The notes under the pieces: model-generated
The model's input: the letters and a program-made list of their open reading frames with translations, nothing else
Databases searched by the model: none
Told to the model about the DNA's origin: nothing
Program-made: the position numbers and the translations under genes
Source of the DNA: Acidimicrobiales bacterium
GTDB lineage: Bacteria; Actinomycetota; Acidimicrobiia; Acidimicrobiales; VFJN01
Assembly: GCA_030681555.1 (NCBI GenBank)
Contig: JAUXRW010000142.1
Location: 1 to 51,774, forward strand
DNA length: 51,774 nucleotides
Reading direction: 5' to 3'
Part shown: piece after piece, positions 1 through 51,774 of the stretch
Layout: each line of letters opens with the position of its first letter
How positions within the stretch are numbered: position 1 is the stretch's first letter

Positions 1-1218
1 GGCCTCCTCGATGGCCGAGGCGTCGTACGACGGGCCGATGTAGTTGCCGTCGTCGTCGTAGGCGTGCTCGCCGAAGTGCTCGCGGTACTCCTCGGCCACC
101 TCGCCGCCCTCGGCCGCCTGCTTGATCGACAGCGAGATCCGCCGGCGCTGCAGGTCGAGGTCGATGATCTTCACCCACAGCTCCTCGCCGGGGGTGACCA
201 CCTGCTCGGGAAGGTCGACGTGGTGGGCTGACATCTCCGAGATGTGGACCAGGCCCTCGATGCCCTCGCCCACCTGGACGAACGAGCCGAACGGCACCAG
301 CTTGGTGACCCGGCCGTAGACGAGCTCGCCCACGCGGTGCGACGTGGCGAACTCCTGCCACGGATCCTGCTGGGTGGCCTTGAGCGAGAGGCTGATGCGC
401 TCACGGTCGAGGTCGACGTCGAGCACCTGCACGGTGACCTCGTCGCCCACCGCGACCACGGAGCCCGGGTGGTCGACGTGCTTCCAGGACAGCTCCGACA
501 CATGGATCAGCCCATCCATGCCGCCCAGGTCGACGAAGGCGCCGAAGTTCACGACGCTCGACACGACACCGCTGCGGACCTCGCCCGGCTTCAGGTTCGT
601 GAGGAAGTCCTCGCGCTGCTCCTTCTGGGTCTCCTCGAGCCACGCTCGGCGGGACAGCACGACGTTGTTGCGGTTCTTGTCGAGCTCGATGATCTTGGCC
701 TCGATGGACCGGCCCACGTAGGGCTGCAGGTCGCGCACCCGGCGCAGCTCGACGAGGCTCGCCGGGAGGAAGCCCCGGAGCCCGATGTCGAGGATGAGAC
801 CGCCCTTCACGACCTCGATGACGGGGCCGGTGACAACGCCGTCCTCTTCCTTTATGCGCTCGATGTCGCCCCACGCCCGCTCGTACTGGGCCCGCTTCTT
901 CGAGAGGACGAGCCGTCCCTCCTTGTCCTCCTTGGTGAGGACGAGGGCCTCGATCTTCTCGCCCAGGCTCACGATCTCGTTCGGGTCGACGTCGTTGCGG
1001 ATCGAGAGCTCGCGGCTCGGGATCACGCCCTCGGACTTGAAGCCGATGTCGAGGAGGACCTCGTCCCGGTCGACCTTGACCACGGTGCCCTCGACGAGCT
1101 GCCCGTCCTCGACCGACACCATGGTGCCGTCGATGGCCGCTTCGAAGCCGCCGGCGCCCAGGTCGTCGTCGACGATCTGGCGCGGCGTGTAGGTGCCATC
1201 ATCGGCGAAGGTGCCCAT
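1..1218 (-). CDS. rpsA: 30S ribosomal protein S1 (3' end beyond window)
   Basis: S1 binds mRNA on the small ribosomal subunit and helps initiation on weakly led messages. The 406 visible codons show four successive S1 (OB-fold) repeats at about residues 25-100, 115-185, 205-275 and 290-360. They contain typical repeat signatures such as VVNFGAFVDLGGMDGLIHVSELS and KLVPFGSFVQVGEGIEGLVHISEMS in shortened form (GAFVDLG, GSFVQVG, GLVHISEMS). An acidic tail begins after the fourth repeat and runs off the left edge, so the stop codon is not seen. The ATG at 1218 is chosen because a GAGG lies about 14 bases upstream. In-frame TTG codons at 1263 and 1278 could add 15 or 20 residues. Identity is secure; the exact start is not. 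Confidence 0.95.
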   Translation of the reverse strand, partial: MGTFADDGTYTPRQIVDDDLGAGGFEAAIDGTMVSVEDGQLVEGTVVKVDRDEVLLDIGFKSEGVIPSRELSIRNDVDPNEIVSLGEKIEALVLTKEDKEGRLVLSKKRAQYERAWGDIERIKEEDGVVTGPVIEVVKGGLILDIGLRGFLPASLVELRRVRDLQPYVGRSIEAKIIELDKNRNNVVLSRRAWLEETQKEQREDFLTNLKPGEVRSGVVSSVVNFGAFVDLGGMDGLIHVSELSWKHVDHPGSVVAVGDEVTVQVLDVDLDRERISLSLKATQQDPWQEFATSHRVGELVYGRVTKLVPFGSFVQVGEGIEGLVHISEMSAHHVDLPEQVVTPGEELWVKIIDLDLQRRRISLSIKQAAEGGEVAEEYREHFGEHAYDDDGNYIGPSYDASAIEEA

Positions 1219-1375
1219 CTGGCTGGACGCCTCGATGGCTTCCGGGTTGGGCTCGTAGGTCAAGGTGTCGTCGGACAAGGGATGGGCCTGCTTGGAGTAG
1301 GGGACGGTGGAGTGGCGCGCTCGCGCCGAGGCGCTTCGCGCCGCCGGGCAGCGTACACCTGGCGGGTCGGCCAGG

Positions 1376-2116
1376 TCACGGCCGCTGCGCCACGAGGAGG
1401 AGCTCGTGGGAGTGGATCGTCGGCGGATCGGCCCGGTACGCGCCGGGGCTCACCGACCAGATGTGCTCGACCTCGAGCCCCGCGGCGGCGGCGAGGAGCC
1501 GCAGCTCGCGCGGCGTGAAGCAGGTGGTCCACAGATCCACCTCGGCGTCGCGGCCGTCCTCGTCCTTGACGGTGGTGCGCTCGAGGTTCACGCCGGCGTC
1601 AGCGTCGAAGTGCTGGTGCTCCTCGAGGAAGCGCACCTGGAAGTAGGAGGAGAAAGCCGACACCGCGGCGCGCCCTCCCGGGCGCAGCGCCCGTGCGATC
1701 CCCTCCAGCACGACGCCGTCGCCGTCGATCCGGGCGCCCGGCCCGCCGGCCAGGCCGAAGGCGCCCTGGCAGAGGGAGATGGCGACGTCGAACTCGGCGG
1801 TGAACCCGAGCCGGCGGGCGTCGGCCCGGTGAAACGTCGCGCCCGCCGGCGCCGACTGGCCGGCGAGGTCGACGAACCGTTGGCTGATGTCGACGCCGAC
1901 GACCTCGAGGCCGTGGCGGGCCAGCGCGTGGGCGTGGCGGCCCGGACCGCACCCGACGTCGAGCACGCGCATGCCCGGCTCCAGCCCGAGGGCCTCGACG
2001 AGGAAGCTCACCTCCTGCTCGGTGCCCTTCGTGAAGGAGTAGCGGAGGTAGGCGGCGCCGAGGTGGTCGGCGATCGGCTCGAACCAGTGCCCGTCCGGGT
2101 ACCGATCGCCCGGCAC
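1376..2116 (-). CDS. SAM-dependent class I methyltransferase
   Basis: This 246-residue protein has the Rossmann-type SAM fold. Motif I is VLDVGCGPGRH at about residues 46-56, followed by an acidic end of strand 2 (VVGVDIS) and a motif II/post II region (FDVAISLCQGAFGL). The C-terminal part (DLWTTCFTPRELRLLAAAAG) is typical of the methyltransferase-25/11 group, which acts on small molecules or lipids. The substrate cannot be read from sequence. The GTG start at 2116 lies 8 bases after the polA stop on the same strand, so the two genes are probably co-transcribed. The open frame continues upstream antisense-free into polA, but that extension overlaps polA and is not coding. Confidence 0.85.
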   Translation of the reverse strand: MPGDRYPDGHWFEPIADHLGAAYLRYSFTKGTEQEVSFLVEALGLEPGMRVLDVGCGPGRHAHALARHGLEVVGVDISQRFVDLAGQSAPAGATFHRADARRLGFTAEFDVAISLCQGAFGLAGGPGARIDGDGVVLEGIARALRPGGRAAVSAFSSYFQVRFLEEHQHFDADAGVNLERTTVKDEDGRDAEVDLWTTCFTPRELRLLAAAAGLEVEHIWSVSPGAYRADPPTIHSHELLLVAQRP

Positions 2117-2121
2117 TCCGG

Positions 2122-4812
2122 TCAGCTCTTGGCGGCGGCCCAGCTGGACCCCACCGACAGGTTGACCTCGAGCGGAACCCGCAGGTCGGCGGCCCCGGCC
2201 ATGACCTCCCGCACGAGGGCGCCCACCCGCTCGACGCACTCGGGCGGCACCTCCAGCAGCACCTCGTCGTGAACCTGGAGGATCAGCTGGCTGGGCACGT
2301 CCTCGTCGGCCAGAGCCGCGTCGAGGCGCACGAGGGCGACCTTGAAGATGTCGGCGGCAAGCCCCTGGATCCCCGCGTTCATGGCCTGGCGCTCCCCCGC
2401 CTGCCGGATGCGGAAGTTCGACGCAGCCAGCTCCGGGATCGGGCGACGACGGCCGAACAGGGTCTCGGTGTAGCCCCGCTGGCGAGCCTCCGCGACCGTC
2501 TGCTCCATGTAGGCACGGACGGCGGGGAAGGCCACGAAGTAGGCATCGAGGATCGTCGCCGCCTCCTCGGTGGGGATGTTGAGGCGCTGGCCGAGCCCGT
2601 AGGCCTCCATCCCGTACGCGAGGCCGTAGGACACCATCTTCGCCTTCGAGCGCATCTCGGTCGTGACGCCGGTGGGCTCGACGCCGAAGATGCGCGCCGC
2701 CGTGTCGGTGTGGATGTCGCGCCCCGACCCGAAGCTCTCCATGAGCCCGGGGTCCTCCGCCAGATGGGCGATGCAGCGCAGCTCGATCTGGTTGTAGTCG
2801 GCGACCATGAGCTCGTGACCCTCGGCCGGGACGAAGGCCCGCCGGAACTCGCGGCCGAGCTCCGAACGCACCGGGATGTTGTGGAGGTTGGGCTGATCGG
2901 ACGACAGGCGGCCCGTGCGGGCAACGGTCTGGTTGAAGGTGGCGTGGATGCGGCCGTCGGGCCCCACCTCGGCCAGCAGGCCGTCCCCGTACGTGGAGCG
3001 CAGCTTCTCGACCTCGCGGTAGGCCAGGAGGTGGTCGATGATCGGGTGCTGGCCGGCCAGCTTCTCGAGGCTCGCCGCGTCGGTCGAGAACCCGGTCTTC
3101 GTCTTCTTCTGCGGCGCGAGCCCGAGCTCGTCGAAGAGCACCTGGCGCAGCTGCAGGGTGGAGTTCACGTTGAAGTCGTGACCGGCCGCCTCGACGATCG
3201 CTCCGCTGAGGCGCTCGCAGTCCGCCACGAGCCGGTCGCGCAGCGCCGTGAGCTCGGCCACGTCCACGCCGACGCCGACGTCCTCCATGCGAGCCAGCAC
3301 CCCGACCAGCGGCACCTCGATCTCGTCGTTCAGCGGGCGGAGGCCCTGCGCGTCGAGGGCGGCGTGGAGCGGCCCGACGAGGCGGTCGACGGCCAGCGCG
3401 CGCCGACCGGCGATGACCGGCGCCGGCGTCGATGCACCCTCGAGGTCCAGCTGCCCCTCCGCGGCCGGGTCGCCGTCGGGGAGGCGAGCCCCGGCATAGC
3501 GGACGACCAGCTCCTCCAGCAGGTAGCGCGTCTCCGCCGGGTCGATCAGGTAGGCGGCCAGCGCGGTGTCGAGGGTGAGGCTGCGCACGTCGACTTCGAG
3601 GCCGGTGAGCGCCCGCACCATGGGCTTGGCCTGGTGGGCGGCCAGCGGGTGGCCGTCGGCGCCGGCCAGCTCGCCGAAGGCGGCGCGCACGGCGTCGTCG
3701 CCCAGGAGCGGGCCCGGGATCCAGAGCACGGCAGCCTCGTCGCCGTCGAGCACCACGGCGAGGCCCTCGAGGGCCGACCGCCCCTCCTCCCCCACCCAGG
3801 CCGGGGCCAGGGCGATGGGGTCGTCGACGCTGCGCAGCGCGGTGAGCGCCTCGACGACGCGGGCCGGCGAGCCGGCCACCTCCACCTCGGCCTCGAGCAC
3901 GACGGCGTCGCTGGCCGACGGACCGAGGTCGGTGTCGAGCGCCTCGGCCAGGCGGTCGAACAGCGTGTTGAACTCGAGGAACTCGAAGAGCCGCCGCACC
4001 TCGGCGATGTCGATGGTGGAAGGGTCGTAGGCCAGGTGGTCGATGTGGTGCTCGAGCGGGACGTCCCGGAGGAGCACCATGACCTCGGCGTTCTGGCGCA
4101 CGTTGGCCTCGTGGACGGCGAGGTTCTCCCGGAGCTTCGGCGTCTGCGCGTCGAGGTGCTCGTAGATCCCGTCGATCCCGCCGTAGGTGGTGATGAGCTT
4201 GGCCGCCGTCTTCTCCCCCACCCCGGGCACCCCGGGCAGGTTGTCGGACGGGTCGCCGCGCAGGGCGGCGTACTGGGGGTAGAGCGTGGGGGGCACGCCG
4301 GTGCGCTCGTGGATCCCACCCTCGTCGTAGAGCGCGTAGTCGGACACCCCGCGGCGGTTGTAGAGGACCTTCACGTGCGGGTCCTCGACGAGCTGGTAGC
4401 TGTCGCGGTCGCCCGTAACGATGATGACGTCGTCCCCGCGGTCGCGGCCCTCGGTGGCGAGCGTGGCGATCACGTCGTCCGCCTCGACGCCGACGACTTC
4501 GTACACGGGGATGCGCAGCGCGTCCACGACCTCGCGGACGAGGCCCATCTGCTGCCGCAGGATGTCCGGGGCCGACTCGCGGTTGGCCTTGTAGGTCACG
4601 ACGCGCTCGTGGCGGAACGTGGGCTCGGGCCGATCGAAGGCCACCGCGAGCGCATCCGGTCGGTGGTCGCGGAGCAGGTTCACCAGCATGGAGGTGAACC
4701 CGAAGACAGCGTTGGTGACCTGTCCGGAGGCCGTCGCGAGGTCGGTGGGGAGGGCGAAGAAGGCGCGATAGACGAGCGAGTTGCCGTCGATGAGGAGAAC
4801 CGTGCGGGGCAC
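2122..4812 (-). CDS. polA: DNA polymerase I
   Basis: PolA fills gaps and removes RNA primers during replication and repair. The 896 residues are the full family length. The N-terminal 5'-3' exonuclease domain (about 1-300) shows LLIDGNSLVYRAFFALP, EADDVIATLA and a helix-hairpin-helix at GVPGVGEKTAAKL. The middle domain (about 310-490) lacks the acidic DxE residues of a proofreading exonuclease. The polymerase domain has motif A DYNQIELR (D672), motif B RSKAKMVSYG (K725, Y729) and motif C QVHDEV (D849). Tyr729 occupies the position of E. coli Phe762, as in mycobacterial Pol I. pdtaR starts only 9 bases upstream of the ATG, so an operon is likely. Confidence 0.97.
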   Translation of the reverse strand: MPRTVLLIDGNSLVYRAFFALPTDLATASGQVTNAVFGFTSMLVNLLRDHRPDALAVAFDRPEPTFRHERVVTYKANRESAPDILRQQMGLVREVVDALRIPVYEVVGVEADDVIATLATEGRDRGDDVIIVTGDRDSYQLVEDPHVKVLYNRRGVSDYALYDEGGIHERTGVPPTLYPQYAALRGDPSDNLPGVPGVGEKTAAKLITTYGGIDGIYEHLDAQTPKLRENLAVHEANVRQNAEVMVLLRDVPLEHHIDHLAYDPSTIDIAEVRRLFEFLEFNTLFDRLAEALDTDLGPSASDAVVLEAEVEVAGSPARVVEALTALRSVDDPIALAPAWVGEEGRSALEGLAVVLDGDEAAVLWIPGPLLGDDAVRAAFGELAGADGHPLAAHQAKPMVRALTGLEVDVRSLTLDTALAAYLIDPAETRYLLEELVVRYAGARLPDGDPAAEGQLDLEGASTPAPVIAGRRALAVDRLVGPLHAALDAQGLRPLNDEIEVPLVGVLARMEDVGVGVDVAELTALRDRLVADCERLSGAIVEAAGHDFNVNSTLQLRQVLFDELGLAPQKKTKTGFSTDAASLEKLAGQHPIIDHLLAYREVEKLRSTYGDGLLAEVGPDGRIHATFNQTVARTGRLSSDQPNLHNIPVRSELGREFRRAFVPAEGHELMVADYNQIELRCIAHLAEDPGLMESFGSGRDIHTDTAARIFGVEPTGVTTEMRSKAKMVSYGLAYGMEAYGLGQRLNIPTEEAATILDAYFVAFPAVRAYMEQTVAEARQRGYTETLFGRRRPIPELAASNFRIRQAGERQAMNAGIQGLAADIFKVALVRLDAALADEDVPSQLILQVHDEVLLEVPPECVERVGALVREVMAGAADLRVPLEVNLSVGSSWAAAKS

Positions 4813-4821
4813 CGGCGGCCC

Positions 4822-5400
4822 CTAGGCCTCGGGCGAGAGGTCGCCGGCGATGATCTCCTCGGCGATGGCGCGCATCGTCTTTCGGTCCTGCATGGCCCGC
4901 TTCTGGATCCACGAGAACGCATCCGACTCGGCGTACCCGTGCTCGTCCATGAGCCGGCCCTTGGCGCGGTCGACGAGCTTCCGGGTCTCGAGCTGCTCGG
5001 AGAGGCTCGAGTTCTGGTCGGACAGCGCCTGCATCTCGCGGAAGCGGCCCAGCGCCACCTCGACGGCGGGGATGAGCTCCGAGCGCTGGAACGGCTTGAC
5101 GAGGTAGGCCAGCGCGCCGGCGTCACGCGCCTGCTCGATCAGGTCGCGCTGGGAGAAGGCGGTGAGGATGAGGACGGCGGACTGCCGCCCGGCCGAGATC
5201 TCCCGGGCCGCGGCCAGGCCGTCGAGGCCGGGCATCTTGATGTCGAGGATGGCGAGGTCGGGGCCGAGCTCCCGGACCAGCTGCACCGCTTCGTCGCCGC
5301 GACCCGTCTCGCCGACGACCTCGTAGCCCTCCTCCTGGAGGGTCTCCTTGAGGTCGAGGCGGATGATGGCCTCATCTTCGGCGATGACGACGCGGGTCAC
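4822..5400 (-). CDS. pdtaR: ANTAR-domain response regulator (PdtaR type)
   Basis: This 192-residue two-domain regulator has a receiver domain at 1-120: acidic pocket E8/D9, phospho-acceptor D53 in LAILDIKMP, T80 and K102 in LVKPF. A coiled linker leads to a C-terminal ANTAR RNA-binding domain at about 125-190 (KLVDRAKGRLMDEHGYAESDAF and following, shortened here). PdtaR proteins are phosphorylated by the sensor kinase PdtaS and bind dual-hexaloop RNA hairpins to act as antiterminators. No kinase gene is in the window. The position upstream of polA and the 9-base spacing suggest co-transcription. Naming rests on family architecture and length (M. tuberculosis Rv1626 is similar). Confidence 0.9.
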   Translation of the reverse strand: MTRVVIAEDEAIIRLDLKETLQEEGYEVVGETGRGDEAVQLVRELGPDLAILDIKMPGLDGLAAAREISAGRQSAVLILTAFSQRDLIEQARDAGALAYLVKPFQRSELIPAVEVALGRFREMQALSDQNSSLSEQLETRKLVDRAKGRLMDEHGYAESDAFSWIQKRAMQDRKTMRAIAEEIIAGDLSPEA

Positions 5401-5432
5401 GGGTGGATCCTTTCGGCCGGGCGTGCTGGAGG

Positions 5433-5729
5433 CTAGGGCCTGGTCTCGGCGACGAGCCGGTCGAGGAGCTCGTCCTGGGTCACCTCGAGGCGGCTGATGC
5501 TCTCCAGCACCTCGGCGCGATGACGCTGCATCGCGTCGGCATGGCGCTGGGCCTCCTGGTGCTCCCGGTCCGCGATCGGCGTCTCCGACACCAGGGCCCG
5601 CAGGCGGGCGTCGTCCGCGGTCTCGGCCAGGTGCGCCAGCTGTTCGTCGGAGACCGCCAGCTCGTCCCGGAGCTGGCGCAGGCGCGCTCCGACCTCGGAC
5701 AGGCGGCGCTCGACGAGGGACTGCGACAT
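5433..5729 (-). CDS. small coiled-coil protein of unknown function
   Basis: This predicted protein of 98 residues is almost wholly helical, with heptad-like charged repeats (LVERRLSEVGARLRQLRDEL; DADAMQRHRAEVLE region). It has no signal peptide or membrane segment. It starts at an ATG 24 bases from the divergent DUF3105 gene and ends 32 bases before pdtaR, so it probably leads the pdtaR-polA transcript. I do not recognise a family. High third-position GC and a clean start support it as a real gene. Confidence 0.7.
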   Translation of the reverse strand: MSQSLVERRLSEVGARLRQLRDELAVSDEQLAHLAETADDARLRALVSETPIADREHQEAQRHADAMQRHRAEVLESISRLEVTQDELLDRLVAETRP

Positions 5730-5753
5730 CGGGCCGAGTCTAGGCTCCGGCGG

Positions 5754-6242
5754 GTGCGGCTCCCCCCGACGTTGGCCGGCGCGCTCGCCTTGCTGGTGGC
5801 CCTCGCCGGCTGCGGGGACGACAGCGACGTCGGCGCCTCGGGGTGCGGGCCGATCATCCGGGAGGCCCTCGATCCGAGCTACCTGGTGCACGTGCTCGGC
5901 GACGCCACGGCGGAGTACACGTCCGACCCCCCGACGTCCGGACCTCACCAAGCGACGCCTCCGATCGAGGGCGTCGTCGACGAGCCCCTGAGCCGCCCGG
6001 TGCAGGTCGGCGTGCTCGAGCGGGGCGACGTCCTGCTCCAACACGACCCCGAGCTGCCGGCGGCCGAGCGAGACGACCTCGCAGCCCTCGCCGGCGCAGG
6101 TGTGGTGGTCGCCCCGAACCCCGACCTCGACGATCCCGTCGTCGCCACGGCGTGGCTCCACAAGCGCACCTGCGAGCGCGTGGACGGTCGCGAGCTCGAG
6201 GAGTTCGTCGAGCAGCGCAGGGGCCGAGGGCCCGAGGACTGA
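5754..6242 (+). CDS. DUF3105-type lipoprotein
   Basis: The 162-residue product has a short lipoprotein signal ending in LVALAGC (lipid-modified Cys20). The body resembles DUF3105: the segment around 45-70 contains YTSDPPTSGPH, the hallmark PPTSGPH motif, and later residues give RGDVLLQHDP and VATAWLHKRTCERVDG. DUF3105 proteins are extracytoplasmic actinobacterial proteins of unknown function. The GTG at 5754 is the only start that gives a complete signal peptide. The gene is divergent from the coiled-coil gene, with promoters presumably in the 24-base gap or overlapping the 5' ends. Confidence 0.8.
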   Translation: MRLPPTLAGALALLVALAGCGDDSDVGASGCGPIIREALDPSYLVHVLGDATAEYTSDPPTSGPHQATPPIEGVVDEPLSRPVQVGVLERGDVLLQHDPELPAAERDDLAALAGAGVVVAPNPDLDDPVVATAWLHKRTCERVDGRELEEFVEQRRGRGPED

Positions 6243-6393
6243 CTCGCGCGTCGCCCCCCCGGCGCCACGGCACGGGGTGACTAGTCCGGCGGGGCCACCC
6301 AAGATCCCCCACGCGGGCCATGGTCACCGGCCCGCTCCTGACGGATACCTGTTTGGGACGAACCCCCCCATTGGCTACGCGTCGGGAGCGACC

Positions 6394-6879
6394 ATGCACG
6401 CACGACCCCCAGACGGCCCGCAGGGCCGCCGCCGCGCCCGTGACGACGACGGCGCCGCGCTCATCGAGTTCACGCTGATCTCGGTCCTGCTGTTCACGCT
6501 GGTGTTCGGGATCATCAGCTTCGGCCTCCTCCTCTCCTTCAAGCAGGACATGACGCGGGCGGCCGCTGAAGGCGCCCGGGGCGGCGCGGTGGCGTTCCCG
6601 GCCACCGACGCCCTCGCCGATGCCTCGGACGCGACCGACGAGGCCCTCAACGGCTTCGGGCAGGCCTGCGGGGACGACGGCATGGCCTGCGAGGTCGAGC
6701 TCCACGACTGCGACGACTCGGCGCCGGACCTGACGAACGACCCGACCAAGGCCGACTGCGTGTCCGTCACGCTCCGCCACGACTACGGGAGCAGCCCCAT
6801 CGTGCCGAGCCTCCCCGTCGTCAGCGCCTTCATGCCCGACGAGCTCGTCGCCACCTCCGTGGCCCGCGTGAACTCATGA
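6394..6879 (+). CDS. TadE-like pilus/secretion protein
   Basis: This 161-residue protein has a short basic N-terminus, then GAALIEFTLISVLLFTLVFG, a single membrane segment preceded by the Glu typical of TadE prepilin-like proteins. The following KQDMTRAAAEGARGGAV is the conserved post-membrane region. The C-terminal part contains two cysteine pairs (CGDDGMAC, CDDSAPDLTNDPTKADC). The ATG at 6394 has GGGAGCG upstream. Its stop overlaps the next start (ATGA at 6876-6879), indicating translational coupling with the TadG-like gene. TadE and TadG are minor pseudopilins of Flp/Tad systems, but no Tad ATPase or platform gene is in the window. Confidence 0.85.
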   Translation: MHARPPDGPQGRRRARDDDGAALIEFTLISVLLFTLVFGIISFGLLLSFKQDMTRAAAEGARGGAVAFPATDALADASDATDEALNGFGQACGDDGMACEVELHDCDDSAPDLTNDPTKADCVSVTLRHDYGSSPIVPSLPVVSAFMPDELVATSVARVNS

Positions 6880-8591
6880 GCCATCTTCCCGAGGGCGCCC
6901 CGAGGGGCCGCCGGGACCGCGGCGCCATCCTCCCGCTGGTCGCCATCATCGTGCCGGTCCTGCTCGTGATGACGGCGTTCGCCGTGGACCTCGGTCGCCA
7001 GCGCTCCGTCCGACGGACGATGCAGGCCCGAGCCGACGTCATCGCGCTGGACATGGTCCGCCTGGCCAACGGTCGCACCGAGAGCGCGATCCTCGCCGAC
7101 CCGCAGTACACGGCGTACCTGACCGGCGCCGCCGCTCGGAACGAGGCGACCCGCCTGCTCGACGCCGGCGACCTCGTCGTCGACTTCGGCACCTGGACCG
7201 ACGTGTCGGGCTTCATCCCCACGGCACCAACGGGCATCCCCGACGCCGTCCGGGTGCGGGCAGACGACGAGTTCGAGTACGCCTTCCAGCCCGGCACCGG
7301 CACGGCCTCGCGCAGCGCCGTCGCCGCGTTCGGCGAGCCCAAGGCCGGCTTCTCCATCGGCTCGTTCGGCGCCAACCTGAGCACGTCCAACTCGGGGATG
7401 CTGAACTCCATCCTCACGCCGATCCTCGGCAACCCCGCGGGCATCAGCGCCCTCAGCTACCAAGGCCTGGCCGGCGCCGACATCGGCGTGGGTGACCTCG
7501 CGGCCGAGCTCGGACTGCTGACCCCCGAGTCCGCCCTCGACACCGACGTGGGTACCGAGACGTTCCTGCTCGCCGCGGCCAAGGTGCTCGAGCGCAACGG
7601 CGACACCGCCAACGCCACGGTCCTCCGCAACATGATCACCGCCCAGGTGACAGCCTTCGGTCCGATCTCGATCGGCGACGTCGTCTCGGCCGAGACCGGC
7701 GCGGAGGAGTCGGCGCTGCAGGGCTCGGTCAACGTCCTCGACCTCCTGACCGCCACCGCCTTCGCGTCCCGCTGCACCGACCCCCAGGACCTCGGCACCT
7801 GCTCGGCGCTCTCTCTGCCGGACATCAGCACCGACCTGCCGATCGCCGACACCAGCGGCAGCGCCCGGCTCATCCAGGGGAAGGTCAGCCACTACGGGCG
7901 GGTCGGCACGGGCACCTCGACGAGCCAGACGGAGCTGCGGGTGACGACGAAGGTCAACTCGCAGAACGTCGGCAAGTGCACGCCGGCGAACATCCTCGAC
8001 CTGAAGTGCGTGCTGGGGGGCGTGCTGGGGACGATCGACTTCGTCGACGCCACGGTGACCCTCGACGCGACGGTCAAGCTGGCCGACGGTCGTGGCGACA
8101 TCGCGGCCATCGACTGCGGCACGCCGCAGCGCCTCGACGTCTCCACCAGCACCGGGCTGTACTCGGTCACCGGCACGGTGACGATCGACTTCGGGAAGCG
8201 GGGTCTGCTCGGCGGCGCCCTCGGACCCCTGATCGGGTCGCTCACCCTCGCCTTCGACACATCCCAGGCCAACGTCTCCGACCTGGCGCAGTTCGACGTC
8301 CCCCCGGACGTGCTCGGCGTGACCGTCGAGGAGACGGGGAGCGGCGACGTCGGCCTCGCCAACGTCGCCCTGTCGACGACGGGCAGCACCGGCGTCCTCG
8401 GCACCTTGGGCGACCTCGGCGTCACCAACACCCTGGCGCCGCTCATGTCGCTGCTGGTGAACCCGCTCCTCCACGAGCTCGACAACGACGTGCTCGGCCC
8501 GCTCACCGACCTGCTGGGCCTCAACGTCGCCGGCTCGGACATCTCGCCCCTCGCCATCGGCTGCAACTCCGGCGTCCGCCTCGTCGGCTGA
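6876..8591 (+). CDS. TadG-like (Flp pilus-assembly, Tad domain) protein
   Basis: The product is 571 residues. An N-terminal membrane anchor (about 16-38: AILPLVAIIVPVLLVMTAF) is followed by AVDLGRQRSVRRTMQARADVIAL shortened here to VDLGRQRSVRR and MQARADVIALD, the signature of TadG-like proteins. The remaining ~500 residues form a large, Gly/Thr/Leu-rich extracytoplasmic region without known motifs. It contains CTPANILDLKC and a repeated pattern of short beta-prone segments. It is coupled to the upstream TadE-like gene. It ends 2 bases before the convergent tRNA-Leu. The function is inferred from family and pairing only. Confidence 0.82.
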   Translation: MSHLPEGAPRGRRDRGAILPLVAIIVPVLLVMTAFAVDLGRQRSVRRTMQARADVIALDMVRLANGRTESAILADPQYTAYLTGAAARNEATRLLDAGDLVVDFGTWTDVSGFIPTAPTGIPDAVRVRADDEFEYAFQPGTGTASRSAVAAFGEPKAGFSIGSFGANLSTSNSGMLNSILTPILGNPAGISALSYQGLAGADIGVGDLAAELGLLTPESALDTDVGTETFLLAAAKVLERNGDTANATVLRNMITAQVTAFGPISIGDVVSAETGAEESALQGSVNVLDLLTATAFASRCTDPQDLGTCSALSLPDISTDLPIADTSGSARLIQGKVSHYGRVGTGTSTSQTELRVTTKVNSQNVGKCTPANILDLKCVLGGVLGTIDFVDATVTLDATVKLADGRGDIAAIDCGTPQRLDVSTSTGLYSVTGTVTIDFGKRGLLGGALGPLIGSLTLAFDTSQANVSDLAQFDVPPDVLGVTVEETGSGDVGLANVALSTTGSTGVLGTLGDLGVTNTLAPLMSLLVNPLLHELDNDVLGPLTDLLGLNVAGSDISPLAIGCNSGVRLVG

Positions 8592-8593
8592 CG

Positions 8594-8677
8594 TGCCCGG
8601 AGCGGGACTCGAACCCGCACGCCCTTTCGGGCAGCGGCTTTTGAGGCCGCCGTGTCTGCCGATTCCACCATCCGGGC
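8594..8677 (-). tRNA. tRNA-Leu (anticodon CAA)
   Basis: Read on the minus strand, the sequence folds as a class II tRNA of 84 nt. The acceptor is GCCCGGA/TCCGGGC, the D arm GTG...CAC, and the anticodon stem GCGGC/GCCGC with loop CTCAAAA, giving anticodon CAA for UUG codons. The variable arm is GCCC-GAAA-GGGC and the T arm GCGGG-TTCGAGT-CCCGC. The long variable arm is expected for leucine. The discriminator is A, and the following bases are CGT, so CCA is not encoded and must be added after transcription. Confidence 0.96.
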
Positions 8678-8844
8678 CAGCCGGGAGAGCGTACTGCGGT
8701 GCCCCTCCCGGCCCGGACACACGACCGCGCAGGGGCCCTACCAGGCCCCCCCAACGTCGGTCTTCACGAGGGGGCATGGGGCTACCCGGGGGGAACTTGG
8801 CGCGATCGTGAAACGCACCGGGCCGGAGGCCGGTCATACCCCGG

Positions 8845-10014
8845 ATGCTCGCCTACCTCTTCCCTGGCCAAGGATCCCAGCAGCCCGGCATGGGCCGCCC
8901 CTGGGCGGACCACCCCTCGTGGGCCCTGGTGGAGGCGGCGTCGGAGGCCAGCGGGCGAGACGTCGCCCGCCTGCTGCTCGAGGCCGACGCCGACGAGCTG
9001 CGCCGCACGGAGAACGCCCAGCTCTCGACCTTCGTGCTCAGCCTCGTCGTGCACGACGCCGTCACGGCCCTCGGGGTGCGCTGCGCCGTCGCCGCTGGCC
9101 ACAGCCTCGGCGAGTACTCGGCGCTCACCGCCGCCGGAGCCCTGCCCCTGACCGAGGGCGTCCGGCTGGTTGCCGAGCGCGGGGCGGCCATGCAGGATGC
9201 CGCCGATGCCCGGCCGGGCACGATGTCCGCCATCCTCGGCGCCGACGACGCCGTCGTCGAGCAGGCGTGCGAGCGGGCGACGGGCGACGTGTGGGTGGCC
9301 AACACCAACGGGACCGGCCAGGTCGTGATCGCGGGCGACCCCGACGCCATCGCCGAGGCCAGCGCGATCGCGAAGGACCTCGGCGCCCGCAAGGTCATGG
9401 CCCTTCCGGTGGGCGGGGCCTTCCACACGCCGTTCATGGCACCCGCCGCCACCCGGCTAGCGGCGGCGTTGGCGGCGACGACGTTCCGGGCCGCAGAGGT
9501 GCCGGTCATCGCCAACGTCGATGCCGCTCCGCACGAGGGCGCCGACGGGTGGGCCGCCCTCCTCGAGGCGCAGCTCACTGCGCCCGTCCGCTGGCGCCAG
9601 ACGATCGAGCGGATGGTGGCCGACGGTGTGACGACCTTCGTGGAGCTCGGGCCGGGCACGGTCCTCACCGGACTTTCGAAGCGGGGCGCGCCGGACGGGC
9701 GAGCGCTGGCCGCCAACGACCCCTCCGCCCTGGAGCCGCTGCTCGAGGCCGCCGGCGAGGCCGGGGCGGTCGAGCACGACGACGGAGAGCACCTCTTCGC
9801 GACGGAGCGGCTGGTCGTCAGCCCGGCCGCCGGCGTCTTCGTGCCCGTCGAGGGCCTCGCCGAGGGCCAACAGATCGAGCGGGGGCGCGTCGTCGGACAC
9901 GTGGCCGGCGAGGCGATCCGATCGCCGTTCCGCGGGCTGGTCATGGGCCTTCTCGCCGTGACCGGCGAGCGGCTCACCCGCAGCCAGCCCGTGGCGTGGC
10001 TGCGCACGGCGTGA
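8845..10014 (+). CDS. fabD: malonyl CoA-ACP transacylase with C-terminal barrel-sandwich-like extension
   Basis: FabD moves malonyl from CoA to ACP for FAS-II. The catalytic module (1-310) has GQGSQ at the N-terminus, the nucleophile S87 in GHSLGEYSAL, and H194 in GGAFHTPFM. The family usually ends near 310 residues. This protein has 389, and residues about 321-389 read as two half-repeats: VVSPAAGVFVPV...IERGRVVGHV and IRSPFRGLVMGLL...LTRSQPVAWL. This resembles a lipoyl/biotinyl barrel-sandwich domain but has no MKM-type lysine. The ATG at 8845 follows a poor SD. It heads the fabD-fabH-fabG-acpP-fabF cluster. Confidence 0.93.
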   Translation: MLAYLFPGQGSQQPGMGRPWADHPSWALVEAASEASGRDVARLLLEADADELRRTENAQLSTFVLSLVVHDAVTALGVRCAVAAGHSLGEYSALTAAGALPLTEGVRLVAERGAAMQDAADARPGTMSAILGADDAVVEQACERATGDVWVANTNGTGQVVIAGDPDAIAEASAIAKDLGARKVMALPVGGAFHTPFMAPAATRLAAALAATTFRAAEVPVIANVDAAPHEGADGWAALLEAQLTAPVRWRQTIERMVADGVTTFVELGPGTVLTGLSKRGAPDGRALAANDPSALEPLLEAAGEAGAVEHDDGEHLFATERLVVSPAAGVFVPVEGLAEGQQIERGRVVGHVAGEAIRSPFRGLVMGLLAVTGERLTRSQPVAWLRTA

Positions 10015-10068
10015 GCGGCGCGTGATCGTCCGCCGCCGCCCGTTCCACCGCTGCGGGACACCTGCACC

Positions 10069-11013
10069 ATGATGGGTGACGTGGCCAGCTCGAGCGCCCG
10101 CATCACCGGTTGGGGCGCCGCCTTGCCGGAGAAGGTCGTGACGAACGCCGACCTCGAGGCCACCCTCGACACGAGCGACGAGTGGATCGTCGAGCGCACC
10201 GGCATCCGCGAGCGCCGCATCGGCGGCTCCACCACGGGGCTGGCCATCGAGGCCGGGCGCCGAGCCCTCGACCAGGCCGGCGTCCCCGGCGCCGACGTCG
10301 ACCTCGTGATCCTCTGCACCTGCACGCCCGACGAGACGATGCCGGCCAGCTCCGCCGCGGTGCAGCAGGGCCTGGGGATCGCTGGCGGGGCGATGGACCT
10401 CAACGCCGCGTGCTCCGGGTTCGTGTACGGCCTCGTGGCCGCCGACGGGTTCCTCCGGTCAGGGCTCGGGCGCGTGCTCCTGATCGGCGCGGAGACGATG
10501 TCCCGCATCGTCGACTGGGAGGACCGCGGCACGGCGATCCTCTTCGGCGACGGAGCCGGAGCGGTCGTGCTCGAGGGCGGCGGCGGCCCCGGGCGCGTGC
10601 TCGGCTGGGACCTCGGCTCCGACGGGAGCCTCCGCCACATCCTCCACGCCGACGCCGGCGGGACGATTCAGATGGACGGGCCGGAGGTGTTCCGACGCGC
10701 CGTCCGCATCATGGTCGAGTCCGCCGAACGGGCCCTCCAGGGGGCCGGCTGCTCCGTCGACGACATCGCGCTCTTCGTTCCGCACCAGGCGAACGCTCGC
10801 ATCATCGCCTCGGCCTGCTCCAAGCTCGGGATCTCGGCCGAGCGCACCGCCAACAACCTGGCCCTCGTGGGCAACACCTCTGCCGCGTCGATCCCGCTGG
10901 CCCTCGTGGGGGCGGCCGATGCAGGCCGACTCGCCGCCGGCGACCTCGTGCTCGTGGTGGGCTTCGGCGCCGGCATGTCGTGGGCGTCGGCCGTGGTCGA
11001 ATGGGCAACGTGA
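10069..11013 (+). CDS. fabH: beta-ketoacyl-ACP synthase III
   Basis: FabH starts fatty acid synthesis by condensing an acyl-CoA with malonyl-ACP. The 314 residues are typical. The catalytic triad is visible: C115 in LNAACSGFVYG, H239 in FVPHQANARI and N269 in VGNTSAASIP. Start choices are the ATG pair at 10069/10072 or a GTG at 10081; the first is used here. The stop overlaps the fabG start (GTGA). It lies 54 bases after fabD in the same direction and is most likely co-transcribed. Confidence 0.95.
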   Translation: MMGDVASSSARITGWGAALPEKVVTNADLEATLDTSDEWIVERTGIRERRIGGSTTGLAIEAGRRALDQAGVPGADVDLVILCTCTPDETMPASSAAVQQGLGIAGGAMDLNAACSGFVYGLVAADGFLRSGLGRVLLIGAETMSRIVDWEDRGTAILFGDGAGAVVLEGGGGPGRVLGWDLGSDGSLRHILHADAGGTIQMDGPEVFRRAVRIMVESAERALQGAGCSVDDIALFVPHQANARIIASACSKLGISAERTANNLALVGNTSAASIPLALVGAADAGRLAAGDLVLVVGFGAGMSWASAVVEWAT

Positions 11014-11732
11014 CGGACCCGTCGACGCGGCGCACGATCCTGATCACGGGCGGCAGTCGGGGCATCGGTCTCGCCTGCGCCCGTGCCTTCGCCGAGGCTG
11101 ACCACCGCGTGGCCGTCACCCATTCCTCCACCCCGGTCGACGAACCCGGACTGCTGGCCGTCCCCTGCGACGTGACGGACCCCGAGGCGGTCGAGGCTGC
11201 GTTGAGCACCGTCGAGGCCGAGCTCGGGCCCGTGGAGGTGCTCGTCGCCAGTGCCGGGATCACCCGCGACGGCCTGCTCGTGCGGATGTCCGAGGCCGAG
11301 TTCGCCGACGTCATCGACACCAACCTCACCGCCACATGGCGCCTCGCCAAGCGGGTGGTGCCGAAGATGATGCGGGCGCGGTGGGGCCGCATCATCGTGG
11401 TGTCCTCCGTAGGCGCCTACGTCGGTGCCCCTGGCCAGGCCAACTACGCCGCGTCGAAGGCGGGCCTCATCGGCCTCGCCCGGTCCATCGCCCGCGAGTA
11501 CGGCCCCCGTGGCATCACCGCCAACGTCGTCGCCCCCGGCCCGATCGACACCGACATGCTGGCCGCGCTGTCCGACGACGCTCGGGCGGCGATGGCTGCC
11601 CAGGTCCCCGTCGGGCGCATCGGCACCCCCGCGGAGGTGGCCGCCGTCGTAACCTTCCTGGCCTCGGACCCTGCGGCCTACGTCACCGGTGCCGTGTTGC
11701 CCGTGGACGGCGGCCTGGGCATGGGCCACTGA
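11010..11732 (+). CDS. fabG: 3-oxoacyl-ACP reductase
   Basis: This short-chain dehydrogenase reduces 3-oxoacyl-ACP with NADPH. The 240 residues show the cofactor loop TGGSRGIG, the ASAGI strand, catalytic Ser in VVSSVGAY, the YAASK Tyr/Lys pair, and a C-terminus ending LPVDGGLGMGH. The GTG at 11010 overlaps the fabH stop as GTGA. An ATG at 11001 would add three residues and overlap fabH by 13 bases, so either is possible. Its place between fabH and acpP supports the FabG assignment over a generic SDR. Confidence 0.93.
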   Translation: MTDPSTRRTILITGGSRGIGLACARAFAEADHRVAVTHSSTPVDEPGLLAVPCDVTDPEAVEAALSTVEAELGPVEVLVASAGITRDGLLVRMSEAEFADVIDTNLTATWRLAKRVVPKMMRARWGRIIVVSSVGAYVGAPGQANYAASKAGLIGLARSIAREYGPRGITANVVAPGPIDTDMLAALSDDARAAMAAQVPVGRIGTPAEVAAVVTFLASDPAAYVTGAVLPVDGGLGMGH

Positions 11733-11778
11733 CCGAACCAAGATCTCCCGATTCCCGCACAAGGAGCACTCCCCCAAG

Positions 11779-12024
11779 ATGAGCGACACCCTCGAACGCT
11801 TCACCGCCCTGGCCGTGGACGTGCTGTCCGTGGAGGCCTCGCAGGTCACCCGTGAGGCCAGCTTCGCCGAGGACCTCGACGCCGACAGCCTCGACCTGGC
11901 CGAGCTCGTGATGGCCCTCGAGGACGAGTTCGACATCACCGTCGAGGAAGAAGAGCTGGCCGACATCAAGACGGTCGGGCAGGCCATCGACATGGTGACG
12001 GCCAAGCTCGGCGCAGGCGCCTAG
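11779..12024 (+). CDS. acpP: acyl carrier protein
   Basis: ACP carries growing acyl chains on 4'-phosphopantetheine. The product has 81 residues, is acidic, and has the attachment serine in DADSLDLAELVM. The helix II region (LEDEFDITVEEEE) is canonical. AAGGAG at 11761 is 12 bases before the ATG at 11779 (a little distant), within the 46-base fabG-acpP gap. fabF begins 3 bases after the stop. Confidence 0.97.
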   Translation: MSDTLERFTALAVDVLSVEASQVTREASFAEDLDADSLDLAELVMALEDEFDITVEEEELADIKTVGQAIDMVTAKLGAGA

Positions 12025-12027
12025 CCG

Positions 12028-13206
12028 ATGGCTCCGGGTGGTCGGCGGGTCGCCGTCACGGGTCTCGGCATCGTGTCGCCCTGCGGCACCGGGGTGGACG
12101 CCTTCTGGGAAGGCCTCTGCGGTGCCCCGCCTCCCGGCGAGCGGCGGGTGCACGACTTCGACCCCACGGCCGTCTTCAGCAACGCGAAGGAGGCCCGACG
12201 GGCCGACCGGGTCACGCAGCTCGCCTTGGCCGCGGCCAACCAGGCGCGCGAGCAGGCCGGTGACATCACCGGCGACCCGCTCCGCCACGGCGTGCTGATC
12301 GCCACCGGCATCGGCGGCATCGGCACGCTCGAAGAGCAGATCACCATCTACCACGAGAAGGGGGCGCGGCGCGTGTCGCCGTTCCTCGTGCCGATGATGA
12401 TGCCCAACGCCCCGTCGGCCACGGTGTCGATGCGGTGGGGCTGGCAGGGTCCCTGCCAGACCGTGAGCACCGCCTGCGCAGCCGGCACCCACGCCATCGT
12501 CGATGCTGCCATGTGGATCGCCAGCGGCCGCTGCGACGTGGTCGCCGCCGGCGGCACCGAGGCGGCGATGACGCCCGTGGGCACCGCCGGGTTCACCAAC
12601 ATGACCGCGATGTCGTCCCGCAACCTCTCCCAGCCCTTCGCCGCCGAGCGGGACGGCTTCGTCATCGCCGAAGGCGCGGCCGTCCTGGTCCTCGAGGCGT
12701 GGGACGTCGCCGAAGCACGCGGGGCCACGATCCTGGCCGAGGTGCTCGGCGGGGCCTCCACCGCCGACGCCCACCACATCACCGCCCCAGCCCCGGGCGG
12801 ACGCGGCGCCTTCTCGTGCATGGAGATCGCCCTCGCTGCGTCAGGCATCCAGCCCTCGGCGATCCGTCAGGTGAACGCCCACGGCACCTCCACCCCCTTG
12901 AACGATGCCGCCGAAGCAGAGGCGCTCGAGAAGCTGTTCGGCCTGCCGGGCCCGCCGGTCACCTCGGTGAAGGGGATCACCGGGCACTCGCTCGGCGCGG
13001 CCGGAGCCATGGAGGCGATTGCGGTCGTCGAGTCGATGCGACGCAGGGTCATCCCGCCCACGGTCGGCACCACCGAGGTCGATCCCGACCTCCCGGCCAT
13101 CGACCTCGTGATGGGCGCCCCCCGCCCGTGGGAGCCCGGCCCGACGATCTCGAACAGCTTCGGGTTCGGCGGCCACAACGGCTCCCTCGTGCTCACGTCC
13201 GTCTGA
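12028..13206 (+). CDS. fabF: beta-ketoacyl-ACP synthase II
   Basis: This FAS-II elongating condensing enzyme has 392 residues, slightly short of E. coli FabF (413). The Cys-His-His triad is present: C150 in VSTACAAGTH, H285 in VNAHGTSTPLND and H320 in GITGHSLGAAGA. The C-terminal glycine-rich SNSFGFGGHN is intact. The ATG at 12028 follows the acpP stop by 3 bases. This gene ends the recognisable fab operon on the plus strand. Confidence 0.96.
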   Translation: MAPGGRRVAVTGLGIVSPCGTGVDAFWEGLCGAPPPGERRVHDFDPTAVFSNAKEARRADRVTQLALAAANQAREQAGDITGDPLRHGVLIATGIGGIGTLEEQITIYHEKGARRVSPFLVPMMMPNAPSATVSMRWGWQGPCQTVSTACAAGTHAIVDAAMWIASGRCDVVAAGGTEAAMTPVGTAGFTNMTAMSSRNLSQPFAAERDGFVIAEGAAVLVLEAWDVAEARGATILAEVLGGASTADAHHITAPAPGGRGAFSCMEIALAASGIQPSAIRQVNAHGTSTPLNDAAEAEALEKLFGLPGPPVTSVKGITGHSLGAAGAMEAIAVVESMRRRVIPPTVGTTEVDPDLPAIDLVMGAPRPWEPGPTISNSFGFGGHNGSLVLTSV

Positions 13207-13264
13207 CGCAGGGACTCCCTGCCCGCGAGCGTCGGCCGACACCCGGGAACCGGTTGCCTTCTCC

Positions 13265-13417
13265 GTGGTCAGCGCCGCACCCGGTCACCTCCAGGTGGCC
13301 GTGCGGCACCAGGGCAGGAACGCCGGATCCTTCAAGGTGCGCCAGACGGAGAGCGGGGGCTGGCTCGTCGACCACCAGACGCTGTGCGCACCGTTGGCGC
13401 CCGCGCCCGAACCCTGA
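13265..13417 (+). CDS. short hypothetical ORF or C-terminal remnant of a secreted protein
   Basis: A frame open from at least 13208 gives 50 codons from the GTG at 13265 to a TGA at 13415-13417. Third positions are almost all G or C, as in real genes here. The translation contains GHLQVAVRHQGRNAGSF and SGGWLVDHQTLCAP. The GGWLVDHQ-x-x-C pattern resembles the C-terminal end of small NTF2-like secreted proteins in actinobacteria. No credible start or signal peptide is visible, so this may be a decayed or misassembled tail. Function unknown. Confidence 0.35.
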   Translation: MVSAAPGHLQVAVRHQGRNAGSFKVRQTESGGWLVDHQTLCAPLAPAPEP

Positions 13418-13450
13418 CGAACGTCCGGGGAGCGTCACTGCGCCGCTCTT

Positions 13451-14092
13451 TCAGAGGAGGGTTGCGCCCTCGAGGGCGAGCAAGCGCCGCTTGGCGTCGA
13501 GCCCGCCGCCGTAGCCGCCGAGCGCGCCTCCGGTCCGCAGCACGCGGTGGCAGGGCACCACGATCGGGATCGGGTTCGTGGCCATGGCCGACCCGACGGC
13601 GCGGGACGCCTTCGCGTTGCCCGCGGCTGCGGCCAGCTCGAGGTAGCTCACGGTGCGGCCGAAGGGCACGTCGGCGTAGAGGTGCTCGAGGACCGTGCGG
13701 CGGAAGCCGTGCGACAGCCGCCAGTCGAGCGGGAGGTCGAACGTGCGCCGGTGTCCCTCGAAGTACTCGTCGAGCTGCCGACGCACCGGATCGAGCCGGG
13801 CGCGGGCCTCGACCACACGGGGCGAGATGCGCTGGGCGAGGTCCACCAGCATCCGATCCTCGACGCCGAAGTCGATCCGCACCACGCCGGCATCGGTCGA
13901 CGCGACGAACAGCGGGCCGATGGGGGTGTCAACCGAGGTCCAGGCCACGTCGACCAGGCCGTCGGCGACCGCCGCCTCGACCGCCCGGCGCAGGGCGGCA
14001 TCAGCGGCGGGCGACGCCTCCGCGCCTGCTCGCAGGGCCTGCTCGAGCGCGTCGTCGCGTTCGTTGCTCGGCGTGTCGTCGGTGGGCGTCAT
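13451..14092 (-). CDS. ogt: methylated-DNA-protein-cysteine methyltransferase
   Basis: This enzyme repairs O6-alkylguanine by moving the alkyl group to its own cysteine in a suicide reaction. The acceptor is C181 in IVVPCHRVL, followed by the family's GGALGGYGGGLDAKRRLLALE. The helix-turn-helix DNA-binding part is FGRTVSYLELAAAAG with A/RAVGSAMA. The 213 residues include an extra ~45-residue N-terminal helical region (ALEQALRAGAEASPAADAAL) before the Ogt fold begins at WTSVDTPIGPLF. Its ATG overlaps the stop of the sigma-factor gene (ATGA at 14089-14092), so the two are translationally coupled. Confidence 0.93.
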   Translation of the reverse strand: MTPTDDTPSNERDDALEQALRAGAEASPAADAALRRAVEAAVADGLVDVAWTSVDTPIGPLFVASTDAGVVRIDFGVEDRMLVDLAQRISPRVVEARARLDPVRRQLDEYFEGHRRTFDLPLDWRLSHGFRRTVLEHLYADVPFGRTVSYLELAAAAGNAKASRAVGSAMATNPIPIVVPCHRVLRTGGALGGYGGGLDAKRRLLALEGATLL

Positions 14093-14564
14093 CGGACTAC
14101 CTCCTGGCGGAGCCCGGCCAGGCCGGCTCGGACGTTCTGGCGGGCTGCCGCCTCGCTGCATCCGAGCACGACGGCGACGTCGGCGTAGGGCAGGTCGGCC
14201 AGGTAGCGGAGGGCGATGGCCCCCCGCTGCTTGTCGGGCAGGCGACCGACGGCGGCCCACAGCTCGGCGTCGATCGCCGGGTCGGGGGTCATGCTGCCGG
14301 GGGGCTGACCGGCTGCGGGCTCGTCGCTCGGGGCGGCACGGCGGGCGGTGGCGCGGTGGTGGTCGAGCACCTTGTGTGCGCGATCGTGAACAGCCAGCCC
14401 CGCAGGTTCGACGCGTCCCGCAGGCCCGGGTAGGCCCGCAGGGCGGCGATGATCGCCTCCTGGAAGCAGTCCGGCCCGTGGTCAGGGCCGGCCTGCGCCA
14501 CGCAGAAGCGGTGCAGCGCGACGCCATGGGAGTCGAGCAGGTGTTGGAACGGGGGCAGCTGCAC
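14089..14564 (-). pseudogene. ECF-like RNA polymerase sigma factor, frameshifted
   Basis: Two overlapping frames together make one sigma-70 family protein of about 158 residues. The upstream frame (14564 to about 14370, GTG start) encodes region 2: CFQEAIIAALRAYPGLRD and NLRGWLFTIAH. The downstream frame (about 14376 to 14089) continues KVLDHHRATARR, then region 4 with LPDKQRGAIALRYLADLPY and VLGCSEAAARQNVRAG. The junction lies at 14371-14378 (minus: GCGCACACAAGG). Adding one base there would give AHNKVLDHH, the usual sigma sequence. This may be a true inactivating deletion, a sequencing or assembly error, or less likely a programmed shift. It is coupled to ogt. Confidence 0.8.
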
Positions 14565-14599
14565 GGTGGTCCAACGCTGGGGAGCGCCCGAACGTGAGA

Positions 14600-15031
14600 T
14601 CAGCCGTCGACGATCACGAACAGGAGGTCGACCTCGCAGGCCAGCTGCTCGCCCACCGTTGCCCGGCCGTGGCCCTTGCCGGCCCTCGAGGACAGGCGGC
14701 CCATCTCGACGCGGAGGTCGAGCGTCTCTCCGGGCACCACCTGGCGCCGGAACCGGACGCCGTCGATGCCACCGAACAGCGGCAGCTTGCCCGCGTAGCG
14801 CGGCTCGAGGAGCACGGCAACTGCGCCCAGCTGGGCCAGCGCCTCGACCATGAGCACGCCGGGCAACGTCGGCCGACCCGGGAAGTGCCCGGTGAAGAAC
14901 GCCTCGTCGCCCGTGAGGTGCCAGCGCCCGTCGGCCGACCGGCCGGGGTCGACGCTGACGAGCTCGTCGACGAAGAGGAAGGGCGGCCGATGCGGCAGGA
15001 CGTCCGCGGGGGCAGGCAGCGCCCCGTCCAC
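14600..15031 (-). CDS. fabZ: FabZ-like (3R)-hydroxyacyl-ACP dehydratase
   Basis: This hot-dog-fold dehydratase has 143 residues. The sequence includes PHRPPFLFVD at the N-terminus and catalytic His49 in FFTGHFPGRPTLPGV, with Glu63 in MVEALAQLG. This is the classical FabZ pair. It would supply the dehydration step missing from the fab operon 1.4 kb away on the other strand. GTG start at 15031, 4 bases after the bcp stop. A FabA-type isomerase activity cannot be excluded from sequence alone. Confidence 0.88.
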   Translation of the reverse strand: MDGALPAPADVLPHRPPFLFVDELVSVDPGRSADGRWHLTGDEAFFTGHFPGRPTLPGVLMVEALAQLGAVAVLLEPRYAGKLPLFGGIDGVRFRRQVVPGETLDLRVEMGRLSSRAGKGHGRATVGEQLACEVDLLFVIVDG

Positions 15032-15035
15032 CTCG

Positions 15036-15500
15036 TCAGCCGCCCAGGGACTTCAGCAGGTTGGCCGGCGTGTCCTTCGGACTGACCTTCGGCCAGGCCT
15101 CGGCGATCCTTCCGTGCTCGTCCACGAGGAAGGCGGAGCGGATGATGCCCTGGTACTTCTTGCCGTACATCGACTTCTCGCCCCACGCGCCGTAGGCGTC
15201 GGCCACAGCGTGGCCCTCGTCGGCCAGGAGCGGGAACCCGAGCCCGTACTTCTCGTCGAACTTGGCCTGCTTCTTCGGCGGGTCCGGGCTGATGCCGAGG
15301 ACTGCGGTGTCGCCGATGTCGCCGAGGATGTCCCGCAGCCCGCACGCCTGCGTGGTGCAGCCGGGGGTGTCGGCCTTCGGGTAGAAGAAGATGAAGTGCG
15401 CCGCCTTGCGCTGCTTCAGCGACTTCGACAGCGTGAAGGGCTCGCCGTGCTGGTCGAGCAGGGTGAAGTCCGGGGCCTTGGCACTTGGCTCGAGCGTCAT
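15036..15500 (-). CDS. bcp: thioredoxin-dependent peroxiredoxin (Bcp/PrxQ)
   Basis: Bcp reduces hydroperoxides using thioredoxin. The 154 residues contain peroxidatic C48 in ADTPGCTTQACGLRD and a possible resolving C53 five residues later, as in atypical 2-Cys PrxQ enzymes. The ATG at 15500 gives the normal family N-terminus (LEPSAKAPDFTLLDQHGE). A longer frame up to 15629 exists but its extra residues look non-coding. No Shine-Dalgarno is seen before 15500, so a leaderless message is possible. The downstream FabZ-like gene is 4 bases away. Confidence 0.93.
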   Translation of the reverse strand: MTLEPSAKAPDFTLLDQHGEPFTLSKSLKQRKAAHFIFFYPKADTPGCTTQACGLRDILGDIGDTAVLGISPDPPKKQAKFDEKYGLGFPLLADEGHAVADAYGAWGEKSMYGKKYQGIIRSAFLVDEHGRIAEAWPKVSPKDTPANLLKSLGG

Positions 15501-15658
15501 GGGTCGACGATACGCCGCGCGACCGAGCGAGCCTGCGGCTCGTGAAGATCGAGGGGCGCTGGCGCAGTCGGAAGACGGCTCGTTGAGCGGCCGCATCTGC
15601 TTCCAGATGGGCGACGACTCGAGCTTCAACGCCGTCCGAGCCGGGGTAGACCGAGCGT

Positions 15659-16072
15659 TCAGTCCACCGAGCCCGCCGACACGACCCAGTCGACGCGCTG
15701 ACCGGTGACCGTGGCAATGCGATCGAAGACCGCGTCGTAGTGGAGGACCGCAAGATCGTTCGCCTCCGCCGCCGCGGCGATCAACAGGTCGGGCACCTTC
15801 CGGCCGCGCTGATGCTTCCCAGCGAGGAGCCGTTGTACCTGACGGGCGCGACGCACGTGATCGGCCGAGGTCTCGATCAACTCGAAGGCGTCGAGTGCAT
15901 CAAACGCTCGGTCCCACTGCTTCGCGCTTCTGGCCGAGTAGCCGATCTCGAGATCGGTGATCCCCGCCCGGGCAAGCGAACCCGACGACGCAAGGGGCTC
16001 GACAACGGCACGCACGCCTTCGTGACCGAGCCGGGTCACGACGCTCGTGTCGAGCAGGTGCGTCAGAGCCAC
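15659..16072 (-). CDS. vapC: PIN-domain toxin (VapC family)
   Basis: VapC toxins are Mg-dependent RNases that cleave tRNA or rRNA. The 137 residues carry the PIN acidic set: D8 in HLLDTSVV, E42 in ITDLEIGYS, D95 in RKVPDLLIAA, and D113/D117 in LHYDAVFDRIA. The GTG start at 16072 overlaps the upstream VapB frame by 10 bases, the usual toxin-antitoxin arrangement. The five acidic residues are intact, so the toxin is probably functional. Target RNA unknown. Confidence 0.92.
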   Translation of the reverse strand: MALTHLLDTSVVTRLGHEGVRAVVEPLASSGSLARAGITDLEIGYSARSAKQWDRAFDALDAFELIETSADHVRRARQVQRLLAGKHQRGRKVPDLLIAAAAEANDLAVLHYDAVFDRIATVTGQRVDWVVSAGSVD

Positions 16073-16257
16073 GCGTCGTTCTGGTCGTCAAGCTCGAGAC
16101 GAGCGAGCCGATCGAGCGACCGCTTCACCTCGGCCGACCGCTGCCCGGCCGCTCGGGAGAGCGCCTCGTTCACGGTGTCGCGGATTGTATGCGTCCCGAG
16201 TTCGGCACGAGCGGCGCCCAGAGCCTCTTCGTCGATGTCGACCAGGTGCTTCGCCAT
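16063..16257 (-). CDS. vapB: VapB-type antitoxin
   Basis: The product has 64 residues. The N-terminal half (MAKHLVDIDEEALGAAR, THTIRDTVNEALSRA) matches the small VapB/DUF2191-type antitoxins that bind DNA as ribbon-helix-helix-like dimers. The acidic C-terminal helix (LARLELDDQNDAWL) is the expected VapC-wrapping tail. It precedes and overlaps vapC. The ATG at 16257 lies 8 bases from an unusually AT-rich palindromic tract, a good operator candidate for autoregulation. Confidence 0.9.
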   Translation of the reverse strand: MAKHLVDIDEEALGAARAELGTHTIRDTVNEALSRAAGQRSAEVKRSLDRLARLELDDQNDAWL

Positions 16258-16263
16258 GGCCGT

Positions 16264-16294
16264 GAGTATATACCGGCTGGCAATCATATATATG
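16264..16294. promoter_or_regulatory. AT-rich double palindrome upstream of vapB, candidate operator/promoter
   Basis: Two perfect palindromes, GTATATAC at 16266-16273 and CATATATATG at 16285-16294, sit 9-37 bases before the vapB start, in a region otherwise about 70% GC. VapBC complexes commonly bind inverted repeats overlapping their own promoter, so this is a natural operator candidate. The functional role is inferred from position; no binding data exist here. It is also the spacer to the divergent monooxygenase gene. Confidence 0.45.
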
Positions 16295-16411
16295 AGCCGC
16301 GCTCTACGGGTAGGCACCTTGTTTGGGCGTGGACGACAGGGCGCCGTTCTTGCCATGCTGCGGGGCGATGCATCGCCACGCGCCCCCAGGCGCGGGAAGG
16401 AGGAGGTCGCT

Positions 16412-18022
16412 ATGAGCAGCTCTTCGAACGGCTCCGCGCAGGCGGGCCGGACGCCCGAGCGGCTCGACGTCGATGTCGTGATCGTCGGGGCTGGCATCGC
16501 GGGCTTGTACGCCGTCCATCGTTTCCGCGCGCTCGGGCTGAGCTTGCGCGGCATCGAGGCGGGCGACGAGGTGGGCGGGACGTGGTATTGGAACCGATAC
16601 CCCGGGTGCCGATGCGACGTCCCGACGGTCGAGTACTCCTACAGCTTCGACGAGGAGTTGGAGCAGGAGTGGAGCTTCCCCGAGACAATGTCGGCCCAGC
16701 CCGAGATCGAGAAGTACGTGAACCACGTCGCCGATCGCCACGACTTGCGCCGCGAGTTCGTGTTCGGAACCCGGGTCACCTCCGCAGTGTTCGACGACGA
16801 CGCGAACCGCTGGATGGTGGAGACCGATCGGGGGGACCAATACGTCGCCACCTGGTGCGTCATGGCCACGGGGTCGCTCTCGGCCCCCAACTTCCCCCAG
16901 ATCCCCGGCATCGACACCTTCACTGGCGACATGGTCCACACCGGCCTGTGGCCCCGGGAAGGCGTGGATCTCCAGGGCAAGCGGGTGGGGATCATCGGCA
17001 CGGGGTCGTCGGGCATCCAGTCGATCCCGCACCTGGCCGCCGCGGCCGAGCACTTGACCATCTTCCAGCGCACGCCCAACTACGCGGTCCCGGCCGCGGT
17101 GACCCCCACCGATCCGAACTTCGAGGCCCAGATCAAGCAGAACTACCGGAAGGTCCGTGATATGCAGCGGACCTCGGCCATCGGCATATCCGGCTTCACC
17201 CACGTCGGCCCCGACGGCCAGGAGCAGGGCTTGGGCTTCGGCGCCCTGGCCGGCTTCAGCGCCCTGTCGGATCCGGAGCTCAACAAGTCCATGCAGCAGT
17301 TCTTCGCGGACCTGGTGCGCAGCCGGGTGAACGACCCCGAGATCGCGGACGCCCTGATCCCCACCGACTATCCGGTCGGGTGCAAGCGGCTGGTGGTCGA
17401 GATCGACTACTTCGAGACGTACAACCGGGACAACGTCACCCTCGTCGACCTCCGCAAGGGCGGGATAGAGGCGATCACGCCCACCGGCGTGACCACCGCG
17501 CAGGGCGAGTTCGACGTGGACGTCCTCGTCTTCGCCACCGGCTTCGACGCCATGACCGGGCCGCTCACCCGCATCGACATCCGCGGGCGTGGCGGGCGCA
17601 CTCTGGCCGACAAGTGGGCCGGCGGACCTCGCGCCTACCTCGGCCTGGTGTCGGAGGGCTTCCCGAACATGTTCCTGATCACCGGCCCCGGCAGCCCCAG
17701 CGTGCTGTCGAACATGATCGTGTCGATCGAACAGCACGTGGACTTCGTGACCGACACCATCACCTACATGAGGGCCAACGGCACCGCCACCATCGACACC
17801 ACCGACGACGCCGAGGAGTCCTGGGCGGAGCACGTCAACGAGGTGGCCATCGGCACACCGTTCACGGCACCCTCCTGCAACTCGTGGTACCTGGGAGCGA
17901 ACATCGAGGGCAAGACCCGGGTGTTCATGCCCTATGTGGGCGGCGTCGGCCGCTACCGCGAGACCTGCGACGAGGTCGTCCGGGACGGCTACCGGGGGTT
18001 CGAGCTGGCCGGCAGCCGCTAG
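16412..18022 (+). CDS. flavin-containing Baeyer-Villiger monooxygenase
   Basis: These FAD/NADPH enzymes insert oxygen next to a ketone to make an ester or lactone. The 536 residues show the first Rossmann motif GAGIAG at 26-31, the BVMO fingerprint FxGxxxHxxxWP as FTGDMVHTGLWP, a second nucleotide motif GTGSSG, and the late ATGFDAMTG segment. The length and spacing fit the cyclohexanone/steroid monooxygenase group. A strong AAGGAGGAGGT precedes the ATG at 16412, chosen over the long upstream frame for that reason. It converges with the DUF35/thiolase pair 14 bases downstream, a set compatible with steroid or alicyclic ketone breakdown. The substrate is not readable. Confidence 0.93.
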   Translation: MSSSSNGSAQAGRTPERLDVDVVIVGAGIAGLYAVHRFRALGLSLRGIEAGDEVGGTWYWNRYPGCRCDVPTVEYSYSFDEELEQEWSFPETMSAQPEIEKYVNHVADRHDLRREFVFGTRVTSAVFDDDANRWMVETDRGDQYVATWCVMATGSLSAPNFPQIPGIDTFTGDMVHTGLWPREGVDLQGKRVGIIGTGSSGIQSIPHLAAAAEHLTIFQRTPNYAVPAAVTPTDPNFEAQIKQNYRKVRDMQRTSAIGISGFTHVGPDGQEQGLGFGALAGFSALSDPELNKSMQQFFADLVRSRVNDPEIADALIPTDYPVGCKRLVVEIDYFETYNRDNVTLVDLRKGGIEAITPTGVTTAQGEFDVDVLVFATGFDAMTGPLTRIDIRGRGGRTLADKWAGGPRAYLGLVSEGFPNMFLITGPGSPSVLSNMIVSIEQHVDFVTDTITYMRANGTATIDTTDDAEESWAEHVNEVAIGTPFTAPSCNSWYLGANIEGKTRVFMPYVGGVGRYRETCDEVVRDGYRGFELAGSR

Positions 18023-18036
18023 GCCCGGGCCGGGGG

Positions 18037-18450
18037 TCAGACCTCGCGGTCCACCCACACGAGGACGAAGTCCTCGTTCTGGGCCTCGACCTCGATCTGC
18101 ACCCGGTCACCCAGCTCCAACCCCGACGGGCTGCCCCGGAACACGCCGAGGACCCGCGGGCCCTCGTCCAGTTCGACGGCTATGGCGGCATAGGGCACCT
18201 CTTCGGCCCACCCGGGGTCGTAGCTGCGGTGGCTGATGGTGAGCGAGTACAGCGACCCGCGGTGAGCCGAGGGCACGAACTCGTACTTCGGAGAGAAGCA
18301 CGAGGCGCAGTAGACCCGGGGCGGGTGCCGGAAGGCACCGCAGCCGCTGCACTGCTGGAGGTGCAACGTGCCGGTGCGGGCCGCGATCTGGTGGAACTCG
18401 AGGGGCAGCCCCTCGGGTTGGGGCACGAACTTCTGCGGCTGGGTGCTCAT
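18037..18450 (-). CDS. DUF35 zinc-ribbon/OB-fold protein
   Basis: This 137-residue partner protein has a rubredoxin-like zinc ribbon, CSGCGAF...YCASC (C34-x2-C and C-x2-C), followed by an OB-fold ([12 protein letters not shown] through [17 protein letters not shown]). DUF35 proteins pair with thiolase-fold enzymes and help bind acyl-CoA. The well-studied case is the Ltp2-DUF35 retro-aldolase that removes steroid side chains. The start overlaps the upstream thiolase-like stop (ATGA at 18447-18450), strong evidence for a two-subunit complex. Confidence 0.9.
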
Positions 18451-19625
18451 CGGTCCCTCCCGAAGACGGCCACGCTGCCATCGCCCAGGTCGCCGTAGCC
18501 GGTTACCACGCCCAGCTCGCAGTCCTTGACCTGGGCGGCCCCGGCGTCGTGGCGGAGCTGCCGAGTCGCTTCGACGATGTGGTTGATGCCCCAGCAGTGC
18601 CCCTGGGAGAGCAGGCCGCCGTGGGTGTTCATGGGGTACCGGCCACCCAGCTCGATGTTTCCGCCCTTGACGAAATCCTTGGCCCCGCCCGGCTCCGCGT
18701 ACCCGAGGGCCTCGAGCTGGAGCAGGACCACGTAGGTGAAGCAGTCGTACACCTGCAGGAAGTCCATGTCAGTCGGCTTCACGCCCGCCATGGCGAACGC
18801 CCTGGGGGCAGCCGAGTGGATCCCCAGGCGGAGGATGTCGGGACGGTTGGTGATCTCGTCGGCAGGATAGGGATGGCCCTCGGCGCCGCCGAGGTACACG
18901 ACCGGTGGGTGGGGCAGGTCACGGGCCCGCTCGATCGAGGTCATCACGATGGCGTTGGCGCAGTCGGTCTCTATACAGCAGTCGAGCTTGCGCAGCGGCT
19001 CGGCGATGAAGGGCGAGCCGAGGTAGTCCTCGAGCGTCATCTCCCGGCCCCCCATGAGCGCCTTGTCGTTCATGTGGGCGTGCTTGCGGCAGGCCATGGC
19101 GACCGCGGCGGCGTCCTCGGGCTGCACGCCGTGTGCTCGGACGTAGCGGGACAGGTACAGCGCATACCACTGGGCGGGCGACCGCAGCCCGTAGGGCGCG
19201 TAGAACGCCGCCGCTGTCTCGGCGAAGGGACCGGGATCCAGATGGCGGCTGGTGGGCCGGGCGCCGGCTCGGGGCCGGAGCGCGGAGTACCCGTTCCAAC
19301 CGAAGGTGATAAGCACCACGTCGGCGACCCCGTTGGCGATGGCCATCGCCGCGCTCTGCAGCGAAGCGGTCGGGCTGGCGCCTCCCATGTGGAGCGTGAC
19401 CGAGTACCGCAACTCGGGTATCCCGAGGTTGGCCGCAATCTCCTCGGGAGACAGGAACCCCGGGGGCGGGATGATGCCGTTGACGTCGGCCGGGGTGAGG
19501 CCGGCGTCGGCGATGGCGGCCATGCTGGCGGAGAGGATGAGCTCGGGCACGGTCTGGTCGGAGCCGCGGACGTAATCGGTCTCCGCCACCCCCACGACCG
19601 CTGCCGCTCCTGAGAACGAGGCCAT
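18447..19625 (-). CDS. thiolase-fold lipid-transfer/aldolase protein (Ltp2-like)
   Basis: The 392 residues follow the SCP-x/Ltp thiolase-superfamily pattern: [12 protein letters not shown] at the N-terminus, [23 protein letters not shown]-type segment (seen as [12 protein letters not shown]), and [17 protein letters not shown] near the C-terminus. The usual nucleophilic Cys is replaced: the site reads [12 protein letters not shown]. This loss, together with the coupled DUF35 gene, points to a retro-aldolase rather than a classical thiolase. In steroid degraders such pairs cleave side-chain aldol-CoA intermediates. ATG at 19625; its role here is inferred. Confidence 0.85.
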
Positions 19626-19725
19626 GGCGCGGGACCTTAGCCCCGAGTCGCGGGCCGACGTGCCCGGATCGGTTGCGGCAGCCGGCGGCCCCGAGACGAG
19701 CTCAGGCCTGGGCCTCGACGACCGC

Positions 19726-20637
19726 TCACGCGCTGGTCCCGGGGGCCGGGGCGGCCGTGCGTATCAGGCATTCCTGAGTCATCGAGGCGACCAGTCGACC
19801 GGAGCGGTCGTGGAGCAGGCCGCGGGCCAGACCCCGGGCATTGAAGTTCGACACCGCGTGCAGGTCGTAGAGCAGCCAGTCGTCGACTCGCACGGCCCTG
19901 TGAAACCAGACGGCATGATCGAGGCTGGCCCCCATGAACCCGTCCATGCCCGATCCGGCGCTCGGTGGACGCACGGCCAGGATCACGGCCAGGTCCGAGA
20001 CGAAGGTGAGGACGCAGGCGTGGACCGAGGGGTCCGCCGGCAGGGGCGCCCTGGTGCGAATCCAGACCCGGCGAGTGGAGCGATAGGTGCCGTCCGCCTC
20101 GGGTTCGGTCGGGCCCAGCTCTCGCATCTCGAAGGGCAGGAACATCGGCGGCCGCGGCATGCCCGCCCCGAACGGTCCAGCACTGGCCGAAAGACCGACC
20201 GGTGAGTCCGGCCCGGGCGCATCGGACGCGACGGGGAGTTGGTAATCGATCCCTTCCTCACCGTCGCGATGAAACGAGGCGTCCATCACGAAGATGGCCG
20301 CCCCGTGCTGGATGGCGGTGACCCTGCGAGTGGTGAAGGAACGGCCATCCCTGATCCGATCGACCGAGTAGATGATCGGCGGTCCCATCTGGCCGGGGCG
20401 AATGAAGTACGAATGGAACGAGTGCACCAGGTGAGGTGCCTCGACGGTGTTGATAGCGGCGCGGAGCCCCTGGGCCGCCACCAGGCCCCCGAAGACACGG
20501 CCAGCGGCCCAGGCCTCGGGGTTGGAACCCCGAAAGAGGTTGACCTCGAGAGGCTCCAGCTCCAGCAGCTCGAGGAGGTACGTCAAGGCCTCCTCGGGAG
20601 CCGGCTGCCCGGTTGGTTCGGGGGTGGTCGTGGGCAC
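19726..20637 (-). CDS. tesB: acyl-CoA thioesterase II (TesB family)
   Basis: The 303-residue protein is a tandem (double) hot-dog thioesterase. The first half has [17 protein letters not shown] and [14 protein letters not shown]; the second has [20 protein letters not shown], with the Asp of the Asp-Thr/Ser-Gln triad at [11 protein letters not shown]. It hydrolyses acyl-CoAs. GTG start at 20637. It lies 100 bases upstream of the thiolase-like gene on the same strand and may belong to the same catabolic unit. Confidence 0.92.
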
Positions 20638-20706
20638 GGTGGGCGATCGTACAGGTCGGCCTCACCCCACCCGACCGCCCGGTCCGTCGTGGCGGTTCGG
20701 GCTGGC

Positions 20707-21084
20707 CTAGCGGGCGTTGACCAGGAAATCGGCGGTGTCGGTGAAATGGGTGAGGAGCTGGGCCTCGAGCTCGGGGGCTACGCCCCGATCGGCCGCGACC
20801 GTCCTCAGCGCCGCCGTCATGTGAGCCAGCCACGCGTCTCGTTCGGGCTCGCCGATCACGAAGGGCCCGTGCCGCTGACGCAGGCGGGGATGGCCCCGCT
20901 GTTCGCTATATGTGCCCGGGCCGCCCCAGTACTGACGCAGGAACTGGACCAGGTGCTGACTCGAGGAGGTCAGGTCGTCGGGGTAGAGGGGCCTCAGCAA
21001 CGGGTCGGCCGCGACTGCGGAGTAGAAGCGGTGCACGAGATCGACGAAGAACGGTTCGCCTCCGAGAGCATCGTGAACGGTCAC
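20707..21084 (-). CDS. glbO: group II truncated haemoglobin (trHbO type)
   Basis: This oxygen/NO-handling haem protein has 125 residues. The proximal histidine is H72 in RQRHGPFVIG. The distal-site set of group II is visible: Tyr B10 (Y21), Tyr CD1 (Y34 in LYPDDL) and Trp G8 (W85 in RDAWLAHM). GTG start at 21084 overlaps the upstream HIT-like gene stop (GTGA). The haemoglobin is therefore translationally coupled to a protein of likely redox or nucleotide function. Confidence 0.93.
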   Translation of the reverse strand: MTVHDALGGEPFFVDLVHRFYSAVAADPLLRPLYPDDLTSSSQHLVQFLRQYWGGPGTYSEQRGHPRLRQRHGPFVIGEPERDAWLAHMTAALRTVAADRGVAPELEAQLLTHFTDTADFLVNAR

Positions 21085-21416
21085 GGCCGCCGAGGTCCGC
21101 CCTTGTCCTTGCGCCGGCCGTGGCCGAAGAAGCCACCGGCGGGGCGCGCATGGGCGTGGTAGTGGTCGGGGATGTTCCGCATGTTGTCATCCACGTAGTG
21201 GCCGTCGAACACGGACTCGGCCACCCGGGCCAGGGCCGACTGCATGTGGGCCAGCTCCACAGAGTCCGGCTCGGTGCCGTGCCAACGCCACACGACCATC
21301 GGGGTGTCGCAGACCTCGCACTCAGCGATCCAGCAGATGTCGTCCTCGTGGAACCAGTGGGTGATCTTGGCCGCTTCGCAGAGGTCGCAGTCGTCCGACT
21401 TGGTGCCGTGGCTCAC
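21081..21416 (-). CDS. HIT-like zinc protein
   Basis: The 111-residue product has two Cys pairs, C10-x2-C13 and C33-x2-C36, and a late H85-x-H87-x-H89 as IPDHYHAHARP. That matches the histidine-triad pattern HxHxHxx, and the WFHEDDICWIAECEVC region resembles the early strand region of HIT hydrolases. The C-terminal 20 residues are basic and glycine-rich. GTG start at 21416 follows TTGGGGGG. HIT proteins are nucleotide hydrolases or transferases. The assignment is from motif reading only, and the Zn sites could instead indicate a novel family. Coupled to glbO. Confidence 0.6.
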   Translation of the reverse strand: MSHGTKSDDCDLCEAAKITHWFHEDDICWIAECEVCDTPMVVWRWHGTEPDSVELAHMQSALARVAESVFDGHYVDDNMRNIPDHYHAHARPAGGFFGHGRRKDKGGPRRP

Positions 21417-21458
21417 CCCCCCAAGGTAGCCAGCGGGCCCGCCGCTACCCTGCCACCG

Positions 21459-22118
21459 GTGGATCAGCGACGTGCCGGCACCGGGTACCTCGCCCTGCCC
21501 GAGACGGGCGGGGGGCCGGGCATCCTCGTGCTCCACGCGTGGTGGGGGCTGAAGCCGTTCTTCCGGGAGCTGTGCGACCGCCTGGCTGCCGAGGGGTTCG
21601 TGGCGCTGGCGCCCGACCTCTTCGACGGACAGGTGACCGACTCTGTCGAGGACGCCGCTCGCCTCCTGGAGGAGGCCGACCCGAACGAGCTGGCCCACCT
21701 CACCCGGTCGAGCCTGCGGACGCTGCGAAACCTGCCGGCCACCCCCGCCGCGCCGGTGGGCGTCCTCGGGTTCTCCATGGGCGCGTCGCTGGGGCTGTGG
21801 CTCTCGGTCCGGGTGCCGGAGGGGGTCGCCGCGACCACGGCGTTCTACGGCGGCCAGGACATCGACTTCGCCGGGTCGACGTCCGCCTACCTCGGGCACT
21901 ACGCCGAGGAGGACCCCTTCGTGGACGAGGACGGGCTGGTGCTGCTCGAGGCCGACCTCCACCTGCTGGGCCTCGAGACGTCGTTCCACCGCTATCCGGG
22001 CACCGCTCACTGGTTCTTCGAGGACGACCGGCCGGAGCACGACCCCGCCGCCGCGCAGCTGGCGTGGGACCGCACGCTCGCCTTCTTCCGCGAGCACCTC
22101 GAACCGACACAGGGCTAG
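21459..22118 (+). CDS. dienelactone hydrolase family protein
   Basis: This alpha/beta hydrolase has 219 residues. The nucleophile elbow is GFSMGAS (S106), the acid is D152 in YAEEDPFVD and the base H184 in GTAHWFFEDD. In true dienelactone hydrolases the nucleophile is Cys; here it is Ser, so activity is likely a broad esterase. GTG start at 21459, divergent from the HIT-like gene across a 42-base gap. Longer frames upstream run through the neighbour and are not used. Confidence 0.88.
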   Translation: MDQRRAGTGYLALPETGGGPGILVLHAWWGLKPFFRELCDRLAAEGFVALAPDLFDGQVTDSVEDAARLLEEADPNELAHLTRSSLRTLRNLPATPAAPVGVLGFSMGASLGLWLSVRVPEGVAATTAFYGGQDIDFAGSTSAYLGHYAEEDPFVDEDGLVLLEADLHLLGLETSFHRYPGTAHWFFEDDRPEHDPAAAQLAWDRTLAFFREHLEPTQG

Positions 22119-22131
22119 CGAAGAGGACGGG

Positions 22132-22920
22132 CTAGCGATGCCGATCCAGACCGGCCCGCAGCTCGGCCACGAACGCGCCCAGCTCCTCCGGCCCGGCCCC
22201 GTCGAGCCGCATCCGCATCAGCGCCGACGCCACCACGACCCCGTCGGCGTCGGCGGTGGCGTCGCGCGCCAGGTCGGGGCTGGAGATGCCGAACCCCATG
22301 ATGACGGGCCGGTCGGTGGTGACCTTGAGCCGTCGGGCCAGCACGGTGGAGGTGTCCGCCAGGGACGTGCGCTCCCCGGTGACGCCGAGCAGGTTGACGC
22401 CGTACACGAAGCCGCGGGAGCGATCGCACAGCGTGGCCAGGCGGTCGTCCGGGGTGAGCGGGGACGCGAGGAGCACCGTCTCGATGCCGGCCGCCTCGCC
22501 GACGGGCGCCCACACGTCGAGCTCCTCCATGGGCAGGTCCGGGAGGATCAGCCCCCGCACCCCTGCAGCCACGGCCTCGGACGCGAAGCGTTCCCAACCC
22601 GCGTGGAACACGAGGTTGACGTAGGTCATCACGACGAGGGGCACCCCGGCGTCGGCGCCCTTGAGCGCGTGGAGGATATCGGTGAGGTTGGCGCCCGCGG
22701 CCAGCGCGACCTCGGACGCCTCCTGGATCGTCGGCCCGTCCATCACCGGATCGGAGAAGGGGATCCCGATCTCGATCGCGTCGGCCCCGGCCGCGGCGTA
22801 GGCGCTGACCACGTCGGGCCAGTCCTTCCCCAGCCCGCCGGTGACGTAGGGGACGAGGAGCTTGTGGCCGGTCTCGCGACGGGCGCGGAGGTGCGTCTCG
22901 AGCGGACCGTGCTCAGGCAT
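22132..22920 (-). CDS. trpA: tryptophan synthase alpha chain
   Basis: TrpA cleaves indole-3-glycerol phosphate and channels indole to TrpB. The 262-residue TIM barrel has the catalytic pair E50 and D61 in AIEIGIPFSDPVMDGP, and later GVRGLILPDLP. ATG start at 22920, 15 bases after the trpB stop. It ends the trpC-trpF-trpB-trpA run and lies 14 bases from the convergent dienelactone hydrolase gene. Confidence 0.97.
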   Translation of the reverse strand: MPEHGPLETHLRARRETGHKLLVPYVTGGLGKDWPDVVSAYAAAGADAIEIGIPFSDPVMDGPTIQEASEVALAAGANLTDILHALKGADAGVPLVVMTYVNLVFHAGWERFASEAVAAGVRGLILPDLPMEELDVWAPVGEAAGIETVLLASPLTPDDRLATLCDRSRGFVYGVNLLGVTGERTSLADTSTVLARRLKVTTDRPVIMGFGISSPDLARDATADADGVVVASALMRMRLDGAGPEELGAFVAELRAGLDRHR

Positions 22921-22935
22921 GCTCGGGCATCGCGT

Positions 22936-24126
22936 TCACGCCCCCGCGGTGCGTCCGAGGATGTCGGCCACCTGCGCCACGTCCTTGTCGCCACGGCCTG
23001 AGAGGTTCAGCAGCACGACCTTCCCGGCCATCTGGTCCCGGGCCCGCAGGACCCAAGCGAGGGCGTGGGCCGACTCGAGGGCGGCGATGATCCCCTCGGT
23101 GCGGGCGAGCACCTGGAAGGCCTCGATCACCTCGGCGTCGGTGACCTGCTCGTAGCGCGCCCGGCCGGTGGCGGACAGGTGGGCGTGCTCCGGCCCGATG
23201 CCCGGGTAGTCGAGGCCCGCCGAGATCGACTCCGCCTCCACCACCTGGCCGTGCTCGTCCTGGAGCAGGAACGACTTCGACCCGTGCACGATGCCCGGCA
23301 CCCCGTGCCCGACCGCCGCGCCCCCCGCCGGCTCCACGCCCACCAGCTCGACGGCGGGCAGATCGGCGAAGCCCGAGAAGAGCCCGATGGCGTTGGAGCC
23401 GCCGCCGACGCAGGCCGTGACGACGTCGGGATCGCCGCCCGTGAGGGCGCGGCACTGCTCGCGAGCCTCGTCGCCGATGACGCGGTGCAGCTCCCGCACC
23501 ATCCACGGGTACGGGTGAGGGCCCATCACGGACCCGAGGAGGTAGTGGCTCGTCTCGACGGTGGCCACCCAGTCCCGCATGGCCTCGTTGATCGCATCCT
23601 TCAGCGTGCCGCTGCCCGACGTTGCCGGACGCACCTCCGCTCCCAGGAGGCGCATCCGGAAGACGTTGAGCGACTGCCGCACCATGTCCACCTCGCCCAT
23701 GTACACCACGCACTCGAGGCCGAGGAGGGCGGCGGCGGTGGCGCTGGCCACACCGTGCTGCCCTGCGCCCGTCTCCGCGATCACGCGGTGCTTGCCCATG
23801 CGGCGCGCCAGCAGCGCCTGCCCGAGCACGTTGTTGATCTTGTGCGACCCGGTGTGGTTGAGATCCTCCCGCTTCAGCAGCAGGCGGCAACCCAGCTCCT
23901 CGGACAGGCGCTTGGCGTCGTAGAGGCGGGATGGACGGCCGGCGTAGTCGTGGAGGAGGTCGGCCAGCTCCTTGCGGAACTCGGCATCGGCCCAGGCTGC
24001 GCGGAACGCCGCCTCGAGCTCGGCGCAGGCCGGGATCAGCGTCTCCGGGACGAACCGGCCGCCGAAGTCGCCGAAGCGGCCGGTGCCGCCGGGATCCCCC
24101 ATGATCAGCTGCGGATCGGCGGTCAT
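22936..24126 (-). CDS. trpB: tryptophan synthase beta chain
   Basis: TrpB joins indole and serine on PLP. The 396 residues contain the PLP lysine K96 in HTGSHKINN, the phosphate loop VGGGSNAIG, and NLSGRGDKD at the C-terminus. The ATG at 24126 overlaps the trpF stop by one base (TGATG), so the genes are coupled. A longer frame upstream overlaps trpF and is not used. Type I TrpB length and motifs match a TrpA-partnered enzyme. Confidence 0.97.
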
Positions 24127-24785
24127 CAGCCGTCCATCATCCAGTCGAACGGGCGGTCGTCGTCGCTGCCCTCGTAGTCCGTCGGGGCAGCATCTCGGGC
24201 CTCGTTGATGAACGCCCGCACCTTGCGCGGGTCCTTGACGCCGGGGAACGACTCGACCCCGGTGGAGACGTCGACCCCCCACGGGCGCACGCGTGCGATG
24301 GCCTCGCCTACGTTGCCGGGGTGCAGCCCGCCGGCCAGGAGGATCCGGTGTCCCGACGGTGCACCCTCGGCGAGCGACCAGTCGAACACGCGCCCCGAGC
24401 CGGGACTGGCCGAGTCGAGCAGCACGACGTCGGCCTGGTAGTCGGCCACGTTCGCCAGCTCCGGATCGCCGCCCGGGAAGGCCTTGATGACCACCCGGAT
24501 CCGCTCGCGGACGTAGCGGGTGGTCTCGGACGACTCGTGGCCGTGCAGCTGGGCGGCAGCCAGCCCGGCCTGCTGGACGACGTCGACGACCCGCTGCGGA
24601 GCATCGTCGCGGAAGACGCCGACGGTCATGATCTCGGGCGGCAGCCGCTTCACGATGTCGGCGGCCCGGGCCGGCGCGAGCTGGCGGGCCGACGGCGCGA
24701 ACACGAACCCGACCGCGTCCGCCCCCATGGCGACCGCGAGGAGGGCGTCCTCTTCGCTCGTGATGCCACAGATCTTGACGAACAC
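24126..24785 (-). CDS. trpF: phosphoribosylanthranilate isomerase
   Basis: TrpF performs the Amadori rearrangement in tryptophan synthesis. The 219-residue barrel begins VFVKICGIT, where the conserved Cys is the catalytic base, and contains LHGHES, LLDSAS and [11 protein letters not shown], with the Asp acid in [13 protein letters not shown] at 24785 lies 10 bases after the trpC stop. The last ~20 residues are acidic and longer than usual, with no visible effect on the fold. Confidence 0.95.
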
Positions 24786-24795
24786 AGGGCGGAGG

Positions 24796-25587
24796 CTACC
24801 GGCGCGGCGCGCGCAGTCCGGCGACCGTTCGTCCAGGGTCGCCCGACGTGACCACCGATTCGCCGACGAGGATCGCGTGGAACCCGGCTGCCGCAAGGGC
24901 AGCGGCATCGTCGGGCCCGCGGATCCCCGACTCGGCGACGCGGAGCACACCATCGGGCATAGCCTCGCCGACCCTCACTGCTCGAGCGTTGTCGACCTCG
25001 AACGTCATGAGGTCCCTCTGGTTCACCCCGATGGTGGTGGCGCCCACGTCGATCGCACGGGCCAGCTCGGCCTCGTCGTGCACCTCCACCAGCACGTCGA
25101 GGCCGAGGTGGGTCGCCAGCCGGTGCAGGTCGGCCAGCTCGTCGTCATCGAGGGCGGCGACGATGAGCAGCACAGCGTCGGCGCCCATGAGCCGAGCGTC
25201 GCACACGTCCTTGGGCGAGACGGTGAAGTCCTTGCGCAACACCGGGACCGCCACGGCCGCTCGGGCCACCTGCAGATCGGCCACCGAGCCGCCGAAGCTC
25301 TCCTCGTCGGTGAGCACCGAGAGGCAGGCCGCTCCGCCCGCTGCGTAGGCGCCGGCGACCGCGGCCGGATCGAGATCAGGGGCCAGCGCTCCCTTCGAAG
25401 GCGAGCGCCGCTTCACCTCGGCGATGACGGCGAGCCGATCGACCGAGGCGGCCCGGAGGGCGGCCCTGAAGCCGCGGACGGGGTCGGAGGTGCAGCGGGC
25501 CTGCTCGAGGAGGCCGTCGAACGGGCGGTCGTCGGCACGTGCCGCGGCCCGGTGCGCCTCCAGGATCCGGTCCAGGTAGGTGGCCAT
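24796..25587 (-). CDS. trpC: indole-3-glycerol phosphate synthase
   Basis: TrpC closes the indole ring. The 263 residues carry the family signature VIAEVKRRSPSKG, KDF in VLRKDFTVSP, and E/N/S sites in GVNQRDL and VAESGIRG. The ATG at 25585-25587 is immediately preceded by a CTAG and a 157-bp palindromic insertion, with no good Shine-Dalgarno in the insertion end. Before insertion, the ATG would have directly followed the upstream gene's TAG. Its translation may therefore now depend on the inserted sequence. Confidence 0.96.
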   Translation of the reverse strand: MATYLDRILEAHRAAARADDRPFDGLLEQARCTSDPVRGFRAALRAASVDRLAVIAEVKRRSPSKGALAPDLDPAAVAGAYAAGGAACLSVLTDEESFGGSVADLQVARAAVAVPVLRKDFTVSPKDVCDARLMGADAVLLIVAALDDDELADLHRLATHLGLDVLVEVHDEAELARAIDVGATTIGVNQRDLMTFEVDNARAVRVGEAMPDGVLRVAESGIRGPDDAAALAAAGFHAILVGESVVTSGDPGRTVAGLRAPRR

Positions 25588-25752
25588 CTAGTGTCCCGGC
25601 AGGTTGGTCCGTTGATGAAATGGGCGAGTCAGATCCGGTCCTGGCAGGGACGCAGGCCGACGGACTCCCCCAGCGAATGCGAGGCCGAGGACGCAGCCAG
25701 GGACGGATCTGGCCGATCTATTTCGCAGCGAGTCAGCCTGCCGGGACACTAG
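25588..25752. mobile_element. MITE-like palindromic insertion with CTAG target duplication
   Basis: The core at 25592-25748 (157 bp) has perfect 12-bp terminal inverted repeats TGTCCCGGCAGG / CCTGCCGGGACA, each flanked by CTAG (25588-25591 and 25749-25752), read as a 4-bp target duplication. Internal arms also match imperfectly, for example AGATCCGGTCCTGGC against AGATCCGTCCCTGGC on the other arm. Both strands stay open across it, a by-product of the palindrome, but no transposase motif appears. Deleting the core plus one CTAG restores GGGGCTAG-ATG, an adjacent stop/start pair between the DnaJ-like gene and trpC. It is too short to be autonomous. The parent IS is not in the window. Confidence 0.75.
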
Positions 25753-26312
25753 CCCCGCCCGTCGTCCCGCCGGCGGCTGGCGCTGCGCGACACCAGCAGC
25801 GCGACGAACGGAGCCGAGAGGAAGAGCAGCGTGGAGAGCACGAAGGTCATGAGCGCGACTGCGAAGACGGCGGCGGAGCCTACGAGGACGGCGAGGAAGA
25901 GGAGGCCCACCGACGCGCAGAAAAGGGCGACCGGGATGAGGGCCAACCAGCCCGGTAGCGAGATGTTGACGGGCACGCGCGGAACGCCGTGCTCGCCGAC
26001 GCCGAAGTCGTGGTCCTCGTACTCCGAGGGGTCGAGGTCGTCGAAGGGGTCGTAGTTCGGGTCGGGCACCGGGGACCGGCGCGGCGGGGCGAGGGCCGGT
26101 CCCCCCGAGCGGGCCTCGTCGTACTGCTGCCGCCGCCCCGGATCGCCCAGGACGGCCCAGGCCTCGTTCACGGCCCGCATGCGATCCGCGTTGCCCCCGA
26201 CCCGGTCCGGATGGTGCTGTCGGGCCTGCTCCACGTAGGCGCGCCGCAGCTCGGCGGCGTCGGCGTCGGGCGCGACTCCGAGCACCTCGTAGTGCGTGTG
26301 GGCGCCGCTCAT
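25749..26312 (-). CDS. membrane-anchored DnaJ-domain protein
   Basis: The 187-residue protein has an N-terminal J domain (about 6-70) with the HPD motif at H34-P35-D36 in RQHHPDRVGG. An acidic linker follows, then two hydrophobic segments near the C-terminus (LALIPVALFCASVGLLFLAVL; AVFAVALMTFVLSTLLFL). It would recruit DnaK to the membrane face. Its ATG overlaps the lipoprotein stop (ATGA). Its TAG stop lies inside the CTAG next to the inserted element. No Gly/Phe or zinc-finger region exists, so it is a type III J protein. Confidence 0.88.
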   Translation of the reverse strand: MSGAHTHYEVLGVAPDADAAELRRAYVEQARQHHPDRVGGNADRMRAVNEAWAVLGDPGRRQQYDEARSGGPALAPPRRSPVPDPNYDPFDDLDPSEYEDHDFGVGEHGVPRVPVNISLPGWLALIPVALFCASVGLLFLAVLVGSAAVFAVALMTFVLSTLLFLSAPFVALLVSRSASRRRDDGRG

Positions 26313-27280
26313 CCGTCGGCGCCCTCCGCAGCCGGCTCGTCCGGAACGACGTCCTCCGGCGGCGGCTCGACCACCGCGCTCGGGTCGACGCAGTCCGCCA
26401 CGTCCACGGGGATCGACTCGACGCGCGGCACCGGCAGCGGGGGCGGGGTGCCGGGCGCAGCGTTCGGATCGGGCTCGGGGGTCACGATGATCGGCACCAG
26501 GAGCACGAGCCCGGGCGGCCCGGGGACGTCGCACCGCAGCTCGAAGCGCACCCGTCCGTCGCTGTCGGTGAAGGCCGCGGAGGACTGGACGAGGAACGTC
26601 GTCGACGTCGTGGTGGCGCTCCCCCGGGGGAACAGGGGTCGGGGCGGGCCCTCCGGCTGGCGGAGCGTCCACCGGCCGAGCCCGTCGAGCTGCACCCGCA
26701 CGCCAGGCACCGGTTGGCTGCCCACGATGCCGTCGGCGTCGACGGTGCGGCTCACCACGGCGGCGACGAGGTTCACCGGACCGTCGAGCACGGCCGGCTC
26801 GGGGGCGGTGTCCGCCCGCACGACGAGCTCCCGATGGTCGGTGACGGTGAGGTCGAAGGTGTGCTCCTCGCCGTCCCGCAGGAAGCGGACGTCCGGAGTG
26901 ACCATGGCGAGAGACGGGGCGAGGAAGGCCCGCACCCGGTACCGGCCTCCCGGGACACCCCGCAGCTCGAAGCGCCCGTCCGGCCCGGAGACGACGTCGG
27001 TGACGACCTCCCGGCCTGCGACGAACCGCTCCACCCGCACGGTGGCGCCGGGGACGAGGCCCCGGGGGCCGGACACGCTCCCGAGGATGCTGGCCGACCC
27101 CTGCTCGACGATCGTGGTCGTCGTGTTGCCTGGCACGCGACCGAGGGCGACGCCGCTGTAGTCGACTGCCGAGGTGACCGGGCTGTCGGTGGGTCGGGGC
27201 GACGAGTCCGCGTCGTCGTCGTCGCCGCTGCATGCGCCGGCAGCGAGCGCGGCCGCCAGCAGGAGGAGCCGCCACCTCAT
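26309..27280 (-). CDS. lipoprotein with carboxypeptidase-regulatory-like domain
   Basis: The 323-residue product has a lipoprotein signal, LAAALAAGAC, with lipidated C17, followed by an acidic SGDDDDAD linker. Residues about 60-125 resemble a CarboxypepD_reg/Cna-B beta sandwich (ILGSVSGPRGLVPGATVRV, GPDGRFELRGVPGGRYRVRA). A second beta-rich half follows and ends in a Pro/Glu-rich tail. It lies on the outer membrane face. Both neighbours overlap it (ATGA at each end). Role unknown. Confidence 0.8.
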   Translation of the reverse strand: MRWRLLLLAAALAAGACSGDDDDADSSPRPTDSPVTSAVDYSGVALGRVPGNTTTTIVEQGSASILGSVSGPRGLVPGATVRVERFVAGREVVTDVVSGPDGRFELRGVPGGRYRVRAFLAPSLAMVTPDVRFLRDGEEHTFDLTVTDHRELVVRADTAPEPAVLDGPVNLVAAVVSRTVDADGIVGSQPVPGVRVQLDGLGRWTLRQPEGPPRPLFPRGSATTTSTTFLVQSSAAFTDSDGRVRFELRCDVPGPPGLVLLVPIIVTPEPDPNAAPGTPPPLPVPRVESIPVDVADCVDPSAVVEPPPEDVVPDEPAAEGADG

Positions 27281-28158
27281 CGGAGCGGCAGCTCCGCCAC
27301 CGTCGCGGTCACCAGGCCGTCCGCGGTGCCCACCTCGACGGCGGTGCCGGGGGCCACGCCCCGGCCGACGAGGGCCAACGCCACCGGTCCGAGGGCGGAG
27401 GACATGGCGACCGACGTCACCCGCCCCACATCAGCGCCGCCGTGCAGCACCGAGGCTCCCGCCTCCGCGCCGGTGGCGTCGAGGACCAGTCCCCGGAGCG
27501 GCTTCGGCACGTTGCCCCCGCGGCTGTCGATGCGGGCGACCAGCTCCTGGCCCGTGTAGCAGCCCTTGGTGAAGCTGACGGAGGCGTCGATCAGCCACTG
27601 GCCCAGCTCCGCGGGGATCGTGCTCCCGCTGACCTCGCGTCCCATCGCCGGGACCCCGGCCTCGACCCGGAGGGCTTCGAGCGCTCGCTCCCCTGCCAGC
27701 TCGACGAAGCTCGTCGCGCCGTCCGGGCCAAGCACGTCGGCGGCCTCGACGCCGGGCCAGCACGCCGGCAGGTGTCGTGCGCCGTCGACGGCCATGCTCG
27801 CGGCCGCCTCGCCAGCCCCGGGGCCGCGGAGCGCGACGCCCGTCCACGTGGCCGGGTCGAGGTCGGCCTTGGTGCGCAGCTTGAACCGTCGCAGACGGGC
27901 CAGCACCGCCTCGCCCCACCCCGCGTCGACGTCCAGGAGCACCTCGTCGTCGGCGGAGCGGGTGATCCGGACGACCGCCTCCACCTTGCCGGTGGGCTGC
28001 AGGAGGAAGGCGGGGGCGGAGGCGCCGACCGCCAGCCCGTCCACGTCCTGGCTCAGCTGACCCTGGAGGAAGGCCACGGCCTCCGGGCCGTGCACCAGGA
28101 CGACGTCGCGCGCCACGGCGACGGCGCCGAGGGTGTTGCGGAGGTCGGTCCCGTCCAT
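27277..28158 (-). CDS. ygfZ: YgfZ/GcvT-like folate-binding protein
   Basis: YgfZ-type proteins bind tetrahydrofolate and support iron-sulfur cluster enzymes. The 293 residues include the diagnostic motif KGCYTGQE (Cys200) in SFTKGCYTGQELVARID, absent from true GcvT aminomethyltransferases. ATG at 28158. It overlaps the downstream lipoprotein start (ATGA) and begins 9 bases after the trpE stop. The Fe-S role is known from E. coli; nothing here ties it to tryptophan synthesis. Confidence 0.93.
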   Translation of the reverse strand: MDGTDLRNTLGAVAVARDVVLVHGPEAVAFLQGQLSQDVDGLAVGASAPAFLLQPTGKVEAVVRITRSADDEVLLDVDAGWGEAVLARLRRFKLRTKADLDPATWTGVALRGPGAGEAAASMAVDGARHLPACWPGVEAADVLGPDGATSFVELAGERALEALRVEAGVPAMGREVSGSTIPAELGQWLIDASVSFTKGCYTGQELVARIDSRGGNVPKPLRGLVLDATGAEAGASVLHGGADVGRVTSVAMSSALGPVALALVGRGVAPGTAVEVGTADGLVTATVAELPLR

Positions 28159-28167
28159 GGCCGCACG

Positions 28168-29709
28168 CTACCGGGCGGTGCTCGAGGCGCCTTCAGCGTG
28201 GGCCTGACGCCGGGCCGTCATCCGGCGGGCCGCGGGGATCGCCGCGAGCAGGGCTCGCGCCTTGTTGTGGCACTCCAGATCCTCGTGCTCCGGGATGCTG
28301 TCCGCCACCACACCCGCTCCGGCCTGCACCGAGGCACGGCCGTCGTCCCCGACCACCAGTGTCCGGATGGCGATGGCCGTGTCGATGTTGCCGGAGAAGT
28401 CGAGGTAGCCGACCACACCGGCGTAGGGCCCTCGCTTGGTCGGCTCCAGCTCGTCGATGATCTCCATGGCCCGCACCTTCGGAGCTCCCGACACCGTGCC
28501 GGCCGGGAGCGTGGCCCGCAGGACGTCGATGGCCGTCTTGTCCGGGCGCAGGCGACCCGAGACCTGGGACGTCATGTGCATCACGTGGCTGTAGCGCTCG
28601 AGCGTCATCATCTCGTCGAGGTGCACGCTCCCGAACTCCACCACCCGGCCGATGTCGTTCCGGGCGAGGTCGACGAGCATCACGTGCTCCGCGATCTCCT
28701 TCGGGTGCTCGACCAGCTCGGCGGCCATCCGACGGTCCTCCTCCTCGGTCCGCCCGCGCCGGCGGGTGCCGGCGATGGGCCGCGAGATGACGGTGCCGTC
28801 GAGCAGCTTGACGAGGGGCTCGGGGGACGAGCCGACGAGGGTGACCCCCGGTTGCCGCACGAAGTACATGTAGGGGCTCGGGTTCACCTGGCGCAGCACC
28901 CGGTAGACGTCGAACGGGTCGGCGTGCAGGTCGAGGTCGAACCGCTGGGCGACGATGACCTCGAAGATGTCGCCGGCGAGGATGTGCTCCTTGGCCACCT
29001 CGACGGCGCGACAGAACACCTCGCGCCCCATCGTGGAGGTGACCTCGGGCAGCTCGTCGTCGCGCGAGGGCGGGTCGACCAGTGGCTCGTCGATGGCGCG
29101 GGTGCCGTCGACGGCCAGCTGCTCGAGCCGGGCCGCGGCCTCGTCGTAGCGCTGGTCGAGCTCGCGGTCGGAGAGCCCTGGCTCGACGATGACGTTGTCG
29201 ATCAGCGTGACGATCTGACGCCAGTGGTCGTAGGCGGCCAGCTGCCCGATCACGGCCACCATCGCGTCGGGGTGGCCCAGGTCGTCGGTGGGCACCTTGG
29301 GGAGGTCCTCAACCTCGCGCACGACGTCGTAGCCGAGGTAGCCCATGATGCCGCCGTGGAGCGGGGGCAGGTCGTCGAGGGTGGGCGCCCGCCAGGCGGC
29401 GAGCACCGCTTCGATGGCGGCGAGGATCCCGCGGTCGAGGGGGACGCCGTCGGGAAGTGAACCCGTGGCGGTCACGGCCGTGCCGCGGGCGGTGAGGGTG
29501 GCCAGCGGTTTGCGGCCCACGAACGACCAGCGGCTCCACCGCTCGCCGTGCTCGACGGACTCGAGGAGGAACCCCGGCTCGTCGCCGACCACGCGTGCGA
29601 ACGCCGCGACCGGGGTGGTGAGGTCGCCGAGCACCTCGCGCCACACCGGGAGGACGGTGTGCGTCCGGGCAAGGGCCCGGAAGTCCTCGCGGCAGGGCCG
29701 GAGGGTCAC
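28168..29709 (-). CDS. trpE: anthranilate synthase component I
   Basis: TrpE makes anthranilate from chorismate, with ammonia from TrpG. The 513-residue protein has the feedback-site element [12 protein letters not shown] (LLES) near the N-terminus and the C-terminal chorismate-binding core: [35 protein letters not shown]. No glutamine amidotransferase domain is fused, and trpG is not in the window. GTG start at 29709 overlaps the hisI stop. The next genes are ygfZ, lipoprotein, DnaJ-like, then trpC. Confidence 0.96.
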
Positions 29710-30059
29710 CCGAAGGACCGGAAGAAGCAGGAGCGCTGGCCGGTGTGGCAGGCCCCCTTGCCCTCCTGCTCGACCACGAACAGCAGGGTGTCTCCGTCGC
29801 AGTCATAGGACGCGGCTCGCACGAACTGGCGATCGCCCGAGGTGTCGCCCTTGCGCCACACCTCCTGGCGGCTGCGCGACCAGAACACGGTGCGGCCCTC
29901 AGCCAAGCTCATCCGAAGCGTCTCGGCGTTCATCCACGCCATCATCAGCACGTCACCCGTGCCCTGCTCCTGCACGATGGCGGGGACGAGGCCGTCGGCG
30001 TCGTACTCCACCAGCTCGAGCTGGTCCTCGGTGACGTCGATGGGCGTGGCGACGGGCAT
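29706..30059 (-). CDS. hisI: phosphoribosyl-AMP cyclohydrolase
   Basis: HisI opens the adenine ring in histidine synthesis. The 117 residues show [27 protein letters not shown] (shortened: [15 protein letters not shown]), and the metal/zinc set in [10 protein letters not shown] and [10 protein letters not shown]. The HisE domain is not fused. The ATG at 30059 is preceded by a GGGAG. It is coupled to trpE (GTGA overlap). This gene is far from the other his genes (32.5-37.6 kb), and the two blocks are separated by mtfA, a methyltransferase and groES. Confidence 0.96.
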
Positions 30060-30120
30060 GCTCCCATCGTACGAGGACCCGTCGACGGGGCCGCAACCGA
30101 TTGGCCCGGGAATGCCGCAC

Positions 30121-30143
30121 GTGGGCGAGGGGGTTGCCCCCAC
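30121..30143. other. G/C hairpin in divergent hisI-mtfA spacer
   Basis: GGGGG (30129-30133), loop TTG, CCCCC (30137-30141) forms a strong stem, and GTGGG at 30121-30125 can pair instead with CCCAC at 30139-30143. The two pairings are mutually exclusive. The spacer between hisI (minus) and mtfA (plus) is 164 bp and must hold both promoters. The hairpin could be a leader structure or chance in this GC-rich DNA. No T-run or leader peptide with histidine codons was found. Confidence 0.25.
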
Positions 30144-30223
30144 CATGACGACCCCCGCGTGGACCGACGCCGACCACTCCTGCGGGCCGCCCGACCTCGC
30201 CCTCGTGCGGCCGTAGGCTGCAG

Positions 30224-30991
30224 GTGCGGCTCGGCTCCACCCGGGCGAGGCGGCGCCGTCGCGCCCTCGCCCAGCCCTTCCCCGAGGCCTGGCGCGACCT
30301 GCTCCGCCGGCGCTGGGCGCTGTGGCCCGCCCTGACCGACGACGAGCGGCAGCGGCTCGAGCCGCTCGTCCAGGTCTTCATCGCTGACAAGCGCTGGGAG
30401 GGCTCCCGACGGTTCGCCGTCACCGAGGAGATGCAGGTGCTCATCGCCGCCCAGGCCTGCCTGCTCGTCCTCGAGATGGACCACGATCCCTACCACGGGA
30501 TCGGGACGATCATCGTCCACCCCTCGACCATCGTCCTCCACGGTCCGCGCGCCACCGGGACGGCGGGCGTGATGGCCGACGGGCCCTACCCGATCCTCGG
30601 CCAGGCCCACCACCGGGGCCCGGTGCTGATCTCCTGGGACGCCGCGGTCGCAGGGGCCCGGCACCCGGAGCGCGGGCACAACATCGTGTTCCACGAGTTC
30701 GCCCACAAGCTCGACATGCTCGACGGGACGGTGGACGGCACCCCGCCGCTGTCCGACACCGCCACCCTGCAGCGTTGGGTCGACGTCTGCACCCGGGAGT
30801 ACCACGCGCTGCGGGCGGGGCTCGGCGGCCCGCTCCTCAGCGACTACGCCGCCACCAACCCGGGCGAGTTCTTCGCCGTGGCCACCGAGGTGTTCTTCAC
30901 CCGGCCCGTCGAGCTGCGGGAGGACAAGCCCATGCTGTACGGCGTGCTGGCCGCGTTCTACCGTCAAGAGCCCGCCGCCCGCGTGGCGTGA
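30224..30991 (+). CDS. mtfA: zinc-dependent peptidase, MtfA family
   Basis: MtfA is a cytosolic metallopeptidase known in E. coli for modulating the glucose PTS regulator Mlc. The 255 residues carry HExxH as H157-E-F-A-H161 in [16 protein letters not shown], and a downstream third-ligand glutamate region [14 protein letters not shown]. The N-terminus is rich in Arg. GTG start at 30224. Length and motif order are typical of the family. The Mlc-related role may not hold in an actinobacterium. Confidence 0.9.
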
Positions 30992-31115
30992 TGTCGTGGA
31001 CGCCGCCGCCGGTTCCGTGAGACCAAGATGGGCGCCCTGCGCCGGGTCGGGCGCGACGCCGAGCACTTCGGCCCACACCAGCCGCTTTCTCATCTCGGCC
31101 GGGGCCGATGTGCAG

Positions 31116-31955
31116 CTAGGGGAGCCTGGCGACGACGGAGTGCATGGTCAGGCGCATGGTGAAGCGACCCTGGCGCGCCGCGCTCTCCACCGTCTCGACG
31201 AACCCATCGATCCCGCCAGGTGCGAGCTGACCTGCGTCCACCATGGCTCGCGCCGAGACGGCGAGCGGCGCCCAGCCATGGAGACGGGGCGACTCGTCCG
31301 GGTCCCAGCTCGACCAGACCTGCGTGGCGGACGTCTCGGCCAAGGGGGCCAGGCCCGCCGACTCGGCCAGGCTGTTCAGCCGCCCGCCAACGGTGGTCTG
31401 CCGCTCGCGATCGACCCCGAAGGTCTCGCGAACGCGCCGGGCGAGGTCGGAGTCGCCGACATCGAGGTCGAGCGTCGACCAGTCGGAATCGGTGAGGCAC
31501 ACGCGGCCCCCGCGCCGCACGACCCGCGCCATCTCGGCGACGGCACGCGCCGGGTCCGGGACCCACTGCAGCATGCGCTCGCTCCGGACCGCATCGAAGC
31601 TGGCGTCGGGCTCCTCGAGGGCGCCCGCGTCGCCGACGGTGAACCGCAGGCGGCAGGTTGCGTCGGCCCCCCGCAACCGCGCCTCAGCAAGCATCCGCTC
31701 CGAGCCGTCGATCCCCACGACCTCGCCGTCGTGGCCGAGGTCGGCCGACAGCGCCAACGCGGCATCGCCGAGGCCGCACCCCACGTCGAGGAGGCGCTGG
31801 CCCGTGCGAAGCGAGAGCTGTTCGCGCTCCCAAGCCCGGAGCTGCTTGGTCGCCTCCCACTGCGCTGTCTCGTCCATGGCGCGCAGCAGCATGGTCACCT
31901 CGGGGTGATCGTCCACGCTCTCGAAGCCCGGGGAGCGCTCGTCGTCGGCCGTCAC
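31116..31955 (-). CDS. SAM-dependent methyltransferase (methyltransferase-11 type)
   Basis: The 279-residue protein shows motif I LLDVGCGLGDAAL, motif II VVGIDGSERML, a motif near FTVGDAGALEEPD, and RMLQWVPDPARAVAEM with VVRRGGRVCLTDSDWS. This is the UbiE/methyltransferase-11 layout. GTG start at 31955, preceded by AAGG about 13 bases upstream. The substrate is unknown. The gene stands alone between mtfA and groES. Confidence 0.85.
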   Translation of the reverse strand: MTADDERSPGFESVDDHPEVTMLLRAMDETAQWEATKQLRAWEREQLSLRTGQRLLDVGCGLGDAALALSADLGHDGEVVGIDGSERMLAEARLRGADATCRLRFTVGDAGALEEPDASFDAVRSERMLQWVPDPARAVAEMARVVRRGGRVCLTDSDWSTLDLDVGDSDLARRVRETFGVDRERQTTVGGRLNSLAESAGLAPLAETSATQVWSSWDPDESPRLHGWAPLAVSARAMVDAGQLAPGGIDGFVETVESAARQGRFTMRLTMHSVVARLP

Positions 31956-31966
31956 GGACGCGAACC

Positions 31967-32149
31967 TTAGGGCAGGTCCTCTGCACCGCGGACGAGGCGG
32001 GGGCGGTCCTCGGCGAGGAACTCGAGTGCGGCTCCTGCGGGAAGCCGTCGAAGCGGCTGGCCGGCTGGCGTGGGCCCGAATCGCCTGTTGACCCAGTGAT
32101 CGCGGCACGCGCCCGTGGTGATATCGAGACGACGCGAGAAGGTGCGCAT
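31967..32149 (-). CDS. doubtful small hypothetical ORF in 262-bp spacer
   Basis: A 60-codon frame from an ATG at 32149 ends 12 bases before the methyltransferase start. Third-position GC is about 78%, lower than the neighbours but not random. The translation (with HWVNRRFGPTPAG and ALEFLAEDRPRLVRGAEDL) matches no family I know, and no Shine-Dalgarno is visible. The same spacer holds a plus-strand frame with CGSC and CLPC pairs. Neither frame is convincing, and the stretch may be non-coding. Confidence 0.3.
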   Translation of the reverse strand: MRTFSRRLDITTGACRDHWVNRRFGPTPAGQPLRRLPAGAALEFLAEDRPRLVRGAEDLP

Positions 32150-32217
32150 GGTGGCGACGGTGCAAGCGCGATCGACTGGCGATCGCGAGCCTGTAGCTGC
32201 CTACCGTGCGTCACGGG

Positions 32218-32553
32218 TTAGAGGTACAGACCCGTCGAGCCCTCTTCCAGGCGAGTGGCGGCCACGGCGTGGATGTCACGCTCTCGGAGCACGATGTACG
32301 TCTCGTCCCTCACCTCGACCTCGAACCGATCCTCTGGAGCGAAGAGGACCTGATCCCCCGTCTCCATCGTCCGGACGTTCGGTCCGTGCGCAGCGACCTC
32401 GCCCCAGATCAGCCGCTTTCCTAGAGCAGCCTCCGCCGTGGCGGGGATGAGGATGCCGCCGGACGTCTTGCGCTCCCCTTCGGGGTCGAGGCGCACGAGG
32501 ATGCGGTCGTTGAGCATCTTGATCGGGAGCTTCTCCCGGTCGACGGTGGCCAT
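32218..32553 (-). CDS. groES: co-chaperonin GroES-like (Cpn10)
   Basis: The 111-residue protein follows Cpn10 through most of its length: [27 protein letters not shown] (key parts [11 protein letters not shown] and TSGGILIP), then [19 protein letters not shown] and [12 protein letters not shown]. The mobile loop region [11 protein letters not shown] is intact. A GroEL gene is not adjacent, and the last ~15 residues ([12 protein letters not shown]) extend past the usual end. ATG at 32553 (a GTG at 32556 would add one residue). It lies 18 bases after hisF on the same strand. Confidence 0.85.
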
Positions 32554-32571
32554 CACGGGAACGGTAGCGGG

Positions 32572-33330
32572 CTACACCGGGCGAACGACCACGCCCGCCG
32601 CAGCCAGGTGGGCCTTGGCGTCGGCGATCGTGTGCGTCCCGAAGTGGAAGATCGACGCCGCCAGCACGGCGTCGGCCCGTCCCTCGGTGATCCCTTCGAC
32701 CAGGTGGTCGAGGGTGCCCACGCCGCCGGAGGCGATCACGGGGATGCCGACGGCGTCGCTGATCGCGGCCGTGAGCTCGAGGTCGAAGCCCGCCTTCGTG
32801 CCGTCGCGGTCCATGGACGTCAGAAGGATCTCCCCTGCGCCCAGCTCCTCCGCCCGCTGCGCCCAGGCCACGGCGTCGAGGCCGGCCGGCGTGCGCCCGC
32901 CGTGGGTGTACACCTCGGGGCCTCCGGCGCCGCGTCGCGCGTCGACCGCCACGACCACGCACTGGACGCCGAACTCCAGCGCCAGCTCGCTGACGAGGTC
33001 CGGTCGCTCGACGGCCGAGGTGTTGACCGACACCTTGTCGGCTCCGACGCGCAGGAGGCGGCGGGCATCATCCACGGTGCGAATGCCTCCGCCGATCGTG
33101 AACGGGATGAACACCTGCTCGGCCACCCGGCTCGCCACGTCGACGATCGTGTCGCGTCCGCCGGACGACGCCGTGATGTCGAGGAAGACGAGCTCGTCGG
33201 CGCCCTCGGCATCGTACCGGGCGGCCAGCTCGACGGGATCGCCGGCGTCCACGAGGTCGACGAAGTTCACGCCCTTGACGACGCGCCCCCCCTCGACGTC
33301 GAGGCAGGGGATGATGCGGGCGGTCCTCAT
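32572..33330 (-). CDS. hisF: imidazole glycerol phosphate synthase cyclase subunit
   Basis: HisF uses ammonia delivered by HisH to form the imidazole ring. The 252-residue barrel has the catalytic aspartates in [15 protein letters not shown] and [18 protein letters not shown] at 33330 overlaps the hisA stop (ATGA). It is the last his gene in the operon, with groES next. Confidence 0.97.
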
Positions 33331-34061
33331 CGCCCGCCCGCTCGGAGCGCGGCGACGGCCTCGGTGACGTCGACCCGGCCCTCGTAGATCGCCGTGCCCA
33401 CGATGGCGCCGGCGAGGCGGCGGCCGCCCCCGACCACTGCGTCCAGGGCGAGCAGGTGGTCCAGCGCACCGACCCCTCCGGACGCGATCACGTCGAGCTC
33501 CGTGGCGGCCAGCACCTCAGCCAGCCCCACCCCGTCGGCGCCGCCCATCAGGCCCTCCACCTGGATCTGGGTGACCACGACCGCCTCCGCGCCGGCGTCG
33601 GCCAGGCGGGCCAGCGCCTCGGGCCAGTGGATCCCAGACCCCTCGGCCCAGCCGCGCACGGCCACCTCGCGGCCCCTGACGTCGAGGCCGAGTGCGACCG
33701 GCTGGCCGGTGGCCACCTCCCACACGAGCTCGGGATCGTCGAGGGCCGCCGTGCCCATCACCACCCGCGCCACGCCTGCCTCCCGCAGCGCGCGGGCCGC
33801 CTCGAGGGAGCGGATGCCGCCGCCGGCCTGCACCGGCACGTCGACCGCTGCTGCGATGGCGGCGATCAGCGCGCGGTTGCGGGGCTCACCGGTGCGGGCG
33901 GCGTCGAGGTCGACGGTGTGGATCCACGGTGCGCCGGCCGCGGCGAAGCCCTTGGCGATGGCCACGGGATCGTCGCCGTGGACGCGCTCCCGATCGAAGT
34001 CGCCCTGCACGAGCTGGACGACCTTCCCGTCGCGCAGGTCGATCGCCGGGTAGAGGTCCAT
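33327..34061 (-). CDS. hisA: ProFAR isomerase
   Basis: HisA isomerises ProFAR in the histidine pathway. The 244-residue barrel has [15 protein letters not shown] (Asp base), QAGGGIRS, and [16 protein letters not shown] (second phosphate half-site and acid Asp region), then [13 protein letters not shown]. In actinobacteria HisA-related PriA can also serve tryptophan synthesis, but a separate trpF is present here. ATG at 34061 overlaps the hisH stop by one base. Confidence 0.95.
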
Positions 34062-34687
34062 CAGGCGGCGGCGGCCGACGCCTGGGCCCGGTCGACGAAA
34101 GCCCGCAGCGCGGCTAGCCCCGTCCGGCTCGACTTCTCGGGATGGAACTGCGTGGCCCACACCTCGCCCTGCTCCACGGCCGCCACCACCGGCCCGCCGT
34201 AGTCGCAGGTGGCGGTCACGATGGCGTCCGTCGTGTCGGCGGCAAAGGAGTGGACGAAGTAGGCCCACGCCGGATCCGGCGCCTGCGCCAGCAGCGCCGG
34301 CTCGCCGCGCCGCTCGAGCACGTTCCACTGCATCTGCGGGCGCTTCACCCCGGCGGGCAGCCGGCGCACGGTGCCCGGGAGGATGCCGAGGCCCGGCTCG
34401 CCCGGGGACTCCTCCGAGCCCTCGAACAGCAGCTGCATCCCGATGCAGATCCCCAGGAACGGGACGTCCCGCTCGACGACCTCGTGGGCGACCGCGTCCA
34501 AGCCGCTGGCCCGCAGCGCCTGCATGCACCGCCCGAACGCGCCGACCCCGGGCAGCACCACACCTGCCGCCTCCCGCACGAGCCCGGCATCCGCGGTGAG
34601 GCGGGCATCGGCGCCGACGTGCTGGAGGGCCTTCTGGGCGGAGCGGAGGTTGCCGATCCCGTAATCGAGGACGGCGATGAGCGTCAT
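34061..34687 (-). CDS. hisH: imidazole glycerol phosphate synthase glutaminase subunit
   Basis: HisH hydrolyses glutamine to feed ammonia to HisF. The 208-residue class I glutamine amidotransferase has YGIGNLRS at the N-terminus, the nucleophile C81 in FLGICIGMQLLFEGS, and the His-Glu pair in TQFHPEKSS. ATG at 34687 lies 13 bases after the hisB stop. The pairing with hisF in one operon matches the heterodimer. Confidence 0.96.
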   Translation of the reverse strand: MTLIAVLDYGIGNLRSAQKALQHVGADARLTADAGLVREAAGVVLPGVGAFGRCMQALRASGLDAVAHEVVERDVPFLGICIGMQLLFEGSEESPGEPGLGILPGTVRRLPAGVKRPQMQWNVLERRGEPALLAQAPDPAWAYFVHSFAADTTDAIVTATCDYGGPVVAAVEQGEVWATQFHPEKSSRTGLAALRAFVDRAQASAAAA

Positions 34688-34700
34688 CGGCCCGGGTCCA

Positions 34701-35300
34701 CTAGAGCGCACCCTTCGTCGAGGGCACGCCACCACCCTCGATGCGCACGGCGTCGCGCAGGCAGCGGGCCACGCCCTTGAACGAGGCCTCCACGATGTGG
34801 TGCGTGTTGCGGCCCTCGCGGAGCCGGACGTGCAGCGTGACGCCGGCGCTGATCGCGAACGACGACCAGAAGTGCTCGGCCATCTCCGGGTTGAACGGCG
34901 GGTCGCCCAGCGGCAGCACCTCGCCGAACGGCACGTCGTAGGCCACGAACGGCCGGCCCGAGAGGTCGAGCGCGACCTCCACGAGCGCCTCGTCGAGCGG
35001 GTAGAGGCCGCTGGCGAAGCGCCGGATGCCGGCCTTGTCGCCCAGCGCCTCGCGGAAGCACTCCCCCACCGTGATGCCGACGTCTTCCACGGTGTGATGG
35101 CCGTCGACGTGCAGGTCGCCGACCGCGCTGATCTCGAGGGAGAAGCCGCCGTGCCGCCCGAGCTGGTCGAGCATGTGGTCGAAGAAGGGCAGGCCCGTCG
35201 TGGCCGATACGGTGCCGCCGGCACCGTCGAGGTCGATGCGCACGGAGATGTCGGTCTCCTTGGTGGTGCGGGCCTTCGACGCCCTGCGCCCATCGCTCAT
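34701..35300 (-). CDS. hisB: imidazoleglycerol-phosphate dehydratase
   Basis: HisB removes water from IGP. The 199 residues include the Mn ligands of the two repeats: GLPFFDHMLDQLGRHGGF, DGHHTVEDVGI, GRNTHHIVEASFKG. It is monofunctional, without the phosphatase domain. ATG at 35300 overlaps the hisC stop (ATGA at 35297-35300). Confidence 0.96.
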   Translation of the reverse strand: MSDGRRASKARTTKETDISVRIDLDGAGGTVSATTGLPFFDHMLDQLGRHGGFSLEISAVGDLHVDGHHTVEDVGITVGECFREALGDKAGIRRFASGLYPLDEALVEVALDLSGRPFVAYDVPFGEVLPLGDPPFNPEMAEHFWSSFAISAGVTLHVRLREGRNTHHIVEASFKGVARCLRDAVRIEGGGVPSTKGAL

Positions 35301-36361
35301 GTCAGGACCTCTTCCAGGGCGTCGAGGAACGCGTCGTCCTCGGCGGGGGTGCCGATGGTGACACGGAGGCAGCCGTCGAGGCGAGGCCAGGACGAGCAGT
35401 CCCGCACGAGCACGGACCGCTCGAGGAGCTGCTTCCACACGTCGCCGCCGGCGCGCACCGTCGGCCGGAAGAGGACGAAGTTGGCCTCGGAGGGCCACAC
35501 CTCCACGGGGAGGTCCAAGAGGCGGGCGACGAGCCGCCCTCGCTCCTCCACGAGCGATGCCACCCGGGTGCGCATCGCGTCGTCGAACCGGAGCGCCAGG
35601 CGCCCGGCCACCTGCTTCACGGCGTCGAGGTGATACGGGAGGACGACCTGGTCGAGCTGCTCGACCAGCAACCTCGGGCCCACCAGGTAGCCGAGGCGGG
35701 CGGCCGCCATCGACCACGTCTTCGAGTACGTGCGGGTGACGACGAGGGGCACGTCGTCGCCCACGAGCTCCAGTGCCGACCACGAGGCGAACTGGCCGTA
35801 GGCCTCGTCGACCACGAGCAGCCCGTCGACGGCGGCGACGAGGTCGAGGACCTCTCTGACCGTCGCCTCCTCCTCCACCATCCCGGTGGGGTTGTTGGGC
35901 GAGCACAGGTAGGTGATGGCCGGACGCGCATCGGCGACGACCCGGCGGACCTCCGCCAGGTCGAGGGCCAGACCCTCCGTGCGCTCGCCCACCGTCACCG
36001 CGGTGCCGGTGATGCGGGCGATGTGGCTGTGCAGCGCGTAGGTCGGCTCGAAGACGGCGACCGTGCGCCCCGCGCCGCCGTAGGCCAGCGTGAGGGTCTG
36101 CAGCACCTCGTTGGAGCCGTTGGCGACGAACACCTGCCCCGGGGCGACGTCGTGGTGGGCGGCCACGGCTTCCCGCAGCTCCGCGTAGCCACGGTCCGGG
36201 TACCGGTGCCATGCCACCTGCGCGATCTCGGCCGCCAGCGCAGCGGCGAAGCCCTCAGGCGGCGGCTCCGGGGCCTCGTTCGTGTTCAGGCGGACGACGA
36301 CATCGACCTGCGGCGAGTGGTAGCCGGCCATCAGGGCCAGGTCGTCGCGGGGCGCGATCAC
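35297..36361 (-). CDS. hisC: histidinol-phosphate aminotransferase
   Basis: HisC is a PLP aminotransferase. The 354 residues show RLNTNEAPEPPP, the PLP-contact loop CSPNNPTG, DEAYGQF, and the Schiff-base lysine in TRTYSKTWSMAAARLGY. The C-terminal FVLFRP and LRVTIGTPAEDDAFL complete the class I/II fold. GTG at 36361 overlaps the hisD stop (GTGA). Confidence 0.95.
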   Translation of the reverse strand: MIAPRDDLALMAGYHSPQVDVVVRLNTNEAPEPPPEGFAAALAAEIAQVAWHRYPDRGYAELREAVAAHHDVAPGQVFVANGSNEVLQTLTLAYGGAGRTVAVFEPTYALHSHIARITGTAVTVGERTEGLALDLAEVRRVVADARPAITYLCSPNNPTGMVEEEATVREVLDLVAAVDGLLVVDEAYGQFASWSALELVGDDVPLVVTRTYSKTWSMAAARLGYLVGPRLLVEQLDQVVLPYHLDAVKQVAGRLALRFDDAMRTRVASLVEERGRLVARLLDLPVEVWPSEANFVLFRPTVRAGGDVWKQLLERSVLVRDCSSWPRLDGCLRVTIGTPAEDDAFLDALEEVLT

Positions 36362-37650
36362 GAGCCCTCCCGGCGAAGGGCGATGGATCGGGCGTGGGCG
36401 TCGAGCCCCTCGTACGCAGCAAGCACCTCCACGTGGGGACCGACCTCCGCGAGCCCCGCCGCATCGAGGGTGACGACGTGCACGTGCTTCAGGAAGTCGT
36501 CCACGCGCAGCGCGCCCGAGAAGCGGGCCGAGCCGAACGTGGGCAGCACGTGGTTGGGGCCGGCCAGGTAGTCGCCCACGGAGGCCGGCGCGAACGGTCC
36601 GCAGAACACGGCGCCGGCGTGGCGGACCATCGGCAGCAGCGCCTCCGGGTCCTCCACGAGCAGCTCGAGGTGCTCGGGGGCGATGGCGTTCGAGACGGCC
36701 ATCGCCTGCTCCGGGCTGTCGCACACAGCGATGTGGCCGCCCTCGGCCAGCGTGGCGTCGAGGTGCTCGCGTCGCGGTGAGCGGGGCACGAGGTCGGCCA
36801 CCTCGGCGGCGACGGCGTCGGCCACCGCTTCGTCCCAGGTGACGAGCCACGCCAGGCCGTCCGGACCGTGCTCGGCCTGGAGCAGGACGTCGATCGCGGC
36901 GTACCGCGCCGGCACGGAGGCATCCGCCACGACCACCACCTCGGACGGTCCGGCGAAGGCGGAGGGCACGCCCACCAGCCCGGCCGAGGCGACCTCGCGC
37001 TTGGCCTGCGCCACCCGCGCGCTGCCCGGGCCCACGATCACGTCGACCGCCCGGATCGACGCCGTGCCGTACGCCAGGGCGCCGATGACCGCCGGTCCGC
37101 CGACGCGGTACACCTCGTCGACGCCGGCCAGCGCAGCGGCGGCCAGGATCCCCGGCGCCACGGTGCCGTCGGCGCGCGGGGACGTCACCAGGACCACCTC
37201 CGGCACGCCGGCGACCTTCGCCGGCACGGTCGTCATCAGCACGGTGGATACGAGCGGGGCCAAGGCGGACGGGACGTAGCATCCGACGCGGTCGACGGGT
37301 CGCTGCAGCTCGCGCACCGAGATCGGGCCGTTGCGGTGCTCGGCGTCGGGGTGCCGCTGCGTCTGGTGGTAGGCGGCGATGTTGGCCAGCGCGACCTCGA
37401 GGGCGGCGCGGAGGTCGGCGGGGATGTCCTCGAGCGCCGCCTTCACCTCTGCGTCGGGCACGCGGAGCTCGTCGATGCGGGCGCCGTCGAAGCGCTCGGT
37501 GAGCTCCCGGAGCGCCTCGTCGCCGCGCGCTCGCACGTCGGCGAGAAGGGCTCGCACCTCCTCGATCGGCGGTTCCACCTGGGCGGCCGGCCGTGGGAGA
37601 CGACCACGGAGGTCGTCGCCGACACCCCGGAGGTCGAGTCGCCGCAGCAC
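36358..37650 (-). CDS. hisD: histidinol dehydrogenase
   Basis: HisD performs the last two oxidations to histidine with NAD. The 430 residues carry the family block VGCYVPSALAPLVSTV and DVIVGPGSARVAQAKR, the Zn-site Gln/His in LLQAEHGPDGLAW, and EHLELLVEDPEAL, with VGDYLAGPNHVLPT near the C-terminus. GTG start at 37650. It heads the his operon, so the promoter should lie in the 75-bp spacer to the divergent coiled-coil gene. Confidence 0.96.
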   Translation of the reverse strand: MLRRLDLRGVGDDLRGRLPRPAAQVEPPIEEVRALLADVRARGDEALRELTERFDGARIDELRVPDAEVKAALEDIPADLRAALEVALANIAAYHQTQRHPDAEHRNGPISVRELQRPVDRVGCYVPSALAPLVSTVLMTTVPAKVAGVPEVVLVTSPRADGTVAPGILAAAALAGVDEVYRVGGPAVIGALAYGTASIRAVDVIVGPGSARVAQAKREVASAGLVGVPSAFAGPSEVVVVADASVPARYAAIDVLLQAEHGPDGLAWLVTWDEAVADAVAAEVADLVPRSPRREHLDATLAEGGHIAVCDSPEQAMAVSNAIAPEHLELLVEDPEALLPMVRHAGAVFCGPFAPASVGDYLAGPNHVLPTFGSARFSGALRVDDFLKHVHVVTLDAAGLAEVGPHVEVLAAYEGLDAHARSIALRREGS

Positions 37651-37725
37651 GGGTCGAGGATAGATGCGACCCTCGGAAGGCCCGAAACCGGTTGCGGCCA
37701 AGGGGTGCCGTGGAAGGCTGCCTGC

Positions 37726-37917
37726 ATGGAGCTCGATGCCGCCCAGCTGTCGTCGCTGTCCACCACGCTCGATCAGCTGGTCACGCAGGTCACGAGCCTG
37801 GCCGAGCGCTACCAGACGTCGCCGCGCGAAGACGTCGCCGCCGACCTGTTCGAGGTGGAGCGGAGCCTCCAGGCCGCCCATCGGCGGATGCAGAAGCTCG
37901 TCGCCAAGGTCTCCTGA
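37726..37917 (+). CDS. small coiled-coil protein of unknown function
   Basis: This 63-residue product is helical and amphipathic ([40 protein letters not shown] region), with no cysteines or membrane segments. The ATG at 37726 is preceded by GGAAGG about 12 bases upstream. It is divergent from hisD and ends 2 bases before the convergent nth stop. A small conserved actinobacterial protein is likely, but the function is not known. Confidence 0.65.
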
Positions 37918-37918
37918 C

Positions 37919-38599
37919 CTAGACCCGGAAGGCGCTCGGGCAGAAGTCCGCCAGCACGCAGTCGCCGCACCTCGGCTTCCGGGCGACGCACACGGACCGC
38001 CCGTGCAGGATGAGCCGGAGGCTGAACATGCCCCGCTCGGCGGCCGGGATCATGCCGTTGAGCGCGAGCTCGGCCTTCACCGGGTCCGTCACCTGGGTGA
38101 GGCCGAGGCGACGGGACAGGCGGCCGACGTGGGTGTCGACCGGGAGGCCGGGGAGGTCCATGGCCACGCTGCGGAGCACGTTGGCCGTCTTGCGGCCGAC
38201 CCCCGGCAAGGTCACGAGGTCCTCCATGCGGCCCGGCACCTCTCCACCGAAGCGCTCCACGACGCCGGTGGCCATCCCGATGAGGCTCTTGCGCTTGTTG
38301 TTGTAGAAGCCGGTGGACCGGATGATCTCCTCCACGTCGGCCGGATCGGCGGCCGCGAGGTGCTCCGGCGTGGGGTACTTCGCGAACAGGTGGGGCGTCA
38401 CCATGTTCACCCGCTCGTCGGTGCACTGCGCCGAGAGGATCGTGGCCGCGAGGAGCTCGTAAGGGTTGCGGTGCTCGAGCGCGCACAGCTCCTTCGCCGT
38501 CCCCGGGTACTCCACGCCGAGGCGCTCGTGCGTCCGCCGGGCCCGACCGGCGGGGGTGCGCGGGCGCCGCTCGGGAGCGGGAGCGGGCGTGGGGGGCAT
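37919..38599 (-). CDS. nth: endonuclease III
   Basis: Nth is a DNA glycosylase/AP-lyase for oxidised pyrimidines. The 226 residues contain the helix-hairpin-helix [12 protein letters not shown] with catalytic K137, D155 in [11 protein letters not shown], and the 4Fe-4S cysteines C204, C211, C214 and C220 (C-x6-C-x2-C-x5-C). The ATG at 38599 is preferred over the upstream start at 38647, whose extension overlaps the divergent mshD-like gene. The Pro/Arg-rich N-terminus is a short extension over E. coli Nth. Confidence 0.96.
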
Positions 38600-38635
38600 C
38601 GGGGCAGACGGTACCGGCCGGTAGCGTGCACCCGG

Positions 38636-39214
38636 ATGCGGGAGCACTGGGTGTACGACGGCGACGACGCCGGAGCCCGGGCCTGCGAGGCCGCCGGGAT
38701 GCGGCTCAGCCGCGAGCTGCTGCAGATGCGGCGGCCGCTACCGGCGGACCCACCGGACGGCGTCGCCGTCCGCCCCTTCGTCGCAGGCGAGGACGACGAC
38801 GCGTGGCTGGCCCTGAACAACCGAGCCTTCGCCGCCCACCCCGACCAGGGCCGCTGGACGACGGAGCAGCTCCGGGCGAGGCGCGCCGAGCCGTGGTTCG
38901 ACCCCGCCGGCTTCCTCCTCCACGAGGCCGACGGCGAGCTACGGGGCTTCTGCTGGACGAAGGTGCACGCCGACCACGACCCGCCGCTCGGTGAGATCTT
39001 CGTGATCGCGGTCGACCCGTCCGCCCACCAGCGGGGCCTCGGCCGCTCGCTGGTGCTGGCGGGGCTCGATCACCTCCATCGGGTCCGTGGCATGGCCTGG
39101 GGGATGCTCTACGTCGACGCCGCCAACCGCCCGGCGGTCCACCTCTACGAACGCCTCGGCTTCGTCGTGCACCACATCGACCGGGCGTACGTCGAGCCCG
39201 CGGCGCGATCGTGA
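38636..39214 (+). CDS. GNAT acetyltransferase, half-length mycothiol synthase-like
   Basis: The 192 residues match the C-terminal acetyltransferase half of Msh[21 protein letters not shown], the acetyl-CoA loop [15 protein letters not shown], and [17 protein letters not shown]. The first 40 residues ([27 protein letters not shown]) match the MshD inter-domain linker. The N-terminal GNAT half of ordinary MshD (about 300 residues) is absent, and no coding trace of it lies upstream. The gene divergently faces nth across 36 bases and is coupled to rlmN (GTGA). It could be functional, reduced or repurposed. Confidence 0.78.
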
Positions 39215-40293
39215 ACCCACTCACCACGCGGTACGCCGCCGGTCGGGCCGACCTCGACGAGCTGCTCGCCGGACAGCCCCGCTACCGGCTGGATCAGGTG
39301 TGGGCCGGCCTCTACGAGCAACTGGCCACCCCCGCCGAGCTCACCAACCTGCCCAAGGCCGTACGAGCTGCGCTCGACGAGCAGCTGCCGCTGGCCCTGG
39401 CTCCGGTCACCGAGAGCACGAGCGACGGGGGCGAGACGGTCAAGTGGCTGTGGGCCCTGGCCGACGGCACCGAGGTCGAGACCGTCCTCATGCACTACGA
39501 CAACCGCTCGACGGTGTGCGTGTCGAGCCAGGCCGGCTGCGCGATGGGATGCACCTTCTGCGCCACCGGGCAAGCCGGCTTCGACCGCCACCTCACGACC
39601 GGCGAGATCGTGGAGCAGGTGGTGAGAGCGGCCCGGCGGGCCCGGGACGACGGCCAGCGGCTGTCCAACGTCGTGTACATGGGGATGGGCGAACCCCTGG
39701 CCAACTACGACCCGACGTGGGCCTCCGTCGAGCGCCTCCACGCCGACCTCGGCCTGTCGGCCCGCCACCTCACCGTCTCGACCGTGGGGATCGTCCCCGG
39801 GATCCGGCGGCTCGCCACCGAGGCGCTGCCCGTCAACCTCGCCGTCTCGCTGCACGCGGCCGACGACGGGCTGCGTGACGAGCTCGTCCCGATCAACCGG
39901 CGGTACCCCCTCAGCACGCTCATGGACGCGTGCGCCGGGTACCTCCAGGCGAAGAACCGCCGCGTGTCCCTCGAGTGGGCCCTCATCGACGGGGTCAACG
40001 ATCGCGACGTCGATGCCCGTCAGCTCGTCGAGCGGGCCCGCACGCTGCCGTTGCCGGCCCATGTCAACCTGATCCCACTCAACCCCACCCCGGGCTACGC
40101 CGTGCGGGGCACCCCGCCTCGGCGGGTCCGGGAGTTCCGCGACCTGCTCCGCGAGGGCGGGGTGAACGCCACCATCCGGCGCACGCGGGGCACCGAGATC
40201 GACGCGGCCTGCGGCCAGCTCCGGGCGAACCACGCCATCGCCCGCCCGGTGCCTCAGCCGGTGCGCAGGAGGGGCTCGAAGGCCATCACGTAG
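39211..40293 (+). CDS. rlmN: 23S rRNA (adenine2503-C2)-methyltransferase
   Basis: RlmN is a radical-SAM enzyme that methylates A2503 of 23S rRNA and A37 of some tRNAs. The 360 residues include the cluster motif C110-x3-C114-x2-C117 in [31 protein letters not shown] and [11 protein letters not shown] match the family core, and a catalytic Cys sits in the AACGQLR segment near the end. GTG start at 39211 overlaps the upstream stop. The 3' end overlaps a doubtful minus-strand tail near 40254. Confidence 0.96.
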
Positions 40294-40413
40294 TCGATGA
40301 GCCGGGTAGCCAGCTCAAGGGGGAGCTCCGGATCCCCGAGGTTCGGATCGGGCCACGTCTCCGAGGGCGCGCAGTGCCTCGCCGACCACGTCGAAGGTGC
40401 CGAGGTCCAACGC

Positions 40414-41163
40414 TCAACGACCTCGCACGAGGACGGTGTCGCCGCGGTTGAAGCGGATCGCATCCACCAGCACCTCGCGGGGGTGGACGACTGCACCGGG
40501 CCACACCACGGTGCGCTCGATGTCGCCTTCCACGACTGCGCCGTCGCCGACGACGCTCGCTCCCCCGCTGGCCCGCAGGTTGGCGTCGAGGTACTGCTCG
40601 GGCGTGCCGCAGTCCACGAAGTCGCCGTCGTAGCGGAGCACGTCGACCGCATCGGCGTCCGCCGCGGCGCGCCACGACACCTCGTAGAGCCCGGACGGCA
40701 CCGGCTCGAGCCGGGCGACGGCGGCCCAGGGCATCAGGGCCCCGGCCACCCGACTGCGCGGGCGCAACTCGTCCTCGCCCACGAGCAGGAGCCGGATGCG
40801 CTCGCCGTCCCAGCCGTCCACGAACGGACCCAACGACCCCGGGCACCACACGTCGGCGTTGACCACCACCGCCGCCCGACCGTCGAGCCAGCTGCGCAGC
40901 TGACCCAGCGCGCCGGCCGTTCCCAGCGCTTCGCCCTCCTCGACCGAGCGGTGCACCGACGGGTGGAGGTGGGCCTCCATCGCGTCGCGGTGGTGGTGGA
41001 CGTTGACGGCCACCGCAGTTACCCCGTCCAGGCGCTCGAGCGCGAGGTCCACCAGCGGCACGTTGCCGACGGGGCACAGGGCCTTCGGCCGGACGCGGGT
41101 GAGTGGGCGCAGGCGGCGGCCCTCGCCGGCCGCCAGCACCACCCCTGCCACACTGTCGGACAT
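40414..41163 (-). CDS. nucleotidyltransferase (sugar-1-phosphate type)
   Basis: The 249-residue protein begins VAGVVLAAGEGRRLRPLT, the NTP-binding signature of NDP-sugar pyrophosphorylases, then RPKALCPVGNVPL (Lys in the usual position) and VVVNADVWCPGSLG (metal-Asp). A C-terminal region with short left-handed-helix-like repeats (ASVVGDGAVVEGDIERTVVW) suggests a hexapeptide tail. It may be a MurU/RmlA-like enzyme of cell-surface sugar activation. The ATG at 41161-41163 overlaps the divergent gene's ATG. An in-frame upstream start at 41220 would overlap that gene further. Confidence 0.85.
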   Translation of the reverse strand: MSDSVAGVVLAAGEGRRLRPLTRVRPKALCPVGNVPLVDLALERLDGVTAVAVNVHHHRDAMEAHLHPSVHRSVEEGEALGTAGALGQLRSWLDGRAAVVVNADVWCPGSLGPFVDGWDGERIRLLLVGEDELRPRSRVAGALMPWAAVARLEPVPSGLYEVSWRAAADADAVDVLRYDGDFVDCGTPEQYLDANLRASGGASVVGDGAVVEGDIERTVVWPGAVVHPREVLVDAIRFNRGDTVLVRGR

Positions 41164-41521
41164 GGAGACCACCCGTTGGACGAACCCGAGCCAACCGCAG
41201 ACGCTGCAGTCGTCCGTCATCCTGCTCTACGTGAACGCCGCCTTCAGCATCCTGTTCGGCGGGTTCGGAGGCGTGGTCATCCTGCTGGCCGCAGGGCGGG
41301 TGGCCGCCGGGTGGGGGTGTGCCAACGAGCGCAAGTGGGGGTACCAGCTCGCCGTCGCCATGGCTGTGCTGCCCTTCCTCGTGCTGTTCGCGGTGGAGTC
41401 GCTGGGCGACATCGCCGACAACCTCTTCCGCATCCTGATCACCTTCGCCTTCGACATCGTGCTCCTCGCCCTGCTGCTCCACCGGGAGACGCGCGGCTAC
41501 CAACGGATCTGGTTCCGGTAG
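41162..41521 (+). CDS. small integral membrane protein
   Basis: The 119-residue product has three hydrophobic segments at about 18-43, 62-82 and 88-108 (SVILLYVNAAFSILFGGFGG, LAVAMAVLPFLVLFAVE, ILITFAFDIVLLALLL). The polar ends are short and basic. No family was recognised. The ATG at 41162 shares the palindrome CATG with the divergent nucleotidyltransferase start. No Shine-Dalgarno is visible, which is unusual for this window. Confidence 0.72.
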   Translation: METTRWTNPSQPQTLQSSVILLYVNAAFSILFGGFGGVVILLAAGRVAAGWGCANERKWGYQLAVAMAVLPFLVLFAVESLGDIADNLFRILITFAFDIVLLALLLHRETRGYQRIWFR

Positions 41522-41563
41522 CCCTGCTGGTCGCCGCCGCGACCCGTCGGGCATGATCGGTCG

Positions 41564-42022
41564 ATGACCACCACCGTCCAGGGCATCGCCGGGCTCAAGG
41601 AGCTCGTCGGCCAGCACCTCGGCTACAGCGACCCCATGGAGATCACCCAGGAGCGGGTGAACCTCTTCGCCGACGCCACCGGGGACCACCAGTGGATCCA
41701 CGTCGACGCCGAGCGGGCCACGGCGGAGAGCCCCTTCGGCGGGCCGATCGCCCACGGCTACCTCACGCTGTCACTGGGGCCGGTGCTCGTACCCCAGGTG
41801 GTGCGGGTCGAGGGCATCAAGATGGGCGTGAACTACGGCTGCGAGAAGGTGCGCTTCCCCTCGCCCGTGCCGGTCGGCGCCAAGCTGCGCGTGGGCGTCG
41901 AGCTCGTGGAGGTCACCGACATCCCCGGTGGCTGCCAGGTCCAGATGCGCTTCACCTTCGAGTGCGAAGGGGCGCCGAAGCCGAGCTGCGGGAGCGAGAA
42001 CCTCTTCCGCTACTACGAGTAG
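41564..42022 (+). CDS. MaoC-like (R)-enoyl-CoA hydratase
   Basis: This 152-residue single hot-dog protein has the R-hydratase motif DATGDHQWIHVD (catalytic Asp and His), followed by GPIAHGYLTLSL. It would hydrate trans-enoyl-CoA to (R)-3-hydroxyacyl-CoA. The product is not fused to a second domain. ATG at 41564, 42 bases after the small membrane gene. Its neighbour downstream is a lipoprotein hydrolase, so no tight operon with the acyl-CoA genes at 43.6-46.7 kb is shown. Confidence 0.9.
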   Translation: MTTTVQGIAGLKELVGQHLGYSDPMEITQERVNLFADATGDHQWIHVDAERATAESPFGGPIAHGYLTLSLGPVLVPQVVRVEGIKMGVNYGCEKVRFPSPVPVGAKLRVGVELVEVTDIPGGCQVQMRFTFECEGAPKPSCGSENLFRYYE

Positions 42023-42050
42023 CGACGAGGTGGGTCAGCGCCGCCCGCGG

Positions 42051-43535
42051 ATGGCCCGAACGCTCGCGCTGGTCGTCCTCGGCGCGGTCCTCGCGGGGGC
42101 CTGCTCGTCCTCCGACGACCCGGCGAGCACGTCGTCCCCGTCGTCGAGCGCGCCGGCGACCAGCACCACCGCAGCGCCCACCACCACCACGACGGTCGAA
42201 CTGCCGCTCCCCGTGCCGATCACCTGGGAGCCGTGCGGCGGGGGCTTCGAGTGCGGACGGGTAACGGTCCCGGTGGACTACGCCCGTCCGAGCGGCCCCA
42301 CCCTGGAGCTGGCGGTGCTCCGCCGCCCCGCCGGCGACCCGGCGCAGCGCATCGGATCGCTGATCATGAACCCGGGCGGACCCGGCAGCTCCGGCGTGCG
42401 TCGGGTGCGCCGGGGGTTCGTGGTGAGCGACGAGGTGGCGCGGCGCTTCGACGTCATCGGGTTCGATCCCCGGGGCGTCGGCGACAGCACCCCGATCTCG
42501 TGCGGCGCGTCGGTGCCGGCGTTCCGAGCAGCCGACCTGGGCCCGGACTCCCCCGAGGAGCAGGCGGCGCTGGAGGGGGCCGCCGCCGCAGTGGCCGCGG
42601 AGTGCGCGGCCACCGAGGGCGAGCGGCTGGCCCACCTCGGCACGGTCGAGGCGGCGCACGACGTGGAGGTGATCCGGCGCTCGCTGGGCGAGGCCCAGGT
42701 CAGCTTCGTCGGCCTGTCGTACGGCACCTTCATCGGCCTCCTGTGGGCCGAGGCCTACCCCGCCTCCGTGCGGGCCATGGTGCTCGACGGCGTGGTCGAC
42801 CCCGCCGCTGAGGGGGAGTCGACGTCGGACGACCAGCTGGCGGGCGTCGAGGGGATCCTGAAGGACGTGGACGCCGCCTGCACCGCCGATCCCGCCTGCC
42901 CCGTGGCCGCGTCGGGCGGAGTCCTCGCGGCCTACGACGAGGTGGCCCGGCGGGTGGAAGCGGGAGCCGGCGCGCAGGAGGGCGTGGGGCCGACGCAGGT
43001 CGCCTACGCCGCGCTGTACTCGACGTACGGATCCGAACACTGGCCCCGCCTCTGGGAGGCGCTGGCCCAGGCGCTCGACGGCGACCACTCCGGGGTCGCG
43101 TCGATGGCGGCGTCGTTCACAGGCCTTGTCCCCTACGCCCCGTTCGCGCTCATCACCTGCCTCGACACCACCCACGCGACGGACCTCCGTTCCTGGCGGG
43201 AGGACGCAGCGCGGGCGGCCGAGACATCCCCCCGCTTCGGGGCGGTCCTCGCCAACGAGCTGCTCCCCTGCGCCTCCTGGCCCCGGTCGCGGTTCGTCCC
43301 CCACGACGTGGTGGCACGCGGCACGCCGGCGATCCTCGTCGTCGGCAGCACCGGCGACGTCGCGACGCCCTACGACCACGCCCGACGCGTCGCCCGCACC
43401 CTCGACGACGGCGTCCTCCTCACCGTGGACATCGACGGGCACGTGGCCCTCGGCGACTCGCCCTGTGCCGACGCGGCCGCCACGCGCTACCTCGTCGACC
43501 TGGCCGTCCCCGCGCCCGGTACCCGCTGCGAGTGA
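42051..43535 (+). CDS. TAP-like alpha/beta hydrolase lipoprotein
   Basis: The 494 residues start with a lipoprotein signal, VLAGACSSS (lipidated C18), and a Ser/Thr/Ala/Pro-rich linker. The alpha/beta hydrolase core has PGGPGSSG (oxyanion region), DPRGVGDS, nucleophile S223 in GLSYGTF, Asp in GSTGDVATP and His in DIDGHVAL. This is the tripeptidyl-aminopeptidase-like (SlpD/E, TAP C-terminal) family. It acts outside the cell. The ATG is at 42051, 28 bases after maoC. Confidence 0.9.
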   Translation: MARTLALVVLGAVLAGACSSSDDPASTSSPSSSAPATSTTAAPTTTTTVELPLPVPITWEPCGGGFECGRVTVPVDYARPSGPTLELAVLRRPAGDPAQRIGSLIMNPGGPGSSGVRRVRRGFVVSDEVARRFDVIGFDPRGVGDSTPISCGASVPAFRAADLGPDSPEEQAALEGAAAAVAAECAATEGERLAHLGTVEAAHDVEVIRRSLGEAQVSFVGLSYGTFIGLLWAEAYPASVRAMVLDGVVDPAAEGESTSDDQLAGVEGILKDVDAACTADPACPVAASGGVLAAYDEVARRVEAGAGAQEGVGPTQVAYAALYSTYGSEHWPRLWEALAQALDGDHSGVASMAASFTGLVPYAPFALITCLDTTHATDLRSWREDAARAAETSPRFGAVLANELLPCASWPRSRFVPHDVVARGTPAILVVGSTGDVATPYDHARRVARTLDDGVLLTVDIDGHVALGDSPCADAAATRYLVDLAVPAPGTRCE

Positions 43536-43628
43536 CCGCCGAGCCTCGGCCACCGCGTGTGAGCCCCCCAGGCGGGCGCCGCTAGGGTCGCCCGTCGCCG
43601 ACGTCGATGCTCGAGGGGGCCGGCCGCC

Positions 43629-45278
43629 ATGGAGTTCAACCTTGCCGAGGTCCACGAGGCCGTGGCCGCCGCCGTCCCCGGCCGCGAGTGCATCGTGTGG
43701 CGCGACCGCCGGCTCACGTACGCGGAGGTCGGTGACCGGTCCCGCCGGCTGGCCAACCACCTGCTCGCCCACGGGCTCGGCGTCCGGCGCGAGCGCGACG
43801 AGCTGGCCGGCCACGACTCTGGGCAGGACCACCTCGCGTGCTACCTGCACAACGGCAACGAGTACCTCGAGGCGATGCTCGGTGCGTACAAAGCCCGCGT
43901 TGCTCCCTTCAACGTCAACTACCGGTACGTGGCCGAGGAGCTCCGCTACCTCCTGAACGACGCCGGCGCGAGCGCGGTCGTCTTCCACTCCGCCTTCGCC
44001 GACCGGGTGGCGCAGGTGCTCCCCGACCTGCCCCAGCTCGAGGTGCTCCTCCAGGTCGACGACGGGTCCGGCGCGCCGCTCCTGCCCGGCGCCTCCTGGT
44101 ACGAGGACGCCCTGGCCGCGTCGAGCTCCGAGCGGCCTGACGTCACCTGGAGCCCGGACGACCTCTACATCCTCTACACCGGCGGCACCACGGGCATGCC
44201 CAAGGGCGTGCTCTGGCGCCAGGCCGACATCTTCGTCGGGGCCATGGGCGGACGGAACCTCGCCACCGGGCAGGAGTGGGAGTCGGTGGACCAGGTGGTC
44301 GAGGCGGCCACGGGCGGTGGGGTCCGGCTGCTGCCGGCTCCCCCGTTCATGCACGGCGCCGGCCACTGGCTCGCCTTCGGGGCCTTCACGGGCGGGAACA
44401 CGATCTGCCTGCAGGACGACACCGTCGGGTTCGACCCCGACGACGTGTGGCGCACGATCGAGCGCGAGAAGGCCAACATCCTGCTCATCGTGGGCGACGC
44501 CTTCGGCCGTCCGCTCGTCGACCGGCTGGAGGCAGCGGCTGCCGAGGGCACGCCCTACGACCTCGGGTCGGTGCTGATGGTCGTCTCCGGTGGCGCCCCC
44601 CTGAACTCCTCGCTCAAGGACCGGTTCCTCGAGCAGCTGCCCACGGTGATGGTCATGGACGCGGTCGGCGCGTCGGAGACCGGCAGCCAGATGTCACACA
44701 TGAGCGCGGCCGGGCAGCGCGCCAGCACCGGCACGTTCACCCCCGGGCCGGGCGCGGCGATCGTGAGCCCGGACCTCACGCAGGTGCTCGAGGCCGGCCA
44801 CGAGGAGCAGGGGTGGTTGGCCCAGCAGGGCCGCGTGCCGTTGGGCTACCTCGGCGACGCCGAGAAGACCGCCCGCACGTTCCCCGTCATCGACGGCGTT
44901 CGCTACTCCGTGCCCGGCGACCGCGCCCGGCTCACCGCCGACGGCCAGATCGAGCTCTACGGGCGCGACTCCGTGACCATCAACTCGGGCGGCGAGAAGA
45001 TCTTCGCCGAGGAGGTCGAGCAGGCCATCGCCCACCACCCCGATGTGTACGACGTGGTGGTGGCCGGTCGTCCGTCGGAGCGCTGGGGCCAGGAGGTCGT
45101 CGCCGTGGTGCGGCTCCGGGACGGTGCGGAGCAAGACGAAGCGGCGCTCCTGGCGGAGGCCGAGCGCCACGTCGCCCGCTACAAGCTGCCCAAGGCCTTC
45201 CGCTTCGTCGACGCCATCCAGCGCAGCCCCAGCGGCAAGGCCGACTACCGCTGGGCCAAAGCCCAAGTGTTGGGCTGA
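43629..45278 (+). CDS. fadD: acyl-CoA synthetase (AMP-dependent)
   Basis: The 549-residue enzyme activates a carboxylic acid with ATP and CoA. The P-loop-like AMP motif is YTGGTTGMPKGVLW. Later motifs are TPGPGAAIVS, PGDRARLTADGQIELYGRDS, SGGEKIFAEEVEQAI and the C-terminal catalytic lysine in SPSGKADYRWAK. The specificity (fatty or aromatic acid) cannot be set by reading. ATG at 43629. It converges with an acyl-CoA dehydrogenase beyond a hairpin-rich spacer. Confidence 0.92.
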   Translation: MEFNLAEVHEAVAAAVPGRECIVWRDRRLTYAEVGDRSRRLANHLLAHGLGVRRERDELAGHDSGQDHLACYLHNGNEYLEAMLGAYKARVAPFNVNYRYVAEELRYLLNDAGASAVVFHSAFADRVAQVLPDLPQLEVLLQVDDGSGAPLLPGASWYEDALAASSSERPDVTWSPDDLYILYTGGTTGMPKGVLWRQADIFVGAMGGRNLATGQEWESVDQVVEAATGGGVRLLPAPPFMHGAGHWLAFGAFTGGNTICLQDDTVGFDPDDVWRTIEREKANILLIVGDAFGRPLVDRLEAAAAEGTPYDLGSVLMVVSGGAPLNSSLKDRFLEQLPTVMVMDAVGASETGSQMSHMSAAGQRASTGTFTPGPGAAIVSPDLTQVLEAGHEEQGWLAQQGRVPLGYLGDAEKTARTFPVIDGVRYSVPGDRARLTADGQIELYGRDSVTINSGGEKIFAEEVEQAIAHHPDVYDVVVAGRPSERWGQEVVAVVRLRDGAEQDEAALLAEAERHVARYKLPKAFRFVDAIQRSPSGKADYRWAKAQVLG

Positions 45279-45288
45279 ATCGCCATCG

Positions 45289-45478
45289 CTCGCCTTCGGC
45301 GAGCTCCTGCGAGCTGATCGAGCGCCTTCGGCGCAAAGTGAGCGCCGGGGTTCTGGGGGTGCGGGAGGGGGAACTCCCCCTCGCCCGCGAGCGGACCGGC
45401 TCCGCCGGACCCGAGCAGCAGTGAGGGCGCTGAAGGCGCACCAGGCGGGTTGCTCGTCCGAGCTCGCCGCAGGCGAGC
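45289..45478. terminator. hairpin-rich convergent spacer (candidate terminators/REP-like repeats)
   Basis: The 213-bp gap between convergent fadD and the acyl-CoA dehydrogenase holds a series of stems. GCTCGCC-TTC-GGCGAGC at 45289-45305 and GCGCC-TTC-GGCGC at 45323-45335 each close a C(UUCG)G tetraloop. GAGGGGG/CCCCCTC at 45365-45382 is another. GCTCGCC-GCA-GGCGAGC at 45462-45478 repeats the first stem's arms with a different loop. No T-run follows, so intrinsic termination is not shown. The duplicated arms hint at a REP-type dispersed repeat. This region has no gene I can support. Confidence 0.55.
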
Positions 45479-45491
45479 GAGGACGAAGCCC

Positions 45492-46718
45492 CTAGAGGGG
45501 CAGCTTGCCCGTCGCGTTCCGCACGGTGTGGTTGTCCTTCCAGTCGGCGATCGTGCGCTGGGCGATGCGCATCTGGTGGATCTCGTCGGCGCCGTCCGCG
45601 AAGCGGGCCCAGCGGGCCTGCTTGGCCATGTCGGCGAGCGGCGTGTCGTTGGAGTAGCCGAGCGCACCGTGGACCTGGATGGCGCGGTCGATGATGCGGT
45701 TCAAGCTGTTGGCGACGAAGTGCTTGGCCATGGACACCTCGGCGATGAAGTCCTGCTTGCTGTCGATGAGGTACGCGGCGTGCAGCACCATGAGCTTCGA
45801 CTGGTAGAGCTCCATCGCCGAGTCGGAGATCATCCACTGGATGCCCTGCTTCTCGGCGAGGTAGCTGCCGTGGCTGTACCGCGAGATGGACCGGTCGACC
45901 ATCATCTCGAGGGCCGTCTCGGCCTGTCCGAGCCAGCGCATGCAGTGGGCGAGGCGGGCCGGGCCGAGCCGGTACTGACCGAGCAGGTGGCCCTGCCCCC
46001 GGCCACCGAGCATCTGGTCCTTGTGCACCCGCAGGTCGGTGATGCGGATCTCGCAGTGGTTGTGGCTGCCGGACATCGTCTCGACGTCCCGCACGATCTC
46101 CCAGCCGTCGGACGGGAGGTCCACGATGAAGCACGAGTTGGCCGCCTGGGGCAGGTCGGGGTCGTCTTCGGTGCGGACGATCAGGAGCGCGAACTTGGCG
46201 CCGCGGGCACCGGAGATGAACCACTTGTGGCCGTTGATCACCCACTCGTCACCGTCCTGGACGGCCGCGGTTTGGATGAGCGTCGGATCCGAGCCCGCGA
46301 CCTCGGGCTCGGTCATGGCGAAGCACGACCGGGCGTAGCCGTCGCAGAGCGGCCGGAGGTACGCCTCCTTCTGCTCGTCGGTGCCCCAGTGGAGCAGCGT
46401 GTGCATGTTCCCCTCGTCGGGGGCCTGGGCGTTGAGGGCGAAGGGGCCCATACGTGACCGGGCCGCCTCCGCGGACACGCTCGCCATCGCTACGTGGCCG
46501 AGCCCCATCCCACCCCACTCGGCGGGCATGTGGGGCAGCCACAGGCCGGCCTCTTTCGCGGCGCCTCGCATCTCGATGATCGCCTTGATCCAGTCGTCGC
46601 GGCTCCAGTCCGCGCCATCCGCCTTCTCCTCGATGGGGCGGACCACGTCGGCGACGAAGGACCGGACCTTCTGCCGGATCTCCTCGAGCTCGGGCGGGAA
46701 GGTGAAGTCGATGGCCAT
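45492..46718 (-). CDS. acyl-CoA dehydrogenase
   Basis: The 408-residue flavoprotein oxidises acyl-CoA at the alpha-beta bond. The FAD/acyl-CoA signature CFAMTEPEVAGSDPT and DEWVINGHKWFISGARGAKFAL are clear. The C-terminal helix bundle has QGIQWMISDSAMELYQSK and the terminal IHQMRIAQRTIADWKDN region. This resembles the ACAD10/11-type enzymes in length. The ATG at 46718 gives a clean family N-terminus. It may work with the fadD enzyme facing it. Confidence 0.92.
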   Translation of the reverse strand: MAIDFTFPPELEEIRQKVRSFVADVVRPIEEKADGADWSRDDWIKAIIEMRGAAKEAGLWLPHMPAEWGGMGLGHVAMASVSAEAARSRMGPFALNAQAPDEGNMHTLLHWGTDEQKEAYLRPLCDGYARSCFAMTEPEVAGSDPTLIQTAAVQDGDEWVINGHKWFISGARGAKFALLIVRTEDDPDLPQAANSCFIVDLPSDGWEIVRDVETMSGSHNHCEIRITDLRVHKDQMLGGRGQGHLLGQYRLGPARLAHCMRWLGQAETALEMMVDRSISRYSHGSYLAEKQGIQWMISDSAMELYQSKLMVLHAAYLIDSKQDFIAEVSMAKHFVANSLNRIIDRAIQVHGALGYSNDTPLADMAKQARWARFADGADEIHQMRIAQRTIADWKDNHTVRNATGKLPL

Positions 46719-46775
46719 GGCGGGATTCTGTCATGCGGCCTTGACCGGGGGGTCAAGGTGGGGGTGTCCTCGCCG

Positions 46776-47453
46776 TCAGTGGGGCGGCGCGGGTCCGTCG
46801 ACGTCGAACGCCGAGCGGGGCTGGTGCCCGGTGCGCTCGGCCTGGATCTCCTGGTAGCTGAGCCACGCCAGGTACAGGGCGAAGATGCCGGCGTAGGGCT
46901 GCTCGTTGGCGATGGCCCAGACCCCGGCTCCCCCCGCCACCACCAGCGACACCCGTCGGGCCACGGGTGAGCCGAAGAGCTCGGTGACGACGCTGCCGCC
47001 GTCGAGGGGCCGGATGGGGAGCAGATTGGCGAGCGACCACCAGAGGTTGGCGAAGGCGGTGAAGTGGATCACGCCCCGGAGCCACACGTCTTTCTCCCAG
47101 AACCAGTCGGACCCGTCGAGCACACTGGCCGGTGCCCACAGCAGGGCCAGGGCCACCACCGAGCCGGCCAGGCTGACCATGACGGAGCGAGCCTTGCCGA
47201 GTCGGCGGCGACTGAGCGTGACGCCACCGAAGCCGTGCAGCACGATCGACGACGGATGGCCGAACGCCTTGAGCGCCAGCCCGTGGCCCAGCTCGTGCAC
47301 GAGGATCGACACGAAGGTGACTCCGATCCAGACCGGCACGAGGATGACGTCGACCTCTGCGTACCGGAGGCCGAGGAGCCCGGCGAGGACGAAGAACACG
47401 GGCTCCACGCGCACCGGGATGCCGGCGACGGAGAAGTGCGGCCGGGTGCTCAC
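46776..47453 (-). CDS. site-2 protease family (M50) membrane metalloprotease
   Basis: The 225-residue integral protein has the zinc motif H53-E-L-G-H57 in VHELGHGLALKAFGH and a second site near ANLLPIRPLDGG (the Asp ligand). Hydrophobic stretches at about 17-32, 38-58, 90-108, 145-165 and 180-195 predict several membrane passes. Such proteins perform regulated intramembrane cleavage, but the substrate is unknown. GTG start at 47453, 144 bases from the divergent menG. Confidence 0.88.
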   Translation of the reverse strand: MSTRPHFSVAGIPVRVEPVFFVLAGLLGLRYAEVDVILVPVWIGVTFVSILVHELGHGLALKAFGHPSSIVLHGFGGVTLSRRRLGKARSVMVSLAGSVVALALLWAPASVLDGSDWFWEKDVWLRGVIHFTAFANLWWSLANLLPIRPLDGGSVVTELFGSPVARRVSLVVAGGAGVWAIANEQPYAGIFALYLAWLSYQEIQAERTGHQPRSAFDVDGPAPPH

Positions 47454-47596
47454 CCGCCGAGCCTACGGGCGGTGGCGGAGGATCACGGACGCGTGGTCGT
47501 CGTCGACGCCGGTGGCGGTGCGAGGCCTTCCCCTCTGACGGTGGCAGCAGGATCACCGGTTGGGGGCCGGCCACCGACGGTTCCTACCATGCCCTG

Positions 47597-48322
47597 ATGG
47601 CCCGCTTCACCGATCCCGAGTCCCTCCCGCAGGGGGAGGAGAAGGTGGCTGCGGTCCGCGGGATGTTCGACGCCATTGCGCCGCGCTACGACCTCGTGAA
47701 CCGGCTCATGACGTTCCGGATGGACGTCGGCTGGCGTCGGCGCACCGTGCGCTCGCTCGCCCTGCCCCACGGCTCGCGGGTGCTCGACCTGGCCTGCGGC
47801 ACCGGCGACCTCTGCCGGGAGCTGGCCAAGCAGGGCCACCGACCGCTCGGTGCGGACCTGTCGTACGGCATGCTCGCCGCCGCCCGGACCGACGCCGCTC
47901 TGCTGCAGGGGGACGCCCTCCGCCTGTCGATCGCCGACGGCGCGGTCGACGGGGCCACCTGCGGCTTCGCTCTCCGGAACTTCGAGAGCCTGCCGCCGTT
48001 CTTCGCCGAGCTGGCCCGCATCGTCCGGCCCGGCGGCCGCATCGCCCTGCTCGAGGTGGCCGAGCCCCCCAACCCGATCCTCCGCTTCGGGCACGGGATC
48101 TACTTCGGACGGATCGTGCCCCTCGTCGGCGGGCTGCTGTCCGATCCCGCGGCCTACCGCTACCTCCCGCGTTCCGTCGCCTACCTCCCCGAACCGGGCG
48201 CGATGCTCGGACAGCTGGCGTCCGCAGGGTTCGTCGACGTGGAGCGACGCCTCTTGTCGGTGGGGATCGCCCAGCTGATCACCGCCACCCGTCGCCCGAC
48301 ACCACCGTCGCGCCCGGCGTGA
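47597..48322 (+). CDS. menG: demethylmenaquinone methyltransferase
   Basis: MenG (UbiE family) performs the last step of menaquinone synthesis. The 241 residues start RFTDPESLPQGEEKVAAVRGMFD, with FDAIAPRYDLVNRLMTF, SAM motif LDLACGTGDLCRELA and FALRNFESL. The family's C-terminal block is present (YFGRIVPLVGGLL). The stop overlaps the menF start (GTGA). The menaquinone role is supported by its neighbours menF and menD. Confidence 0.94.
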   Translation: MARFTDPESLPQGEEKVAAVRGMFDAIAPRYDLVNRLMTFRMDVGWRRRTVRSLALPHGSRVLDLACGTGDLCRELAKQGHRPLGADLSYGMLAAARTDAALLQGDALRLSIADGAVDGATCGFALRNFESLPPFFAELARIVRPGGRIALLEVAEPPNPILRFGHGIYFGRIVPLVGGLLSDPAAYRYLPRSVAYLPEPGAMLGQLASAGFVDVERRLLSVGIAQLITATRRPTPPSRPA

Positions 48323-49542
48323 GCGCTCCGCCCGGTCCTCTGGTCGCCCGGACCCGTGCGGTGCCGGGCCCCCTCGATCTCGTCGACCTGGCGGGGGCCG
48401 ACGGTCAACTCCACGTCCAGGGCGGTGTCGGTCTGGCCGGGCGGGGGGTCGTCGCCCGCGGAGAGCTCGCCCAGGTGACCGCGGTGCTCGCCTCCGTCGA
48501 GCTCGACGACGAGGTCGGTCGCCCCGGCACCGGCGCGGTCGCCTTCGGTGCGCTCCCCTTCCTCGACGACCGGCCGGGCGAGCTGGTCGTCCCGGAGGTC
48601 GTGTGGGGCGCCGGCCCCGACGGTCGATCGTGGGTCACCACCATCGGTCCTGCCGACGCGCCGCCCCCCGACGTCGCAGCCCTGTGCTGGGCGGCGACGA
48701 GCGGACCTCCGACCGCCATCGGCCCGGTTCGTGTCGAGCCGGTTCGCGACCCGGCCTGGTGGTGCGCGCTGGTCGCTCGCGCCACCGAGGCGATGCGCGC
48801 TTCGGACGGCAGGCTTTCGAAGGTCGTGCTGGCCCGTGAGCTCGTCGCCGAGGCCGAGGCGGCCTTCGACCGAACGGGGATCCTGCGCCGGCTGCAGGCC
48901 GCGTACCCGGACTGCTTCGTCTTCCTGGTGGACGGCTTCCTCGGGGCGAGTCCCGAGCTGCTCGTGGGCCGCAGCGGCGAGCGGGTGCACGCCCAGCCGA
49001 TGGCCGGCACCGCGCCCCGCGGCGGCGATCCTTCGTCCGACGCGGCGCTGGCTGCTGACCTGTTGTCGTCGACCACCTATCGACGGGAGCACCAGATCAC
49101 GATCGACATGGTGTACGACACACTGCTCCCCTGGTGCTCGTACCTCGACTACGAGGCCGAGCCCTCGATCGTGCGCATGGCCAACGTCCAGCACCTGGCC
49201 ACCCTCGTGGAGGGACGCCTATCGCAACCGGAGCCGTCCATCCTCGAGCTTGTGCAGGCGCTGCACCCCACGCCCGCCGTCTGCGGCTGGCCCCGGGCGG
49301 CTGCCCAGGCGTGGATCCAGGAGCACGAGGGCTTCGACCGGGGGCACTACGCGGGCACGGTGGGCTGGGTCGACGCCCGGGGCAACGGCACGTGGGCCGT
49401 CGCCATCCGCTGCGCCGAGGTGCACGGGAGCACCGCCCGCCTCTATGCGGGCAACGGGATCATCGCCGACTCGGATCCCGACACCGAGCTGGCCGAGACC
49501 GAGGCGAAGCTCAGCGCCATGCTCTCCGCCCTCGCTCCCTGA
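48319..49542 (+). CDS. menF: isochorismate synthase
   Basis: This chorismate-using enzyme converts chorismate to isochorismate for menaquinone. The 407 residues share the TrpE-like core: RLSKVVLARELVAEAEA, FLVDGFLGASPELLVGRSG, AQPMAGTAPRGGD, LSSTTYRREHQITIDMV, HPTPAVCGWPR, YAGTVGWVDARGNG and LYAGNGIIADSDPDTE. GTG at 48319 overlaps the menG stop. A salicylate- or enterobactin-type role is unlikely because menG and menD flank it. Confidence 0.93.
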   Translation: MSAPPGPLVARTRAVPGPLDLVDLAGADGQLHVQGGVGLAGRGVVARGELAQVTAVLASVELDDEVGRPGTGAVAFGALPFLDDRPGELVVPEVVWGAGPDGRSWVTTIGPADAPPPDVAALCWAATSGPPTAIGPVRVEPVRDPAWWCALVARATEAMRASDGRLSKVVLARELVAEAEAAFDRTGILRRLQAAYPDCFVFLVDGFLGASPELLVGRSGERVHAQPMAGTAPRGGDPSSDAALAADLLSSTTYRREHQITIDMVYDTLLPWCSYLDYEAEPSIVRMANVQHLATLVEGRLSQPEPSILELVQALHPTPAVCGWPRAAAQAWIQEHEGFDRGHYAGTVGWVDARGNGTWAVAIRCAEVHGSTARLYAGNGIIADSDPDTELAETEAKLSAMLSALAP

Positions 49543-49572
49543 GCCTGGGCGCGAGCGGCGTCCCCAGCGGAG

Positions 49573-51021
49573 CTACCGCACGCGCACGAGGCGGAGCACG
49601 TCCGTGGTCGGCTCGAGATCGGTGGGCGAGCCCACCAGCACGCCCACGAGGTCGCCGCGGCGCACCATGCCGAGGTTCACCGCGCTCTCCACCGCGTGCC
49701 ACACGATGTCGTCGGTGGTGCCGTGGGTGTCCATCACCATCGGACGGATGCCCCAGGCCATCGCCAGCTGCCGGGCCGTGCGGGGCTGCGGGGTGAGGGC
49801 CAGGATCGGGCACTTCGGGCGGAACCGGCTGATCATCCTGGCCGTCCGTCCGGATGAGGTGCAGGCGATGATGGCGGCCAGCTCTGCGTCGACCGAGGCA
49901 CGCCAGGCGGCCGCCGTGATGGCAGAGGTGATCCGGGTGGGCGACGGCGCGTCGTGGAGGCCAGCCATCTGCTGCTGACCGAGCCGCGTGCCCCATCCCT
50001 CGTAGTCGAACTCGCGCTCGGCCCGACGGGTGATGCGGGCCATGGCTGCGACGGCCGCGACGGGGTTGGCGCCGATGGCCGTCTCGCCCGACAGCATCAC
50101 CGCGCTCGTACCGTCGAAGACGGCGTTGGCGACGTCGGACACCTCGGCCCGGGTGGGGGTCGGCGCGACCACCATCGACTCGAGCATCTGCGTGGCGGTG
50201 ATCACGGGCTTGCCGTGGGCCACCCCCGTCCGGATGATCTCCTTCTGGATGTGCGGCACGTCCTCCAGGGGCAGGCGCACCCCGAGGTCGCCGCGTGCCA
50301 CCATGACGCCGTCGGCCACGCGCAGGATGTCGTCGAGGTTCGTGACGGCCGGCCCCGTCTCGATCTTGGCGACGATCATCGGCCCGGTGGAGCCGACCGC
50401 CAGGCGAACGGCGGCGACGTCCTCGGCACTCTGGACGAACGACACGGCAACCGAGTCGACGTCGGCCACCAGGAGCCCCTCGAGGAGCCGCAGGTCGTCA
50501 TCCGTGGGCGACCGCAGCGCGATCCGATCCTCCGGCAGCGCGACGCCGGGGCGACCGCGCACCACCCCGCCGCTGATGACCTCCGCCCGCACGTCCCCCG
50601 CCCCGGCGTCCAGCACGACCAGGGCGACACCACCGTCGCCCAACGCGATCCGGTCACCCGGAAGGAGGGCGTCGACGGCGCCGGCGAGGGCGACGGCCAC
50701 GACCTCGGCGGAGCTCACGTCGGTGGCGGCGGCCTCCGTGATGCGCACCACACCCCCAGGCACCAGCGTGACGCCGGACTCGGGGAACGGCGCCGAGCGG
50801 ACCTTCGGCCCAGGCAGGTCGATGAGGATGCCGATGGGTCGGTCGAGGTCGCGACCCACGTCCTGGATGCGGCGGATGCGGTCGAGGCTCGCCTGCAGCG
50901 GCCCGTGGGCCAGCCCGACCCGGGCCACGTCGGCGCCCGCCTCGAACACCCCGCGGAGGACGTCCGGCGGATCCGACGCCGGACCGATCGTCGCGACGAT
51001 CTTCGTGCGGCGCCCGGGCAT
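49573..51021 (-). CDS. pyk: pyruvate kinase
   Basis: Pyruvate kinase makes ATP and pyruvate in glycolysis. The 482 residues show KIVATIGPASDPPDVLRG, LIDLPGPKVRSAPF, the catalytic-site segment MIVAKIETGPAV, VMVARGDLGVRLPLEDVP and ITATQMLESMV. The C-terminal allosteric domain is present (VHAVE and GDLVGVLVGSP regions). ATG at 51021, 30 bases from the convergent menF end. Confidence 0.96.
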   Translation of the reverse strand: MPGRRTKIVATIGPASDPPDVLRGVFEAGADVARVGLAHGPLQASLDRIRRIQDVGRDLDRPIGILIDLPGPKVRSAPFPESGVTLVPGGVVRITEAAATDVSSAEVVAVALAGAVDALLPGDRIALGDGGVALVVLDAGAGDVRAEVISGGVVRGRPGVALPEDRIALRSPTDDDLRLLEGLLVADVDSVAVSFVQSAEDVAAVRLAVGSTGPMIVAKIETGPAVTNLDDILRVADGVMVARGDLGVRLPLEDVPHIQKEIIRTGVAHGKPVITATQMLESMVVAPTPTRAEVSDVANAVFDGTSAVMLSGETAIGANPVAAVAAMARITRRAEREFDYEGWGTRLGQQQMAGLHDAPSPTRITSAITAAAWRASVDAELAAIIACTSSGRTARMISRFRPKCPILALTPQPRTARQLAMAWGIRPMVMDTHGTTDDIVWHAVESAVNLGMVRRGDLVGVLVGSPTDLEPTTDVLRLVRVR

Positions 51022-51067
51022 GGCTCCACGGTAGGTCGCCAGCCTCCCTGGCCCGGACGCGTTGCGT

Positions 51068-51774
51068 TCAGCCGGCAGCGTCGAGCGCGGCAGCGGCGGC
51101 GTGGTGCAGGTCGTCGTGCAGGCCGACGTTGGCGTGGCGATCGCTGCGCGCCACCAGGACCCGCACGCCGCCGGCGCGGATCGCGTCCCGCACGGCCGGG
51201 CCGACGTCGTGGACGGCGCGGCTGTCCACGTTGTACCCGCGGGCCAAGGCGACGAGGTCGAGCCCGTGCGGGGTGCCGAACAGCGCTTCGAACCGCGCGC
51301 GCTCGAGCGCCTGCGCCTGCGGGAGGAACGAGAAGATGCCGCCGCCGTCGTTGTCGACCACCACGATGACGAGGGAGAGGGCCCGATCCGCCAACCCGAG
51401 CAGGCCGTTGGAGTCGTGCAGGAAGGCGAGGTCGCCCACCAGCAGCGCGGTGGGCCGACGGGTGCCGGCGGCCACGCCCACCGCCGTGGAGACCACCCCG
51501 TCGATGCCGTTGGCCCCGCGGTTGGCGTGCACCAGGAGCCCCGGGCGGGGACGGGCGTAGCACTCGAGGTCGCGGACCGGCATCGACGACGACACGACGA
51601 GGTGGGCGTCGTCGGGCAACGACGCCGCTACGGCGCTGGCCACGCCGGGCTCGGTGTGCCGGGCGTCGCCGGTGAGGTGCCGTTCGATGGCGGCGAGGGC
51701 GGTACGGCCCGCCTCCTCCCACGCCTCGCGCCAGATGCCCTGCTCGGTGGGCTCGAGCTCGCCGCTCGCCGCCT
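51068..51774 (-). CDS. menD: SEPHCHC synthase, C-terminal part (5' end beyond window)
   Basis: MenD is a ThDP enzyme that joins 2-oxoglutarate to isochorismate. The visible 235 residues include SSSMPVRDLECYA, ANRGANGIDGVVSTAVGVA (ThDP/Mg region start), VGDLAFLHDSNGLL and the Mg/ThDP segment VDNDGGGIFSFLPQ. The gene ends with a TGA at 51068 and runs off the right edge, so its start is not seen. It adds to the menaquinone cluster. The motifs leave little doubt about the assignment. Confidence 0.95.
   Translation of the reverse strand, partial: AASGELEPTEQGIWREAWEEAGRTALAAIERHLTGDARHTEPGVASAVAASLPDDAHLVVSSSMPVRDLECYARPRPGLLVHANRGANGIDGVVSTAVGVAAGTRRPTALLVGDLAFLHDSNGLLGLADRALSLVIVVVDNDGGGIFSFLPQAQALERARFEALFGTPHGLDLVALARGYNVDSRAVHDVGPAVRDAIRAGGVRVLVARSDRHANVGLHDDLHHAAAAALDAAG

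Follow-up and report, generated by a model that had tools for sequence, protein, structure and literature searches.

Introduction

One of the closest described systems to the element reported here is RUP of Streptococcus pneumoniae, which is treated together with IS630-Spn1 (Oggioni and Claverys 1999, cited from the secondary description in PMC2229807). In that description RUP (107 bp) is short and non-coding, has IS630-like ends in the same host group, targets TA and is proposed to be mobilised in trans; the element that we found next to trpC in an Acidimicrobiales genome is likewise short and non-coding with IS630-like ends, and probably shares the TA target and the trans-mobilisation. Unlike RUP as described there, our element is GC-rich and nearly fully palindromic, has different ends and a different body, shows a strong CTAG preference and stop-codon placement, and belongs to an actinobacterial order.

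IS630 of Shigella sonnei and ISY100 of Synechocystis are a second comparison. ISY100, of the IS630 family, inserts almost exclusively at TA, which becomes duplicated (PMC2170065), and the preference of an IS630-associated composite transposon for the TA in 5′-CTAG-3′ was reported by Tenzen and Ohtsubo 1991, as that work appears in the reference list of PMC2170065. The probable TA duplication and IS630's CTAG preference recur in our element, and the single DDE transposase of IS630 and ISY100 is like that of an intact 1.24-kb element described below, but both of those elements (PMC2170065) are autonomous and ours is geneless. The Correia/NEMIS elements of Neisseria (PMC2229807) are likewise short inverted-repeat elements with TA at their ends and a target duplication, although their sequence is unrelated and their partner and IHF-site features were not seen here. 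We found no published description of our element in the literature searched; the analysis provides this MITE with a host group, a probable family of partner transposases and a plain rule for where it lands.

Results and Discussion

Anatomy of the element

The window (the whole 51.8-kb stretch of DNA analysed) reads CTAG, 157 bp, CTAG at positions 25588–25752, where the perfect 12-bp terminal inverted repeats and CTAG flanks claimed by the first-pass annotation can be seen directly. The features of the junction are as follows.

24796–25587, minus strand: trpC, 263 aa, intact; its ATG (25587–25585) abuts the left CTAG
25588–25591, no strand: left CTAG, abutting the trpC ATG; target TA 25589–25590
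25591–25749, no strand: probable extent of the MITE by the IS630 convention (TA duplication; TA rule from PMC2170065), 159 bp
25592–25748: 157-bp core, taking CTAG as the duplicated unit
25592–25603, plus strand: left terminal inverted repeat, TGTCCCGGCAGG
25604–25736, no strand: body without coding sequence and imperfect inner arms, their pairing retained in 17 copies of three subfamilies
25737–25748, minus strand: right terminal inverted repeat, exact reverse complement of TGTCCCGGCAGG
25749–25752, no strand: right CTAG, source of the DnaJ-like gene's TAG stop; target TA 25750–25751
25749–26312, minus strand: gene for a DnaJ-like membrane protein of 187 aa; its TAG stop (25751–25749) lies within the right CTAG

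The ends of the element are TGTCCCGGCAGGTTGG, and the perfect repeats measure 12 bp, or 16 bp when CTAG is included. The exact 12-mer TGTCCCGGCAGG occurs at just two sites in the window, both of them element ends, and with two mismatches allowed its frequency in the window is no higher than chance. Folded as single-stranded DNA, the 165 nt reach −49.5 kcal/mol as opposed to −29.5 ± 2.9 for shuffles (z −6.96), and 0 of 200 shuffles equalled this value. There is no gene within the 157–159 bp element. Nothing relevant in Rfam matches it, the plasmid collection returned only chance fragments (18–24%), and the end consensus had no match in viral contigs. A terminator-like match inside the element lies on the plus strand, which is not the operon strand, and was set aside.

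Other copies and their distribution

Two further copies, 94–95% identical and with unrelated flanks, are present in the window's genome (G000; 3.28 Mb, 162 contigs) at C158:24275-24437 and C68:14844-15002. Going by gene names taken from translations, one lies after map (methionine aminopeptidase) and before infA, and the other between convergent glycosyltransferase and nucleotidyltransferase genes. Two lesser matches in the same genome were discarded: a lone 12-mer at C55, within a WhiB-like coding sequence and ascribed to chance, and a weak 32-bp match at C45 that resembles coding sequence. The remaining six genomes of the window's family have no copy. Most genomes compared are drafts, probably MAGs, and among the 397 genomes of the order a 97% identical copy, together with an 86% subfamily, was found in G051 (JACDCH01, MAG Acidimicrobiia bacterium MGR_bin303, contig JACDCH010000199.1), which belongs to another family of the same order. 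A further subfamily is present in G203 and a fourth, with differing internal sequence, in G171. An end-pattern search of the order gave matches in 22 genomes; about 20 complete copies were read from G000, G051, G203 and G171, and related elements also occur at secA/prfB and other sites. Judged by these sequences, the element is mobile and repeated and represents a new family of IS630-type MITEs among Acidimicrobiia-like actinobacteria, and the repeat copies with CTAG-type flanks at unrelated places bear out the MITE assignment of the first-pass annotation.

The near-identical copies in two families suggest transfer between lineages, since the G051 copy is nearer to the window's than are the other copies of G000 itself; mis-binning would be a less likely source of this copy. 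Copy numbers are underestimates because assembly apparently broke at IS630-type repeats: in G051, G099, G140 and G171 many ends lie ~105–130 bases from contig ends (e.g., G051:C635:1-165).

Among the subfamilies represented by copies of G203 and G051 (L086, L136, L125 and others), the two ends vary together on a shared body. Nearly the same body is bounded in G203 by either GGAAGG...CCTTCC or GTCAGG...CCTGAC, and the ends of a related G051 body, CTAGTGGTCCCGCTCG, are very unlike these. A ZMP/ZTP riboswitch (RF01750; L086:2346-2443, on C107 of G203) lies ~1.5 kb from one MITE copy.

Conservation of pairing

Across 17 copies from three subfamilies, 97.2% of the consensus-structure cells pair versus 28–46% in slid controls, and 13 pairs have changed on both sides, three of them in the terminal repeats. 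Cells with a two-sided change outnumbered those of all shuffles, while the pair count (26/500) and the pair-type count (78/500) leave the excess unclear; because these two counts are not clearly above the shuffles, the two-sided change mostly reflects a few subfamily-level events. Matching changes at both termini would be expected if the ends track a transposase, and the inner two-sided changes would fit a palindrome that is being corrected or selected; we claim no RNA function for them. We regard it as a doubtful but conceivable extension that this MITE group keeps its body and re-fits both ends to different IS630 transposases, following whichever is present; a possible route would be correction of either end on a hairpin template that its partner end supplies.

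A small palindromic extragenic repeat close to gene ends also recalls REP/BIME-like sequences, or another short palindrome spread by a different route such as a Y1-type RAYT transposase. However, the element has two-ended inverted repeats similar to those of IS630, is flanked on either side by CTAG/TA and, at 157–167 bp, includes a body. Such two-ended, TA-flanked features do not define REPs, and we consider a REP-type origin scarcely credible.

Empty junctions in relatives

Empty sites, which the first-pass annotation had proposed looking for in related genomes, were found at the homologous junction in three genomes of the same genus (G001, G002 and G003), where the same DnaJ-like gene lies upstream of trpC and ends in TAG, with trpC following 13 nt on and no insert between them. 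In G004, G005 and G006 the element is absent and other sequence stands before trpC. TrpC of the window's genome is 71–72% identical to that of its congeners, and the empty site is thus not letter-for-letter the same, but the empty junctions indicate that the window's lineage gained the element by insertion and did not inherit it as an ancestral leader. A leader or structured RNA with a conserved regulatory role in the trp operon could have accounted for a strong hairpin immediately before trpC and for pairing that is preserved across subfamilies with two-sided changes. Against such a leader stand the three congeners that have the same junction without the element, the near-identical or related elements at map/infA, the glycosyltransferase gene, secA/prfB and other places, and the lack of a relevant Rfam match for a trp-leader reading. 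An ancestral trp leader is refuted by the congeners' empty junctions, and a non-mobile leader or structured RNA of that operon is very improbable.

The first-pass annotation had also called the insertion recent. Its intact ends and flanks agree with this, as does the copy from a different family that matches it at 97% identity, but the age is only loosely bounded because the congeners differ by 28% in TrpC. The element is short, carries no transposase gene, has terminal inverted repeats, is dispersed in copies with a target duplication and has empty sites in relatives, as expected of a MITE, and we are confident that it is a non-autonomous MITE of IS630/Tc1-mariner type.

Target duplication and candidate partner transposase

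Flanks of the complete copies are mostly CTAG on both sides, the others being one- or two-base variants, with nearly all copies differing from CTAG by no more than one base at either end, and in the window's genome they are degraded at C158 (CCAG/CGAG) and C68 (CTCG/CTAG). The CTAG on each side of the window copy, which the first-pass annotation read as a CTAG duplication, is compatible with duplication of TA or of CTAG alike. Two related copies (L129; C241 of G171) carry TTAG as left flank and CTAG as right flank, which is only a lean to TA duplication, as a single mutation could give the same. Since IS630 has been published as preferring TA within CTAG, the duplication is probably the TA inside a CTAG target, making the element 159 bp; the CTAG on both sides stands as it was described, and its status as the duplicated unit is what we would revise.

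Several elements of the order point to a partner of the same family. An intact IS630 element of 1.24 kb in G128 (C89) has CTAG flanks and ends (CTAGTGTCCCGGAAG) similar to those of the window element, with identical 28-bp inverted ends starting CTAGTGTCCCGGAAGCTTGATCCGCTG, and encodes a 367-aa transposase that scores 259.7 bits against the NCBIfam IS630 model NF033545 (cut-off 100) and also matches DDE_3. This transposase has relatives in 50 of the 397 genomes of the order, where many complete IS630 elements have CTAGTG-type ends on both sides. In G051, which has many of these MITEs, a partial, contig-broken IS630 lies at C430 with the end CTAGTGTCCTGGAAGGTTGTTCCG. An IS630 remnant is also present on C97 (19.2–20.95 kb) of the window's own genome; its end reads CTAGTGTCCTGTCAGGTTG, and its C-terminal piece matches the G128 transposase at 76% identity. 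The C97 element (G000:C97:19190-20954; L085) is split by an IS256-type (Transposase_mut) gene, and much of its transposase gene is gone. The ends of the G128 C89, G051 C430 and C97 elements are all similar to those of the window element and none is identical. The first-pass annotation had suggested searching for an IS with the same termini, and the outcome is IS630 elements with similar ends in the order but, among the 162 contigs of the window's own MAG, no intact transposase element with identical ends, so the partner is assigned by family resemblance alone. Assembly often loses IS copies where contigs break. The mobilising enzyme is most likely an IS630 (Tc1/mariner-like) transposase.

IS701 or IS5 types use YTAG-like targets, and a transposase of such another family (IS701-like or IS5-like) could have moved the MITE while duplicating the 4 bp CTAG. 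The four-base CTAG is perfect on both sides of the window copy, and the window's genome does have a PF13546 fragment at C91, PF13546 (DDE_5) being a domain that we take to be associated with the IS701 family. That fragment, however, is a remnant with no recognisable terminal inverted repeats of the element's type, the transposases encoded by full-length elements with similar ends are of the IS630 family, and the two TTAG/CTAG copies are what TA duplication predicts. An IS701 partner was rejected for want of matching ends at C91, and a four-base duplication by another transposase family is unlikely. The C91 fragment (G000:C91:12482-12760; L031) lies between uroporphyrinogen-synthase/regulator-like and sugar-kinase-like genes.

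With an IS630 partner, we infer that the transposase of a full-length element would bind the MITE ends and excise the MITE in trans, and that the excised MITE would be pasted at the TA of a CTAG with duplication of that TA, the landing site here being the junction of the DnaJ-like gene with trpC, inside the trp operon.

CTAG scarcity and placement at stop codons

CTAG occurs 19 times in the 72% GC window, compared with 131 expected from base composition or 45–48 from Markov models. Of 18 independent CTAG sites in the same 51.8 kb, to which these statistics apply, 11–12 (~60%) coincide with the TAG stop codon of a likely gene, as judged from open length and third-position GC. The flanking CTAG likewise serves as the stop of a recognisable gene in about eight or nine of 21 complete copies, including genes for DnaJ-like, map, thioredoxin-like, secA, sensor kinase and LuxR-type regulator products. 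CTAG, scarce in these high-GC genomes, may survive mainly where a gene ends (...C-TAG), which would lead to frequent landing at stops. The stop-codon placement of the copies thus follows from a target that is scarce and mostly made up of gene stops, and an extra preference is unnecessary. CTAG is regenerated at both ends, so the insertion leaves the upstream protein unaltered. GC-rich, CTAG-avoiding genomes would in this way steer a CTAG-seeking transposon to stop codons, a nearly harmless site within operons, and such landings are a clean natural experiment on the way in which small elements alter gene spacing and translation coupling in operons.

Effect on trpC

Joining the flanks at a single CTAG gives GGGGCTAGATG, and with the insert there are 161 extra bases between the stop of the DnaJ-like gene and the trpC ATG. 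In the predicted stem, the bases at −16 to −4 relative to the trpC ATG are mostly paired, and the empty junction is predicted to be likewise highly paired (mean unpaired 0.19 versus 0.25). The predicted local pairing change at the trpC start is therefore small, which makes the lost stop-start coupling a stronger argument than the hairpin pairing. Since the 161 extra bases and the hairpin part the trpC ATG from the upstream stop, we infer that trpC translation may be reduced or uncoupled by the insert.
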